From contig CACDWF010000009.1 of NCBI GenBank assembly GCA_902556405.1, positions 1 through 64,000 on the forward strand: DNA of 64,000 nt. The letters run 5' to 3'. Each line of letters begins with the position of its first letter. Positions within the stretch are counted from its first letter, which is position 1. Both the position numbers and the translations under genes were made by a program. Shown piece by piece: positions 1 through 64,000 of the stretch. Source of the DNA: an uncultured Alphaproteobacteria bacterium (GTDB lineage: Bacteria > Pseudomonadota > Alphaproteobacteria > Rhodobacterales > Rhodobacteraceae). The notes beneath the pieces were generated by a model. That model was given only the letters and a program-made list of their open reading frames with translations, had not been told where the DNA came from and ran no database searches.

Positions 1-1
1 C

Positions 2-1258
2 GACGGGTCCTCCATTGCTGGATGGAAGTCAATAAATGAGTCCGATATGAAATTAATGCCGGATGTTGACTCAGGTTATCTTGATCCATTTTATTCGGAA
101 AAAACATATTGCTTGCACTGTAACGTCGTTGAACCAGAATCAGGAAAGTTGTACGGTAGAGACCCTAGAAGTACGGCTGTTAAAGCAGAAGAATATCTCA
201 AGAAAACTAAAATTGGAACTAAAGCTTTTTTTGGACCAGAAGCCGAATTCTTCCTTTTTGATGATGTAAAATTTTCAAACTCAATGAACAAAGTAGGCTT
301 TGAGGTAGACGCAGTGGATGCTTCATGGAACACGGATACAAGTTATGAAATGGGCAATATGGGGCATAGACCTGGAGTTAAAGGCGGCTACTTCCCTGTA
401 AATCCAACGGATGCCGGACAAGATATTAGGTCAGAAATGTTGTCAACAATGAAAAGAATGGGAATGAAAGTTGATAAACATCACCACGAAGTTGCTTCAT
501 GCCAGCATGAACTGGGACTTGTTTTCGATTCTCTGAAAACTCAAGGGGACAATCTTCAAAAATATAAGTACGTAATTCAAAATGTGGCTCACTCTTATGG
601 CAAGTCCGCAACCTTTATGCCGAAACCCGTAGCTAATGATAATGGAACAGGTATGCATACAAACATGTCTATATGGGACGGAAATAGTCCAGTATTCGCT
701 GGTAAAGAATATGCAGGCTTATCGAAAAACGCATTATATTACATCGGCGGAATACTAAAGCACGCGAAGGCTTTGAATGCGTTCACGAACCCGTCTACAA
801 ACTCATATAAAAGGTTAATTCCAGGGTTTGAAGCACCTGTTTTGCTTGCTTATTCAGCAAAAAATAGATCTGCGAGCATTAGAATCCCATACGTAGAGTC
901 GTCTAAAGCTACCAGAGTAGAAGCTAGGTTCCCAGATCCCACTGCAAACCCGTATCTTTCTTTTGCTGCGCTTTTAATGGCTGGATTGGATGGAATAAAA
1001 AATAAAATTGATCCAGGAGAAGCTGCGACCAAAGATTTATATGACCTTCCACCTGACGAGTTAGCTTCCATTCCTACGGTTTGTGGAAGTCTTAGAGAAG
1101 CTTTAAATAGTCTAGAGAACGATCATGAGTTCCTACTTCAAGGAGACGTCTTCAACGTTGATCAATTAGAGGGATACATGGACCTTAAGTGGGAAGAAGT
1201 TTATGCAGTTGAGCACACTCCTCATCCAGTAGAATACGGTCTATATTATTCCCTATAG
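2..1258 (+). CDS. glnA: Glutamine synthetase type I, 5' end cut off by the window
   Basis: ATP-dependent ligation of ammonia to glutamate in the cytoplasm; dodecameric GSI. The reading frame is open from base 2 and its first residues (DGSSIAGW) are the conserved motif found around residue 50 of GlnA, so about 50 N-terminal residues lie outside the window and the internal ATG at base 47 is not the start. Visible hallmarks are FFGPEAEFF (glutamate/metal site), [10 protein letters not shown] (ATP site), NRSASIRIP, and KDLYDLPP, which holds the tyrosine that is adenylylated in enterobacterial enzymes. Control by adenylylation is therefore possible. 419 codons including the stop are present. A hairpin follows the stop. 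Confidence 0.97.
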
Positions 1259-1280
1259 GGCATTTAGACTTTATTGATAA

Positions 1281-1302
1281 GGCGTAAGAAAACGCTTACG
1301 CC
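1281..1302 (+). terminator. Possible terminator hairpin after glnA
   Basis: Perfect 8-bp inverted repeat GGCGTAAG / CTTACGCC with a 6-base loop, starting 22 bases after the glnA stop. The stem is the most GC-rich element nearby, but it is followed by TTAAAAGG rather than a T-run, so intrinsic termination is uncertain. Confidence 0.5.
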
Positions 1303-1333
1303 TTAAAAGGCTAATAACGTTTTACTGTTAATA

Positions 1334-3347
<2,014 letters not shown>

Positions 3348-3355
3348 TTATTACT

Positions 3356-4534
3356 TTGGATGAACTATTCAACAAGTTTGTTTTGGAAACACAAAAGCCA
3401 CCAGTAATGGAGGTTAGAGAGTGGGCTAGGGTACAACAAAAATCTCAAAAACCACTCTTAAACTTGAGCCAAGCAGCTCCTTTATCTCCACCTCCCGACA
3501 ACTTGCTAAAATTTTTGTCCGAACAGGCTCTTTTACCAGAAAATCACTTATATGGAGATGTTCTTGGTGATATTCCCCTGAGAGAAGAAATTGTTAATTT
3601 ATGGGAACAGGAGTATGGTTGTTCAATTTGCATAAATAACGTAGCTATAACCTCTGGTTGCAACCAAGCTTTTTGTGCAGCAATATCTACCATTGCTTCT
3701 GCAGGTGACTCAATACTTGTACCCGTTCCTTGGTATTTTAATCATGAAATGTGGTTAACAATTCAAGGAATTGATATAAAACCCATACCCTGCGATTTAA
3801 ACATGCTTCCAGATATTGAAGTAGCTGAGAAACTTCTAGACAAAAAAACAAAAGCGATTGTTATGGTAACTCCTAACAATCCGACGGGCGTTGAATATCC
3901 CTCAAAATTAATCAAAAAGTTTAGCAATTTTGCAAAAGATAATAATATTAAATTGGTAATCGACGAAACTTATATGAACTTTGGTAATAAACAAAGCAAC
4001 GTTCTATACAAAGGTAAGTGGAGCGATCACCTAATTCAACTTTATTCTTTTTCAAAAGTATATAGATTGACAGGACACCGCGTAGGTCTCATGGTTGCTT
4101 CTAAAACATTCTTAGATCAAGTTGCGAAATTTCTTGACACCACTACCATCTGTCCGAATAGATTAGCTCAAAAGGCAGCATATTTTGGGTTACTAAACCT
4201 GCGGGAATTTATGGCAAAAGAGAGGTTAAAGATCAATAAGCTCAAAAACATTTTTGTAAAAGAGCTAATCAAGAATCCAAATTGGTCACTTCTCGGTATA
4301 GGTGGTTATTTTGCGTATCTAGGTTATAAATCTAACTTGGACTCTATTTCAATGGCAAAAAAACTTCTTGCTGATCAAAACATACTTACTATTCCAGGAG
4401 ATATGTTTTTTCCAAAGTCAAAAAACCTCTTTAAAAAAGAGAGACGCTCAATTAGAATTGCGTTTGCAAATTCTACAAATGAAGAAATTATTGATCTGTT
4501 CAAGAGGCTAAAGAATTTTAGTATGTACACATAA
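3356..4534 (+). CDS. Class I/II PLP-dependent aminotransferase
   Basis: Fold-type I aminotransferase of the aspartate-aminotransferase superfamily, cytoplasmic. The pyridoxal-phosphate lysine is Lys234 in SFSKVYRLTGHRVG; TPNNPTG and VIDETYMNF are the usual PLP-ring and aspartate motifs. 392 aa, a normal family length. The TTG start at 3356 follows the parE stop by 8 bases, so it may be co-transcribed. Amino-acid specificity cannot be read from the sequence; no biosynthetic partner is adjacent. Confidence 0.85.
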   Translation: MDELFNKFVLETQKPPVMEVREWARVQQKSQKPLLNLSQAAPLSPPPDNLLKFLSEQALLPENHLYGDVLGDIPLREEIVNLWEQEYGCSICINNVAITSGCNQAFCAAISTIASAGDSILVPVPWYFNHEMWLTIQGIDIKPIPCDLNMLPDIEVAEKLLDKKTKAIVMVTPNNPTGVEYPSKLIKKFSNFAKDNNIKLVIDETYMNFGNKQSNVLYKGKWSDHLIQLYSFSKVYRLTGHRVGLMVASKTFLDQVAKFLDTTTICPNRLAQKAAYFGLLNLREFMAKERLKINKLKNIFVKELIKNPNWSLLGIGGYFAYLGYKSNLDSISMAKKLLADQNILTIPGDMFFPKSKNLFKKERRSIRIAFANSTNEEIIDLFKRLKNFSMYT

Positions 4535-4552
4535 TGTTTTATTGGTGTAAAT

Positions 4553-6445
4553 GTGGCAAGACTTAAAGGAAGTATAAGTAAATTCTTTGCATGGGTAATG
4601 GTTTTGATTGTAATAATAAGCCTTGCAGGATTTGGGATTCAGGATGTGATTTTAGGATCTACGGGCAGAGATATTGCAACAGTAGGCAAAGAAAAAATAT
4701 CTGTCGATGAATTTTTAAGAAGCGTAGAAAATGAGATACTTAAATTCTCTCAGGAAAATAATGTAACTCTAACTGTTGAGGAAGCGAAAACTTATGGATT
4801 AATAAACAAAGCTTTGAACGATTTAATTGCAAAGAAAATTTTTGACAACTTAATAAAAAGTGAAGGGATTTCAAGACAAGATAAAAGTGTCGCGGAATAC
4901 ATAAAAACAGTTGAGTCTTTTAAAGGTCTTAGTGGAGAGTTTGATATTGAAAAATATAAGCGCTATGTAGTGGCAACAGGATTGAACGTTAAAGAGTTCG
5001 AAAATAATTTAAAAGATGATCTTGCCAGAGAGCTTATCCTTGACGTTTTTGAAGCACCAAAAAAGATTGACATTACAATTCTTGAGAAATCTTTAGCACA
5101 CTATTTCCAAAGCAGGAATTTATTGTTTATAGAACTAAATGCTAAAAATTTTAGGTCGTTATCCAAGATACCGTCTAGTAGCGACATTTCAAAATATTTT
5201 GATGAAAGAAGAGACCAATTTAAATCTCCTAATAAAAAGATCATCAAAATTGGTTATGTCGATTTCGAAAATCTGATTAAACAACAAAAAATCGAAAATA
5301 AATTGATTGAAGACTACTATAATGAAAACATTAGCAGTTTTCAAAATGAAGAAAAGCGGCTTATTGATATGTTGTCTTTTTCTGATAAAAGTAGTGAAAG
5401 CAAACAACGCATTCAAGAAATCAAATCAAACTCAGAACTATTTGACGCAGAGATTACTTCCAGAGGTCTTGAAACAGATGATATAAGTCTAGGTTTTGTT
5501 GAGAAAGCCGACTCAAAAGATAATGAAAACCTTATAGAACTATTTAATAAGGAAAAGATAGGAATTTATGGCCCTTATAAAACTGATTTGGGTTTAGCGC
5601 TTTATAGAATAAGAGAAATTGTTGTAGAAAATGAGACAAGCTTGCTTAGTGCTAAAAGTGATATTAGAAAACTTCTTGCATCTGAAAAAGCTAAAAACGA
5701 AGTGTTTACAATTCTAGAAGATCTCAATAATGAAGTTGCTGCTGGACAAACATTAGAAGATTTGGAGTCAAAATTTTCAATTTCAATAGAGTCATTGGAA
5801 ATTGAAAATAATAAATTGCCAGACAGATTTCAAAATGATCCAAATGTGGAAAAGTTATTTAAGAACGCAAATGATCAAATTACAGAATTTATATTATTAG
5901 CCGATAATTCTTTGCTAGCTATGAAAGTCGAAGACGAGAAAAAAGAACGAAATTTGAGTTTACAGGAAGCATCAAAAGATATTGAAGAAATTTTACGTAA
6001 AGAAAATACATTTATTGCTGCAAAATCTTACTTTGATCAAAATTTGGATCTAACAAACGAAAACTTCTTAACCCAAATATTTGAAATGAATAGCAAAGAA
6101 GAAATATTAATTGAGATCAAGAATAAAAAAGTCTTTAGGTTTAATATCGATGCACAGCTAACTCCAGAAATAATGGGACGAATATTTTCTCTTAAGAAAA
6201 AAGAGTTTTTATTCTTTTTTGATGAATTGAAGCTTTTTCTAGTTTTTGTAGAAAATATAACCCCTAACGACATAGGCAAAGAATTAAAAAGAACACTTAT
6301 GTCGCAGCGAGAAGAGTTTTTAAAAAGAAGCTTAAGGCAAAACTTTATAAATAATTATTTAAACTTCATTAGGCAGAATACTGATATAAATGTTAATGAG
6401 AATCTAATAGAAAGCACCTTGTCAAATCTGCGAAGAACTGGCTGA
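4553..6445 (+). CDS. PpiD-like membrane-anchored periplasmic foldase (SurA_N/parvulin family)
   Basis: Single N-terminal membrane helix (about residues 10-30, FFAWVMVLIVIISLAGFGI) then a large periplasmic part: a SurA_N-like chaperone region (about 40-190) and a degenerate parvulin rotamase region (about 230-370). Typical PpiD is a homodimeric inner-membrane chaperone handling outer-membrane proteins leaving SecYEG. 630 aa matches the family. The start is GTG at 4553. It ends one base before trpE, an arrangement common in Alphaproteobacteria. The parvulin region is poorly conserved, so isomerase activity is doubtful. Confidence 0.8.
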   Translation: MARLKGSISKFFAWVMVLIVIISLAGFGIQDVILGSTGRDIATVGKEKISVDEFLRSVENEILKFSQENNVTLTVEEAKTYGLINKALNDLIAKKIFDNLIKSEGISRQDKSVAEYIKTVESFKGLSGEFDIEKYKRYVVATGLNVKEFENNLKDDLARELILDVFEAPKKIDITILEKSLAHYFQSRNLLFIELNAKNFRSLSKIPSSSDISKYFDERRDQFKSPNKKIIKIGYVDFENLIKQQKIENKLIEDYYNENISSFQNEEKRLIDMLSFSDKSSESKQRIQEIKSNSELFDAEITSRGLETDDISLGFVEKADSKDNENLIELFNKEKIGIYGPYKTDLGLALYRIREIVVENETSLLSAKSDIRKLLASEKAKNEVFTILEDLNNEVAAGQTLEDLESKFSISIESLEIENNKLPDRFQNDPNVEKLFKNANDQITEFILLADNSLLAMKVEDEKKERNLSLQEASKDIEEILRKENTFIAAKSYFDQNLDLTNENFLTQIFEMNSKEEILIEIKNKKVFRFNIDAQLTPEIMGRIFSLKKKEFLFFFDELKLFLVFVENITPNDIGKELKRTLMSQREEFLKRSLRQNFINNYLNFIRQNTDINVNENLIESTLSNLRRTG

Positions 6446-6446
6446 A

Positions 6447-7955
6447 ATGATTAATGAGATATTCCCCAGTTTTCAAAAATTTAAAAAAATTGGTAACTAT
6501 AATCAGCTAATTTTTAAGAAAATAATTGCTGATAAAGAAACACCTGTTTCAATATTTGAGAAAATTTGCGGCGATAAAAATAATTGCTTTTTACTTGAAT
6601 CGGTGACAGGCGGAGAGAATAAAGCCCGATATTCTATTATAGGCTTGAAACCAGACCTGGTTTGGGAAAGTATAGGCGGCGAATGCAGAGTTGCAGAGAA
6701 CTTACAAAAATCAAGTAAAATAGAGTTTAGAGTGTTAAATAATAAGCCTTTGACTGCGCTAAAAGAGGCTATAGATAGCTGCAAAATAGACATTCCTGAA
6801 GGACTTCCACCCATGATAGCAGGTTTATTTGGATATGTTAGCTACGACGTAATAAGGCTAATTGAAAACTTACCTAATATAAATAATGATGAGCTTGGAG
6901 TGCCAGATATAAGATTAATTAGACCAACGATTTTAATCGTATTGGATTCAATAAAAAATGAATTAATAGTTGCGTCACCAGCCTGGGCGAACGATAAGCA
7001 GTCTTTAAAAAATACCTATGATTATTCTGTAAAAATGATTGAGAAAACAGTGTCACAAGTTGCCCAACCCAGAAAAAAAGCAACCGCGAAAAGAGTACCT
7101 GACTCTTATATTGGGAAACCGGTATCTAATTTCACAAAAAAAGCTTATTTAAATATAGTTAATAGAGCAAAGAAATATATAAAAAGCGGAGATATATTTC
7201 AAGTAGTACCCAGTCAAAGATGGAAAATGAAATACTTACTACCAGGATTTTCTTTATATAGGTCTTTAAGAAGAACAAATCCATCTCCCTATATGTTTTA
7301 TTTTGATTTTAGTGATTTTAGTATCATAGGGTCTAGTCCAGAAATTCTTGTAAAAGTAGAGAATGATGATGAGGTTACAATTAGACCGATAGCTGGAACA
7401 AGACCTAGAGGCCTTAACGAAAAAGAAGATAAATTATTAGAAAACGAGCTTTTAAATGACAAAAAAGAGCTTGCAGAACACCTGATGCTTCTTGATCTTG
7501 GAAGAAACGACATAGGTAGGGTCTCGAAAATAGGCTCTGTAAAAATAACAGAAAGTTTTGTTATTGAAAGATATAGCCACGTAATGCATATTGTTTCGAA
7601 CGTAAATGGTAAGCTCTCCAAAGATGTTAATAATGTAAGCGCCCTTTTATCAGGTTTACCAGCCGGAACAGTTTCTGGAGCTCCGAAAATCAGAGCAATG
7701 GAAATAATAGACGAGTTAGAGAATGAAAAAAGGAGTATATTTGGTGGGGGGGTTGGTTATTTTGGCGCTTCTGGTCAAATGGATTTTTGCATAGCTATAA
7801 GGACTGCCATACTAAAAAACCAGCGGTTGTATTTGCAGGCAGGAGGTGGTGTTGTTTTTGATAGCGATGCTGAAACGGAATTTCAAGAAACGGTCAACAA
7901 GTCAAAAGCCTTGATAAAAGCAGCAAAAGACTCAATACACTTTTTTGGAGATTAA
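6447..7955 (+). CDS. trpE: Anthranilate synthase component I
   Basis: Converts chorismate and ammonia (from TrpG) to anthranilate, the first step of tryptophan synthesis. The N-terminal LLES motif (CFLLESV, about residue 49) is the feedback tryptophan site. The C-terminal chorismate-binding domain shows GSSPEILVK, RPIAGTRPRG, LDLGRNDIGRV and GGGVGYFG. 502 aa, normal length. ATG directly after ppiD; overlapping or adjacent spacing to trpG, trpD and trpC indicates one transcript. No leader peptide or attenuator is visible, because the coding sequence of ppiD abuts it. Confidence 0.97.
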   Translation: MINEIFPSFQKFKKIGNYNQLIFKKIIADKETPVSIFEKICGDKNNCFLLESVTGGENKARYSIIGLKPDLVWESIGGECRVAENLQKSSKIEFRVLNNKPLTALKEAIDSCKIDIPEGLPPMIAGLFGYVSYDVIRLIENLPNINNDELGVPDIRLIRPTILIVLDSIKNELIVASPAWANDKQSLKNTYDYSVKMIEKTVSQVAQPRKKATAKRVPDSYIGKPVSNFTKKAYLNIVNRAKKYIKSGDIFQVVPSQRWKMKYLLPGFSLYRSLRRTNPSPYMFYFDFSDFSIIGSSPEILVKVENDDEVTIRPIAGTRPRGLNEKEDKLLENELLNDKKELAEHLMLLDLGRNDIGRVSKIGSVKITESFVIERYSHVMHIVSNVNGKLSKDVNNVSALLSGLPAGTVSGAPKIRAMEIIDELENEKRSIFGGGVGYFGASGQMDFCIAIRTAILKNQRLYLQAGGGVVFDSDAETEFQETVNKSKALIKAAKDSIHFFGD

Positions 7956-7956
7956 A

Positions 7957-8535
7957 ATGATATTGATTTTAGATAATTATGATAGTTTTACATATAACTT
8001 GTATCATTATTTTGGCGAATTAGGTTGTGCAGCTGAAGTTTATAGAAATGATGAAATAACTGTCGATCGTATTATTAAGTTAAAACCAAAAGGCATAGTG
8101 ATTTCACCTGGGCCGTGTGGTCCTGAAAAGGCTGGAATATCTGTTGACCTAGTTAAAACTGTTGCAAGCTATAGAGAAATACCACTACTAGGTGTTTGCC
8201 TGGGTCACCAAGCAATAGGCGCGGCTTTTGGCGCAAAAATTATCCATGCTTCTGAGATAATGCATGGGAAAGTAGATGAAATACATCATTCTCAAGAGCA
8301 TATGATTTTTAATGGCTTACAAACACCTTTTGAAGCCACAAGATACCACTCTCTTTGTATAGATCCTATAACCTTACCAAACTCAATTGAAGCGATTGCA
8401 AAGTCCAGAGATAAGACTATCATGGCGATTATGCACCGTGAATTACCTATATTTGGCCTACAGTTTCATCCAGAATCAATTAAAACAGCTTGTGGAAAAC
8501 AAATTCTTAATAATTTTTTGAATTTTTTGGTATGA
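7957..8535 (+). CDS. trpG: Anthranilate synthase glutamine amidotransferase
   Basis: Class I glutamine amidotransferase supplying ammonia to TrpE. The nucleophile cysteine is in GVCLGHQAIG and the catalytic His-Glu in GLQFHPESI. I chose ATG 7957 because the protein then begins MILILDNYDSFTYNL as in the family; a TTG at 7945 would overlap trpE. 192 aa. Confidence 0.96.
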   Translation: MILILDNYDSFTYNLYHYFGELGCAAEVYRNDEITVDRIIKLKPKGIVISPGPCGPEKAGISVDLVKTVASYREIPLLGVCLGHQAIGAAFGAKIIHASEIMHGKVDEIHHSQEHMIFNGLQTPFEATRYHSLCIDPITLPNSIEAIAKSRDKTIMAIMHRELPIFGLQFHPESIKTACGKQILNNFLNFLV

Positions 8536-8539
8536 ATTG

Positions 8540-9559
8540 ATGAAAGAAAACCTAAAAGACCTATTATCAAGAGCTACACAGGGGCCTATATCATTTAATG
8601 GTGCCGAGATTGTTTTCGAAGCTATAATGGATGGGAAGCTTTCGGATGTCGAACTATCTTCATTTCTTACCTCTTTGAAGGTACGCGGTGAAAGCATAGA
8701 TGAGCTTACGGCCGCTGCCTCTATTATGAGGAAAAAATCGCTAAAAGTTTTAAACTGTGAGAATTCTGTGGATATTGTAGGAACAGGTGGGGACGGAAAA
8801 AATACTTTAAATATTTCGACAGCAAGTTCCCTTACCGTTGCTTCTACTGGTATGAAAGTTTGTAAACATGGAAATAGAAAAATCTCTTCACTAGCCGGTG
8901 CTTCTGATACTCTAGAGATCCTTGGGATAGATACAAAAATGGAACCAAAGGTTGCAGAAAATTTTTTAGAGAAGTTTAACTTTTGTTTTATGTTAGCCCC
9001 TATTTATCATCCTGCGATGAAGAATGTAATGCCAGTTCGGCAAGAGCTTGGTTTTAGAACAGTTTTTAACATTCTTGGCCCACTAACCAACCCAGCCTCT
9101 GTTAAATATCAACTTATTGGTGTTTATGAAAAATCATTAGCTATAAAGATGGTAGAGGTTTTACGAAATTTAAAAACTAAAAGGGCTTGGGTCGTTCATG
9201 GATCAGATGGAACAGATGAAATATCTATTACCGGTGAAACATATGTGGTTGAACTCGATGACGGTAATATTAACGAGTTTAAACTCAATCCTAAAGATGC
9301 TGGGCTAAAACCATGCAAGTTTTCAGAAATTTTGGGGGGTTCTCCTAAATTTAATGCACAAAAAATTGAGAATTTAGTTAATGGAGAGAAGAGTGGTTTT
9401 TTTCATTCAGTAGCTTTTAATAGCGCAGCAGCACTAACTATAAGTGAACAAGCAAAGAACCTTCAGGACGGAGTTCGAATAGCTGCTGACGCTTTACTTT
9501 CTGGAAAAACAAAAGAGTTAATTAAAAATTTGAAAGGATCAAAAACGTCATTGAAATGA
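8540..9559 (+). CDS. trpD: Anthranilate phosphoribosyltransferase
   Basis: Transfers phosphoribose from PRPP to anthranilate. Diagnostic motifs: VDIVGTGGDGKNTLNIST (PRPP/Mg site), KHGNRKISS and MPVRQELGFRTVFNILGPL. About 339 aa. ATG 8540 is preferred over the TTG one codon upstream. Ends in a 4-base ATGA overlap with trpC, so translational coupling is likely. Confidence 0.96.
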   Translation: MKENLKDLLSRATQGPISFNGAEIVFEAIMDGKLSDVELSSFLTSLKVRGESIDELTAAASIMRKKSLKVLNCENSVDIVGTGGDGKNTLNISTASSLTVASTGMKVCKHGNRKISSLAGASDTLEILGIDTKMEPKVAENFLEKFNFCFMLAPIYHPAMKNVMPVRQELGFRTVFNILGPLTNPASVKYQLIGVYEKSLAIKMVEVLRNLKTKRAWVVHGSDGTDEISITGETYVVELDDGNINEFKLNPKDAGLKPCKFSEILGGSPKFNAQKIENLVNGEKSGFFHSVAFNSAAALTISEQAKNLQDGVRIAADALLSGKTKELIKNLKGSKTSLK

Positions 9560-10338
9560 GCATTTTAAATAAAATAAAGTTAACAAAAATAAAGGAAGTA
9601 CGAAAATTAAATAAAAATCAGCTAGAGCATGATAGACAGAATTTTCTTAAGTTTTCACCAAATAACCATCGATTTGAAGATGCTTTAAAGAAATCGGGCA
9701 ATAATAAATATACGATAATTACTGAGATCAAAAAAGCCTCGCCATCAAAAGGTATAATAAGGGAAGATTTTAATCCACAGGAACTAGCAATATCTTATGA
9801 AAAAGGTGGTGCATCGTGCCTTTCTGTTTTAACAGATGAAAACTATTTTCAAGGTTGTAAAGAATACGTTTCTAAAATTAAAGAGGTTGTATCTATACCA
9901 GTTCTACGTAAAGAGTTCATGATCGACCCTCTTCAGGTAATCGAGACAAAAACTCTTGGAGCTGATTGTATTCTTATTATAATTGGCATGAACTCAGTTG
10001 ATGAGAATAAAATGATTGAATCAATGGCTTTAGATATTGGATTAGAGTGTATTTTAGAAGTTCATTCTTTTGAAGAGCTTGAAGCAACTAAGCATTTTTC
10101 TTCAAATATTATTGGTATAAATAATAGAGATCTTAATACCTTTGTTACTGATATCGAAACTACAGTTAATCTATTACCTAAAGTACCAAAGAATAAGACT
10201 GTAATATCTGAGTCTGGTTTATCAGAAAGGAGTGATTTGGAAAGACTAGCTAAACTTGGGGTGTCATCATTTCTTGTTGGAGAAAGTTTGATGAAGCAGG
10301 ATGATGTAGAAAAAGCAACACAATCATTAGTGGATTAA
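9556..10338 (+). CDS. trpC: Indole-3-glycerol-phosphate synthase
   Basis: TIM-barrel enzyme closing the indole ring from CdRP. Motifs: TEIKKASPSKG (catalytic lysine), VLRKEFMIDP, LECILEVH, GINNRDL and ISESGL. 260 aa, monofunctional (no PRAI/TrpF domain). Starts within the trpD stop (ATGA). trpF, trpB and trpA are not in the window, as usual for Alphaproteobacteria, where they form a separate cluster. Confidence 0.97.
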   Translation: MSILNKIKLTKIKEVRKLNKNQLEHDRQNFLKFSPNNHRFEDALKKSGNNKYTIITEIKKASPSKGIIREDFNPQELAISYEKGGASCLSVLTDENYFQGCKEYVSKIKEVVSIPVLRKEFMIDPLQVIETKTLGADCILIIIGMNSVDENKMIESMALDIGLECILEVHSFEELEATKHFSSNIIGINNRDLNTFVTDIETTVNLLPKVPKNKTVISESGLSERSDLERLAKLGVSSFLVGESLMKQDDVEKATQSLVD

Positions 10339-10340
10339 AT

Positions 10341-10829
10341 ATGAATAATGGATTTAGTCATCTTGATAATAAAGGCAATGCAAGAGTTGTTGATATTTCA
10401 AAAAAGAAAAAATCATCTAGGTATGCGAAAGCACAAGCTACGGTTTGGCTTTCTAAGAAGATACTAAAAATGATAAAAAATGATGAATTCAAGAAAGGAA
10501 ATGTTATTAATGTTGCCAGGATCGCTGGTATCATGGGAGCAAAACAAACGTCAAATTTAATTCCTCTATGCCATAATATTTCTCTGGATAGTAGTGAAAT
10601 TAATTTTCGATTTTTAGAAGAAGAACTCCAGATAGTAAGCATTGTACAATCTGAAGAAAAGACTGGCGTTGAGATGGAAGCACTAACTGCCGTTACAATT
10701 TCTGCTCTTACAATTTATGATATGGTCAAAGGAGTAGATAAGTCTGTTTACATAAAAGAAATATTTTTATTACAAAAAAAAGGTGGCAAAACTGGTGACT
10801 ACACAAAAATTAATGACAAAAAAATATGA
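10341..10829 (+). CDS. moaC: Cyclic pyranopterin monophosphate synthase
   Basis: Acts with MoaA in the first stage of molybdenum-cofactor synthesis (3',8-cyclo-GTP to cPMP). Motifs: QTSNLIPLCHNI (substrate-binding histidine) and KTGVEMEALTAV. 162 aa, typical. ATG two bases after trpC; ATGA overlap with moeA. Confidence 0.97.
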   Translation: MNNGFSHLDNKGNARVVDISKKKKSSRYAKAQATVWLSKKILKMIKNDEFKKGNVINVARIAGIMGAKQTSNLIPLCHNISLDSSEINFRFLEEELQIVSIVQSEEKTGVEMEALTAVTISALTIYDMVKGVDKSVYIKEIFLLQKKGGKTGDYTKINDKKI

Positions 10830-12010
10830 ATGTTTACAGTGCTTTAAAGGAAATATTTAAACAGAATATTTCATGCTCGAGTGAAAATATTCATTTAGAG
10901 GAAGCGCTTGGCAGAACGCTTTCAAAACCACTTAGGATAAACAAAAACATCCCTGAATTTGATACTTCCTCCATGGATGGATTCGCAGTTAAAAAGTCAT
11001 CTTTAGGAAAAATTGTGAGGTTTAAAATTTTGGGTGAGACAGCTGCTGGAGCTAATTCAGATTTTGTTATTAACCCTAACGAGTGTGTCAGAGTTTACAC
11101 CGGATCCAGAATGCCCAAAAATGCTGATTTTGTTATAATTCAAGAAAATACTCAGTTAGAGGGGAATTTCATGCATGTAAATGGCTATGATAAAAATAGT
11201 CCATACGTAAGAAAATTAGGTCTGGATTTTAAAAAAGGCAAAACAATTTCTCACCCCGTATTAATTGATTACAAGCTAATATCTGCTTTAGCTTCGCTTA
11301 ATTTTGAAAAAGTTTCTGTTATAAAAAAACCGAGGGTTTGCATTATTCCAACGGGGAATGAGATTTTAGCATTAGGAAGCAAGGCAAAAAAAAATAGTGT
11401 ATATTCATCTAGCCCATACGGCATCAAATCTTTGTTAGAAAATGAAGGAGCAGAGGTAACGATTGCTCCCATATGCAGAGATAACTTGGACGATATAATT
11501 TGTGCCCTCCAAAGTACGAAACAATCACAAATAATAATAACTCTTGGTGGTGTATCAAAGGGCAACTATGATCTTATACGTAAGCATTACATTAAGCTAG
11601 GTATAAAAATACTTGTAGATGGGATTCCCATAAGACCAGGAAAACCAATAATCATAGGCAAACTGGGTAAAAAAATTATTTTTTGCTTACCAGGCAACCC
11701 AATATCAAGTCTCGTGTGTAGCAGGTTGTTTGTTGTTGCATTAATCAGAAAAATGCTGAGAGGAAGGTTTGAAAAACTAACCACCCGACACGCTATATTA
11801 TCCGAAGACATTAAACTTTCAAATTCGAAGAGAGAACACTACATGAGAGCTTTTACATTTCAGGAAGGCACTAGACACTATGTCAAACCATTTTCACAAC
11901 AAGACAGCTCACTACATTCTGTACTTATAAAATCAAATTGTCTTTTAATTATCCCTGCTTGCTCATCACCTAAAACTAGGGGTGAAATTGTAGAGATTAT
12001 TGATTTTTGA
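10826..12010 (+). CDS. moeA: Molybdopterin molybdenumtransferase
   Basis: Inserts molybdate into adenylylated molybdopterin. Motifs: FDTSSMDGFAV near the N-terminus, VYTGSRMPKNADFVI, the MoeA/MogA-like domain ending in TLGGVSKGNYD, and FCLPGNPISS. 394 aa. The trp-moaC-moeA-lexA order is a conserved alphaproteobacterial arrangement; moeA ends just before the separate lexA promoter. Confidence 0.96.
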   Translation: MNVYSALKEIFKQNISCSSENIHLEEALGRTLSKPLRINKNIPEFDTSSMDGFAVKKSSLGKIVRFKILGETAAGANSDFVINPNECVRVYTGSRMPKNADFVIIQENTQLEGNFMHVNGYDKNSPYVRKLGLDFKKGKTISHPVLIDYKLISALASLNFEKVSVIKKPRVCIIPTGNEILALGSKAKKNSVYSSSPYGIKSLLENEGAEVTIAPICRDNLDDIICALQSTKQSQIIITLGGVSKGNYDLIRKHYIKLGIKILVDGIPIRPGKPIIIGKLGKKIIFCLPGNPISSLVCSRLFVVALIRKMLRGRFEKLTTRHAILSEDIKLSNSKREHYMRAFTFQEGTRHYVKPFSQQDSSLHSVLIKSNCLLIIPACSSPKTRGEIVEIIDF

Positions 12011-12011
12011 A

Positions 12012-12040
12012 TTGACAAAGAAGAAAAGAACATTTATAGA
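12012..12040 (+). promoter_or_regulatory. lexA sigma-70 promoter
   Basis: TTGACA (12012-12017, consensus -35), 17-base spacer, TATAGA (12035-12040, -10). It starts right after the moeA stop, so lexA can be transcribed independently of the trp-moe operon. The ribosome binding site GAGAGG (12047-12052) and ATG (12058) follow. Confidence 0.85.
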
Positions 12041-12042
12041 AC
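12028..12042 (+). promoter_or_regulatory. SOS box (LexA operator), autoregulatory
   Basis: Perfect GAAC-N7-GAAC (GAAC at 12028-12031 and 12039-12042), the direct-repeat LexA operator known from Alphaproteobacteria (GTTC-N7-GTTC on the other strand). It covers the -10 hexamer of the lexA promoter, as expected for autorepression. Confidence 0.92.
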
Positions 12043-12057
12043 ATACGAGAGGTTATT

Positions 12058-12699
12058 ATGTTAACAAAAAAACAGCACGAACTTTTATTGTTCCTAGAGG
12101 AAAAAATATCCCAGTCCGGTATCACCCCCTCTTTTGAAGAAATGAAAAACAAAGTAGGGCTAAAATCAAAGTCAGGAATTCATCGACTGATTTCGGCTCT
12201 CGAGGATAGAGGATTTATTAGAAAATTACCTTTTAAGGCAAGAGCGATTGAGGTCTTAAGAATGCCTAGCATAAAGTCAAAGCTCTCGAGCAATAAACCT
12301 AGAATAATTGATAAAAATATTGTTGAGCTGCCTGTTGTAGGTCGGATTGCAGCTGGGCTGCCTATAGAGGCTATTGAGTCAGGCAATAATTCTTTCTTTG
12401 TGCCAAAAGTTTTAACAAAAGGTTCAGACAGTTTTATTCTTGAAATCAAAGGAGATTCAATGATCAATGCCGGTATAAACGATGGAGATTTTGCGATTAT
12501 CAAAAAGCAAAGCACAGCAAATAACGGAGATATCGCGGTCGCCTTAACAAATGACAATGAAGCTACACTCAAAAGATTTAGAAAGCGTGGTGATACAATA
12601 GCTTTAGAAGCTGCAAATGAGTCATTCGAAACCAGAATATACTCAGCTGGTCAAATTAGCATTCAGGGAATTTTGATTGGCTTGATTAGGCAATATTAA
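12058..12699 (+). CDS. lexA: LexA, SOS repressor and self-cleaving protease
   Basis: N-terminal winged helix-turn-helix (residues 1-65; KSKSGIHRLISALEDRGFIRKL) and C-terminal S24 peptidase. Autocleavage bond Ala99-Gly100 in GRIAAGLP; catalytic Ser134 (KGDSMINAG) and Lys172 (EATLKRF). All three are intact, so RecA-triggered inactivation should work. 213 aa, alphaproteobacterial type with a linker of about 30 residues. It is controlled by its own SOS box. A second SOS-controlled promoter in this window lies at 58984-59015. Confidence 0.97.
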   Translation: MLTKKQHELLLFLEEKISQSGITPSFEEMKNKVGLKSKSGIHRLISALEDRGFIRKLPFKARAIEVLRMPSIKSKLSSNKPRIIDKNIVELPVVGRIAAGLPIEAIESGNNSFFVPKVLTKGSDSFILEIKGDSMINAGINDGDFAIIKKQSTANNGDIAVALTNDNEATLKRFRKRGDTIALEAANESFETRIYSAGQISIQGILIGLIRQY

Positions 12700-12717
12700 T
12701 AGCCTATAAGTCTCCTT

Positions 12718-14115
12718 ATGGAAATACGAACAAGATTTGCTCCTTCTCCAACAGGCGAGTTACATATTGGAGGTGCCAGGACAGCCCTTTTTAACTACCT
12801 TTTTGCAAAAAGTATGAAGGGTAAGTTCCTTCTTCGTATCGAAGATACCGATCTAAAAAGATCTAACAGTTCTTTATCAGAAAAAATCATAAATGATATT
12901 AAGTGGTTAAACATTCCTTGGGACGAAGAAATCGTTTTTCAACAGCAAAACCAAAACGAACATAAACAGATAATTGATTTTTTGTTAGAGAAAGGATTGG
13001 CCTTTAGATGCTTTTCCAACAAAGAAGATTTAACCGCGACGACTTTTAAAGCTGACAAGCTAAGAGGAACTGTGTTCAGATCACCATGGAGAGATCGTGT
13101 TGTTATGGATCAACCCTCTATGCAAAACGTTGTAAGGTTCAAAGTTCCTAATGATCCTTCTCAGATTAATTTCATAGATAAAATACGAGGTGATTTATCA
13201 TGGGATTTGAATAACATAGAAGATTTTATTATAGCGCGAAGCGATGGCAGCTCTACATATAATCTGGCAGTTGTTGTGGATGACCATAACATGAAGATCA
13301 GTCATGTGATTAGAGGAGAAGATCATCTGACAAATACCGTCAAACAGCTGCTTATATATCAAGCTTTGGATTGGACGCCTCCAATATTCGCCCATATTCC
13401 TCTTATTCACAACACGACTGGCGAAAAATTATCAAAAAGAGATGGAAATAGTAATTTGGTAGAATTTAAGCATCAGGGTTTTTTACCGGATGCAATGTTA
13501 AATTATCTTGCTAGACTTGGTTGGAGCTATAAAAACGAAGAGTATTTCAATTTAGACCAAGCAATCTCTTGGTTTACACTAGAGGGGATAGGCAAAAGCC
13601 CTTCTAAATTTGATATTAAAAAACTTTTGTACATCTCCAAAAAGCATCTGATGGCAAAACCGATAAATGAAATTCATGAATCTCTCTTGAGGTATATGGA
13701 GATTTATAAAAATATCAATATATCAGAATCTTGTTCAAAAAAATTAAGATTGTTTTTACCATTCGTAGTTGAGAGATGCGCTACTCTTGAAGAAATATTT
13801 GAGTCGTCTTTATTTTTATTTGAGGAAGAAAATGTGAGAGTAAAAAAAGTCTTGGTGTTATTAGATGACTCCTCCAAAAAGATACTGGCAGAATTTGTAG
13901 CTGCCATTAAACCTATTAGTTTGATATGGAATTCCGAATATTTAAACAATTTCATTAACACTTATTGTCAAAAAAATAATTTGAAATTCCGTGATATTGG
14001 AGTGCCTCTTAGAATTGCCTTAACTGGCTCTACTTCATCTCCTAGTATAGTTCATATCATGGAAATATTAGGGAAAAAAAACACACTCGATCGATTAAAT
14101 CAAAATATTGATTGA
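12718..14115 (+). CDS. gltX: Glutamyl-tRNA synthetase
   Basis: Class I synthetase charging tRNA-Glu (and possibly tRNA-Gln, as in many Alphaproteobacteria). HIGH-type motif PTGELHIGGARTALFN near the N-terminus and KMSKS-type motif GEKLSKRDGN. 465 aa. No zinc-binding cysteine cluster is seen in the middle, as in GltX of this class. ATG start, 18 bases after lexA, so SOS read-through into gltX is possible. Confidence 0.97.
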   Translation: MEIRTRFAPSPTGELHIGGARTALFNYLFAKSMKGKFLLRIEDTDLKRSNSSLSEKIINDIKWLNIPWDEEIVFQQQNQNEHKQIIDFLLEKGLAFRCFSNKEDLTATTFKADKLRGTVFRSPWRDRVVMDQPSMQNVVRFKVPNDPSQINFIDKIRGDLSWDLNNIEDFIIARSDGSSTYNLAVVVDDHNMKISHVIRGEDHLTNTVKQLLIYQALDWTPPIFAHIPLIHNTTGEKLSKRDGNSNLVEFKHQGFLPDAMLNYLARLGWSYKNEEYFNLDQAISWFTLEGIGKSPSKFDIKKLLYISKKHLMAKPINEIHESLLRYMEIYKNINISESCSKKLRLFLPFVVERCATLEEIFESSLFLFEEENVRVKKVLVLLDDSSKKILAEFVAAIKPISLIWNSEYLNNFINTYCQKNNLKFRDIGVPLRIALTGSTSSPSIVHIMEILGKKNTLDRLNQNID

Positions 14116-14123
14116 ATCAAAAA

Positions 14124-14151
14124 TTGATTATTATTTATTATAATCTATAAT
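14124..14151 (+). promoter_or_regulatory. Candidate gltA promoter
   Basis: TTGATT (14124-14129), 16-base spacer, TATAAT (14146-14151), in the 65-base gap between gltX and gltA. GGAAG (14173-14177) just before the TTG start at 14181 is the ribosome binding site. AT-richness makes chance matches likely. Confidence 0.5.
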
Positions 14152-14180
14152 AAAAATATTTAACGCGGGGCTGGAAGAAT

Positions 14181-15479
14181 TTGCTAGATAAATCACCGAA
14201 ATATGCAGAACTTAAGATAGATGAAAAGAGTATAAGGGTACCAGTTAGCAAAGGTACACTAGGGCCCGATGTTTTAGATATAAGAAGTTTATATAAAGAA
14301 ACAGGTCTATTCACATACGACCCTGGATTTACATCGACCGCATCATGTGACAGCAACATTACTTTTATAGATGGAGATAAGGGAGAATTACTCTACAGAG
14401 GATATCCCATTGAGGAGCTAGCTAAGCACTCTAATTTTTTGGAAGTTGCATACCTCTTGCTGAGAGGCGAATTACCAACGCAGCTACAATATGATGACTT
14501 TTGTAGCAGGGTAACAAGACATACCATGTTGCATGAACAAATGTTAAATTTTTTTCGCGGTTTTAGAAGAGATGCACATCCTATGGCGATTGTTTGTGGT
14601 GTGCAGGCGGCTATGTCAGCATTTTATCATGATAGCACAGATATTAACGATCCTTGGCAGAGAGAAGTGGCTACAATTAGAATGATAGCAAAACTTCCCA
14701 CTATTGTGGCGTGGGCATATAAATACTCTATTGGGCAACCGTTTGCCTACCCCAAGAATAATCTCCAATACGCTCCCAATTTTCTGCAGATGTGTTTCTC
14801 TGTTCCAGCCGAGGACTACGTAAGTGACCCAGTATTAAGTAAGGCGATGGATAGAATATTTATACTTCACGCCGATCATGAACAAAATGCTTCTACTTCT
14901 ACTGTTAGGCTCGCAGCTTCTTCTGGAGCCAATCCATTCGCTTGCATAGCAGCAGGTATTGCATGCCTATGGGGACCTGCTCACGGCGGTGCCAATGAGG
15001 CTGCGCTGAATATGTTAAAAGAAATTGGGACGCCTAACCGGATACACGAATATATTCTAAAGGCAAAAGATAAAAATGACCCATTTCGGCTAATGGGGTT
15101 TGGACATAGGGTCTATAAAAACTTCGATCCAAGATCAAGAGTAATGAAACAGAGTGCAGATGAAGTACTTGATTTGATGGGAATTAAGGACAATCCAACA
15201 CTGCAAGTTGCAAAAGAACTTGAGAAAATTGCTTTAGAAGATGATTATTTTATTGAGAAGAAATTATATCCAAATGTTGATTTTTATTCTGGAATCATTT
15301 TAGAGGCTATGGATTTCCCAACCTCAATGTTCACTCCAATTTTTGCTTTGGCTAGAACCGTAGGGTGGCTTGCCCAATGGCAAGAAATGATCTCGGATCC
15401 AAATATTAAAATTGGGCGTCCTAGACAACTTTTCACCGGTGCAACACATAGAGACTATAAGAAAATTACTGATAGATAG
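14181..15479 (+). CDS. gltA: Citrate synthase
   Basis: Condenses oxaloacetate and acetyl-CoA, the entry step of the TCA cycle. Catalytic and binding motifs: [24 protein letters not shown] (histidine), [14 protein letters not shown] (histidine) and the C-terminal GRPRQLFTG. 432 aa with an N-terminal extension, the hexameric Gram-negative type that is usually NADH-sensitive. TTG start with GGAAG spaced normally. Convergent with lpxB, 8 bases between stops. Confidence 0.97.
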
Positions 15480-15487
15480 AACAATTA

Positions 15488-16675
15488 CTATTGTAATTTA
15501 AAGTAATTCTTAATTGACTTTGCGGCTCTTATAGAAGGATCTTTTGTGCCATATCCAAGTTCTCTTATCGCCTGTTTAGACGAAATTAGCTGGGATTCCG
15601 CTTGCTTCTTATTAACGAGGATCTTTTCTGCTTCACTATACAAGTTTTTATAATTGCATTTATAAAAAAGAAACTCTGGGATGTCATTTTTCTTTGTAAT
15701 CAAGTTTATCAAATTCGCTGAAGAAATATTGATAAAAAGTCTATAAATAATTTGAGTTAAAAACCCAGTACGATATCCCACTACCATGGGCACGTTTGCC
15801 TTTGCCAGCTCTAAAACAACAGTTCCTGAGGTTACTAGTGCTAGATCTGAGCATGCATAAAGAGATCTTTTACTTTTCTCGAACTCTTCACTAGAAGTTG
15901 ACTCTGCACTAATGTGCTTTATTTCAATACCTTGTTTTGAAACAAACTCCTCAAAATACTTTGAAACTACTTTTGGAGTTGGACATATAAAAATTATATC
16001 AGAAAATTTATCAGATAATAACCTAGCAGTTTCTAAAAAGATTGGAAGCATTCGTTGTAACTCACCTATCCTTGATCCCGGCAATAATGCAACTATTTTT
16101 GTTGAGTTCCTAATATTCAAATTTCTTTTAAAAGCAATAACATCTCTTGTTTTAGGCAACACATTCGTAGCTATCGGGTGTCCAACAAAATCGCACTTTA
16201 TATCAAAATTTTTCAAAAAATCTTTTTCAAAAGGAAGTATAGACAAAATGTGATCAAAGTTCTTTTTTAAAATTTTTACTCTTCCTTGACGCCATGCCCA
16301 AACTGACGGCAAAACGTAGTGGACAATTTTTACACTTTTCCACCGTTTTTTAATCATGGTAGCTAGACGCAAGTTGAATTCTGGAGAGTCAATAGTAATT
16401 ACAAGATCAGGTTTCCACGCAAGATTATAGTTACGAGCTTGTATCAATATTTTAAGAATGGGAAAGAAGTTAATAAAAATATCCTTTATTCCCATTATTG
16501 AGAGTAAAGAAAAATCAAATAAACTTTTAAATCCTTCACGCTCCATTAAAGGTCCTCCAACTCCTTGAAAGTCTATAATGTTTTGAGTGTCTAACTCATC
16601 TTTTAACGCGCGAATTAGGCGTGCACCAAGTAAATCGCCAGAATGTTCTCCTGCACTTATAAAAATTTTTAACAT
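15488..16675 (-). CDS. lpxB: Lipid-A-disaccharide synthase
   Basis: Glycosyltransferase joining UDP-2,3-diacylglucosamine and lipid X on the inner membrane. Motifs: ISAGEHSGDLLGARL, GVGGPLMEREGF, HYVLPSVWAWRQGR, LLPGSRIGE and VTSGTVVLELA. 395 aa. Overlaps the lpxI stop by one base; last gene of the minus-strand run that begins at rpsB. Confidence 0.97.
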   Translation of the reverse strand: MLKIFISAGEHSGDLLGARLIRALKDELDTQNIIDFQGVGGPLMEREGFKSLFDFSLLSIMGIKDIFINFFPILKILIQARNYNLAWKPDLVITIDSPEFNLRLATMIKKRWKSVKIVHYVLPSVWAWRQGRVKILKKNFDHILSILPFEKDFLKNFDIKCDFVGHPIATNVLPKTRDVIAFKRNLNIRNSTKIVALLPGSRIGELQRMLPIFLETARLLSDKFSDIIFICPTPKVVSKYFEEFVSKQGIEIKHISAESTSSEEFEKSKRSLYACSDLALVTSGTVVLELAKANVPMVVGYRTGFLTQIIYRLFINISSANLINLITKKNDIPEFLFYKCNYKNLYSEAEKILVNKKQAESQLISSKQAIRELGYGTKDPSIRAAKSIKNYFKLQ

Positions 16676-17532
16676 TAAAAATCTTTATTCAAAAAATTTG
16701 CAACAACAAGAAACATTTTATAACTCGTGAGCATATCAATGATTAAGTCTCTATTTTCAAGGATAACCTTGTTGCTTTCAATCAGCAACCCAGTCAATTT
16801 TGCTTTTTTTGCTAATTTGATTGTATTAGGTCCAACAACAGGAGTGTCGATATCTAAAGCTTGCTCTGGTTTTGTTCCTTTAATTAATATTCCCCCAGAA
16901 GAAATTTTTGAAGGCCCTGTATCATTTTTTCTGTATTGAATGAGATTCTTTATCATTTCGTCGGTTCCGGTAATTGTCTCCATACCTAAACAATGACCAT
17001 TTTGAAAGATTAAGGATTGACCAACATCGAGCTTTGTATACTTTAAAAAGATTTTTATCCCCGCTTCTATTTCTTGAAGTACTTTTTCTCCTACAATAGG
17101 AGATCCATATCTTCCAGTTGACATTGTTAGTTCAGGCAAAAGATCTTGGCATTTTACTAATTTAAAATTTTGTTCAATAAGCATTTCCTTAACAGCAGAA
17201 AAAATTGTTCCATCACCTTTGTTTAGAGTTGACAAGACTTTCATCAGGATCTTTTGTGAAGCAGGCGTAGCTTTCAAAGCGTCTATCTGTGGCCTATCCA
17301 TATACCCTATTAACAGTATTTCAAATATTTTTTTTCTTTTCAAAAAAGAAAAAGCTTTATTTATTTCTTCATATTTTATATCGATGAAGTCTATATTACT
17401 TATAATTTTTACCTGGCTACATGGGAGGCGTGCTACAGTTATCTCGTAGCCTAAATGAGCTAATCGCTCCATACAATAAATAGCTAAATTGCCCCTTCCT
17501 AAAATAAGTCCAATTCTTTTTTTTTTTGTCAT
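16675..17532 (-). CDS. lpxI: UDP-2,3-diacylglucosamine pyrophosphatase LpxI
   Basis: Hydrolyses UDP-2,3-diacylglucosamine to lipid X; the alphaproteobacterial replacement for LpxH (formerly DUF1009). Recognised from RIGLILGRGNLAIY at the N-terminus, the C-terminal ...GTDEMI and VVGPNTIKLA, and its place between lpxA and lpxB. I use ATG 17532 (MTKKKRIG), 7 bases after the lpxA stop; a TTG at 17559 would overlap lpxA and add nine non-conserved residues. 285 aa. Confidence 0.93.
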   Translation of the reverse strand: MTKKKRIGLILGRGNLAIYCMERLAHLGYEITVARLPCSQVKIISNIDFIDIKYEEINKAFSFLKRKKIFEILLIGYMDRPQIDALKATPASQKILMKVLSTLNKGDGTIFSAVKEMLIEQNFKLVKCQDLLPELTMSTGRYGSPIVGEKVLQEIEAGIKIFLKYTKLDVGQSLIFQNGHCLGMETITGTDEMIKNLIQYRKNDTGPSKISSGGILIKGTKPEQALDIDTPVVGPNTIKLAKKAKLTGLLIESNKVILENRDLIIDMLTSYKMFLVVANFLNKDF

Positions 17533-17539
17533 AAAATTG

Positions 17540-18349
17540 TTAACTTTTTGGAGCAACAAACGATCTTGCGCTTTCCTTCTTCATAAATTCTAAAACTTTT
17601 TGAACTTCATTATCTTCATACATGTTGTCTTTATCAATTGCCTCTAATCGTTCCTGAAAACTCATTTTGCCTTGCCTTTCAAAAATTTTTGAAAATAATT
17701 CAACAAGCTTTTTTATAGTTTCCTTCTCACATCCTCTTCTTTTTAAGCCGACCAAGTTAACACCTGACAATACTGGGCGCATACCTACAATCAAAGAAAA
17801 AGGAATTACATCTTTTGAAACCATAGCGTGAGCTCCTATCATTGCACCCTCCCCGATCCTACAAAACTGGTGAACTCCAACCAACCCGCCAATATTTACA
17901 TTGTCTTCAATTGTTACGTGACCCGCTATTGCTGAATTATTTGCAATTACTATATTATCACCTAATTTACAGTCATGACCAACATGGCTTCCTAACATAA
18001 ACAGACAATTATTGCCAATACTAGTGTTTCCTCCACCACCATCAGTGCCGACACTAATACTTACACATTCCCTAATTAAATTATGTTGACCAATTGTAAG
18101 AGCAGTTTTTTCACCTGCGTATTTTAAGTCTTGTGGATCACTACCAACCGAAGCAAAAGGCCAAATTTTTGTACCCTTACCAATAAATGTTTTTCCAGAT
18201 ATTACGATATGGCTTTCTAAAATCACACTATCATCTAATATAACATCTGATCCAACACAACAGTAGGGTCCAATTTTACAGGAATTGCCAATTGTTGCTC
18301 CATCTTCAATAATTGCAGTTGGGTGAATAGCTGGAGATAGTTTATTCAT
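17540..18349 (-). CDS. lpxA: UDP-N-acetylglucosamine acyltransferase
   Basis: First lipid A step: 3-O-acylation of UDP-GlcNAc with hydroxyacyl-ACP. Left-handed beta-helix of hexapeptide repeats (residues about 1-190), catalytic histidine in GSHVGHDC, helical C-terminal cap. 269 aa. Preceded by an 87-base gap after fabZ. LpxD, the related second acyltransferase, is missing from this cluster. Confidence 0.96.
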   Translation of the reverse strand: MNKLSPAIHPTAIIEDGATIGNSCKIGPYCCVGSDVILDDSVILESHIVISGKTFIGKGTKIWPFASVGSDPQDLKYAGEKTALTIGQHNLIRECVSISVGTDGGGGNTSIGNNCLFMLGSHVGHDCKLGDNIVIANNSAIAGHVTIEDNVNIGGLVGVHQFCRIGEGAMIGAHAMVSKDVIPFSLIVGMRPVLSGVNLVGLKRRGCEKETIKKLVELFSKIFERQGKMSFQERLEAIDKDNMYEDNEVQKVLEFMKKESARSFVAPKS

Positions 18350-18436
18350 CAGGCTCTAGCTTTATTTTTTTTTTTGAGAAAAAAAGTTTGTATAAGTTTA
18401 AAGGTCTTTGAAAATAGTCTTCTAAGAAAATCATTA

Positions 18437-18880
18437 TTAAACTCCCATCATTGCAGAGAATTCGCATTCGGATACCCTTTGTGAGTCAACGATTACTTCA
18501 CCCTTGAATTTCCAAAGTTTATTTCTCATTTTTTGAACAGATATAGATAGTAACATTACATCCCCAGGAACTACTGGCTTTCTAAATTTTGCTTTATCGA
18601 TTGTCGTTAGTAGGACTAATGCAGTTGTATCTGAAATATTTAGACTTTTTGCCACCAATACTGCTGCTGTTTGGGCCATAGACTCTATTTGCAAAACACC
18701 AGGGACCACTGGTGAAGACGGGAAATGCCCGGTGAAATAGGGTTCATTTACAGTAACATTCTTTATTCCAGTAGCAGATTGGTTTTTCACTATATCTATG
18801 ACTTTATCTATAAGTAAAAATGGGTATCTGTGGGGAATCAATCCTTTTATTTCGTCGATATTACAGGTATCCGTATTCAT
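18437..18880 (-). CDS. fabZ: 3-hydroxyacyl-ACP dehydratase FabZ
   Basis: Dehydrates 3-hydroxyacyl-ACP in fatty-acid elongation, competing with LpxA for hydroxymyristoyl-ACP. Hot-dog fold; catalytic His in IPHRYPFLLID and Glu in VPGVLQIESMAQ; GHFPSSPVVPG. 147 aa. ATG start 13 bases after the skp stop. Confidence 0.97.
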   Translation of the reverse strand: MNTDTCNIDEIKGLIPHRYPFLLIDKVIDIVKNQSATGIKNVTVNEPYFTGHFPSSPVVPGVLQIESMAQTAAVLVAKSLNISDTTALVLLTTIDKAKFRKPVVPGDVMLLSISVQKMRNKLWKFKGEVIVDSQRVSECEFSAMMGV

Positions 18881-18893
18881 GAAAATCTCCCAA

Positions 18894-19475
18894 TCATTTA
18901 CCTATTATAAACTCTAAATATTTCGGATCATTTTTATAAAGATCATTTAGCTCAAATATCACCTGTTCAGTTATATCTATTCTATTATCAAAAAACAGAT
19001 CAATTTGAGAGGAGTCTAAGACTATAAATGCTCCATATTTTAACATTATTGGCTGAATAACCCTACCTGATAACTCAATAAATTTTTTCTTCCAAGATTC
19101 TAGATTACTTCTCAATTGATTATCTTTCAAATCGTAAAGGTTTCTTGTTTTTTGCACTCTTTTATCAAAGTCAATTGCTAAGTCATTGAAGATCTTTTTA
19201 GTCACAATTTCTCTTTTTTTTGTTAATTCTAATTCCTCGTCCTCAAATTTTTTAACATTAAGATCAGCTTCTTTTTTTAATTCTATAGCAGCATCTTGGA
19301 AAGCAATTAAAACATCGTTTCCCAACTTCGATTTCTCAAAAACATTTATACTATTAATAACAAGAACTGAGGTTATGATATTTTTTTGTTGAGAAAAAAT
19401 AGGGGAATGAAGGAGAAGGGATAGTAAAACTACGCATACTGTAAGCCCCGTAATATTCTTATAAAAAAAAGTCAA
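18894..19475 (-). CDS. skp: Skp/OmpH-like periplasmic chaperone
   Basis: N-terminal signal peptide (hydrophobic 10-26, cleavage probably near FSQQK), then a lysine/glutamate-rich helical region (about 70-140) expected to form the Skp tentacle coiled coil, ending in a beta-like tail. 193 aa. Holds unfolded outer-membrane proteins on the way to BamA. It starts inside the bamA stop (ATGA overlap), supporting the call despite weak sequence conservation. Confidence 0.82.
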   Translation of the reverse strand: MTFFYKNITGLTVCVVLLSLLLHSPIFSQQKNIITSVLVINSINVFEKSKLGNDVLIAFQDAAIELKKEADLNVKKFEDEELELTKKREIVTKKIFNDLAIDFDKRVQKTRNLYDLKDNQLRSNLESWKKKFIELSGRVIQPIMLKYGAFIVLDSSQIDLFFDNRIDITEQVIFELNDLYKNDPKYLEFIIGK

Positions 19476-21763
19476 AATCTTGTGGCTAAATTTAGACTAA
19501 AATATTCAAGGCTATCCGCTTCTAAATACTTTTGTGGTCTTGACCAGTTAAACTGAAGAGGTCCAATCGGAGTCTCCCAATTCATTGCAAATCCTATAGA
19601 ACTTCTGAAAATTCTATCTGTTAATGCAACCCTATCTGAAAGCCCTGCTACACTTGGGTCCGTTTTCAAACCCCACAGAGTACCGGCCTCAGCGAATAAG
19701 CTACCATACAAACCTAGCTCTCGCGGCAATCCTAGCGGAAAAGAAGCAGCAAATCTCGCTATCGCATAATTCTCACCCCCTAGCGGTATAGTGTACGAAC
19801 CTCCAGATAACTCTCTAGGCCCTATCCCACTATATTTAAATCCACGAAATGACCTCCCACCTAGCTGGAACCTATCAACAACCTTCGAATAACCATTTCC
19901 CATAGAAAGAGTTCCGCCTTCTAATTCAGTAGAAAATATTATATTGTTTCCATATATGCCTCGGTATATTTTTCCACTTGCTATAGATTTTATAAATTGC
20001 TCGTCTCCACCTAAACCAGCAATTTCGGACCCAAATTTGACCATATAGCCTTTGGTGGGTTTGATAATAGAATCTCTCTTATCAAGCCTTAAAGACAAAT
20101 CTAGTATTGATCTTGTAGATTTACCAAGATCCTGCTTTAATACCTCTGAAGTTCCAACTGCCGTGACATCTAAATTCTCGTATTTATAAGTAAAATTTAC
20201 TCTTGTATCTAAAGAAATATTAAACCCAATTGAAGGTTTTATAGCAAAAATATCTGCTGTATATCCGGTAGAACGTGGTTTGGAGTTAGTGTAATCTATG
20301 TCCATTGATACCAAAACGTCTCTCCCAAGAAATCCTCGTTCTTTAAAACCTAGACCAACAGAGGAACTATCTTTTGATCCAGAAACACTCAATCGCAAAC
20401 CTTGGCCAGCTCCCCTAAAATTCGATTCACTAAACGAAAATTGGGCGGAAACATCTGTATCAGTAGAATATCCTAAACCCAACGAAAGTGCTCCCGTAGG
20501 TGCTTCCTTAACATCTATATCAACAATTGCATTCTGAGGGCTTGAACCTTGCCGTAAATTAACTTTTACTTCCTCAAAGTAACCCAGAGATTGCAATTTT
20601 TCTTCAGATCTTTTAAGCATTGAAGGATCAAACGCATCTCCTTCCTCAACTCGAAATTCACGCCTTATCACATTATCCCGAGTGTGAGTATTACCAGTAA
20701 TTTCTATTTGCTCAACAAACAGCTTTGGGCCTTCTATGATCTTAAATAATAGGCTAATTTCTTTATCTTTGAAATTCCTGACTTTATCTACCTTTCCTAT
20801 CAAAAAGGGATACCCATTACTAACAGACACTTTCTTTATATTATCCAAAGTCTCTTGTATTTTTGATGAATTAAAATTACCTCCTTTAGAAACGACAACT
20901 GACTTCTCATAAATCGATGAAGAGATACCTTTGACCATTGATTTAATAGAGACATCACCAAATTTAAAAGAGGGTCCTTCATAAATGGAATAAGTCAAAA
21001 AAGCGGACATACCACTATTTTTAAGTCCGCCAAGTGAAGCTATAACCTTTGCATCAGGAAAGCCTTGGTCTCTGTAAAACTTTTCTAAAAGATATTTATC
21101 TGCTTTTTGACTATCTTCAGAATAATTATCACTCGTAAAAAAAGAAGAGAATAGGCCAGCAGTTTTAGACCTGATAACATCCCTGAGTTGTCTGTCTGTA
21201 AAAGCCTTATTGCCGGCAAAGTTTATTTGAGAAATTTGTAAAATACTCCCTTCATCGATTTCAAAAACTAAATCAACAAATCCCTTATCTCTTTCAATTA
21301 TTTTTGGTTCTACCCTCGCAGAATATCTCGACTTAAATCGATAAAAATCAGAAATTATTCTACTATCTTTAATTACCTGCACCCTGCTAAAAGGTTGTCT
21401 CTCCTTTGATTTAATTAAAGGGAGTAATTCTTTTTCTTCTATTTTCTTATTTCCTTCAAATACTAACCGACGGATTCTCTTATTCTCTTTTACCTTAATT
21501 AAAATAGTCTGTCCTTTGGGAATAACTTGAACATTTTCAAATAGGTTACTGTTATATAGGTTTTTTAATGCTAAGTTTAAGTCATTTGATGATAGAGATA
21601 TATTTCGTTTCAACCCAGATATAGATTTAATAGTTTCAACATCTGTATTAGAACTTCCTTGCACTGTAATCTGAGAAAATCTGAACTGCGGATACAAGGG
21701 CTTTGAAAGACATATTGCGAAACAAAGAGAAAAAAAAGTTAAATGAATTAAAGCCTGTTTCAC
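19472..21763 (-). CDS. bamA: Outer-membrane assembly factor BamA
   Basis: Central component of the outer-membrane beta-barrel insertion machine. Signal peptide (residues 1-26), five POTRA domains (about 27-420; SQITVQGSSN, RRLVFEGNKKI, ISQINFAGNKAF, GDVSIK, VEQIEITGNTHT) and a C-terminal 16-strand barrel (Omp85) ending in aromatic phenylalanine (LNLATRF). Barrel landmark VDRFQLGGRSFRGF is the VRGF/Y lid-lock motif region. 763 aa. GTG start. Confidence 0.97.
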   Translation of the reverse strand: MKQALIHLTFFSLCFAICLSKPLYPQFRFSQITVQGSSNTDVETIKSISGLKRNISLSSNDLNLALKNLYNSNLFENVQVIPKGQTILIKVKENKRIRRLVFEGNKKIEEKELLPLIKSKERQPFSRVQVIKDSRIISDFYRFKSRYSARVEPKIIERDKGFVDLVFEIDEGSILQISQINFAGNKAFTDRQLRDVIRSKTAGLFSSFFTSDNYSEDSQKADKYLLEKFYRDQGFPDAKVIASLGGLKNSGMSAFLTYSIYEGPSFKFGDVSIKSMVKGISSSIYEKSVVVSKGGNFNSSKIQETLDNIKKVSVSNGYPFLIGKVDKVRNFKDKEISLLFKIIEGPKLFVEQIEITGNTHTRDNVIRREFRVEEGDAFDPSMLKRSEEKLQSLGYFEEVKVNLRQGSSPQNAIVDIDVKEAPTGALSLGLGYSTDTDVSAQFSFSESNFRGAGQGLRLSVSGSKDSSSVGLGFKERGFLGRDVLVSMDIDYTNSKPRSTGYTADIFAIKPSIGFNISLDTRVNFTYKYENLDVTAVGTSEVLKQDLGKSTRSILDLSLRLDKRDSIIKPTKGYMVKFGSEIAGLGGDEQFIKSIASGKIYRGIYGNNIIFSTELEGGTLSMGNGYSKVVDRFQLGGRSFRGFKYSGIGPRELSGGSYTIPLGGENYAIARFAASFPLGLPRELGLYGSLFAEAGTLWGLKTDPSVAGLSDRVALTDRIFRSSIGFAMNWETPIGPLQFNWSRPQKYLEADSLEYFSLNLATRF

Positions 21764-21773
21764 GCATATCTCC

Positions 21774-23087
21774 TTAAAAATTAAAAAATAATACTAATCT
21801 TGAAATATCGTTAAATGTTGTAAACATTAGCAAAAATATTAACAAAACTAAACCAAATATCATAGAAAATCTTAAAACTTGTTCTGTTGGTTTTCTTCGA
21901 GATATATACTCATATGATAGCATAAGTATATGACCACCGTCTAAAACAGGTATGGGTAATAAATTTACAAATCCAATACCGGTCGAAATAATTGCTACCA
22001 GAGACAACAAAGCTAAAAGTCCTGAATTAACCGAGTCAGAAACAGCATGGGCAATTCCAATCGGTCCTGAAAGATGTTTAGGATCAACCTGACCCCTAAT
22101 TATACCTTTTATACCCTTAAAAGATGCTATGATAACGCCCACTGTAGCTTCTGTCCCGAAAATAAACGCATTCCAAATGCTTGGTGTTTCTTTAGGTGGA
22201 TAGAATATTGGTCCACCAGCAACACCTATTCTGTAAATTGACTCATAGTTCCCATTCTGGCCCTCTACAGGACTTAAAACTGGTATAATAAATTTTTGAA
22301 GAATTCGTCCATCACGAAAGATTGTAATTTTTAACTTTCTCCCTTCTGATTGCAATATTTTTTCTCTCAAATCATTGAAGTTGAATAGTTTTTTTTCTTC
22401 TACTGTTAAAAAAACATCACCTATTTGTAACCCAGCAAGTGATGCAGCAGAAAGAGGTTCTATCGCTTCAACAATAGGTTGCATTAGGTAAGGTAGCTCT
22501 ATCTCTTTTACCAAGTTACCTCTTTTTATAGTGAATTTTGATGACTCTGCTTTGGTCTCATTTATATGAGAAAAAATTTCCTCGAATGAATTTACTTTTT
22601 TTCCTTCAACTTCAAGAATTTTGTCATTTATTTTGAGGTCATAATTAGCCTCATAAAAATTATTAATTTTTCCAATTACCGGATCATTAACCGAAACCCC
22701 TTGTATAATTAAGATCAAGGAAAAAATTAATACTGAAAAGATAAAGTTAGCTAAGGGCCCTGCTATCACCGTAAAAAACCTGCTGAGCACTGGAGCTTCA
22801 TCAAATTTTGCAGAGCCCACATTGTCCGATTTTTCCACAGCGTGAATTTTAATTGATGCCGCATTTTCGTCACCAAAAAATTTTACAAATCCTCCTAAGG
22901 GAATTAAAGCAAATTGCCATTCTGTACCCTTTTTATCTTTGAAAGAAAATAGTCTTGGACCAAAGCCAATACTAAAAACAGAAACACCAATTTTATTAAT
23001 ACGTGCAATTAAAAAATGCCCAAACTCATGCACAAAAATAACGATGCCAAATGCAAATAATATTGATAAAATCTGAAAAATAAAAAT
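21774..23087 (-). CDS. rseP: Site-2 protease RseP, probable AUU start
   Basis: Inner-membrane zinc metalloprotease that cuts anti-sigma factors and signal-peptide remnants. Motifs: HEFGH (zinc, in the first membrane helix), PDZ region (about 200-280; LAGLQIGDVFL) and LLPIPVLDGGHI in the third helix. The first standard start, GTG 23033, would leave HEFGH at residue 2 and remove the first membrane helix. The 18 codons upstream encode a hydrophobic stretch (ILSILFAFGIVIF) that fits the missing helix. The frame is closed by TAA at 23091-23093. AGGAG (23094-23098) lies 6 bases before ATT 23087, so AUU is the likely start; the AGGAG overlaps the dxr stop. Confidence 0.9.
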   Translation of the reverse strand: MFIFQILSILFAFGIVIFVHEFGHFLIARINKIGVSVFSIGFGPRLFSFKDKKGTEWQFALIPLGGFVKFFGDENAASIKIHAVEKSDNVGSAKFDEAPVLSRFFTVIAGPLANFIFSVLIFSLILIIQGVSVNDPVIGKINNFYEANYDLKINDKILEVEGKKVNSFEEIFSHINETKAESSKFTIKRGNLVKEIELPYLMQPIVEAIEPLSAASLAGLQIGDVFLTVEEKKLFNFNDLREKILQSEGRKLKITIFRDGRILQKFIIPVLSPVEGQNGNYESIYRIGVAGGPIFYPPKETPSIWNAFIFGTEATVGVIIASFKGIKGIIRGQVDPKHLSGPIGIAHAVSDSVNSGLLALLSLVAIISTGIGFVNLLPIPVLDGGHILMLSYEYISRRKPTEQVLRFSMIFGLVLLIFLLMFTTFNDISRLVLFFNF

Positions 23088-23096
23088 GTCTTACTC

Positions 23097-24260
23097 CTAA
23101 AAACTTAATTTTTTTGCAAATACTCTCGTAAGTTCATCTAACTCTAAGATATCTGAGACATTTTGAGGAGCTTTTTCGACTCTATTTATCAATGAACTTT
23201 CTTCAATAGTTTTTTCCACTAAGTTGGCCATGTCTAAAAAAGCTATCTCTCCTGAAATAAATCTATCCAATGCAATTTCCTTTGCAGCATTAAATATAAC
23301 TCCTAAATCTAAATTTCTTCCAACTTTCTCTACAATATCTAAAGCAGGAAATTTCTTTTTATCAGGCTCATAAAATTCAAGCGCATTTATTTTTGTAAAA
23401 TCAATATTTTTTAAACCAAGGTATAATCTTTTTGGGTAATTAAGAGCGTATCCAATGGGACCTTTCATATCAGGCAATGACATTTGGGCCAAAGTACTTC
23501 CATCTTTAAAATTTACCATTGAATGAATTATTGACTGGGGATGAATTATTACTTCTACCTCAGAAAAACTTAATCCAAATAAATGCATCGCTTCAATTAA
23601 TTCTAGTGCTTTATTAAACATAGAAGCGCTGTCGATAGTTATTCTTGCTCCCATACTCCAGTTTGGGTGTCTTAACGCTTGCTTAAGTGTTGCAGACTGC
23701 ATTTCTTTTAAACTCCAATCTCTAAATGGGCCACCGCTTGCTGTGAGAGTTATACTTTTCAAATCTTTTCTACGTTCTCCTTCTAAACACTGGAAAATTG
23801 CACTATGTTCACTGTCAACTGGTATGAGCTTAGTATTATTAATTGTACAAAGAGCCAGCAATACATTTCCAGCACAAACAAGAGTCTCTTTATTTGCCAG
23901 AGCTAACACGTTTGAGTGTTCGGCGCATCGAAGAGAAACCTCTACTCCAGCAAATCCTATAATCGCTGACATAGACCAATCAACATTTATGCTAGCTAGA
24001 TCCAAAAGGGAATGTTTTCCAAAGCTAACAATAATATTTGTATCTGAAAGTGCTTTTTTTAGTTTTGAATAATGTTTTTCGTTACCAATATTTGCATATT
24101 GAGGTTTAAACTCCAGACAATCAGTTATCAGTTGATCAACATTATCATTTGCAGAGAAAGCAATAAACTCGTAAGACACTTTACTTCGTCGTAAGACCTT
24201 TAAAGTACTTTGACCAATGGACCCAGTTGTGCCAAATATATTAATTTTTCTTTTACTCAT
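23097..24260 (-). CDS. dxr: 1-deoxy-D-xylulose 5-phosphate reductoisomerase
   Basis: Second enzyme of the MEP isoprenoid pathway, NADPH-dependent. Motifs: GTTGSIGQSTL (NADPH), LANKETLVCAG, PVDSEHSAIFQC (metal Asp/Glu) and MGARITIDSASMFNK. 387 aa. Starts in the cdsA stop (ATGA overlap). Confidence 0.97.
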   Translation of the reverse strand: MSKRKINIFGTTGSIGQSTLKVLRRSKVSYEFIAFSANDNVDQLITDCLEFKPQYANIGNEKHYSKLKKALSDTNIIVSFGKHSLLDLASINVDWSMSAIIGFAGVEVSLRCAEHSNVLALANKETLVCAGNVLLALCTINNTKLIPVDSEHSAIFQCLEGERRKDLKSITLTASGGPFRDWSLKEMQSATLKQALRHPNWSMGARITIDSASMFNKALELIEAMHLFGLSFSEVEVIIHPQSIIHSMVNFKDGSTLAQMSLPDMKGPIGYALNYPKRLYLGLKNIDFTKINALEFYEPDKKKFPALDIVEKVGRNLDLGVIFNAAKEIALDRFISGEIAFLDMANLVEKTIEESSLINRVEKAPQNVSDILELDELTRVFAKKLSF

Positions 24261-25039
24261 ATTTTCAGATAAACATCAATAATTTTAACAAAAAAACTTG
24301 TAAATATTAATCCATCAAATCTATCTAGCAATCCACCATGTCCTGGTATTATTTTGCCAGTATCCTTCACACCTAGATTTCGTTTAATGTAACTCTCTAT
24401 AAAATCACCCACTTGTGATGAAATTGCAATGCCAAGAAAAACAAAAACAAAGAAATCTGATCCAAATAAGTTATATGAATCAAGCGTATAATAAAAAGTA
24501 ATTACCATCATCCAGCCAACAAATATTCCGGCCCAAGTTTTACTAGGGCTAATTTTTTCTAAAACTTTTGGCCCTCCAATTATACGACCTCCAAAATAGC
24601 CTCCTATATCAGCAAACGCGACTGCTAGAACCAAAATAACAAAAAAACTTATACCACCAATTTCTGTCGGTGATACAATTAAACTTAGTAAAAAGGATAT
24701 TGACAAATTCACATATATAATGAAAAGACTTAGCCCTTTTGATTTGGAAAAATATAAAAAGAAAAAAAACAAACAAAGGTTTAAAACTAATGTAATAGAT
24801 AAATTGATTTGTGCGAAATAAAGAGGAAAAACACAAAGAGTAATTAAAAAATAGTTAAAAAAGAGTCTTTCTTTTTTGAAACTAAAAAGTTTAAATAGCT
24901 CTCTCAAAAACAAAATATTTAAAACGTATAAAGAGGGAGTGATTAAGAATGGAGCAATAAACGCTAACAAAAATAGTACCGACAACAATATCAAAGCTGA
25001 TAAAGATCGTAATTTTAGATCTTCAAACACAAACCACAC
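24257..25039 (-). CDS. cdsA: Phosphatidate cytidylyltransferase
   Basis: Multi-pass membrane enzyme making CDP-diacylglycerol from CTP and phosphatidate. About seven to eight hydrophobic segments; the CdsA signature is SPSKTWAGIFVGW plus KDTGKIIPGHGGLLDRFDG. 260 aa. GTG start at 25039, 30 bases after frr. uppS, which usually lies between frr and cdsA in Alphaproteobacteria, has no room here. Confidence 0.93.
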   Translation of the reverse strand: MWFVFEDLKLRSLSALILLSVLFLLAFIAPFLITPSLYVLNILFLRELFKLFSFKKERLFFNYFLITLCVFPLYFAQINLSITLVLNLCLFFFFLYFSKSKGLSLFIIYVNLSISFLLSLIVSPTEIGGISFFVILVLAVAFADIGGYFGGRIIGGPKVLEKISPSKTWAGIFVGWMMVITFYYTLDSYNLFGSDFFVFVFLGIAISSQVGDFIESYIKRNLGVKDTGKIIPGHGGLLDRFDGLIFTSFFVKIIDVYLKI

Positions 25040-25069
25040 TGTTACTGCATAAAATTGTGAACTTATGGT

Positions 25070-25630
25070 TCAAAACGTTACAATCTCTGTTTGTTTTTCT
25101 TTTTGTAAGCTCTCAACAGAAAGGATCATTTTATCCGTCATATCTTGAATTTCATCACTCCAAAGCTGCGCTTCATCCTCAGACATCCCTTCGCTACGAA
25201 GTTTTTTAATTTTATCCATTCCATCTTTTCTGACATTTCTAATAGCTATTTTTGCATTTTCGGCATAAGTCGCTGCAAGTTTAGCCAGGTCCTTCCTTCT
25301 TTCTTCATTTAATTCAGGGATTACTAATCTGATAAAGTTTCCCTCGGTTTGAGGTGTTAGCCCCAGACCAGAATTAATAAGTGCCTTTTCTACCATATTT
25401 ACATTATTTACATCCCAAACATTAACAGACAATACTCTTGATTCAGGAACAGTTATAGTAGCACATTGATTTAATGGAAGCTTTGACCCATAGACTTCTA
25501 CTACAACTGGGTCAAGCATAGAGGAAGATGCTCTTCCAGTTCGCAGAGACAAAAAATCATTTTTCAAAGAAGCGAGAGCTCCAGACATTCTCTTCTCGAT
25601 ATCACTAATGTTTACATCAAATTGATTCAT
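25070..25630 (-). CDS. frr: Ribosome recycling factor
   Basis: Splits post-termination ribosomes with EF-G. Motifs: LRTGRASSSMLDPVVVEVYGS, INQ-like LPLNQCATI, PELNEERRKDLAKLA, and NVRKDGMDKIKKL. 186 aa, standard. ATG four bases after pyrH stop. Confidence 0.97.
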   Translation of the reverse strand: MNQFDVNISDIEKRMSGALASLKNDFLSLRTGRASSSMLDPVVVEVYGSKLPLNQCATITVPESRVLSVNVWDVNNVNMVEKALINSGLGLTPQTEGNFIRLVIPELNEERRKDLAKLAATYAENAKIAIRNVRKDGMDKIKKLRSEGMSEDEAQLWSDEIQDMTDKMILSVESLQKEKQTEIVTF

Positions 25631-25634
25631 TAAG

Positions 25635-26357
25635 TTAACTTACCAATGAAAACTTTCCTCTACCATCAACAATACTCAAAAAGTCGTCGGTTTCAAATAA
25701 AGAAAAAACAACAATAGGAATACTATTGTCTCTGGCTAAAGCAATAGCACTTGCATCCATTACTTTAAAATTCTCATGCAATGCCGTATCGTAAGTTATT
25801 TCACTAAGATACTTTGCTTCGGGGTTTAAAATTGGGTCTTCATCATAAATACCATCTACTTTTGTTGCTTTAAATATAGCTTGGCATTTCATTTCTATTG
25901 CCCTTAAAGTCGCTGCTGTATCAGTTGTAAAATACGGGTTTCCTGTGCCAGCAGCAAATATGCAGACCCTATTTTTTTCCAAATGCCTTACTGCCCGTCT
26001 TCTAATATACGGCTCACAAATCTGGTCCATAGGTATAGCTGAGATGACCCTTGTATGAACATTTAACTTTTCTAGCTCAGATTGCAAAGCAAGTGAATTC
26101 ATCACAGTAGCCAACATTCCCATATAGTCTGCTGTCGTTCTTTCCATACCCTGTGCACTGCCTTGTAGTCCACGAAAAATATTTCCTCCCCCTATGACTA
26201 AGCAAACCTCAATGCCCTTTTCATGAACTTTTTTAATTTGAGAAGCTATTTTATTAACTGTTGGTGGGTGAAGTCCAACTCTAAGCTCTCCCATTAGAGC
26301 TTCACCAGATATTTTAAGTAATATTCGCTTATATGGACTTTTTTTTGTCAAATTCAC
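25635..26357 (-). CDS. pyrH: Uridylate kinase
   Basis: Phosphorylates UMP to UDP; amino-acid-kinase fold, homohexamer. Motifs: RILLKISGEALMG, GGGNIFRG, TADYMGMLATVMN, GTGNPYFTTDTAA and KATKVDGIYDEDP. 240 aa. GTG start; five bases after tsf. Confidence 0.97.
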   Translation of the reverse strand: MNLTKKSPYKRILLKISGEALMGELRVGLHPPTVNKIASQIKKVHEKGIEVCLVIGGGNIFRGLQGSAQGMERTTADYMGMLATVMNSLALQSELEKLNVHTRVISAIPMDQICEPYIRRRAVRHLEKNRVCIFAAGTGNPYFTTDTAATLRAIEMKCQAIFKATKVDGIYDEDPILNPEAKYLSEITYDTALHENFKVMDASAIALARDNSIPIVVFSLFETDDFLSIVDGRGKFSLVS

Positions 26358-26362
26358 TTAGC

Positions 26363-27235
26363 CTAACTAACTATATCTTTAACTTCAGCGGCAAAGTCAC
26401 TCTCTTTCTTATCAATACCCTCTCCAACCTTAAATCTTACAAAATTTATTAATGTTTGGTTATTATTTTCTAAAAGCTTTTTAATTGAAACATCAGGATC
26501 CATTACAAATTTTTGGTTTAGCAAAGTGTTTTCTTCGAAGAATTTTTTTAGCTTTCCTGAAAGAATCTTTTCTGCAATATCGGCAGGCTTCCCCTCTGAA
26601 ACAAGTTGCTCTGTAATAATCTTCTTCTCCCTATCAACTACAACCTTATCAAGGTCTTTCTCTGACATCGCTAGTGGTGCTGTCGCAGCAATATGCATCG
26701 CTAGCTTTTTTCCAAAGTCCTCATCATTATTTCCTTCTAAAGAAACTAATACACCTATTTTCCCACAATCTTTTGAAACCGAATTGTGAACGTAGGCATA
26801 GATATTGGGACCTTTGATACTCTTTATTCGTCTTAAACTGATATTTTCGCCAATTGTAGCTATTTTATTATTTATAACTTCTTGAAAACTTTTTCCAAAA
26901 ACGTCTTTATTCAAAAGTTCATCTTTATCCGTTACTCCGAACCCTTTATCTAAAATTAAGTCTACTAGTTTAATAAATTCCTTATTTGTAGCAACAAAGT
27001 CCGTTTCCGAATTCAGTTCAATGATCATACCTTCGCCATTATGCACTTTTACCCCAACTAAACCTTCTGCAGCTACACGAGAAGCCTTCTTTTCTGCCTT
27101 AAGTAGCCCCTTTGTTCTGAGCCAATCCTGCGCAGCTTCTAAATCACCGTCTGTTTCGAGGAGAGCTTTTTTCGCATCCATCATACCCGCTCCAGACTTT
27201 TCCCTTAGTTCTTTTACTAATAAAGCTGATATCAA
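26363..27235 (-). CDS. tsf: Elongation factor Ts
   Basis: Nucleotide-exchange factor for EF-Tu. UBA-like N-terminus (LREKSGAGMMDAKKAL) and core signature NSETDFVATNKEF. 290 aa. TTG start at 27235 preceded by a GGGAGAA ribosome site. In the conserved rpsB-tsf-pyrH-frr order. Confidence 0.97.
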   Translation of the reverse strand: MISALLVKELREKSGAGMMDAKKALLETDGDLEAAQDWLRTKGLLKAEKKASRVAAEGLVGVKVHNGEGMIIELNSETDFVATNKEFIKLVDLILDKGFGVTDKDELLNKDVFGKSFQEVINNKIATIGENISLRRIKSIKGPNIYAYVHNSVSKDCGKIGVLVSLEGNNDEDFGKKLAMHIAATAPLAMSEKDLDKVVVDREKKIITEQLVSEGKPADIAEKILSGKLKKFFEENTLLNQKFVMDPDVSIKKLLENNNQTLINFVRFKVGEGIDKKESDFAAEVKDIVS

Positions 27236-27279
27236 TTTATTCTCCCTCAGTTATTGCTACCATTTATTTTTTATTTTCC

Positions 27280-28230
27280 TTACGGTTTCTTCGTCGAAAC
27301 ATTCGCTTTTTTGACCATATCTTTGTCCTCAGCTAAATCACTCTCACCTTTATTTTTTTCAATGCCCACATCAAAATTATCGTCTTGTTTGGTGTCGCTA
27401 GAATTTTGGTAAAGATCATCTTTATCTTCTTTATCTTTGGCGTCGGTGTCGTTGCCAACTTCTTTCTCAAAGCCATTTTCATCGGGCAATTTGTCAGGGG
27501 AAGGCATTTCGGCTTCACCTAAATCTATACCAGCAGATCCTAGTTGCGACTCCATTCCATCTAAAATTGTTTTGCTTACTAAATCGCAGTACAAAGATAT
27601 TGCTCTTGAAGCATCATCATTACCTGGAATAGGAAAATCAACTCCATCAGTAGACGAGTTAGAGTCTAATATAGCTACGACCGGTATGCCAATTTTTTTT
27701 GCTTCTTTTATTGCTATCGATTCTTTATTTGTATCTATAACGAAAAGCATATCTGGTATGTTTTTCATATCCTTTATACCGCCAAGCGACAGGTTCAACT
27801 TTTGATGTTCTTTTTCTATATTAAGCCTCTCCTTTTTTGTAAATAGAGCACGCTGGCTCTCGTCAAAAGCCTCAAGATCCTTTAGCCTTAAAATAGAGTT
27901 AGATACGGTATTCCAATTTGTTAATGTACCCCCGAGCCATCTATAGTTAATGTAATACTGAGCGCACTTTGATGCAGCTTCAGCTATCGATTGTTGAGCT
28001 TGTCGCTTTGTTCCAACAAATAAAACACTTCCGCCCCTGGCAACCAACTTGTGTATTTCACTCAAAGCGGTATCTAACATGGTCAGCGTTTGAGTAAGGT
28101 CTAAGATATGAATTCCATTTCTAGAACCATATATATACTCATCCATTAATGGGTTCCACCTATGAGTTTGGTGCCCAAAATGTACCCCAGCTTCTAAAAG
28201 CTGCCTTATGTTGTAGCTTGGTAAATTCAT
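27280..28230 (-). CDS. rpsB: 30S ribosomal protein S2 with acidic C-terminal tail
   Basis: Structural protein of the small subunit, needed for S1 binding. Conserved core 1-235: [53 protein letters not shown] and [10 protein letters not shown]. After about residue 235 there is an extension of about 80 residues rich in Asp, Glu and Lys (KDKEDKDDL), so the protein is 316 aa against about 240 in E. coli. ATG start with AAGGA; a structured leader precedes it. Confidence 0.96.
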
Positions 28231-28237
28231 TATATTT

Positions 28238-28321
28238 TCCTTTTCGGTTTAGCCTTAACGCACACTCCAATTTTGGACCGAAACTTATTCATGCGTTTGC
28301 GATTTTGTTAGCTTTTAAGGC
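28238..28321 (-). promoter_or_regulatory. Structured rpsB leader with possible pseudoknot
   Basis: In minus-strand order: GCCUU (28321-28317), AACGCA (28297-28292), UUUCGGU (28283-28277), UCCAA-AA-UUGGA hairpin (28277-28266), UGCGUU (28262-28257), AAGGC (28256-28252), ACCGAAA (28248-28242) and the AAGGA ribosome site (28242-28238). GCCUU/AAGGC and AACGCA/UGCGUU are nested stems. UUUCGGU inside them complements ACCGAAA at the ribosome site, so a pseudoknot could hide it. Autoregulation by S2 is known in other bacteria through leader structure; here it is inferred from pairing alone. Confidence 0.55.
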
Positions 28322-28385
28322 ATGATAAAACTAATTTCAAGAATTTATTTATTTATTTTAAATGTATATTTTCTAAAATGACGAG

Positions 28386-29327
28386 ATGGTGGAATTTAAA
28401 AAAAGAATTTACATATTCGGATGTATTATGTGGGATGTCATAGGGAAGCCTTTTGAGGAAATGAGCACAGGGAAAGATAGCACTGGTTCTATAATTGAGC
28501 GGCCTGGAGGTGTCGCTTTCAACGTTGCTCTAGGCCTCTCAAAAATCTTAAATGAAAAAAGTTATGAGTTAAATTTAGTATCAGCAATAGGTGAAAATGA
28601 AAGAACTGATATAATATTAAAGGCTCTTAAACAAAACAATATTAATACAAAATATTTAATAATTAATGGCAATCGAAATGACCAGTATTTGTCTATAGAA
28701 ACAAAAACTGGAGAAATATTTGGATCTATCAATTCCTCAAATACTTTCTTAACGCACCAAAATGAAATAGAAGATAAGTTGTCTGACATATGTAGAGAGC
28801 ACAAAAAGAGTGATAATGATGCAATTTTTATTTTTGATGGTAATTGCTCTAGAGAGTTTTTGGGCTTAGTAAAAAAGCAGGCATGTAATGATATATTCAC
28901 TAAATATTTTATACCCGCAAATTACTCAAAGCTAAGTGAGTTTAAAAATAATATATTATTTTTTAAGGGCTTTAATCTTATAATCAATCTTGAGGAGGCC
29001 AACATCTTGATCCATTCTAAAAACTTGAAAAATTCGGAGGAAGCGTCAAAAGCTATTTTTGAAAAAATAAAAACTAAAAAATGTTTAACGATTGTAACTG
29101 ATGGTCCAAACATTGCGTACGGTGTTTCAAATGAAGAAGAAGCAGGAGTACGGCCAAAAATAATAAAAAGCAATACATCAAGATTGGGGGCAGGTGATAC
29201 GTTTTTTGCCTACTTTCTCTCCTACAAAGAATTAAACCCTGCTGCTAGCCTCAAGAAGAGCTTGAATATTGCAAATAAGAAAACACACATACACTTAAAA
29301 GCTAATGATCAAAAGATTTGTAAATAA
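28386..29327 (+). CDS. psuK: PfkB-family sugar kinase, probable pseudouridine kinase
   Basis: Ribokinase-fold kinase: GGVAFNVALGLSKI near the N-terminus and the C-terminal PfkB signature RLGAGDTFFAYFLS with catalytic aspartate. 313 aa. It overlaps psuG by 23 bases, which makes pseudouridine the likely substrate (phosphorylated to pseudouridine 5'-phosphate). Family membership is clear; substrate is inferred from the neighbour. Confidence 0.85.
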   Translation: MVEFKKRIYIFGCIMWDVIGKPFEEMSTGKDSTGSIIERPGGVAFNVALGLSKILNEKSYELNLVSAIGENERTDIILKALKQNNINTKYLIINGNRNDQYLSIETKTGEIFGSINSSNTFLTHQNEIEDKLSDICREHKKSDNDAIFIFDGNCSREFLGLVKKQACNDIFTKYFIPANYSKLSEFKNNILFFKGFNLIINLEEANILIHSKNLKNSEEASKAIFEKIKTKKCLTIVTDGPNIAYGVSNEEEAGVRPKIIKSNTSRLGAGDTFFAYFLSYKELNPAASLKKSLNIANKKTHIHLKANDQKICK

Positions 29328-30240
29328 GAATAAACATATAATTAAATGCTCAAGAGAAGTTTTAGAAGCAATTGATAACAAAATTCCATTGGTAGCTTTA
29401 GAAAGTTCTATAGTATCGCATGGAATGCCATACCCCCAATCATTCGAAATGGTTAAAGAGATTGAAAAATTAATAAAAGATGAGGGAGCTCAACCGGCTA
29501 CTTTAGCGGTGCTAGATGGTAAAATTCAGATTGGTCTAGACCCTGAAGTGTTAGACGCGTTTGCTAAGATGAGAAATGTCGAAAAAGTTTCAAGTAGTAA
29601 CCTTGATAGCACCATATTTTCAAAGAAACCTGGTGGAACCACAGTATCAGGTTCATTACGAATATGTAAGTTAGCTTCAATTCCCATATTCGTAACTGGC
29701 GGAATTGGTGGAGTTCATAGAGACGTTTCTGAAAGTATGGATGTATCTGCCGACCTCCAGGCAATTAAAGACTCTAAAATAATTACAGTTTGTGCAGGTC
29801 CAAAAACTATCCTAGACATCTCAAAAACTTACGAGTTCCTAGAAACACTATCAATTCCTTTATTTTCTTACCGACAAAAAAACTTACCTGCTTTTTGGTA
29901 CCGCGACACCGGTTTGCAATCCACTCTCCGAATAGAGAGCCCGGAGGCAATTGCAAAAATTTTTTCAATTGCAACGAGTACAGACTCCTCAAAAGGGTTC
30001 TTGCTTTGTAACCCAATACAAAAAAAGTATTCTCTAGACGAATTGTACTTAGAACCGTTAATATTGAATGGAATTAATGAATTAAAAAAGGCAAATATAA
30101 CCGGCAAAAAACTTACGCCAAGTTTATTAAGCTATTTGGTAAAGAAGACTAACGGGAAAACACTTCTTTCAAATATCGAACTTGTAAAAAATAATGCTTT
30201 ACTTGGTGCTAAAGTTGCTAAAGCCCTAAATATTGCTTAA
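29305..30240 (+). CDS. psuG: Pseudouridine-5'-phosphate glycosidase
   Basis: Breaks the C-C glycosidic bond of pseudouridine 5'-phosphate to uracil and ribose 5-phosphate. Family motifs: VALESSIVSHGMPYPQS, PATLAVLDGKIQIGL, FVTGGIGGVHR and VCAGPKTILDI. 311 aa. ATG 29305 lies within psuK, so the two are translationally coupled: a kinase-glycosidase pair for recycling pseudouridine from RNA turnover. Confidence 0.94.
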   Translation: MIKRFVNKNKHIIKCSREVLEAIDNKIPLVALESSIVSHGMPYPQSFEMVKEIEKLIKDEGAQPATLAVLDGKIQIGLDPEVLDAFAKMRNVEKVSSSNLDSTIFSKKPGGTTVSGSLRICKLASIPIFVTGGIGGVHRDVSESMDVSADLQAIKDSKIITVCAGPKTILDISKTYEFLETLSIPLFSYRQKNLPAFWYRDTGLQSTLRIESPEAIAKIFSIATSTDSSKGFLLCNPIQKKYSLDELYLEPLILNGINELKKANITGKKLTPSLLSYLVKKTNGKTLLSNIELVKNNALLGAKVAKALNIA

Positions 30241-30260
30241 AAAATTTATGGAGCGTTGAA

Positions 30261-30881
30261 ATGGGAAGACTCTTTCAAAAATTACGACGAGATTTTCTTA
30301 CGGGACTAGTAGTTTTAATACCAATCGTTCTGACAGTTTATTTGGTTTGGAGTGTTATCAGCTTTATTGATAAAGTGGTAATTCCGATCATACCTCCGAA
30401 GTATAATCCTCTAGACGTTTTTGAAGTATATATCCCAGGACTTGGTGTTTTTTTGTTCTTGATCGCAACTACTCTTATTGGCTCTTTAGCATCAGGTTTT
30501 TTAGGAAGACAGATGATTACGTTAAGTGAGAAAATCCTGTCACGAACACCCGTTATTAGCACTATCTACAACTCAATTAAACAAATTATCCAAGCTGTTT
30601 TCAAGCCAGACGGTACTAATTTTAAGCAACCATGCCTCATAGAGTACCCTAGAAAAGGAGTATGGGCAGTAGCTTTTATATCAACCGAAACATTTGGCGA
30701 AATTAAGCAAAAAATTAATCTAGGATCTCTAGTCACGGTTTTTTTGCCAACCACACCAAATCCAACGTCTGGATTTATGTTGTTTGTTCCTAAAAATGAT
30801 ATAATTATTCTCGATATGTCAGTTGAAGACGCTGCAAAGCTCATTATTTCTGCTGGACTGGTGATGCCAGAGAAAAGATAA
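30261..30881 (+). CDS. DUF502 family membrane protein
   Basis: Two hydrophobic segments (about residues 14-36 and 58-82) around a short loop, followed by a soluble C-terminal half with the DUF502 pattern SRTPVISTIYNSIKQI and FLPTTPNPTSGFM. 206 aa, typical length. Function unknown in bacteria. 20 bases after psuG and followed by a strong terminator, so it is probably the last gene of this small operon. Confidence 0.9.
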   Translation: MGRLFQKLRRDFLTGLVVLIPIVLTVYLVWSVISFIDKVVIPIIPPKYNPLDVFEVYIPGLGVFLFLIATTLIGSLASGFLGRQMITLSEKILSRTPVISTIYNSIKQIIQAVFKPDGTNFKQPCLIEYPRKGVWAVAFISTETFGEIKQKINLGSLVTVFLPTTPNPTSGFMLFVPKNDIIILDMSVEDAAKLIISAGLVMPEKR

Positions 30882-30934
30882 AAAAAAAGTTGGATTTTAT
30901 TTTTCTTTTAAGTAAACTCATGTTACTGCTCGAT

Positions 30935-30958
30935 AGGTTTCTTGCCTGTATGAAACCT
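30935..30958 (+). other. Hairpin in the 3' UTR of the DUF502 gene
   Basis: AGGTTTC (30935-30941) and GAAACCT (30952-30958) form a perfect 7-bp stem with a 10-base loop, in a 90-base stretch between the DUF502 stop and the terminator at 30971. Could be part of a 3'-UTR-derived small RNA or only a processing or stability stem. Confidence 0.4.
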
Positions 30959-30970
30959 GCCTCAATAACT

Positions 30971-30999
30971 GGCGTCTTTTTTTAAGGCGCCTTTTTTTT
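30971..30999 (+). terminator. Rho-independent terminator
   Basis: GGCGTCTT (30971-30978), T5 loop, AAGGCGCC (30984-30991) and eight T (30992-30999); eight pairs with one G-U. It ends the + strand psuK-psuG-DUF502 transcript and lies over the last codons and stop of mfd on the other strand. Confidence 0.9.
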
Positions 31000-33900
31000 A
31001 ATAAATTTCTCCATATTTTTCAAAAGGTTATAAGATATATTTAAAAGATTACCTTTTTTTGTTTTTATAAACAATTTTTCATTGGACGGCTTTATGTTGT
31101 TTTTATCTGATTCTATAAAAGCCAATAATCCAGCAATATTTTCTACTTTACCTTCTCTGAATTTAATAGTAACACCTTTTGCCCCAACTTCTAGCAATTC
31201 AATTTCAAGCAATTTACACTTTTCCTTTATTTTAAGAATATTGGCTAAATTAATAACATCACTAGGCAATTTACCAAATCGATCTATCAATTCTGCAAGC
31301 AGCGATTCCAATTGCACTCGATCATCAAAATTTGAGAGCCTACGGTAAAAACTTAACCTTAACCCTGAGTCTTTTATATAGTTCTCGGGAATTCTTGCTG
31401 TTACTGGAATTCTTATTACAGGAGCCCAATTTTCTTCAAGATTGGAACCATTAATGTCATGCTTGTTTAACTTTAAAGAGTTGATAGTTTTTTGTAACAT
31501 TTCTTGATATAATGAAACTCCAATCTCATTCACCTGACCAGTTTGTTCCTCTCCTAAGATATTTCCTGACCCTCTCATTTCCAAGTCTTGAGAAGATAGT
31601 GTAACGCCTGATACTAAGGAATTTAACTCTTTAATTAAATTCAAGCGTTTTTTAGCATTTTCAGTTAAGGATGCTTTTTCTTTTGTAACCAAATAGGCAA
31701 AGGCTCTTTTATTAGAACGGCCGACCCTTCCTCTTATCTGATACAATTGACTTAAACCGAATAACTCAGCCCTGTATATTATAATTGTGTTTGCTCTTTG
31801 AATATCAAGGCCGCTTCCCACAATATTTGTTGAGACAAGAAGATCAAACTGTCCATAGTAAAACGCTGAAATAGTTTTTTCCAACTCTGTGTTACTGGTT
31901 TTTCCAGTAGCAACCATATACTGCGCTTCGGGCACAAAGTAGTTAAGAAATTCTTCTATAGGACGTATATCTTTTATTCTCGGGACAACAAAAAATACTT
32001 GCCCATCTCTCTTGATCTCGCGCATTATTGCGGATCTTATAGTACCCTGGTCAAAATCGATAACATTTGTTTCAATAGGCATTCTGTTTTTGGGTGGAGT
32101 ATTAATTAACGACAGATCTCTTATTCCTGAAAAAGCCATTTGAAGAGTTCTCGGTATAGGAGTGGCTGATAAAGTTAAAACATGTACTTTGGGGAATAGA
32201 GATTTTAGCTGTTCTTTTTGATTAACCCCGAAACTTTGCTCTTCATCTATAATCACCAAACCGAGATCATTAAACTTGATATTTTTATTGATAACACTGT
32301 GTGTTCCAATCAAAATATCAATATCCCCAGTAGAAAGCTCCTTTTCTATTTGATCTATTTCCACTGCCTTGGTTAATCGCGAGAGCATTTTTATTTTAAT
32401 GGGGTAACCATCAAATCGCTTTTCAAAAATTTCGGCATGCTGTTTCGCTAATAACGTAGTGGGAGCCGCCACCACAACTTGCTTATTCTCTGTTAACATT
32501 ATAAACGAAGCCCTTATTGCTACCTCCGTTTTCCCAAAGCCCACATCACCACAAATCAACCTGTCCATGGGATTTCCATTAGACAAGTCTTTGACTACAT
32601 CACTTATTGCTTGCAACTGATCAGGAGTCTCTTCGTAAGGAAACCGATCACAGAATTCTTGAAAAAGATCCTTTTGTAAAGAAATCTTCTTTGTTTTCAC
32701 AAGTTTTCTTTCTGCGGCGACCTTTATCAATTTTTCAGCGATTAACTTAATTTTATTTTTTGCTGTTGCCTTTCTCATCTGCCAATTTGCAGATCCTAGC
32801 TTATCTAACTTTGCATCGGAAAGACCCAACTGTGATATAAGTTCTATATTTTCAACAGGCAGAAATATTTTATCAGAACCTGAATAATTAATTTCAAGGA
32901 AATCGTTATTAACCCCATTGATCTCAAAATTTTTAAGCCCCATAAACATCCCAATCCCGTAATCTATATGAACAACAAGATCTTTTATACTCAGTGAATG
33001 TAAATCTTCAAAAACAGAGGTTAGTTTGCGAACCTTTGCAGCCCGTCCACTTCTTAATTTGCCTCCAAAAACTGCTTTTTCGGTTATAATTTCAAACTGA
33101 GATGTTGAAAACCCTGTGTCTAACTGAGACACTGTATAGTAAATTTGCCTAGGAGAGTCATATATCTGATTAATGTTATCTATTTTTCTCACAATGTTTA
33201 AATTATGCTCCTTTAATACACTGATAAGTCTTTTTATTGATCCTTCAGAATGACCTGATATAACCATTGAACGTTTTTTCACCCGCTCCTTTAAATACTT
33301 TACTACCTCGTTAAATAGAGAAATGTCTTGTTTATTTCGTTCTACTGCAAAATCTTTAGTAGAAGAATATGTTGTTTTTAATTTATTTGAAACAATACGA
33401 TCAATTTTATTAATATGATAAAAACGAATAGCTTTTCTAAATGCCGACGGAGACAGGTAATGGGAAGAAGGCTCCAATACAGAGAGTTTATTGTCATTAT
33501 TGCTAATAGCCTTCAGATCAAAATTTCTGTTCTCAACTATCTGCTCCCATTTATTCTCAACCATTTGTTGAAGATCGTTATCATATGATAATGAGGCTCC
33601 GCTAAAAACTGAAAATATTGGTTCTAGTTTTGGATTAAATAAAGGTAGCCAATGCTCTATTCCTTCAACCAATACTTTGTCTGAAATTGAATTATAAACT
33701 CTATCATTCGTTTTTATTGTACCTATAGATCTTCGATAATTTTGCCTAAATATATCAATCGATTGCTCATCCAATATTATCTCCGATACTGGAAATATTT
33801 TTACATTATTTACCGATCCGTTGGATCTCTGACTCGATGGATCAAAAGTTCTTATTTTTTCTAACTTCGTTCCAAAGAAATCTAGCCTGATGGGATATTT

Positions 33901-34401
33901 TACTTCGGGTACAAATATATCAAGTATACCTCCCCTAACAGCATATTCTCCCACTGAATATACGTTCTCTTGCCTTGAATAACCAATTTTTTCAAGCCAT
34001 TCAATAAGTCTCAAAAAATCGACTTCTTGATTTATATCAAGAGAAAAGCTTTTTACACTACTCTCTGTAACAGGAACAATTTTCTGCAGGATGCTATCAA
34101 TTGACATTAAAATAATTTTACGATTTTTACTTTCCCTTCTTGAGGCCCTAAGAGCGCTATACCTTTTAGATACAAGTTCTTTTCTAGGGGAAATATTGCT
34201 ATAAGGAAAACAGTCCCAGGACGGATAAACTATTACATCTAATTCATTATTAAAAAATTTAAGGTTATCAGAAAACTGTTTCAACTCTCCTTCACGACTA
34301 AGAAGGTGTATATGCGTATATTTATCAGAAACTTCAAATATCTTTGACAGAGCGAAAGCTTGAAATTCCTTGCTGTAATTTTCAATAAATTTATTTTTCA
34401 T
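30982..34401 (-). CDS. mfd: Transcription-repair coupling factor
   Basis: ATP-dependent translocase that removes stalled RNA polymerase and recruits UvrA. UvrB-like N-terminal region (EYAVRGGILDIFVPE), RNA-polymerase interaction domain (about 480-560; LVHIDYGIGMFMGL), RecG-like SF2 motor with Walker A CGDVGFGKTEVA, DEEQ box IIDEEQSFGV and TLSATPIPRTL, and the C-terminal TRCF domain. 1139 aa. ATG start, divergent from hemB. Confidence 0.97.
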   Translation of the reverse strand: MKNKFIENYSKEFQAFALSKIFEVSDKYTHIHLLSREGELKQFSDNLKFFNNELDVIVYPSWDCFPYSNISPRKELVSKRYSALRASRRESKNRKIILMSIDSILQKIVPVTESSVKSFSLDINQEVDFLRLIEWLEKIGYSRQENVYSVGEYAVRGGILDIFVPEVKYPIRLDFFGTKLEKIRTFDPSSQRSNGSVNNVKIFPVSEIILDEQSIDIFRQNYRRSIGTIKTNDRVYNSISDKVLVEGIEHWLPLFNPKLEPIFSVFSGASLSYDNDLQQMVENKWEQIVENRNFDLKAISNNDNKLSVLEPSSHYLSPSAFRKAIRFYHINKIDRIVSNKLKTTYSSTKDFAVERNKQDISLFNEVVKYLKERVKKRSMVISGHSEGSIKRLISVLKEHNLNIVRKIDNINQIYDSPRQIYYTVSQLDTGFSTSQFEIITEKAVFGGKLRSGRAAKVRKLTSVFEDLHSLSIKDLVVHIDYGIGMFMGLKNFEINGVNNDFLEINYSGSDKIFLPVENIELISQLGLSDAKLDKLGSANWQMRKATAKNKIKLIAEKLIKVAAERKLVKTKKISLQKDLFQEFCDRFPYEETPDQLQAISDVVKDLSNGNPMDRLICGDVGFGKTEVAIRASFIMLTENKQVVVAAPTTLLAKQHAEIFEKRFDGYPIKIKMLSRLTKAVEIDQIEKELSTGDIDILIGTHSVINKNIKFNDLGLVIIDEEQSFGVNQKEQLKSLFPKVHVLTLSATPIPRTLQMAFSGIRDLSLINTPPKNRMPIETNVIDFDQGTIRSAIMREIKRDGQVFFVVPRIKDIRPIEEFLNYFVPEAQYMVATGKTSNTELEKTISAFYYGQFDLLVSTNIVGSGLDIQRANTIIIYRAELFGLSQLYQIRGRVGRSNKRAFAYLVTKEKASLTENAKKRLNLIKELNSLVSGVTLSSQDLEMRGSGNILGEEQTGQVNEIGVSLYQEMLQKTINSLKLNKHDINGSNLEENWAPVIRIPVTARIPENYIKDSGLRLSFYRRLSNFDDRVQLESLLAELIDRFGKLPSDVINLANILKIKEKCKLLEIELLEVGAKGVTIKFREGKVENIAGLLAFIESDKNNIKPSNEKLFIKTKKGNLLNISYNLLKNMEKFIKKKAP

Positions 34402-34482
34402 TCAATTTCTCTAATAAAGTTATTGCTGATTAAAAGAATAAAAACTACACTATTTTTAAAATTTTTATTGGCAAGGATAATT

Positions 34483-35484
34483 ATGATATTAAGTAGCTTT
34501 CCCAATAGAAGGGGAAGAAGATTAAGGCAGAATAGTCATATTCGAGCCTTAATAAGAGAGACAAGCCTAAGTAAGTCTGATCTGATTTGCCCCATATTTG
34601 TGAGAGAAGGAGAAAATATCATTGAGAAAATTCCTTCGATGCCTGGAGTATACAGATATTCAATAGATACTCTGATTACCTATGTTGAGAAATTAATTAG
34701 TTGTGGAATATTGACTATAGCACTGTTTCCATTAACGCCATCCGATAAAAAATCTTCTAGTTGTGAAGAAGCTTGGAATCCAGAAAACTTAGTAAATATT
34801 GCAACACGGCAACTAAAACAAAATTTCCCTGAGCTTATTATAATGCTAGATGTAGCTCTTGACCCTTATAATTCTGATGGCCACGATGGGCTTCTTGTTG
34901 AAGGAAAAATAATTAATGATGAAACCTTAGTCGCTCTAGAAAAACAAGCATTGGTACAAGCTCAAGCAGGAGCAGATATACTTGGTCCTTCTGATATGAT
35001 GGACGGAAGGATAAAAGCTATAAGATTAGCGCTTGAAAAAAAAGGTTTTAACGACACGCTAATTATGTCATATGCAGCAAAATTTGCCTCAGCTTTCTAC
35101 GGACCATTTAGAGATGCAGTTGGAGCAAAAGGGTTGCTAAAGGGTGACAAAAAAACTTATCAAATTGACCCATCAAATAAGGAAGAGTCGTTGCGAGAAG
35201 TTGGAGAGGATATATTAGAGGGAGCAGATATGGTTATGGTTAAACCGGGGATGCCATATCTCGACATCATTTCAGAGGTAAAACAAAAATTTAACTTTCC
35301 AACGTTTGCTTACCAGGTTTCTGGAGAATACTCAATGTTGAGAGGTGCAATTGAAAATAATTGGCTTGAAAAAGATAAGACAATCATTGAAAGCCTTACT
35401 TGTTTTAAAAGAGCAGGTTGTGATGGTATTTTGACATATTTTGCACCAGAAGCTGCAAAAATTTTAGATGAAAATAGTAAATAA
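34483..35484 (+). CDS. hemB: Delta-aminolevulinic acid dehydratase (porphobilinogen synthase)
   Basis: Condenses two 5-aminolevulinates to porphobilinogen for haem. Catalytic lysines in SYAAKFASAFYGPFRDA and MVKPGMPYLD. The metal region reads DVALDPYNSDGHDG, with aspartates where zinc-type enzymes have cysteines, so this is the magnesium-dependent type. I use ATG 34483 (MILSSFPN) with AAGGA at 34473; the longer ORF from 34360 adds a non-family leader overlapping mfd. About 333 aa. Confidence 0.95.
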   Translation: MILSSFPNRRGRRLRQNSHIRALIRETSLSKSDLICPIFVREGENIIEKIPSMPGVYRYSIDTLITYVEKLISCGILTIALFPLTPSDKKSSSCEEAWNPENLVNIATRQLKQNFPELIIMLDVALDPYNSDGHDGLLVEGKIINDETLVALEKQALVQAQAGADILGPSDMMDGRIKAIRLALEKKGFNDTLIMSYAAKFASAFYGPFRDAVGAKGLLKGDKKTYQIDPSNKEESLREVGEDILEGADMVMVKPGMPYLDIISEVKQKFNFPTFAYQVSGEYSMLRGAIENNWLEKDKTIIESLTCFKRAGCDGILTYFAPEAAKILDENSK

Positions 35485-35488
35485 TAAA

Positions 35489-36058
35489 ATGATTAAAAAC
35501 ATACTAATAAACAAAATAAGGACCAATATTTTTTTGTCGATTATCACTTTTTTTCTATTATCATGTCAGACTACAGACCAAAAGAACAGCGGTAGCGTTA
35601 TCAACAGAGATGCCGAGTTTGTTTTACAAAATTTATTTGAAATTGATCCCGACACAATAAGCATATACAAAAATGCCCCGGCAACACTTATTATACCGAA
35701 AATTACTAAAGCAGGGCTTGTGCTTGGTGGTGCATATGGTGAAGGAGTTCTACGAATAAATGAGGCACCAGTTGATTATTATTCATTGGCCTCTGCCTCA
35801 TACGGCCCGCAAATAGGAGCTAAACAATATTCCAATATCATTTTTTTCATGACAGAAGAAGCTTTACAAAAGTTCAGAGTTAAAGATGGCTGGGAGCTGG
35901 GAGCTGATGCTGAGGTGGTATTCAGAAACAAAGGTTATTCAATAGGCGTTAGCTCCAAAACAATCTCTAAACCTGTCTATGCTATAGTATTTGATCAAAG
36001 AGGTCTCTTAGCAGGCACCTCATTAGTTGGAGCAAAGTTTTCAAGATTGATTAGGTAA
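35489..36058 (+). CDS. SYLF (Ysc84-like) domain lipoprotein
   Basis: Signal peptide with lipobox LLSC (about residues 23-26), so probably a lipoprotein. The rest is one SYLF/Ysc84 domain: PATLIIPKITKAGLVLGGAYGEGVL, YYSLASASYGPQIGAKQYS and the C-terminal GLLAGTSLVGAKF. SYLF domains bind lipids in eukaryotes; the bacterial role is unknown. ATG 35489 lies 4 bases after hemB; the earlier start at 35468 overlaps hemB and breaks the signal peptide. Confidence 0.85.
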   Translation: MIKNILINKIRTNIFLSIITFFLLSCQTTDQKNSGSVINRDAEFVLQNLFEIDPDTISIYKNAPATLIIPKITKAGLVLGGAYGEGVLRINEAPVDYYSLASASYGPQIGAKQYSNIIFFMTEEALQKFRVKDGWELGADAEVVFRNKGYSIGVSSKTISKPVYAIVFDQRGLLAGTSLVGAKFSRLIR

Positions 36059-36063
36059 GATAC

Positions 36064-36930
36064 TCAGCTATCAAACCTTGTCAAAAGACTCGAAGTATCA
36101 AATTTAGAGCCACCATTTCTTTGAACTTCAGAATAGAATTGATTTACTATCGAAGTTATAGGCAATGATATGTCATTATTACCAGCGTGATCGAGGCATA
36201 TTCCGAGGTCTTTTCTCATTAGTTTTACAGCAAAACCAAAATCAAATTTACGATCGACCATTGTCTCTCCTCTGTTAGTGAGCTGCCAACTCCCAGCTGC
36301 ACCTTGAGAAATTGCACCCAATACCTTCTTAGTGTCTAACCCGCTCTTTTCGGAAAAAGAAATTGCCTCAGAAAGAGCTTGAATAAGTCCTGCAATGCAG
36401 ATTTGATTAACCATCTTGGCTAATTGCCCTTTTCCTGGTCCTCCAATTAAAGTGATATTTTTCGCGTACGCTCTTATTATTGAATTTATTCTATCAAATA
36501 TTAAATTTTCACCACCAATCATTACCGTCAATTCCCCCTTTAGAGCACCAACTTCTCCTCCTGACACAGGAGCGTCTAAAAAATGTATGTTGTACTTTTT
36601 CGCGACTTCCGACAGCTCGATAGCGATGTCAGATGATGTTGTAGTATGATCAACAAACACGCTACCGGCTTTCATTCCTGAGAAAGCTTTATCATGCCCT
36701 AAAGTTATATCTCTCAAATCCGAGTCATTGCCAACACAACTAAAGACTATATCGCTATCTGCAACAGCTTCACTTACAGAAGTGGAATAATTTCCAGCAT
36801 ATTTTTTAATCCACAACTTTGATTTTTCTTCTGATCTATTATAAACCGTTACTTTGTACCCCTGGTTTGAAAGATGCCCTGCCATTGGGAAGCCCATTAC
36901 CCCTAATCCAATAAAGGTTATTTTTTTCAT
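36064..36930 (-). CDS. NAD(P)-dependent beta-hydroxyacid dehydrogenase
   Basis: 3-hydroxyisobutyrate / tartronate-semialdehyde reductase superfamily. Rossmann motif FIGLGVMGFPMAGHL, substrate motif FLDAPVSGGEVGA, catalytic lysine region GPGKGQLAKMVNQ. 288 aa. Isolated between a lipoprotein gene and a divergent acylase gene, so the substrate cannot be inferred; tartronate semialdehyde or 3-hydroxyisobutyrate are both possible. Confidence 0.85.
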   Translation of the reverse strand: MKKITFIGLGVMGFPMAGHLSNQGYKVTVYNRSEEKSKLWIKKYAGNYSTSVSEAVADSDIVFSCVGNDSDLRDITLGHDKAFSGMKAGSVFVDHTTTSSDIAIELSEVAKKYNIHFLDAPVSGGEVGALKGELTVMIGGENLIFDRINSIIRAYAKNITLIGGPGKGQLAKMVNQICIAGLIQALSEAISFSEKSGLDTKKVLGAISQGAAGSWQLTNRGETMVDRKFDFGFAVKLMRKDLGICLDHAGNNDISLPITSIVNQFYSEVQRNGGSKFDTSSLLTRFDS

Positions 36931-37000
36931 AACTTAATCCTAAATAATTGAACAATAATGTCAGTATAATATAATCTTACTTGTTAAAAAAGTTGATATA

Positions 37001-39463
37001 ATGAAAATACTCCTCAAAGCCTTGCCATTTCTATTCATGGCATTGACCTTCATTTTTCTGATAACCTCAGGATTTTTCTTTTATTTAAGTTACCAATCCT
37101 TACCAAACTATAATAAGAATTTGTATTCTACTGATATTAAATCAAAAGTGTTTATAAAACGCGACTCGTATGCAGTTCCACACATAAAAGGCAGCAACGA
37201 TCAAGAAACATTTTTTGGGTTGGGATACGCGCATGCACAAGAACGACTTTGGCAGATGACTTATCTTAAACGCTTATCCCAAGGTCGTTTATCTGAGATT
37301 GGAGGTCAAGATACAGTACTTCTCGACTCATTTATGAAATCTGTAGATCTACAAATATTAGCAAAGCAGATATATCAGAACTTACCTACAGACTTACAGA
37401 ATATTTTATCATTCTATTCAAAGGGAGTTAATTTTAGACTGGAAGAAATCCAAAATAAGGGGTTAGGGCGTGGGTCTCCAGAGTTCTTTTTTCATTCTCC
37501 TGAGGTAACTCCATGGAGCCCTATAGACTGTTTGACTATATTTAAATTAATTGAATTTATGTCTTCTAATAAAATATTAACAGAAATAGAGCATACATCT
37601 TTACTGTTTTCCAGTGCAGCTGACAGTAAATTGAACCATTTGATAAGTGACTCAACCCTTCTGCGTTCAAAACTTGGTGAAGTAAGATCAAAAATAAATG
37701 AAAGGAAGCTTAACATAGAAAAAGAACAAAACCATTTTACCCAATCCAATTTTTTTACCCCCCAAAACGCCGGATTTTATTCTAACGTATTTGCAGCAGA
37801 TGGTAGCAGAACAGCTTCAAAGAAATCCCTAATACTAGCAAATTTATTCCTGCCTTTATCTTCACCATCATTATGGATGCTCGCCCATCTTGATCTCTCG
37901 GGAAGTTCAGTTGTAGGAGCAACAATCCCAGGCATACCGATAATTTTTTCTGGAAAGAACGATAGGTTGGCATGGGGGGCCTCTTTTTCATTCATAGACG
38001 ATCAAGATCTTTATTTTGAAAAGATAAACCCTGAAAATAAAGAAGAATACCTTTCACCTTTGGGGTACAAACGATTTACGATTCAAAAAAAATTAATAAA
38101 GGTAAAAGATAGCTCTACAGTCAGTTTCTCAGTGAGGAGAACTGAAAATCGCGTAATAATTCCTCATCAAATATATGGAATGCAATCTTTAGTTCCTAAT
38201 GGTTTTCGTATTTCTCTAGCTTGGTCAGGGTTTAACAAAAATGATAAGACTCTCGAGACTTTTATAAAGTTAATGTCTGCCAAAAAATTTGATGAATTTA
38301 AAGCTACTATGCCGCTTAATAATAGCTTCAATTTAATTTTAGTTATTGCTGAAGAAACAGAAATACATTCTGTTTTTCTAGGGAATGCGCCTAAAAGGGC
38401 ACAGGGAAATGAAACAAACGGACTGGTAATTACACCTGGCTGGAAGTTTTTAAATCAATGGCTACCAGAATTGAAGGAAGAAGATAAGCTAATTACTCTT
38501 TCTAATAAAAATGGCGTAATTTTGAACACAAATAATAGCTTTTTAAAAGAAGGCTCACAAAATCATTTAAGTTTTAACTGGGGAGATGAACAAAGACTTC
38601 TTAGAGCAACTAAAATGCTTAATAATAGAGAGTTTCATAGTTCTGAAAGCTTTAAGGAAATGCAAAATGATTTTGTTTCTGAACCTGCTCGTACTTTATT
38701 ACCTCTTATGGGAAAAGAACTTTGGTTTCAGTATGACAATAATGATCCAGATGACATCAATGACATCAAGACCCGTAGCCTTGAGCTTCTAACAAATTGG
38801 AATGGTGATATGATGACGGGCTCACCTGAGCCACTCATTTATGCAACATGGGTTGAAACATTTAAAAAAATGCTTCTTGAAGATGAATTGAATTTTAACT
38901 TTTTCTCTTTAAACACCATCAGTCCACTCTTTTTAGAAAAAGTACTTAGAAATTACGAAAACGCTGGTACCTGGTGTGATATAAAACATTCTGATAACAT
39001 CGAAACATGTGCTGAATTGTCTAAAAAATCACTTACAAAAAGTCTTCGGAAATTAAAAGACGCTTATGGAGCTGATGTGGACAAATGGAGATGGGGCAAC
39101 GAGAGAAGAATTAAGCACCCTTCTTACTCTGTAGGCGGCACTCTAATTCCAAAGTTCTTACTAGAAATATCGACTGAGATACCTGGAAATACTCATACTT
39201 TAAATTCAACCAAGTTAATTGACCGCTCTATAAACGGAGAAGCAAAGTCTAGTTCATTTAAAATGATAATCGATTTTTCTTCACCAAATAAAAACATGTT
39301 CATTCTTTCTTCTGGACAAAGCGGCCATATGATATCACGACATTATGATGATCAAACAAATCTCTGGAAAAATGGTAAGTATTTATATTTATCTGGAACT
39401 AGGGGTGTAATATTAGGTGGATCGAAGGGGGAGATTATAATCAATCCTCCTTTAACCGAATAG
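37001..39463 (+). CDS. Penicillin-acylase family Ntn hydrolase, membrane anchored
   Basis: N-terminal helix (about 5-30) anchors a periplasmic enzyme of the penicillin amidase S45 family. The alpha-chain motif FGLGYAHAQERLWQM is at about 72-87. The expected autocatalytic break leaves Ser261 (SNVFAADGSRTAS) as the N-terminal nucleophile, in place of the usual SNNW. 820 aa, family length. Members hydrolyse beta-lactam side chains, acyl-homoserine lactones or other N-acyl amides; the substrate here is unknown. Its stop overlaps the convergent sufS stop by 12 bases. Confidence 0.85.
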   Translation: MKILLKALPFLFMALTFIFLITSGFFFYLSYQSLPNYNKNLYSTDIKSKVFIKRDSYAVPHIKGSNDQETFFGLGYAHAQERLWQMTYLKRLSQGRLSEIGGQDTVLLDSFMKSVDLQILAKQIYQNLPTDLQNILSFYSKGVNFRLEEIQNKGLGRGSPEFFFHSPEVTPWSPIDCLTIFKLIEFMSSNKILTEIEHTSLLFSSAADSKLNHLISDSTLLRSKLGEVRSKINERKLNIEKEQNHFTQSNFFTPQNAGFYSNVFAADGSRTASKKSLILANLFLPLSSPSLWMLAHLDLSGSSVVGATIPGIPIIFSGKNDRLAWGASFSFIDDQDLYFEKINPENKEEYLSPLGYKRFTIQKKLIKVKDSSTVSFSVRRTENRVIIPHQIYGMQSLVPNGFRISLAWSGFNKNDKTLETFIKLMSAKKFDEFKATMPLNNSFNLILVIAEETEIHSVFLGNAPKRAQGNETNGLVITPGWKFLNQWLPELKEEDKLITLSNKNGVILNTNNSFLKEGSQNHLSFNWGDEQRLLRATKMLNNREFHSSESFKEMQNDFVSEPARTLLPLMGKELWFQYDNNDPDDINDIKTRSLELLTNWNGDMMTGSPEPLIYATWVETFKKMLLEDELNFNFFSLNTISPLFLEKVLRNYENAGTWCDIKHSDNIETCAELSKKSLTKSLRKLKDAYGADVDKWRWGNERRIKHPSYSVGGTLIPKFLLEISTEIPGNTHTLNSTKLIDRSINGEAKSSSFKMIIDFSSPNKNMFILSSGQSGHMISRHYDDQTNLWKNGKYLYLSGTRGVILGGSKGEIIINPPLTE

Positions 39464-40672
39464 TTTTTTACATTTTTTTAACGAGTCAATAAGTGTATCG
39501 ATTTCCTGCGCAGTATTGTACAAAGCCAGGCTTGATCTACAAGTAGCAGGTACTCCAATGAAATTCATTAAAGGTTGTGCGCAATGATGACCAGACCGAA
39601 CTGCGACACCATTTGTATCTAATATTGTAGCTATATCATGTGCATGCGCATTTCCTTGCATAGAGAAAGAAAAAATAGCAAGGTTATCTTTATGAAAACA
39701 ATGTCGAACCAACCAATCCAGCTTTTCTAACTCAGTTCTTGTATATTCCGATATTGACTTTTCATACTCTAAAACTGATTTTCTATCCAGATCCTGGATA
39801 AAGTCTATAGCTGCACCAAGACCAATTATTTCTGCAATCCCTGGTGTACCAGCCTCAAATAAAAACGGAGCCTCATTATATGTTACATCGTCCTTTGAGA
39901 CATTTCTTATCATCTCTCCTCCCCCTAAAAATGGTACCATTTCGGATATTCTTTTTTTATTTACATAAAGAACTCCCGTACCAGTTGGCGCAAAAATTTT
40001 ATGCCCTGTAAATGTGTAAAAGTCGCATCCGATGGCGTCGACATCGACTTCTAAGTGAACAATAGCTTGGGAGCCGTCTATTACACTCACTATTCCCCTT
40101 TCCTGCAACTCTTTGCATAAATTCTTAACATCAATAATAGAACCAAAGACATTAGACATATGGGTTATGCATACCATTTTTGTTTTTGACGAAATTTTTG
40201 TGTTGATCATATCAATTGAGATTTGACCATTTTCGTCTGGATCAACCCAAATAAGTTTTATACCTTTTCGAGCTCTTAAAAAATGCCAGGGAACTATGTT
40301 AGCATGATGCTCTAATGTAGTGAGAATAATCTCGTCACCTGGTCCAAGATTTTGATAAGCCCAAGCATATGAAATCAAATTCAATGCCTCGGTAGAACCA
40401 GATGTAAATACTATCTCTTCTTGGTAAGCAGCCCCTACGAAATCCTTAACTTTTCCTCTTACTGCCTCAAAGTTCTCAGTTGCTAGGTTCGACAAAAAAT
40501 GTAACCCTCTATGAACATTTGAATACTCATTCTGATAACAGTTTTTGACAGCTTCTATCACTGAAATAGGTTTTTGTGAGGATGCACCGTTATCTAAATA
40601 AACTAATGGCTTACCATTGACTTTTTTAGATAGTATTGGGAATTCTTTCCTGAATTCGGATACTTCAAACAT
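39452..40672 (-). CDS. sufS: Cysteine desulfurase SufS
   Basis: PLP enzyme delivering persulfide sulfur for Fe-S assembly. Type II desulfurase: catalytic cysteine in VRSGHHCAQPL, PLP lysine in FTGHKIFAPTG, ELEH-like LTTLEHHANIVPW. ATG 40672 (MFEVSEF) overlaps the upstream membrane gene by 8 bases. Last gene of the iscR-suf operon. About 406 aa. No sufE or sufU partner follows in this operon. Confidence 0.95.
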   Translation of the reverse strand: MFEVSEFRKEFPILSKKVNGKPLVYLDNGASSQKPISVIEAVKNCYQNEYSNVHRGLHFLSNLATENFEAVRGKVKDFVGAAYQEEIVFTSGSTEALNLISYAWAYQNLGPGDEIILTTLEHHANIVPWHFLRARKGIKLIWVDPDENGQISIDMINTKISSKTKMVCITHMSNVFGSIIDVKNLCKELQERGIVSVIDGSQAIVHLEVDVDAIGCDFYTFTGHKIFAPTGTGVLYVNKKRISEMVPFLGGGEMIRNVSKDDVTYNEAPFLFEAGTPGIAEIIGLGAAIDFIQDLDRKSVLEYEKSISEYTRTELEKLDWLVRHCFHKDNLAIFSFSMQGNAHAHDIATILDTNGVAVRSGHHCAQPLMNFIGVPATCRSSLALYNTAQEIDTLIDSLKKCKKLFG

Positions 40673-41276
40673 TAGACTGATTTCCAATTAAAAAATATTG
40701 CAGAATTGATACAAAAATCATGAATAAAGATCCCATAGTTAACGAAACAGTAACAGCGCCCAAAAATGCGGTTAATAGGACGCTCTTAAATTTATATAGT
40801 ATCGACACTACATAAGACAATGCCCAAATAAACCATAGCAACTCAAAAAACCTCAATATATAATATAAATCAAATGAAAAAACTAAAGACAAAACCTGGG
40901 CAAATTTAAAAACAAAGGTTACTAAAAATAAGCATAATACATTTTTTCCTAATTCCTCTACACTCACCTTTTGCTTAGAAAAGTTACTAAAAAATAGAAT
41001 AGACCCCATTACTGAAATAATAAAAATTAGCTCAAAGGCGAACATGCTTAAAGGATTGAAAATGACGGACAAAGAATTATTTTCAAGTAACTTTGAGGCA
41101 TTCTCAGATGATCTAAAGATCAGTTTGTCTAAGGAAGAATTTAACAAAGATGTAGTAGCTGCAACAAAAAAAGCTCCTTCGACAATAGTGTTTAATTTTA
41201 ATTTTAATGGGCTCAATGTTTCTGGAAGATTAGCTGGCTTTTTTAGGCTCACAAATAGTATCTGCTTAAAGTTCAT
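40665..41276 (-). CDS. Yip1-like multi-pass membrane protein in the suf operon
   Basis: 203 aa with about five hydrophobic segments (roughly 30-50, 78-98, 110-135, 135-165 and 170-195), after a short cytoplasmic PANLPETL stretch typical of bacterial YIP1-domain proteins. Lies tightly between another membrane gene and sufS. YIP1 genes at this place are known from rhodobacterial suf operons, but their function is not established. The family call rests on topology and context. Confidence 0.6.
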   Translation of the reverse strand: MNFKQILFVSLKKPANLPETLSPLKLKLNTIVEGAFFVAATTSLLNSSLDKLIFRSSENASKLLENNSLSVIFNPLSMFAFELIFIISVMGSILFFSNFSKQKVSVEELGKNVLCLFLVTFVFKFAQVLSLVFSFDLYYILRFFELLWFIWALSYVVSILYKFKSVLLTAFLGAVTVSLTMGSLFMIFVSILQYFLIGNQSNV

Positions 41277-41291
41277 TAGTTTTCAGTTTCC

Positions 41292-41858
41292 TTAGCTAAA
41301 ATTTAAAAGAGTAACAGGAATAATATAAAAACTGGTAATGATTAAAGTGAAACGGTTTCTATTCTTAAAATTTGATGCAAAACTCAGTATTCTTGAGAAA
41401 ATATATACCACAAATAATTCAGATAAAATAACTAAAGCAAGCTCAATAGAGCCACTAGTGAAAACTTTCATAATACTAACAAGTAGAATTATTATAGTCG
41501 ATAAGGACAGAGACCAAAACAGAGCTAATCTTGTTTGAAAACTCGAAGACACAGCTCCGAAAATTTTTAATGCTAAATGAAGAATGAAGCTAAAGACATA
41601 CATAAATATAGGAAGAAAAAAAAGATAAGAAACTACTACAGCCGTTATAACAGACATATAAGGCGCCTCCTGAACTTTACTAGTGACCTGTATCAGTTGT
41701 GATAATAGCAAGATAAAACAAGTAAAATAAATGAGCGGGAGTAATTGACTCTCTTTTTTTCTTAATCTAATTTGTTCGGTAATAGAGGCGTCCAAGTCAC
41801 TAAAAGCTAAGAAAATAGAAATAAAAAAACTTCGATTGATTTTCGTGAGCTTATTCAT
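41292..41858 (-). CDS. Second Yip1-like membrane protein in the suf operon
   Basis: About 188 aa, five predicted membrane segments (about 40-60, 67-92, 95-110, 115-140 and 165-187 in this numbering). Begins at ATG 41858, inside the last codons of sufD (8-base overlap), which implies translational coupling. A longer TTG start at 41885 is possible but overlaps sufD more. Sequence resembles the next gene in topology, perhaps an old duplication. Function unknown. Confidence 0.55.
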   Translation of the reverse strand: MNKLTKINRSFFISIFLAFSDLDASITEQIRLRKKESQLLPLIYFTCFILLLSQLIQVTSKVQEAPYMSVITAVVVSYLFFLPIFMYVFSFILHLALKIFGAVSSSFQTRLALFWSLSLSTIIILLVSIMKVFTSGSIELALVILSELFVVYIFSRILSFASNFKNRNRFTLIITSFYIIPVTLLNFS

Positions 41859-43071
41859 TGAAAAAGCTTGAGATCCAGTTTTCAATATAGTTACTCAGCG
41901 CTGCTTTAATATCTTCACTCTCGATCTCTTCTAATGCTTCTGAGATAAAGGCAATCACCAACATCTCCTTAGCTTTACTTTTGTGGACACCTCTACTTAG
42001 CAGATAAAACAAACTTTCTCTGTCAAGGGAGCTGGATGTAGATCCATGTGAGCAAATAACGTCATCAGCATAAATTTCTAGTTCTGGTTTGCAAAAAAAC
42101 TTAGAGTTTTCGCTTAACAAAAGAGATCTACTTGATTGATACCCATCGGTCTTTTGAGCCTCAGGTGCGACGTAGATTTTACCTCGAACTATTGAGGTAC
42201 AGTCGTTTTCAAGCACTGACTTAAAAACTTGCCTGCTTTTACATTCAAAACCGTTATGGTTTATTAATACATTCTCGTCGCTGAAATGATTTTTTTTATT
42301 TAGTAAGCTTACATTTGCAATTGAGGTATTTATGCCTTTACCATTTAAATGCAACTCAATTTCTGTTCTAGTTGCCTTTGTATTCAGCTTCAACCCAAAA
42401 TGATTGAAAGATGAATTCTCGGCCATATCACAGAACTTATGACAGATTTTTGGAAAAATATTATTTTCTCCAGTAAAATCTAAGTAATTTAATTTAGCAT
42501 TTTTCTCCAAATAAATTTCAGTTACTGTATTAAAAACAGAAAGATTGTTTCCCGTTTCTATTATGGTAACTTCAACATTTTCTTTAATAACAATTAGATT
42601 TCTTTGAAAACAATTGCTATTGGAGGTATTAGTTTTATTATGGATTACGAGTGGGTTTTTTAAACAATCTGAAAAACTGAGAGCAAACCCAACTTTAGGA
42701 TCCAGAGTATTATCTCTTGCTAAAGGGCGAGGAATACGTTTTTGAGATTTTTCTTCAAGCCTACCAAAGTAATTTTTGGCAAAAGATTGTTCGTCAGCAA
42801 TCACATCCATAATGCTTGAAATCTGATTGCTTTGCTTGTTCATAAATTCCAGATTGTCCCCATGAATAGTCAAGTCAGGTTCATATAAACAAGTTCCTTT
42901 TTGTTTGTTAATATCTGTATCAGAGCTATCGTAAACAAAATCAGATACTATGTCTAAGTTACTCTTTCTCCAATATTCCGATCTGCGGCTAATTTTCTCA
43001 ATTTTTGAACTATTACTCCTAAATTCTTGTTGTAAAGAATTATACCAACCACTTATATCTACATGACTCAA
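41851..43071 (-). CDS. sufD: Fe-S cluster assembly protein SufD
   Basis: SufBD-family beta-helix protein, forming the SufBC2D scaffold. C-terminal family motif KTDGYQSSRSLLLS followed by PELEIYADDVICSHGSTSS. 406 aa. The start is TTG 43071; no better start precedes it. Only 17 bases from sufC. Confidence 0.93.
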   Translation of the reverse strand: MSHVDISGWYNSLQQEFRSNSSKIEKISRRSEYWRKSNLDIVSDFVYDSSDTDINKQKGTCLYEPDLTIHGDNLEFMNKQSNQISSIMDVIADEQSFAKNYFGRLEEKSQKRIPRPLARDNTLDPKVGFALSFSDCLKNPLVIHNKTNTSNSNCFQRNLIVIKENVEVTIIETGNNLSVFNTVTEIYLEKNAKLNYLDFTGENNIFPKICHKFCDMAENSSFNHFGLKLNTKATRTEIELHLNGKGINTSIANVSLLNKKNHFSDENVLINHNGFECKSRQVFKSVLENDCTSIVRGKIYVAPEAQKTDGYQSSRSLLLSENSKFFCKPELEIYADDVICSHGSTSSSLDRESLFYLLSRGVHKSKAKEMLVIAFISEALEEIESEDIKAALSNYIENWISSFFNE

Positions 43072-43088
43072 TGTTTTTCCTTACCCAA

Positions 43089-43832
43089 TTACAAGAAGTC
43101 TTTATAACCTGTTTCTTCAACATGAAGAGCAAGATCTTTATCACCAGTATCTACTATTCTCCCATCAACCAAAATATGAACAAAATCTGGAACTATGTAA
43201 TTTAAAAGTCGTTGGTAGTGGGTAATAACTAGGAATGAACGCGAAGATGACGAAAAGTTATTCACTCCCTTCGAAACTAATTTCATAGCATCAACATCCA
43301 AACCACTATCTGTTTCATCTAAGATTACAAATTTAGGTTCAAGTAAACACATTTGCAGTATTTCATTACGTTTTTTCTCTCCCCCCGATGCACCTACATT
43401 AACTGGACGCTTCATCATTTCGTCACTAATTTCTAAATCTTTTGCTATGGCACGTACAAGCTTTAAAAAGTCTGCGGCATTAAGCTCTTCTTGGCCTCTT
43501 GTTTTTCGTTGCGAGTTTAAAGCGGTTCTCAGAAAGTTCATATTACCAACTCCAGGTATCTCAATCGGATATTGAAATGCCATAAAAATCCCGAGTGCCG
43601 CTCTTTCCTCTACTTCAGCTTCTAATAAGTTTCTTCCTTCAAAGGTAACACTACCACTATCAACCGTGTATCCATCTTTCCCGGCAAGAACACTAGAAAG
43701 TGTAGATTTTCCAGACCCATTTGGCCCCATTATGGCGTGAAACTCACCAGGATTAATAGAAAGAGATAAACCCTTTATTATTTGTTTTTCTTCCTCCTCC
43801 AAAGAAACTTTTAGATTATCAATTTTTAGCAT
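43089..43832 (-). CDS. sufC: Fe-S cluster assembly ATPase SufC
   Basis: ABC-type ATPase of the SufBCD complex, cytoplasmic. Walker A GPNGSGKSTL, signature SGGEKKRNEIL, Walker B FVILDETDSGLD. ATG 43832 (MLKIDNL) one base after the sufB stop; the TTG at 43841 would overlap sufB. About 247 aa. Confidence 0.97.
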   Translation of the reverse strand: MLKIDNLKVSLEEEEKQIIKGLSLSINPGEFHAIMGPNGSGKSTLSSVLAGKDGYTVDSGSVTFEGRNLLEAEVEERAALGIFMAFQYPIEIPGVGNMNFLRTALNSQRKTRGQEELNAADFLKLVRAIAKDLEISDEMMKRPVNVGASGGEKKRNEILQMCLLEPKFVILDETDSGLDVDAMKLVSKGVNNFSSSSRSFLVITHYQRLLNYIVPDFVHILVDGRIVDTGDKDLALHVEETGYKDFL

Positions 43833-43833
43833 G

Positions 43834-45354
43834 TTAACCAACAGAGCCTTCCAAAGAAATTGCTACCAATTTTTGTGCCTCCATTGCAAACTCCATAGGA
43901 AGCGATTGTAGTACCTCCTTACAAAATCCATTAACGATTAAGGCTATGGCATCTTCTTCTCCGATACCCCTTTGCATACAATAAAAGAGTTGATCTTCAT
44001 CTACCCTTGATGTGGTAGCCTCATGCTCCGCTCTTGCACTACTATTATTTACCTCAATGTAGGGCACGGTATGTGCACCACACTTGTTACCAATAAGTAG
44101 ACTGTCACATTGGGTAAAGTTTCTGGAATTTTTTGATCTACCTCCAATTTGCACTAAACCTCTGTAGGTATTTTGAGCTTTTCCAGCACTAATTCCCTTG
44201 GAGACAATTCTGCTATTTGTGTTTTTACCAAGATGTATCATCTTAGTACCTGTATCGGCTTGTTGCATATTATTTGTAATAGCTATTGAATAGAATTCTC
44301 CAGACGAATTATCCCCTTTTAAGACGCATGATGGATACTTCCAGGTTATAGCAGAACCGGTCTCAACCTGTGTCCACATGACTTTAGATTTTGTTCCTCG
44401 ACAATCTGCTCGTTTAGTAACGAAATTATAGATACCTCCAACTCCGTTCTCATCGCCTGGAAACCAATTTTGTACTGTAGAATATTTAATTTCCGCTTCG
44501 TCAAGGATCACTAGCTCTACAACGGCAGCATGCAACTGGCTCTCATCCCTTTGTGGCGCAGTACACCCTTCCAAATAACTTACGTAGGAGTTATCGTCTG
44601 CTATAATCAATGTTCTTTCAAATTGTCCAGTGTTTTCAGCGTTTATTCTAAAGTAGGTCGACAACTCCATAGGACATCTTACTCCTTTAGGAATGTACAC
44701 AAATGATCCATCAGAAAAAACAGCAGCATTGAGGCAAGCAAAAAAGTTATCTGATATTGGTACAACAGATCCTAGGTATTTCTTAACTAAGTCAGGATAT
44801 TCCTTTATGGCTTCCGATATTGAACAAAATATAACCCCAGCAGATTTTAACTCTTCTTTAAAGGTTGTTCCAACCGATACACTATCAAAAACCGCATCAA
44901 CGGCAACCTTACGGTCTGTTGACCCAGACTCAGCATTTTCTTCGATTACTCCAGCGAGTTTCTTCTGCTCAGTTAACGGAATTCCTAGCTTAGAGTACGT
45001 TTCTAGAAGTTTAGGATCTACTTCTTCCAAACTCTTTGGCTTCTCCTTCATGTTCGCAGGTCGTGCATAATAATACTGGTTTTGAAAATTGATTTCAGGA
45101 ATTTTTAATAGTGCCCAATCGGGCTGTTTAAGCTTCTTCCATCTATTGTAAGCCTTAAGTCGCCAATCAAGCATCCACTTAGGTTCATTGTTTTTTTTTG
45201 ATATGAGCCTAACGATGTCTTCATTTAGACCCAGCGGAGCATACTCAGTCTCAATATCTGTGGAAAATCCGTATTTATATGTTTCTCCTACGGATTTGAC
45301 GGCAGAAATCGTTTCTTTATCAATAGCTTCTCTAATTTCATAATTGTCTGTCAT
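43834..45354 (-). CDS. sufB: Fe-S cluster assembly scaffold SufB
   Basis: Scaffold on which the cluster is built. Motifs: [43 protein letters not shown] and the C-terminal [22 protein letters not shown] 45354 (MTDNYEIRE) overlaps the preceding desulfurase stop by 4 bases; the longer reading from 45402 is not conserved. About 506 aa. Confidence 0.97.
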
Positions 45355-46421
45355 AATTCTATTTTCCGTGTCAATTGATGCCTTGAATATAATTGTTTCC
45401 ATGAGAAAATAAAGGCTTCAATATCACTTTTTTTTGTGTTAGGTCCCAAGGATACCCTTAATGAACAGCTTGCTAAATCTTCCCTATATCCCATTTCCCT
45501 TAATAAACTTACTTCACTCAATTTCCCAGACGAACATGCCGTTCCTGAAGAAACACTAAACCCTTCAAGATCTAATGCAATCACTTGACTCTCCCCTTTC
45601 CAACCAGGAGTAATAATGCAAGACGTATTGGGTAGTCTCTTCTCTTTCTCACCAACGATTATACTACTTTTTGATATTTCTCTTACTTCATTTTCCAACA
45701 TATTTCTTAATACTTCAATTTCTTGCCATACACCATTCTTAACTAAATTAAAGGAATAAGCCAACGCTTCAGAAAATGCTGCAATAAGAGCAAAATTTTC
45801 GGTCCCTGCTCTTAATCCAAACTCTTGGTTTCCACCTAAAACGGTAGGCTCAATTAAATTCTCATCCTCTACAAAAAGTATACCAACTCCCTTTGGCCCA
45901 CAAACCTTATGAGAGGCTAAGAATAGTGCCTGTGGTCGCATTTCATTAAAATTACAATCGATTTTGCCAACAGCCTGTACTGCATCAGTACATGTTATGC
46001 CTTTTGGTACTTTTTGTAATATACCAGTCTCAGAATTAGCAATTTGTAATGCCTGATTGTTTTCCTGTTCTGTTAATGAAACAAGGCCATTTTCCATTAC
46101 CGGAATAGAAACATCACACCACATTTTAACACAATCGTGTTCAATAGCTGAACATGATATTTTTTTATTATGCAAGAATAGGGCTGCAGCCTCTGATGCT
46201 CCAGAAGTAAAAATTATTGTACCCTCTTTAAGATCCAGAAGATCCCTCACCTCATCTCTTGAACTCTCTATGATATTCTTTGCTTCCCTACCTTCAGAAT
46301 GGACGGAGCTCGCATTACCTATCAACTCCAAATTTGCGATTAAGCTTTTGCGAGAATTTTCACACAATAAAGAGCTCGCATTCCAATCAAAATAACGTCG
46401 ACCATTTTGTAAGAGCGTCAT
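45351..46421 (-). CDS. Cysteine desulfurase, NifS/IscS type
   Basis: PLP-dependent cysteine desulfurase, class [17 protein letters not shown] lysine in [20 protein letters not shown], and catalytic cysteine in SSGTACSSG. 356 aa. Between iscR and sufB with 4-base overlaps on both sides. The operon thus carries a class I and a class II (sufS) desulfurase, as in Rhodobacterales. Confidence 0.93.
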
Positions 46422-46873
46422 TAAGCTTTTTCAAAACTTGATACTGCTTGACATGGCTCCATGGAATCCGAAGCAACATCTTCTAGTGAAATATTGTGAA
46501 GGAACAAATGAACTTGAGACGAAAATTGCTCCCAGAATTTTTCAGTTAAATCTAACTCTAAGGGTTTTGGTGAAATATTTGTTTCATATCGATTTTCGCT
46601 TGAAACAGCAGCAAAATTCTCATCAACGGCCTCCATTATGTTATGTATACGTATATTTTTTGGGTGTATATTAAGACTAAAGCCACCTGACGCCCCTCTC
46701 GAAGCTCTTACCAGATTGGCTTTACGTAATTTCATGAAAAGTTGCTCTAGGTAGGTTTGAGATATGCCGAGTTTGTTAGAAATCTCAGCTACTGATACCT
46801 TTGAACTGAAATCTTTTCTAGCAATATATGCCATTGCTATCAAAGCGTATCTGCCTTTTGTACTAAGTTTCAT
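46421..46873 (-). CDS. iscR: IscR-type Rrf2 regulator lacking the usual cysteine cluster
   Basis: Winged-helix DNA-binding N-terminus (MKLSTKGRYALIAM; YLEQLFMKLRKANLVRASRGASGG) and the MEAVDE helix. Canonical IscR binds [2Fe-2S] with three cysteines around residues 92-104; here residues 90-110 have none. The only cysteine is Cys141 near the C-terminus. From memory, Rhodobacter sphaeroides IscR likewise binds a cluster with a single C-terminal cysteine. As the first gene of the operon, with a palindrome upstream, it probably represses its own suf operon. Confidence 0.88.
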   Translation of the reverse strand: MKLSTKGRYALIAMAYIARKDFSSKVSVAEISNKLGISQTYLEQLFMKLRKANLVRASRGASGGFSLNIHPKNIRIHNIMEAVDENFAAVSSENRYETNISPKPLELDLTEKFWEQFSSQVHLFLHNISLEDVASDSMEPCQAVSSFEKA

Positions 46874-46912
46874 ACCTTAAATATAATTTAAATCCTATTT
46901 ATACTTAAAATA

Positions 46913-46932
46913 GCTTGACTTAGAGGTCAAGC
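46913..46932. promoter_or_regulatory. Palindrome upstream of iscR, candidate IscR/iron operator
   Basis: GCTTGAC-N6-GTCAAGC, 7-bp arms, 40 bases upstream of iscR and 41 before the divergent hydrolase gene. The arms contain TTGAC -35-like sequences on both strands. It resembles a regulator site controlling the iscR-suf operon (IscR or an iron-responsive Rrf2/Irr-type factor); the identity of the binder is inferred from place. Confidence 0.6.
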
Positions 46933-46972
46933 AATTAGTAACTGTATGATATTGATAAGTATAGGATCTTCA

Positions 46973-47614
46973 ATGCCCGAAGTAAACATATCAGGTCCAA
47001 GCGGCAGGCTTGAAGGTAGATTCCATCCTCAAAAAAATGAAGATGCTCCCGTAGCTATAATATTACACCCGCATCCGAAGTTTGGTGGCACTATGAATAA
47101 CCGAGTTGTTTACAATCTTCACTATTGTTTTTTTAATCTTGGGTTTTCGTGTTTAAGATTTAATTTTAGAGGTGTTGGCAAGAGCGAAGGAGAATTTGAT
47201 GATGGGTTAGGGGAATTGGCGGATGCAGCGTCAGCTTTAGATTTTCTACAAGCAAATTCACCAAATTCAAGCGGTTGCTGGGTAGTTGGTTTTTCTTTTG
47301 GTTCTTGGATAGGTATGCAGCTATTGATGAGAAGACCGGAAATAAGTGGTTTTATATCAGTATCACCTCCCGCCAATACATACGACTTTAGCTTCTTAGC
47401 TCCCTGCCCTTCTTCAGGGCTGATTATAAATGGCAGTTTAGATCGCCTCGTACCTCCATCTGATATAAAGAATTTATCAGATCGACTAAAACTTCAAAAA
47501 GGGATCAAAATTTCTCACAAAGAGGTTGAAGGCGCTGATCATTTTTTTACCAATTTTGAAGAAGAAATGACAAAGGCCGTTAGTGAGTATCTTGCTACTA
47601 GGTCAGATTTATAA
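46973..47614 (+). CDS. Alpha/beta hydrolase (COG2945-like)
   Basis: Serine hydrolase fold: HPHPKFGGTMNNRVV, FNFRGVGKSEGEFDDG (oxyanion strand) and nucleophile elbow GFSFGSWIG, with the late aspartate/histidine in GSLDRLVPPSD and GADHFF. About 213 aa. ATG 46973 (MPEVNISGPSGRLEG) matches the family start. Divergent from iscR in many Alphaproteobacteria; substrate unknown. Confidence 0.88.
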   Translation: MPEVNISGPSGRLEGRFHPQKNEDAPVAIILHPHPKFGGTMNNRVVYNLHYCFFNLGFSCLRFNFRGVGKSEGEFDDGLGELADAASALDFLQANSPNSSGCWVVGFSFGSWIGMQLLMRRPEISGFISVSPPANTYDFSFLAPCPSSGLIINGSLDRLVPPSDIKNLSDRLKLQKGIKISHKEVEGADHFFTNFEEEMTKAVSEYLATRSDL

Positions 47615-47628
47615 ATTATTGTGGGTTG

Positions 47629-48870
47629 ATGTTAAAAAGTAATATTCTGAATAATTTAAAAACACGTGGCTTTATTAATGACTGCACTGATTTAAGGGGC
47701 CTCGATAACTTATTGAGCTCTTCAAAAGTAACCTGTTATATTGGGTACGACGCTACTGCTTGCTCCCTTCATGTAGGCCATCTTATGAATATAATGATGC
47801 TAAGATGGTTCCAAAAAGATGGTCACAGGGTGATTACTTTGTTAGGTGGCGGCACTACAAAAGTAGGAGACCCTTCGTTTAGAAAAACTGAGCGACCATT
47901 GATAGATGACAAAATAATTAATACCAATCTACTAAGCCTCAAATCAATATTTTCAAAATATATAAAATTTTCATCAAATTTTCCTCATGCACTTATGCTG
48001 AATAATGATGAATGGCTGAGTAAGCTTAACTATTTGGATTTTCTCAGGGATACTGGAAAGCATTTTTCAATAAATAGAATGCTTAGCTTTGACTCAGTTA
48101 AAAGCAGACTACAAAAAAATGACCCTTTAAGCTTTCTAGAATTCAATTACATGATATTACAAGGCTACGACTTTTACAAACTGAACCAAGACTATCAATG
48201 CATTCTTCAGATGGGCGGATCTGATCAATGGGGTAATATAGTCAACGGAATTGAGTTAACTAGGCGTATGAACGGCAATAAACTTTTTGGCCTAACTTCA
48301 CCACTGTTAACAAACTCTTCTGGTCAAAAGATGGGAAAATCGTCTAGTGGCGCTGTTTGGCTAAACGAAGAAAATCTCTCACCTTATGAGTTTTGGCAAT
48401 TTTGGCGGAATTGTGATGATGCTGATATAGAAAAATTTCTTCTTCTTTTTACTGAATTCTCGATTGACAAAATCAAACAGCTGACTTCTGGGAAGGGTCA
48501 TCGCCTAAATGAAGCAAAAATAGTTTTGGCAAACGAGGTTACGACACTATGCCATGGAAAAATAAAGGCCGATGAAGCATTTGAAACATCAAAAGCGGTA
48601 TTTAGTGAAAATATTGGGTCCTCTAAACTACCTACAATCGAGGTCAATGCTAAAGATTGTCCTGAACGTATCTCTATCACTCAACTAATGACACTTTCAG
48701 GAATGGTGAAGTCTGGGAAAGAAGCGAAGCGATTAGTAAACGAAAATGCAGTGAAGCTAGAAGGAAGGGTGGTAACAGACATTACCGAGAAGTTTGAGAT
48801 AATTAATTTTTCCGATCCTCAGAAACTTTCAATAGGGAAAAAGAAACATTTCAACATCGTCATTTTCTAA
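47629..48870 (+). CDS. tyrS: Tyrosyl-tRNA synthetase
   Basis: Class I synthetase. HIGH-type motif ACSLHVGHLMNIMM, tyrosine-binding QGYDFYKL and GGSDQWGN, KMSKS-type KMGKSSSG, and a C-terminal S4 RNA-binding domain (about 345-410; MVKSGKEAKRLVNENAVKLEG). About 413 aa. ATG 47629. Convergent with the cyclophilin gene, 2 bases between the stops. Confidence 0.97.
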   Translation: MLKSNILNNLKTRGFINDCTDLRGLDNLLSSSKVTCYIGYDATACSLHVGHLMNIMMLRWFQKDGHRVITLLGGGTTKVGDPSFRKTERPLIDDKIINTNLLSLKSIFSKYIKFSSNFPHALMLNNDEWLSKLNYLDFLRDTGKHFSINRMLSFDSVKSRLQKNDPLSFLEFNYMILQGYDFYKLNQDYQCILQMGGSDQWGNIVNGIELTRRMNGNKLFGLTSPLLTNSSGQKMGKSSSGAVWLNEENLSPYEFWQFWRNCDDADIEKFLLLFTEFSIDKIKQLTSGKGHRLNEAKIVLANEVTTLCHGKIKADEAFETSKAVFSENIGSSKLPTIEVNAKDCPERISITQLMTLSGMVKSGKEAKRLVNENAVKLEGRVVTDITEKFEIINFSDPQKLSIGKKKHFNIVIF

Positions 48871-48872
48871 TC

Positions 48873-49448
48873 TTAATTGTCAAGGTAAACCTTTTTCATA
48901 AAGTCGGGATTGTCGACAGTACCATTTCTTTTCAAATCACCTCTCTTTATTTTTGATAACACCTCCATTCCAGAACTAACCCTACCAAAGACAGTGTAAT
49001 TATTGTTTAAATGAGGAGCAGGCTGAAACATGATAAAAAATTGACTATTAGCAGAATTTGGGCTTTGTGATCGTGCCATGCCAACAATACCTTCGACAAA
49101 GGCCATATCAGAAAATTCAGATGGTAAGTCCGGCAATGAAGAGCCTCCTCTACCAACTAGCTCAGGATTAAATGCTTGCGTTTTTCCAAACTTCACATCA
49201 CCCGTTTGAGCCATAAAGCCTTCGATTACTCTATGGAATACTACGCCATCGTATGCGCCTAAATTAACCAAAGTTTTAATTCTTTCGACATGCAAGGGAG
49301 CCAAATCCGGCAGCAGTGTTATTTCAATTTTTCCACTAACTTCACCTCCTACTTCAATCACGAGATTTTCTGCAAAAGCGCACCTACAGATGAGTATGCA
49401 AAAAAATATATTTATAAGAACTTTTTTAGAAAAAATATATCTAAACAT
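48873..49448 (-). CDS. Periplasmic cyclophilin-type peptidyl-prolyl isomerase
   Basis: Signal peptide (about 1-26, ending CAFA) followed by a cyclophilin domain with VVFHRVIEGFMAQTGD (catalytic arginine), GMARSQSPNSANSQFFI and YTVFGRVSSGMEV. 191 aa. Probably exported to the periplasm. Overlaps the next cyclophilin by 8 bases; a tandem duplication in which one copy gained or kept an export signal. Confidence 0.93.
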   Translation of the reverse strand: MFRYIFSKKVLINIFFCILICRCAFAENLVIEVGGEVSGKIEITLLPDLAPLHVERIKTLVNLGAYDGVVFHRVIEGFMAQTGDVKFGKTQAFNPELVGRGGSSLPDLPSEFSDMAFVEGIVGMARSQSPNSANSQFFIMFQPAPHLNNNYTVFGRVSSGMEVLSKIKRGDLKRNGTVDNPDFMKKVYLDN

Positions 49449-49971
49449 TTTTAATTGTCTTTATGAAATCTGGGTCATCAACCTTTCCATTATCCAATTG
49501 ATCACCTTTTTTTATTTTATCTACTACGTCCATACCTTTCAAAACTTTTCCCCAGACCGTATATTGGTTGTTTAAATGCATACTATCTTCAAGCATAATA
49601 AAAAACTGGCTATTAGCAGTATTTGGGTTTTGTGATCGAGCCATACCCACAATACCCCTAACAAAAGGCTCAGAAGTGAATTCGGCTTCTAGATCAGGCA
49701 AGTCCGAACCCCCCATTCCAACGCGATCACTTTGTAGGCCATTTTTCAAAGAACCGTACTGACCGTCACCTGTTTGAGCCATAAAGCCCTCAATTACTCT
49801 ATGAAATACAACTTCATCAAAGTATTTTTTTTTGGATAACTCCAATATTCTTTCGCAATGCTTTGGAGCAAGATCACTGAGCAATTCTATTACAATATTC
49901 CCTTTATTCGTTTCCAAAACTATATTCTTTTTGGCACTTTTTTTAGTTACCTTTTTTTTCTTTAATGCCAT
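49441..49971 (-). CDS. Cytoplasmic cyclophilin-type peptidyl-prolyl isomerase
   Basis: Same domain (VVFHRVIEGFMAQTGD, GMARSQNPNTANSQFFI, YTVWGKVLKGMDV) but no signal peptide; the N-terminus is a lysine-rich MALKKKKVTKKSAKKN stretch. 176 aa. Follows coaD by 14 bases. The coaD-ppi-ppi order is common in Alphaproteobacteria. Confidence 0.93.
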   Translation of the reverse strand: MALKKKKVTKKSAKKNIVLETNKGNIVIELLSDLAPKHCERILELSKKKYFDEVVFHRVIEGFMAQTGDGQYGSLKNGLQSDRVGMGGSDLPDLEAEFTSEPFVRGIVGMARSQNPNTANSQFFIMLEDSMHLNNQYTVWGKVLKGMDVVDKIKKGDQLDNGKVDDPDFIKTIKNV

Positions 49972-49985
49972 CTTTAATCCTTTTT

Positions 49986-50477
49986 TTAGTTTTTAAATTT
50001 ACTATTAATCGCAAAGGCAATGTCTTCAGTTACAAATTTGTCTATGTTACCGCCTAGCTTAGCAATTTCTTTTACCAATCTTGATGCAATGGCTTGACAA
50101 CCTGCATCTGCCATCAAGAAAACTGTCTCTATTTTATTGTCTAAAACTCTATTCATTCCAACCATCTGGAACTCATACTCAAAATCTGATACCGCTCTTA
50201 AACCCCTTATTAATATCGAAGCGCCCACGTCTTTTGCGCACTCTATTAGTAAATTTTTGAAAGGATGTACCACAATATCCACTCTCAATGGCTTTAAATT
50301 AGCTATCTCTTTTTCGACCAGTTGCACTCTTTCTTCTAAAGAAAATAGAGGACTCTTATCATTATTTATAGCCACTCCTATTACCAATTTGTCAACGAGG
50401 GTTGAGGCCCTAGTAATTATATCTATGTGACCAAGTGTTAAGGGGTCAAAAGTGCCTGGGTACAATCCTACTCGCAT
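49986..50477 (-). CDS. coaD: Phosphopantetheine adenylyltransferase
   Basis: Makes dephospho-CoA from 4'-phosphopantetheine and ATP. Nucleotidyltransferase motif GTFDPLTLGHIDII, RGLRAVSDFEYEFQM and the ISSR-like IASRLVKEIAKLGG. 163 aa, standard. Confidence 0.97.
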   Translation of the reverse strand: MRVGLYPGTFDPLTLGHIDIITRASTLVDKLVIGVAINNDKSPLFSLEERVQLVEKEIANLKPLRVDIVVHPFKNLLIECAKDVGASILIRGLRAVSDFEYEFQMVGMNRVLDNKIETVFLMADAGCQAIASRLVKEIAKLGGNIDKFVTEDIAFAINSKFKN

Positions 50478-50512
50478 TTAAGTTTTCCTTCTTTTTAGAG
50501 CTCTTTATCAAA

Positions 50513-53359
50513 TCACTTTGAAACAATAGGACGTAAAAATGCTCCTGTAAAACTTTCTTTCACTGTCGCTATATGTTCAGGTGTACCATGACAAACTACT
50601 TCACCACCTTTATCTCCGCCTTCTGGTCCAATATCAATTACGAAGTCAGCTGTTTTGATTACATCCAAATTGTGTTCAATAACAATAACTGTGTTACCTT
50701 TCTCTACAAGCTCATGCAGAATTTCAAGTAGTTTTTTAATATCATGAAAGTGTAATCCAGTTGTAGGCTCATCTAAAATATACAACGTCGATCCTGAGCT
50801 TCTTCTAGCGAGTTCTTTTGCAAGCTTTACCCTCTGGGCCTCTCCTCCTGACAGAGTTGTCGCCTGTTGACCGACTTTAATATACCCTAGGCCAACTCTT
50901 TTAAGGGTTGACATTTTCTCTCTAATCGAAGGCACTGCTTTGAAAAAATCTTCAGCTTCGTTTACTGTCATTTCCAAAACATCTGAAATATTTTTATCCT
51001 TGAATTTAATTTCAAGCGTTTCTCTATTGTACCTCTTACCAAGACATTGGTCGCATTCCACATAAACATCAGCAAGAAAATGCATCTCTATCTTGATTAG
51101 TCCATCACCTTGACAAGCCTCACACCGCCCACCTTTAACATTAAAAGAAAAACGTCCAGGCATATACCCTCTTGCTTTTGACTCTGGTAAGCCCGTAAAC
51201 CAATCCCTTATGTGCGTAAAAGCACCCGTGTAAGTAGCAGGATTAGATCTTGGAGTTCTTCCTATTGGAGATTGATCTATATCTATAACCTTCTCAAAAT
51301 TTTCTAAACCTTCAATTTTTTCAAACTTTGCGGGAGTTTGTTTAGAGCCGTTAAGTTTCGATGCTGCCGCTTTAAAGAGCGTTTCTATTATTAAAGTCGA
51401 CTTGCCTCCCCCTGATACACCCGTTACGCATATAAATAATTCTGTTGGGAAAGAGACATTTACGTTTTTGAGATTATTGCCATTTGCTCCTGTTATTTTT
51501 ACCTCGAATTTAGAATTAATTCTTCTTTTTACCGGCACAGGTATGCTTTTTTTTCCAGAAAGATAGAGACCAGTAAGCGACTTCTCACTTTTAATAACAT
51601 CTAGAGGCGTACCCTCCGCAATGATATGTCCACCCTCAACTCCTGCACCAGGACCAAGATCAATCACATGATCAGCCTCTCTTATTGCTTCTTCATCATG
51701 TTCAACCACTAAAACTGAATTACCTTGTGCTTTTAAATCTTTGAGCGTTTTGATTAACCTTCTGTTATCTCTCTGATGTAATCCAATCGAAGGCTCGTCT
51801 AAAACATAAAGTACACCCGTTAAGCCAGAACCTATTTGACTTGCCAGTCTTATCCGCTGACTTTCTCCCCCAGACAATGTGCCTGAGGATCGACTTAAAG
51901 TTAAATATTCTAAACCAACATTATCTAAAAAAGTTAGCCTACTTGAGATCTCCTTAATAATAGCGCCGCCAATTTGTAATTGAGACTTAGAAAGGGTTTT
52001 TCTCAGTGATTCTATCCATGCTAGCAACTGCTTAATCGACTTATCGCAACACTCTCCGATGTTTTGTTCAGCTACCCTTACGCAGAGAGCCTCTTGTCTT
52101 AGCCTGTAACCGTTACATTTTGAGCAAGGTTTATCACTTCTGTATCGTTTAAACTCTTCTAATAACCAAGGTTCAACAGTTTCATCAAATCTACGCTTTA
52201 AGTTAGAAATTACTCCTTCAAATGATCTCTTAGTATTATAAACTCGCCCGCCGTCATCAAATCTAAAATTGATTTTCTCTCCTTCATTACCGTATAGCAG
52301 AATCTTTTTAATTTTTGCATCAAGGTCCTTCCAAGGAGCGTTAGGATTAAAATTATAATGTTTCGATAAAGCCTCAATCGTCTGTCTATAGTATGGATTG
52401 GAACTCCTTGCCCAAGGGATAATGGCTCCATCATATACGGATAGTTTACCATCAATGACTATTAAGCTTTCATCAAACTGGTCTTCGCGACCAAGACCGT
52501 CGCACGCTTCACACGCGCCAGTAGGCGCATTAAAAGAGAATAGTCTAGGTTCTATCTCGCCTAAACTAAAGCCAGAGACAGGACATGCAAATTTTTCAGA
52601 GAATAAAAGAGAGTCCTCTTGTAGATCTTCATCGAAAACATCAACAACAACTATACCCTCAGATATATCTAAAGCAGTTCTTAAACTGTCGGCAAGCCTC
52701 TCACCGATCCTATCATCAGAAGTTGCAATCAAACGATCGACAAGCACATCAATGTTATATCGATATTTTTTGTCTAATGCTGGTATCTCATCAATGTCAT
52801 AAAGATCTCCATTGATCCTAAGCCTCTGAAAACCTTTTTTAATTATTTCATTAATTTCTTTTTTAAACTCTCCTTTTCGATCTTTCACTAACGGAGCAAA
52901 AATATATAATTTTAGTCCCGATTTAAGTTTCAACATTGCGTCTACCATATCGGAAATTTGTTGGGCTTTTATGGGTTTTCCTGTAGCTGGACTGTAGGGC
53001 ACACCAACTCTGGCAAAAAGTAATCTCAGATAATCATAAATTTCAGTAACTGTCCCAACAGTTGAGCGGGGATTCTTACTTGTAGTTTTCTGCTCAATAG
53101 AAATGGCCGGTGATAACCCCGATATACTTTCCACATCTGGTTTTTGCATCATGTTTAAAAACTGTCGTGCATAAGCCGAAAGGCTTTCCACGTAACGACG
53201 CTGGCCTTCAGCATATATTGTATCAAATGCCAGCGATGACTTTCCAGATCCCGACAAACCAGTTAGCACTACCAGCTTATCTCTTGGGATATCAACATCT
53301 ATCGATTTCAAATTGTGTTCCTTAGCAGAACGAACTTTTATATGTGAGATAGAATCCAA
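50513..53359 (-). CDS. uvrA: Excinuclease ABC subunit A
   Basis: Damage-recognition ATPase of nucleotide excision repair. Two ABC modules: Walker [13 protein letters not shown] and [11 protein letters not shown], signatures [16 protein letters not shown] and [15 protein letters not shown], zinc modules CEAC...CSKC and CEAC...CDQC. One position of the first module is Ser (CPVSG), as seen in other Alphaproteobacteria. 948 aa. Divergent from ssb. No perfect GAAC-N7-GAAC SOS box lies in the shared upstream region. Confidence 0.97.
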
Positions 53360-53425
53360 AGAAAATCCTCCTCATCATCAATTAAAGCAAATGGTAAATA
53401 TTTAAAGTACTTTTTAATATTCACA

Positions 53426-53452
53426 TTGATACTTTGTTGAAAATTATATACT
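53426..53452 (+). promoter_or_regulatory. Weak candidate ssb promoter
   Basis: TTGATA (53426-53431), 15-base spacer, TATACT (53447-53452). The spacer is short and the region is AT-rich, so this is tentative. GAGG (53473-53476) is the ribosome site for ATG 53486. Confidence 0.3.
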
Positions 53453-53485
53453 TCGATGTTAGGTTACATGGATGAGGTTTTTATA

Positions 53486-53962
53486 ATGGCTGGAAGTTTA
53501 AATAAGGTTCTTCTTATAGGAAGATTAGGAAAAGATCCGGAATTGAGAGAATTCCCATCTGGAGGAAAGGTGTGTAATTTTTCCTTAGCTACGAGCGAAA
53601 CGTGGAAAGATTCAAGCACTGGGGAGAGACAGGAACGGACCAGCTGGCATAATATAGCGATTTTTAACGAACGCCTTGCCGAGATAGCGGAGCAATATCT
53701 GAGAAAAGGCTCGCAAGTATATATTGAGGGGCAGTTGGAAACAAGAAAATGGCAGGATCAAGCTGGTAATGATAGATATACGACAGAAGTAGTGCTTAAG
53801 AATTTTAGAGGTGAGCTCACAATGCTGGGTGGAAGGTCTGATGATGTGCCTAATATGTCGAATCAACAAAATGAAACACAACCCTATAGATCAATTGAAT
53901 CAGGTGGGTCTAATCAGGAAAATCTAGGTCCAGATGATTTAGACGATGAGATCCCCTTTTAG
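53486..53962 (+). CDS. ssb: Single-stranded DNA-binding protein
   Basis: OB-fold domain (residues 1-110; [49 protein letters not shown]), flexible linker and acidic protein-docking tip [12 protein letters not shown] 53486 (MAGSLNKV) has a good ribosome site; an ATG at 53456 would add ten non-family residues. About 158 aa. Confidence 0.97.
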
Positions 53963-53991
53963 TTTTATTATTTTTTCAGGAATTCTTACTT

Positions 53992-56700
53992 TTGACAGAC
54001 AATGATAGTAACGAAGAGCACTCAAAGGGTGATAGAACATTAATCGATAATAGCGTTTCACAAGTTTCGCTAGAATCAGAGATGAAATCCGCTTACCTAG
54101 ACTACGCGATGAGTGTAATTGTGAGCAGAGCTATCCCAGATCTCAGAGATGGCTTAAAACCCGTTCATAGACGAATTCTATACTCGATGCATGAGACAAA
54201 TAATACCTTCGACAGACCGTATAGAAAATCTGCTCGACCTGTAGGCGATGTAATGGGTAAATATCATCCTCATGGAGATCAGGCTATCTATGATGCACTA
54301 GTCAGAATGGCTCAAGATTTTTCAATGTCTTTGGTGTTACTTGATGGACAAGGAAACTTTGGGTCAATTGACGGAGACTCCGCTGCTGCGATGAGGTATA
54401 CCGAAGTTCGCATGGCCAACCCAACAGTAGCTTTACTGGACGATATTGAAAAAGGTACTGTTGATTTCCAAGATAATTATGATGGAAAAGATATTGAGCC
54501 TAAGGTTTTACCGGCAAGATTTCCAAATTTATTAGTAAATGGTGCTGGAGGCATTGCAGTGGGAATGGCAACAAATATTCCTCCCCACAACATCGGAGAA
54601 GTGATTGATGCTACATTAGCTATGATAGAAGAACCCCAAATTGAAATTGAGGATTTGATGAAATTGTTGCCTGCCCCCGACTTTCCTACTGGTGGTATCA
54701 TCTTAGGTCAATCTGGTTCTAGACAAGCATATATATCTGGTAAGGGTTCAATAGTTATCAGAGCAAAACATTGCTTAGAGGAACAAAAAAAAGATAGGCT
54801 ATCAATAGTGATAACTGAAATTCCATATCAGGTAAATAAGTCCTCGCTAGTCGAGAAAATAGCGGAGCTCGCAAGGGAAAAAAAGATCGAGGGAATATCA
54901 CATGTTCAGGATGAGTCCGATAGGCTTGGGATTAGGGTTGTTATTGACTTAAAAAAGGATGCCACCGTGGAAGTGGTTTTAAACCAATTATATCGCTTTT
55001 CGCAGATGCAAACGAGTTTTGGTTTCAATCTTTTAGCCTTAGATAAAGGGAAACCAAGTCTCCTTAATTTAAAAAGTTTTTTGAATAAGTTCATTGAATT
55101 TCGAGAAGAAGTAGTTGCAAGACGAACCATTTTTGAACTTGAGAAAGCAAGAGAAAGAAGCCACCTTCTTTGTGGCTTAGCCGTTGCAGTTTCGAATGCT
55201 GATGAAGTTATTGCTATAATTAGAAATTCCGAAAATCCATCAAAAGCAAAAGAAACCCTTATGAATACTAAGTGGAAAGTAAAAGAGTTAAGTCAATATT
55301 TAGAACTTATTGATGACCCTCTTCATACAATTAACGAGGATGGAACTTATTTGTTGTCTGAACAACAGGCAAAGGCAATACTCGAGTTACGCCTTCAGAG
55401 GTTGACAGCACTAGGAGCGACTGAAATAGGCAGAGAGCTAGAAGACTTAGCAGATAAGATAAGAATTTGCCTCGATATTTTAAAATCAAGAGAAAAAATA
55501 AGAAAAATAATTTCTGAAGAACTTAATGAAGTCAAAGAAAGCTACGCTATTCCAAGAAGGTCGGAAATTCAGGAATTTGAGGGAGACTTTGAAGATGAAG
55601 ACCTTATCGAGAAAGAAGAGATGGTCGTAACAGTTACTAGAGAAGGATACATTAAAAGAACAGCATTATCTGAGTACAGAGAGCAAAAACGTGGTGGCAA
55701 GGGTACTCAAGGCATGAATACGAAGGAAACAGATGTGGTAACTAATCTATTCGTTACGAATACACATACACCTTTATTATTTTTTTCATCAGATGGTTTT
55801 GTATACAAGCTTAAGACTTGGCGCCTACCACAAAGTGGCAGAAGCTCGAAAGGTAAAGCTATTGTTAACCTGCTACCAATAAATTCGTCTTCGAGAATTA
55901 CAACTATATTACCAGTCGAAGCAGAGGAGGAAACTTGGAAAGAACTTCAAATATTTTTTGCAACCTCCACAGGTAACGTGCGAAAAAATGCATTGTCAGA
56001 CTTCACAAATGTAAAAGCAAATGGAAAAATTGCGATGAAGTTACCTGAAAACACAACACTTGTTGGTGCACAGATATGCAAAAATGATAATGATGTACTG
56101 CTTACTACGGCAAAAGGAAAAGCCATTCGTTTTAATACTGAGGATGTAAGAATTTTCAAGGGTCGCGATTCCATTGGCGTTAAAGGAATAAGTTTAAAGA
56201 AAAATGACACAGTCATATCAATGGCTGTATTAAAACACGTAGAGGTCAGTACAGAGGAACGATTAGCATATTTCAAGATGAGAAGAGCAATTACGGGTGA
56301 AGATAACGGAATTGAAAATGGAGAAGACTCCACATTAGTTTTAAGTCAGAAGAGATATGTTGAGTTGGGTGCCTTGGAAGAATGGATATTAACAATTACG
56401 TCTCAAGGCTTTGGGAAAAGATCTTCAGCTCACGAGTATAGAAGGTCGGGGCGTGGCGGTCAAGGCATCACATCTGCTAATCTTGAAAGAAGACAAGATA
56501 GCATTATAGCCTCTTTTACTGTGGAAGATGATGATCAAATAATGCTAGTTACATCTACGGGCCAAAGCATACGCTGCTCTGTATCTGAAATATCAAGGCA
56601 GTCGAGAAGTGCGTCTGGTGTAAAAGTATTTGATACCAAGGGAGATGAAAATGTCGTATCTGTCGCTTGGATAGCGGATACAACCGAAGACTCAGATTAA
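53992..56700 (+). CDS. gyrA: DNA gyrase subunit A
   Basis: Breakage-reunion subunit of gyrase. Active-site tyrosine in AAMRYTEVRM; quinolone-determining region KYHPHGDQAIYDALVRMAQDF... has Gly/Asp at the usual positions (HPHGDQAIYD). C-terminal pinwheel carries the GyrA box KRGGKG (EQKRGGKGTQGM), which separates it from ParC. 902 aa. The TTG start at 53992 is 29 bases after ssb. Confidence 0.96.
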   Translation: MTDNDSNEEHSKGDRTLIDNSVSQVSLESEMKSAYLDYAMSVIVSRAIPDLRDGLKPVHRRILYSMHETNNTFDRPYRKSARPVGDVMGKYHPHGDQAIYDALVRMAQDFSMSLVLLDGQGNFGSIDGDSAAAMRYTEVRMANPTVALLDDIEKGTVDFQDNYDGKDIEPKVLPARFPNLLVNGAGGIAVGMATNIPPHNIGEVIDATLAMIEEPQIEIEDLMKLLPAPDFPTGGIILGQSGSRQAYISGKGSIVIRAKHCLEEQKKDRLSIVITEIPYQVNKSSLVEKIAELAREKKIEGISHVQDESDRLGIRVVIDLKKDATVEVVLNQLYRFSQMQTSFGFNLLALDKGKPSLLNLKSFLNKFIEFREEVVARRTIFELEKARERSHLLCGLAVAVSNADEVIAIIRNSENPSKAKETLMNTKWKVKELSQYLELIDDPLHTINEDGTYLLSEQQAKAILELRLQRLTALGATEIGRELEDLADKIRICLDILKSREKIRKIISEELNEVKESYAIPRRSEIQEFEGDFEDEDLIEKEEMVVTVTREGYIKRTALSEYREQKRGGKGTQGMNTKETDVVTNLFVTNTHTPLLFFSSDGFVYKLKTWRLPQSGRSSKGKAIVNLLPINSSSRITTILPVEAEEETWKELQIFFATSTGNVRKNALSDFTNVKANGKIAMKLPENTTLVGAQICKNDNDVLLTTAKGKAIRFNTEDVRIFKGRDSIGVKGISLKKNDTVISMAVLKHVEVSTEERLAYFKMRRAITGEDNGIENGEDSTLVLSQKRYVELGALEEWILTITSQGFGKRSSAHEYRRSGRGGQGITSANLERRQDSIIASFTVEDDDQIMLVTSTGQSIRCSVSEISRQSRSASGVKVFDTKGDENVVSVAWIADTTEDSD

Positions 56701-58053
56701 ATGTCAGAGAAAAAAGTCGCTATAGTTGGAGGTGGACTGGCTGGAAGTGAAGCCGCGTGGCAGCTAGGTAGAATGGGTATATCATCAAATTTATACGAAA
56801 TGAGGCCCAATAAAAAAACTCCCGCCCACAAGACTTCTTTGTTAGCAGAGCTAGTTTGCTCAAACTCGTTTAGATCAGATGACCACACAAATAATGCTGT
56901 AGGACAATTACATTGGGAGATGAGAGCTGCAGATGGGCTTATTATCGCAACTGGTGACAAGGCACGCATACCAGCAGGAAGTGCAATGGCAGTTGATCGA
57001 ATGAAATTTTCGTCAGAAATAACTGAGTTAATAAAAAATAATTCTTTTATAAACATAATACAAAAAGAGATAACAGACTTAAAACAATTAGCAGAAGACC
57101 ACGTAATAATAGCTTCTGGTCCCCTTACGTCAAATAAGCTAGCACAATCTCTTATACAAATAACTGGATCAAAAAATTTATACTTTTATGATGCTATAGC
57201 ACCTACCGTCTACGCGGACTCTATTGATTATGAGAGTACATGGTTTCAATCTAGGTATGATAAAGGAGATAGCATTGAAGAGAGGGAAGCTTACCTTAAC
57301 TGTCCAATGACAAAGGATGAATATTATGAATTTGTTTCTAAAATCTCTGAAAGTGAAAAAGCCGACTTTAATGATTGGGAAGCAGATATACCATTTTTCT
57401 CTGGATGTTTACCAATCGAGGTAATGGCATCAAGAGGAAAGGACACGCTTAGATTTGGACCGATGAAACCAGTAGGACTTACAAATCCATACAGTGACGT
57501 GAAACCATATGCTGTGGTTCAGCTGAGAAAGGAAAATAAGGAAGGCACTTTATTCAACATTGTAGGATTCCAAACAAAAATCAAGCATTCTAGGCAAGCA
57601 GAAATTTTGCGGTCAATTAATGGTTTGCAGGAAGCTAGTTTCGCGAGGTTGGGTGGAATACATAAAAATACTTTTTTGAATTCACCAGATATTTTAGATA
57701 AATACTTCCAATTAAAATCATACCCTAACATTAGTCTTGCAGGACAAATTACTGGAGTCGAAGGGTATGTCGAGAGCGCTGCTATTGGCTTGCTGGTGGG
57801 ACGAATAGTTGGAGCAAAAATTCTTGGTAGAGAGGTAAAATTACCGTCTGCCGATACTGCTTTGGGAGCCCTTGCTAATCATCTTATTACACATAATAAT
57901 GACTTTCAACCAATGAATGTAAACTTTGGCCTTTTCAAATCTACTGTGAAAGATTTTAAAGGAAAGAAAAACAGGCGAGAAAGATATGTAGCTTATACGT
58001 CAATTGCAAAATCAAGTTTTCACAATTGGTTAGAGTCCCAAAGGAGTCTCTAA
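56701..58053 (+). CDS. trmFO: tRNA (uracil-54,C5)-methyltransferase, folate-dependent
   Basis: Makes ribothymidine at tRNA position 54 using methylene-tetrahydrofolate and FAD. FAD motif AIVGGGLAGSEAAWQL, VCSNSFRSDD (conserved cysteine), PAGSAMAVDR and TGVEGYVESAAIG. 450 aa. Starts directly after the gyrA stop, so likely co-transcribed. Confidence 0.96.
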   Translation: MSEKKVAIVGGGLAGSEAAWQLGRMGISSNLYEMRPNKKTPAHKTSLLAELVCSNSFRSDDHTNNAVGQLHWEMRAADGLIIATGDKARIPAGSAMAVDRMKFSSEITELIKNNSFINIIQKEITDLKQLAEDHVIIASGPLTSNKLAQSLIQITGSKNLYFYDAIAPTVYADSIDYESTWFQSRYDKGDSIEEREAYLNCPMTKDEYYEFVSKISESEKADFNDWEADIPFFSGCLPIEVMASRGKDTLRFGPMKPVGLTNPYSDVKPYAVVQLRKENKEGTLFNIVGFQTKIKHSRQAEILRSINGLQEASFARLGGIHKNTFLNSPDILDKYFQLKSYPNISLAGQITGVEGYVESAAIGLLVGRIVGAKILGREVKLPSADTALGALANHLITHNNDFQPMNVNFGLFKSTVKDFKGKKNRRERYVAYTSIAKSSFHNWLESQRSL

Positions 58054-58388
58054 AGAAGTTCTTTAAAGAAACATGATTTAGACCCCGTATGACAGGCTGC
58101 ACCAGTTTGCTTGACTTCAAATAGAACTGTATCTCCATCACAATCAATGTGTATTTTTTTTATTTCTTGAATGTTACCAGATGTTTTTCCCTTCACCCAA
58201 ACCTCACCTCTTGACCTAGACCAATAGGTTGCGAGCCCACTTGAAACACTCTGAAATAATGTATCTTTGGATCCCCATGCAAGCATAAGAACCTGCTTAC
58301 TTTCATGGTCTTGTGCTACACAGGGAATCAACCCATTATCATTAAACTTTAAAGCATCTATTTTTTGTTTAAATTTTATTTCATTCAC
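58050..58388 (-). CDS. hisI: Phosphoribosyl-AMP cyclohydrolase
   Basis: Third step of histidine synthesis. Zinc site HIDCDGDTVL and C-terminal AACHTGSKSCF; TYWSRSRGEVWVKG. 112 aa; monofunctional, without the HisE domain. GTG start. Its stop overlaps the convergent trmFO stop by 4 bases. Confidence 0.96.
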   Translation of the reverse strand: MNEIKFKQKIDALKFNDNGLIPCVAQDHESKQVLMLAWGSKDTLFQSVSSGLATYWSRSRGEVWVKGKTSGNIQEIKKIHIDCDGDTVLFEVKQTGAACHTGSKSCFFKELL

Positions 58389-58430
58389 TCTATAGTCCTT
58401 TTGTCGGTAATAAGGGAATCTTTAACACAC

Positions 58431-58868
58431 ATGGATCTATACACAAATAATATTTTAGAACTTGCCTCCACTATTCCCATCACAACTAGGTTAATGAACC
58501 CAGACGTTACTATTACAAAGAGAACTGCAATATGTGGTTCTAGCATTACTTTGGACTTAAACATTTCTGAGTCAACAATATCACAGGTTGGTCTTGACAT
58601 AAAAGCATGTGCACTTGGTCAGGCATCAGCTTGCGTTTTTGTAACCCATGCCATCGGAGCGAATATTGGCATAATAACGGAACTAAGAAAAAACCTAAAA
58701 ACATTCCTGGATACAGGGACCTTTTTAATAAAAGATCCGTTTACTAAATACAAGTACTTCGAACCTGCTCAAAAAGTTCCATACAGGCATGACTCAGTTC
58801 TTCTTATTCTTGACGCTTCAATAGATGCGTTGCAAAAAGTTTCTAGCCTAAAAACAAAAAGTAACTAG
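58431..58868 (+). CDS. IscU/NifU-like Fe-S scaffold-family protein
   Basis: SUF/IscU-like fold: cysteine in RTAICGSSITLDL and the second cysteine in KACALGQASACVF, with a late YRHDSVLLILDAS. About 145 aa. The gene stands alone, divergent from hisI, far from the suf operon. The canonical third cysteine and LPPVK chaperone motif are not evident, so cluster transfer by the usual HscA route is unlikely; a role as scaffold or carrier is inferred. ATG 58431 is preferred to 58365, which overlaps hisI. Confidence 0.8.
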   Translation: MDLYTNNILELASTIPITTRLMNPDVTITKRTAICGSSITLDLNISESTISQVGLDIKACALGQASACVFVTHAIGANIGIITELRKNLKTFLDTGTFLIKDPFTKYKYFEPAQKVPYRHDSVLLILDASIDALQKVSSLKTKSN

Positions 58869-58964
58869 TCCATATAGAAAAAGAGAAATTCCAATAATAA
58901 TTAAATTAACAATGTCTACTACTAGACTTTTTGCTAATATTAAAAATGGTATCTTATTTTTCAT
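58848..58964 (-). CDS. 38-residue hydrophobic peptide under SOS control (new)
   Basis: ATG 58964 with AGGAG (58975-58971) 6 bases upstream, 38 codons, TAG 58850-58848. The peptide starts MKNKIPFLIL and has a hydrophobic helix through about residues 14-36 (LIIIGISLFLYG), N-terminal lysines 2, 4 and 12, Asp17 and Asn20. Ser13, Asp17, Asn20, Ser27 and Tyr31 fall on one face of a helix, a narrow polar stripe. It ends inside the 3' end of the convergent IscU-like gene. The promoter is covered by two overlapping SOS boxes. Size and control resemble TisB or SidA, but I recognise no homologue; function is unknown. Confidence 0.7.
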   Translation of the reverse strand: MKNKIPFLILAKSLVVDIVNLIIIGISLFLYGLVTFCF

Positions 58965-58983
58965 TACTGTCTCCTATACTGTC

Positions 58984-59011
58984 AATATAGAACATAATAA
59001 GAACATGTAAA
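58984..59011 (-). promoter_or_regulatory. Promoter of the small SOS peptide
   Basis: On the minus strand: TTTACA (-35, 59011-59006), 16-base spacer, TATATT (-10, 58989-58984). The predicted start of transcription, about 58977, leaves a leader of about 13 bases that holds only the AGGAG ribosome site. Confidence 0.7.
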
Positions 59012-59015
59012 GAAC
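58990..59015 (-). promoter_or_regulatory. Double SOS box (three half-sites, 11-bp phase)
   Basis: Plus-strand GAAC at 58990-58993, 59001-59004 and 59012-59015, each separated by exactly 7 bases; on the minus strand GTTC-N7-GTTC-N7-GTTC. Both overlapping boxes match the alphaproteobacterial LexA operator and the one in front of lexA here. They fill the spacer between -35 and -10 and extend past the -35. Confidence 0.88.
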
Positions 59016-59035
59016 AAAATGTTTACACAGTCAAA

Positions 59036-61060
59036 TTAATATCGTTTTGGTACTGCAGTTTTAGTATCTTGCGCTAGTTTGTACGCCTCCAAGAATAGCT
59101 CTGGTTCTTCCGTTACTTCAGACACCTTAAATATTTTATGGCCCGATTGCATCGTTCCTAGCAAATCTCCAGAGCCTCTGAGAGCCATATCTTTTTCGGC
59201 AATCTCAAACCCATCCTGCGTCTCTTTCATTATTTTAAGCCTCTGAATAGCTTGATCTGAAAGATTTCCATCATACACGAGAAAGCAATATGATTTTTTA
59301 TCTCCCCTACCAACTCTCCCTCGAAGTTGATGCAACTGTGAAAGACCAAATCTATTTGCATTTTCAATTACAATTGCTGTGGCATTTGGGTTATCTATTC
59401 CAACTTCAATAACAGTGGTTGACACTAAAATATCAATTTTTCTTTCGTTAAATTTTTTAAGTTCACTTTCCTTATACTCACTAGGCATTTGTCCATGAAT
59501 TAGACCAACCTTAAACTGACTAAATTCATTTCTTAAATACAAGAACCTATCATTTGAATTAGAGAGATGGTTATTTTCGTTCTCTTCTATTAACGGACAC
59601 ACCCAATAAACTTGCTGACCTTCAGACATCTGTTTGGCCAACTTATCTAATAGCTTTTTAGTTTTTTTTACAGGTATGGCAAGCGTTTCGATACTCAACC
59701 TGTTTTTTGGTTTCTCCTTGATTGTTGTCAAATCACGATCACTAAATACTGTCAACGCTAAAGATCTGGGTATAGGGGTTGCACTCATTATAATTGAGTT
59801 AACATTGCCTTTTTTTTCCAATCTAAACCTTTGCATTACTCCGAACTTATGTTGCTCATCAATTATGGCCAAGCGAAGATTATGGAAATATACATTTCTC
59901 TGGAAAAGAGCGTGTGTGCCGATCACAATTTTTGCTTCTCCACTAGAAATCAAAAGCAACTTCCTTTTCCTTTCACTTTGATTGTCAGATCCTGTCAAAA
60001 TAGTGGTATTTAATTTCTTTATCTCTTGTACTCTCAATAAGTCTTTTAGTGATTTCATATGTTGCATTGCGAGGACCTCTGTAGGAGCCATAATTGCAAC
60101 TTGATGCCCTCCTGAAACTACAAACATTGCAGCAAGAAGGGCAACAATAGTTTTGCCACTACCAACATCGCCTTGCAGCAAACGATTCATTTTGGACTCT
60201 GATTCAATATCATCTAAAATTTCGTAAAGCGCATTTAGCTGACTTTTAGTAAGCTGGAAAGAGAGACTATTAATTAAGTTATTAATAAGAGCTTTATCCC
60301 CCTGTACTTTGAACCCTTCCCTCTTCTTGGCGGTACGTTTAAATTTATCCAATTTTAGATGATGCGCATAAAATTCGTCAAAAACAAGCCTCTCTCTAGC
60401 CTTCATAATACGGGATAGGTCTTTATTATCTTTAGGCATGTGGATCAGACTTAACGCCTTTAAAAAACTGGGCCAGTTTTTTACTTGAACAAATTTTTGA
60501 GGATACCACTCTTTAGTTGATTTAAAATCACTTAAAATATTACACACTGTTTTATGTAAAAATTTATTCCCTAAACCAATTACAGAGGGATAGATGGGTT
60601 CAATTTGAGGGATTTTAAAGATTTGATCTGGTTTAACGGAATAATCGGGATGTACCATAGTCAACTTACTTCCATCGAGTGTTAGGTCCCCAGAAATCAC
60701 CACATTTTCACCAGGTGGATAATAATTATTCATCTGAATCTTATTAAAAGAAAATAATGTAATTATTAGAGGGCAACCGTATGTTTCTGCTAATATTCTT
60801 AGAGGTGATCGCCTGTTTTTGGGATAAACATGCTTTTTAATTGAAACTTCTATTGTCACAGCTCTAGGAAGCAAACTTTTATCCACTTTAAACCAACGGT
60901 CTCTTCTTTTATATTTTCTAGGTAAAAGAAGTAGAAGGTCTAATGCAGACTCTATGGAAGCTTTTGAAAGTGTTTTGGAAGACTTAGGGCCAATACCTTT
61001 AAGGGTTGAAACACTGCCCAATAAATTCTCTTGACCCACACTTTTAAGAAGATCCTTCAT
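59036..61060 (-). CDS. recG: ATP-dependent DNA helicase RecG
   Basis: Reverses stalled forks and migrates branched DNA. N-terminal helix-hairpin/wedge OB domain (STLKGIGPKSSKTL, about 100-170), SF2 motor with Walker A LLQGDVGSGKTIVALL, DEQH box IIDEQHKFGV, IMSATPIPRSLAL and HQLRGRVGRG. 674 aa. Its ATG overlaps the ligA stop by 4 bases. Confidence 0.97.
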   Translation of the reverse strand: MKDLLKSVGQENLLGSVSTLKGIGPKSSKTLSKASIESALDLLLLLPRKYKRRDRWFKVDKSLLPRAVTIEVSIKKHVYPKNRRSPLRILAETYGCPLIITLFSFNKIQMNNYYPPGENVVISGDLTLDGSKLTMVHPDYSVKPDQIFKIPQIEPIYPSVIGLGNKFLHKTVCNILSDFKSTKEWYPQKFVQVKNWPSFLKALSLIHMPKDNKDLSRIMKARERLVFDEFYAHHLKLDKFKRTAKKREGFKVQGDKALINNLINSLSFQLTKSQLNALYEILDDIESESKMNRLLQGDVGSGKTIVALLAAMFVVSGGHQVAIMAPTEVLAMQHMKSLKDLLRVQEIKKLNTTILTGSDNQSERKRKLLLISSGEAKIVIGTHALFQRNVYFHNLRLAIIDEQHKFGVMQRFRLEKKGNVNSIIMSATPIPRSLALTVFSDRDLTTIKEKPKNRLSIETLAIPVKKTKKLLDKLAKQMSEGQQVYWVCPLIEENENNHLSNSNDRFLYLRNEFSQFKVGLIHGQMPSEYKESELKKFNERKIDILVSTTVIEVGIDNPNATAIVIENANRFGLSQLHQLRGRVGRGDKKSYCFLVYDGNLSDQAIQRLKIMKETQDGFEIAEKDMALRGSGDLLGTMQSGHKIFKVSEVTEEPELFLEAYKLAQDTKTAVPKRY

Positions 61061-63153
61061 AGGTTATAATCAATTAAGACTTTAAACTCTTCCTCATGCA
61101 TTCGCTTTATGCCCAATTCATCTGCTTTTTTGACTTTTGAACCTGGGGCTTGACCAACTAATAGGAAATCTACATTATTTGATAAGGATGTTAAAACCTT
61201 TGCTCCATGCCTCTCACAAATAGACTTTAACTCGGCTCTAGAAAATGCATTAAAAGTACCCGTCAGAACCAACTTTTTATCAGTTATAGCTGTTTTAACT
61301 TTACTTAATTTAATAAAATCTTCTATCTTCACATAATTTAGTAAATCCTCTAGTTTTTCTATCTCCTTGAGATCCGAAAAGAACCCTACTAGAGAAGTAA
61401 CCATTAGCTGCCCAACCCCCTCTATTTCAGAAAGAAATTGCCGTTCATTTTTTTTAATGCCAGCTTTAATAGCGTTATAAAAATTGTCCCATGATCCAAA
61501 ATAACCGGCTAAAATTTGTGCTGCATTCTCTCCAATATGACGAATACCCAAAGAAAAAAGAAACCGGTCGAGCTTTATAAATTTGGCTTTTTCAATTGAA
61601 TGAAATAGATTTTGCAGCGACTTATCACCCCAACCTTTTCCAAGAAATTCAATAAAATTTAAGCCATTTTTTGACTTAGATTGTAATCGAAAAAAATCTG
61701 CAGGTTTTTGGATTAGGTCTTTTTTATAAAACTCTTCAATAATTCTTCCCCCGAGACCATCAATATTAAAAGCTTTTTTAGAAACAAAATGCTTTAAACC
61801 TGCAATAACCTGTGCCTCACAGTGCTGCATATTATAACACCTTATCGCCGAGTCCGTGTTATCAATTTTAACCTTTGCCCCACAAGATGGGCAAAAATCC
61901 GGAAAAACAAATGAATTAGATGCATTGTTTCTTTTAGAAATATCTACATCTTTAATTTTCGGAATTACATCTCCTGCCCTATAAACTGTAACCCAATCAC
62001 CTTTTCTAATATCAGCGCCATCCCTTATTCTATTGCCTTTATTATCAAAACCTCTAATAAAATCTCTATTGTGTAGCGTAGCGCTTGAAACTATCACCCC
62101 ACCTATATTTACGGGCTTTAACTTTGCTACTGGTGATAAGGTTCCTGTTCTACCTATTTGAATTTCAATATCTTCAATAACTGTAATGGACATCGCAGCT
62201 GGAAATTTGTGTGCAATAGCCCATCTAGGCGATGAAGATCTAAACCCAAGTCTCTGTTGCAAACGAAAATCGTTCACTTTATATACTATGCCGTCAATGT
62301 CGTAATTGAGTTTTGTCCTCATAGCGAAAACTTTTTCATAATACTGCAAGAGTTCTTTTATACTGGTAAAAACTTTGGCAATTTCGTTTGTTTTAAACCC
62401 TAGATCATTGAAAACTTTCAATAAATTTGCCTGACTATCGGCTAAATGATATGAAGCATTTCCAACAGAGTATGCAAAAAAGCACAAATCTTTGCTTCTA
62501 TTTTTGTTTGATTTAAACTGCCTTAATGTACCAGATGCTGCATTTCGTGGGTTAGAAAATGTCTTGCTGCCTTTCTTTTTAAGTTCTGCATTTAATTCAA
62601 TGAAGGCTGAATTGGGAAAGTAAACTTCTCCTCTTATTTCAAGCGTATCAATTTTTATCGGTATAGATATTGGTATATCTGGTATTAGCCGAGCATTTTC
62701 AGTAACATCTTCCCCAATAAGGCCATCACCTCTGGTCAAAGCTTGAAATAAAGTACCATTTTTATAGATTAATGATAATGATAGGCCATCAATCTTTGGT
62801 TCAAATACTAAGTCAATATTCTCACTTTCAGATAGATCTAGGAATGATCTTATTTGTTTTAGAAAATTTAAGACGTCCGCATTATTAAAAGCGTTAGAAA
62901 GAGAGTACATTGGTGTAAGATGCTGAACTTTTTTAAACCTAGAGTTTGGCATCACTCCTACTTGATCTAAAACATTATATCGATCCTCTAATTCTGGGTA
63001 TTTCGATAGAATTTTCTTGTATTCAGAAATGTTATGATCGTACTCCTGGTCGGTGATGTCCGATCGATTGAGGTTAAAATACGCCTCTCTTGATTTTGTT
63101 ATAATCTCCGATAGCTCTTTGAGCTTAGATATTGCTTCAGATTTTTTTAACAA
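61057..63153 (-). CDS. ligA: NAD-dependent DNA ligase
   Basis: Seals nicks in replication and repair. Adenylation lysine in FEPKIDGLSLSL, EIRGEVYFP, four-cysteine zinc finger (CPSCGAKV ... CYNMQHCEAQ), helix-hairpin-helix repeats and a C-terminal BRCT domain (about 620-698; LVLTGTFNAFSRAEL). 698 aa. The start is TTG 63153; no ATG fits. Forms an operon with recG. Confidence 0.97.
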   Translation of the reverse strand: MLKKSEAISKLKELSEIITKSREAYFNLNRSDITDQEYDHNISEYKKILSKYPELEDRYNVLDQVGVMPNSRFKKVQHLTPMYSLSNAFNNADVLNFLKQIRSFLDLSESENIDLVFEPKIDGLSLSLIYKNGTLFQALTRGDGLIGEDVTENARLIPDIPISIPIKIDTLEIRGEVYFPNSAFIELNAELKKKGSKTFSNPRNAASGTLRQFKSNKNRSKDLCFFAYSVGNASYHLADSQANLLKVFNDLGFKTNEIAKVFTSIKELLQYYEKVFAMRTKLNYDIDGIVYKVNDFRLQQRLGFRSSSPRWAIAHKFPAAMSITVIEDIEIQIGRTGTLSPVAKLKPVNIGGVIVSSATLHNRDFIRGFDNKGNRIRDGADIRKGDWVTVYRAGDVIPKIKDVDISKRNNASNSFVFPDFCPSCGAKVKIDNTDSAIRCYNMQHCEAQVIAGLKHFVSKKAFNIDGLGGRIIEEFYKKDLIQKPADFFRLQSKSKNGLNFIEFLGKGWGDKSLQNLFHSIEKAKFIKLDRFLFSLGIRHIGENAAQILAGYFGSWDNFYNAIKAGIKKNERQFLSEIEGVGQLMVTSLVGFFSDLKEIEKLEDLLNYVKIEDFIKLSKVKTAITDKKLVLTGTFNAFSRAELKSICERHGAKVLTSLSNNVDFLLVGQAPGSKVKKADELGIKRMHEEEFKVLIDYNL

Positions 63154-63287
63154 CTAAAACCCTATAAAAATGTTACTAATAGATTACCGATGTTTTTATA
63201 CAGTTCAAACGTAGTTTCAAGTAGTTTCGAAAATATAAAAAATTTATTTGATTGATCACCAATCTCATCTACGTTAGAGACATTAGT

Positions 63288-64000
63288 ATGAATAAATTAG
63301 GAATAAATAAGAAACCCGAAGACACTAGAGTAGTAGTAGCAATGTCTGGAGGGGTGGACAGTTCCGTTGTTGCCGCTATTTTAAAGGGGCAAGGCTTCAA
63401 TGTAATCGGTTTGACCATGAAATTGTTTGATTACAAGAAAATAAATAAAAATAGCAAAACGTGTTGCGCAGGCACAGACATTATTGATGCAAAAAAAGCA
63501 GCCGCAGAAATTGGCATCCCACATTATGTGGTCAATTTTGAAAAAGAATTCCGGCAAAAGGTAATAGAAGATTTTGTAACTAGCTATTCTGGTGGGACAA
63601 CACCCATTCCATGTATTCGATGCAACGAACGCATTAAATTTAAAGATTTAATTGTCAAGGCAAAAGAATTAAATGCAGACTGTTTGGCAACAGGGCATTA
63701 TGTTAAACGAGTTGAAGTAGCAAACACTGTTCAACTCCACACAGCCAGTAATTCAGAAAAAGATCAAAGCTATTTTTTGTTTACAGTTACTCCTGAGGAA
63801 TTAAAGTTTTTAAGATTTCCACTAGGTTCTGTAAAATCAAAATCTGAGACACGAGATCTTGCCAGAAAATATAACTTAAAAGTCGCTGAGAAAAGTGAAA
63901 GTCAAGATATATGCTTTGTTCCCGACGGATCTTACTCAGAGGCAATTAGAAAATTGAGGCCAAATGCATCTGTTCCAGGAAATATACTCAATTTGAATGG
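63288..64000 (+). CDS. mnmA: tRNA 2-thiouridylase MnmA, 3' end beyond the window
   Basis: Thiolates U34 of Lys/Glu/Gln tRNAs with sulfur from the desulfurase relay. P-loop [25 protein letters not shown], catalytic cysteine in [19 protein letters not shown], and the second cysteine in [10 protein letters not shown]. About 237 residues are present of an expected 360-400. ATG 63288 is the first start in frame. Confidence 0.95.

Follow-up and report, generated by a model that had tools for sequence, protein, structure and literature searches.

The window, a stretch of 64,000 nucleotides, carries a short minus-strand open reading frame (ORF) for a predicted membrane peptide directly downstream of recG (Table 1). 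Read along the minus strand, the recG stop (59036) is followed by three GTTC half-sites lying over a TTTACA/TATATT pair, an AGGAG ribosome-binding site, the ATG at 58964 and the stop codon of the peptide. An earlier sequence-only reading of this DNA had described a 38-codon ORF with an AGGAG site between recG and an IscU-like gene. The ORF, its ribosome-binding site, its position and the recG assignment were confirmed, and the IscU-like identity of the convergent gene is moderately supported, by a SufU model match (E 8e-11) that lies under the model cut-off and a NifU_N match at E 0.036. The next minus-strand gene, behind the convergent gene, is ORF 58050-58388, which we take to be hisI-like.

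Table 1. Features of the peptide locus and of the lexA locus in the window
Feature	Coordinates	Strand	Remarks
recG	59036..61060	-	Upstream neighbour on the same strand as the peptide ORF; conserved
LexA-type operator	58990..59015	-	Three GTTC half-sites with a period of 11 bp (59015-59012, 59004-59001, 58993-58990)
Promoter-like pair	58984..59011	-	-35 TTTACA (59011-59006), 16 bp, -10 TATATT (58989-58984); overlaps the operator
Ribosome-binding site AGGAG	58971..58975	-	6 nt 5' of the ATG; all 14 aligned genus rows have GGAG
Peptide ORF	58848..58964	-	38 codons, ATG start at 58964; product MKNKIPFLILAKSLVVDIVNLIIIGISLFLYGLVTFCF
IscU/SufU-like scaffold gene	58431..58868	+	Convergent; shares its final 21 bp with the 3' end of the peptide ORF
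LexA box GTTCTATAAATGTTC ahead of lexA	12028..12042	-	Autoregulation expected
lexA	12058..12699	+	Presumed regulator; has its own box

The half-sites ahead of the peptide ORF form the two overlapping perfect SOS boxes that had been claimed (strict GTTCN7GTTC at 58990-59004 and 59001-59015, minus strand), and this overlapping pair is the only one among the 45 strict boxes of the genome. The locus thus shows the operator of the alphaproteobacterial LexA (SOS) regulon, GTTCN7GTTC placed over a promoter. In a DNA alignment of the genus the half-sites are nearly invariant, as is the first spacer, which contains the -35 element; the second spacer differs among rows at positions 1-3, and the flanks are more variable. 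At the position of a fourth half-site, 11 bp further upstream, 11 of 14 genus rows read GTTT by eye, one GTTC, one GTTA and the window GTAA, and the operator of the diverged genus member G116 has four perfect half-sites. Promoter-like pairs by themselves occur near the ORF at chance level (6 found vs 4.2 expected), and the weight of the proposed sigma-70 promoter therefore comes from conservation: the TTTACA/TATATT pair is present as described, and 7 of the 14 rows of the genus alignment have TATAAT as the -10 element. Since recG ends ahead of the box and the next minus-strand gene lies beyond the convergent gene, the box is, on this layout, placed to serve the peptide ORF. LexA control of the peptide gene is supported by these sequence features.

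The wider complement of boxes was surveyed in the genome of the window (2.19 Mb in 65 contigs, 80% complete). The 45 strict boxes compare with 57 for the reversed motif; because there is no genome-wide excess, box counts were not used as evidence, and judging chance origin by count alone was set aside in favour of position and conservation. Inspection of all 45 places put 35 inside ORFs of at least 100 aa, one of them (L140) near the 5' end of its ORF. The other 10 comprise seven that lie ahead of lexA, recA, imuA-like, imuB-like and DnaE2-OB-fold genes and the peptide ORF (two), together with three (L141, L145 and L169) that look like chance. The recA box lies at L150, the ImuA-like gene at L138 (NCBIfam E 0.008, under the cut-off) and the gene for the ImuB-like polymerase at L139 (Pfam IMS). 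This set of boxes reads as an alphaproteobacterial SOS regulon.

Several of these genes have features of their own. The ImuA-like (weak match) and ImuB-like genes lie on separate contigs (C4 near 47.7 kb and C6 near 42.5 kb), each with its own LexA box, and on that account appear not to be joined in one operon in this genome; elsewhere imuA and imuB often do. At L143:1047-1382 (G000:C13:28046-28378) a stand-alone 111-aa protein corresponds to positions 939-1037 of the 1047-position model of the DnaE2-type error-prone DNA polymerase (E 5.7e-29); its LexA box ends 2 nt ahead of the listed ATG, and the true start is uncertain. This OB-fold protein occurs in 15 of 22 genus genomes (L143, L375-L389), with a strict box upstream in 14 of the 15. 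Many genus genomes also encode polymerase-type frames near 948 aa, which suggests that in the genus of the window DnaE2 is split, its OB-fold being encoded by an SOS gene of its own. One more SOS gene may lie at L140:1013-1378 (G000:C6 near 46543), where an ORF reaching up to 121 aa carries the LexA box GTTCATCTTTTGTTC close to its 5' end and has no match in NCBIfam.

The product of the ORF is a predicted single-transmembrane (TM) small peptide with a LexA operator. It has a positively charged N-terminus, an aspartate at position 17, a hydrophobic helix at about residues 18-38 and no charged tail, and AlphaFold2 models one helix over residues 4-37 (mean pLDDT 85, pTM 0.48). The sequence-only reading proposed a polar stripe of S13, D17, N20, S27 and Y31, of which D17, S27 and Y31 are invariant over 14 genus rows and S13 and N20 are not among the invariant positions. 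Net charge ahead of the helix ranges from -2 to +4 over nine peptides tested and is zero or negative in three of the nine, so the positive-inside pattern is not uniform; judged by charge and hydrophobicity, an N-in topology appears clear in the window's genus only.

The recG locus was recovered in 16 of 22 genus genomes, and a membrane peptide of 38-39 aa lies there in all 16, found by sequence in 15 and by position in G116; the remaining six genomes, 58-80% complete, had no recG match or an mfd-like paralogue only. Thirteen relatives (L014-L026, apparently 13 of the genus genomes already counted and not counted twice) keep recG, operator and peptide, with 61-92% identity to the window peptide. 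The RecG of G116 is 51% identical, and the diverged 39-aa peptide at the same place retains, by eye, the D, N and Y of the five polar positions. A strict GTTCN7GTTC box is present in 15 of the 16 loci: the operator of G115 has decayed, G100 has a single strict box and the other 14 have two or three overlapping ones. Over codons 2-31, a range that excludes the part shared with the convergent gene, pN/pS is 0.347 for all pairs of 15 sequences, no frameshifts occur, and variable sites are distributed 13/9/23 of 30 over the three codon positions; when both genes are taken from the same seven sequences, the peptide has a pN/pS of 0.280 and recG one of 0.231. These codons are under purifying selection. 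The central claim of the sequence-only reading, a LexA-controlled membrane peptide gene flanked by recG and an IscU-like gene, thus stood up to both genomic tests that could have undone it, namely loss of the operator or ORF in close relatives and frameshifts or synonymous-like drift in the ORF, with LexA control itself read from sequence.

The same data bear on whether the ORF is translated. Real boxes could instead drive an SOS-induced RNA, or transcriptional interference with the convergent IscU-like gene, from an untranslated ORF, and the two genes do converge with overlapping 3' ends. Against this stand the codon-position bias and the pN/pS of 0.35, the conserved GGAG ahead of the ATG and the frames of ~40 aa, in one register, of the 68 family peptides described below, and we regard an untranslated ORF as highly unlikely.

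A counterpart of the locus occurs across the Rhodobacteraceae. Seven of 14 IscU-like-gene loci in other genera show LexA boxes by recG followed by hydrophobic ORFs of ~40 aa, and a profile built from those seven ORFs (A4) matches peptides of ~40 aa with a single helix in 348 of the 394 family genomes searched (E <=0.01), the latter representing 393 genera with nearly one genome each. Matches number one per genome in 344 of the 348 and two in the other four. All 30 of the best matches adjoin recG and have a box starting no more than 110 bp upstream (in one case in GAAC orientation), and the IscU-like gene was found in 25 of them; six of the 30 are profile seeds first seen via their boxes, and the pattern holds in 24 of the 24 that are independent of that choice. 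Among 40 lower-ranked matches, which form two blocks of the listed table and include one seed first seen via its box, a strict box lies within 200 bp in 39, the reversed motif in none, and the C-terminus of recG adjoins in all 40.

A search that started from recG covered 30 chosen genomes (12 weak A4 matches and 18 non-matches) and found the gene in 25. The peptide follows recG in 12 of 12 weak matches, with a box in 11; among the 13 non-matches with recG, the gene is followed by a box and a TM peptide in nine and by neither strict box nor candidate peptide in four. Peptide calls in these two groups depend on a hydrophobicity filter and are less certain, and 26 further non-matches fall outside the examined set. 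Two loci, L336 and that of G185, have a peptide and no strict box. As controls we used 28 recG loci of other alphaproteobacterial families, taken from the better RecG matches in a set of 53 recG-bearing genomes, with their recG ends placed from alignments; none has a strict box within up to 450 nt after recG (one was covered over 264 nt only). Read from these genomes, the order recG, LexA box, ~40-aa peptide is the common form of the gene in Rhodobacteraceae.

Frequent residues in the 30 best family peptides are K6 (24), R11 (18), T15 (27), D19 (29), G22 (29) and P37 (29); the acidic residue of the proposed polar stripe is thus kept outside the genus, and the position of S13 is occupied by Thr in 27 of 30. 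Counted from the C-terminus, the acidic residue is 21 positions away in 65 of the 68 family peptides, in the window peptide and in G116, and 20 positions away in the three remaining family peptides. By eye, the upstream DNA of many of the best 30 reads GTTC-N6-GTTC-N7-GTTCTTTACA, followed downstream by a GAACN7CAAC-like element. Also by eye, a block TGAGAACAAA..CAAC recurs in many family members (L232-L261), placed after the TTTACA element and ahead of the ORF; it looks like a further LexA box in degenerate form, GAACN7CAAC.

The window has the locus layout by which this Rhodobacteraceae family is recognized, with recG, a LexA box and a ~40-aa single-helix ORF on the same strand. Profile A4 does not match the window peptide, and sequence homology between the two was rejected after two comparisons: hhalign gave a probability of 0.2%, and in a position-matrix test with 20000 half-wise shuffles, scores as high were reached by 3017 shuffles for the window peptide, 1705 for the genus consensus, 696 for L023, 4575 for L026 and 752 for G116. 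The matrix was derived from 68 of 70 examined peptides, L329 (insertion) and L336 (longer frame) being dropped, and it preferred another register for the genus peptides. The compact-genome members G033 and G185 score as family (5 and 0 of 20000 shuffles as high, respectively) and provided no bridge to the window peptide in any test run. Because both comparisons failed, we claim equivalence by position only: the window peptide would be the positional equivalent of the family peptides in locus, operator, length and acidic residue, not by significant similarity. The likeness may also have arisen by convergent replacement at the recG locus.

Further profile searches yielded candidates that were rejected as chance. 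The genus profile (A3) gave weak matches in 43 other genomes of the 394 (best E 0.004); of these loci 28 were scanned for boxes, with one strict box found, and five inspected closely held no related short ORF. A class-wide profile search of 289 genomes returned three matches inside the family, all already known from the A4 search, and 10 outside it (E 0.002-0.05); nine of the 10 fall within reading frames 131-613 aa long and the tenth within one of 31 aa, and all 10 were dismissed on the match table alone. Nothing credible was found in Pfam (window peptide, G116 and seven A4 members; best Spec3 at E 0.028 for the window peptide, under the cut-off), NCBIfam (window peptide, G116 and four family peptides) or PADLOC (window peptide, G116 and two family peptides), and the best match of a PDB profile search had an E of 0.12. 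Small SOS-induced membrane peptides are already known as a functional kind; as a protein family, the peptides matched no entry in the libraries searched. Among top-ranked titles and abstract openings we found no published description of a recG-linked peptide locus, and a prior description may exist.

A mobile origin was considered and rejected: neither plasmids nor phages matched a composite consensus of the family, and the genus profile had no relative in viral contigs. These searches also bear on whether the peptide is an SOS-controlled pinholin or other lysis-related peptide, for example one serving the release of gene transfer agents. A small hydrophobic helix would suit such a role, and LexA is described as affecting the CtrA-linked gene transfer agent network of Rhodobacter capsulatus (PMC6473078). 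However, phage records held no match to the family consensus and viral contigs no relative of the genus profile, a scan of seven family peptides (A4 members) against PHROGs gave nothing credible (best E 0.036), and the locus adjoins recG rather than a phage-like cluster, all of which makes a lytic role very improbable.

Known SOS-induced membrane peptides offer two main models, between which the sequence-only reading had not chosen. TisB of Escherichia coli, with its RNA partner IstR-1, is likewise a small membrane peptide and is LexA-controlled; it has 29 aa, charges inside its helix and istR RNAs annotated beside it, neither trait being found for the window peptide. DinQ of the same species is described as an SOS-controlled single-TM peptide of 27 aa with the antisense RNAs agrA/agrB and several transcripts (PMC3567139), an arrangement not seen at the recG locus. 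On the other side, SidA of Caulobacter crescentus is a 29-aa inner-membrane SOS peptide reported to act on FtsW (PMC4211646). By description it resembles the recG-linked peptides as a small inner-membrane peptide under SOS control with the alphaproteobacterial LexA box GTTCN7GTTC (PMC4211646, PMC12700426), although these are longer (38-40 aa). The SOS-induced membrane division inhibitors YneA (Bacillus subtilis), SosA, ChiZ and DivS are comparable too; the single TM helix of YneA is reported to contact FtsW and act through it (PMC13396833, PMC4211646), and the authors of the YneA study describe small membrane inhibitors of late division as more widespread (PMC13396833). YneA differs in having an extracellular LysM domain, whereas nothing follows the helix in the window peptide.

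A toxin of the TisB/DinQ kind would insert into the inner membrane and lower the proton-motive force or alter membrane functions, leading to dormancy, with a hidden antisense RNA, for instance from read-through of the IscU-like gene, as antitoxin. The peptide is of the same size class, with an SOS operator and a single helix; the 27-aa DinQ with its antisense RNA offers a precedent (PMC3567139), and the 21-bp overlap with the convergent gene would allow such an RNA. The helix argues otherwise: across the nine peptides tested its moment (Eisenberg scale) is 0.01-0.12, with no more than one charge per best 18-residue segment (0.12 and zero charges in the TM segment of the window peptide), against 0.35 and two charges for TisB. 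In line with the earlier statement that no antitoxin gene is evident, there is no Rfam match in 58300-59300 and no plus-strand promoter-like site within 58848-59036, although a novel RNA or a read-through transcript may still serve as antitoxin. The single match in 344 of 348 genomes, at a single syntenic place in the loci examined, is also unlike typical toxin-antitoxin loci. The evidence thus leans to the SidA side over the TisB side: the peptide has a non-amphipathic helix, the searches turned up neither an antitoxin candidate nor an Rfam match, and the family loci examined share one chromosomal place. We consider a toxin of this kind unlikely.

The peptide might alternatively be a small bitopic modulator, under SOS control, of a membrane target outside the divisome, such as a transporter, protease, respiratory complex or signalling kinase. 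Modulation of such targets is common among small membrane proteins of bacteria, and the D..G motif and non-amphipathic helix would suit any helix-helix partner. No neighbour was seen that names such a partner, however, and the conserved recG linkage suggests DNA-damage physiology, although linkage alone is no demonstration; we rate this option as fairly unlikely.

The reading we prefer, at a probability of about one half, is that the peptide is an SOS checkpoint peptide that blocks septation from within the membrane, as SidA and YneA do. A checkpoint inhibitor fits better than a depolarising toxin because of the multi-half-site operator over the promoter, the non-amphipathic single helix, the lack of an evident antitoxin and the steady place beside a DNA-repair gene. 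Without damage, LexA would occupy the operator seen over the -35 and -10 elements and keep the gene off; upon DNA damage, RecA-driven cleavage of LexA would free the promoter and the ~40-aa peptide would be made. Its charge and hydrophobicity suggest that it would enter the inner membrane as one helix; an N-in orientation is probable in the genus of the window, and the C-terminus would then lie at the outer face. By analogy with SidA and YneA, the helix would most likely bind a late divisome protein (FtsW, FtsI or FtsN) and hold septal wall synthesis until repair is done.

More tentatively, the unnamed peptide family fixed by recG across the Rhodobacteraceae may constitute a general SOS division checkpoint, in which a C-terminally anchored helix of ~40 aa locks FtsW/FtsI and operators of up to four LexA half-sites are phased at about one helical turn. 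Such a family would evolve fast, the genus of the window having kept the locus and the mechanism and almost none of the sequence.

Small SOS-induced membrane peptides have mostly been found species by species and are easily missed by annotation. Here a single locus, whose operator is recognizable in the sequence, is present in most sampled genera of a large and ecologically important family, several model organisms of which are easy to grow and mutate. The peptide is a good candidate for the Rhodobacteraceae brake on cell division after DNA damage. If it is a division checkpoint, it would explain how division stops after DNA damage in this family and would supply hundreds of natural variants of one inhibitor helix; if it is something else, the Rhodobacteraceae would have a family-wide conserved SOS function that is still without a name.
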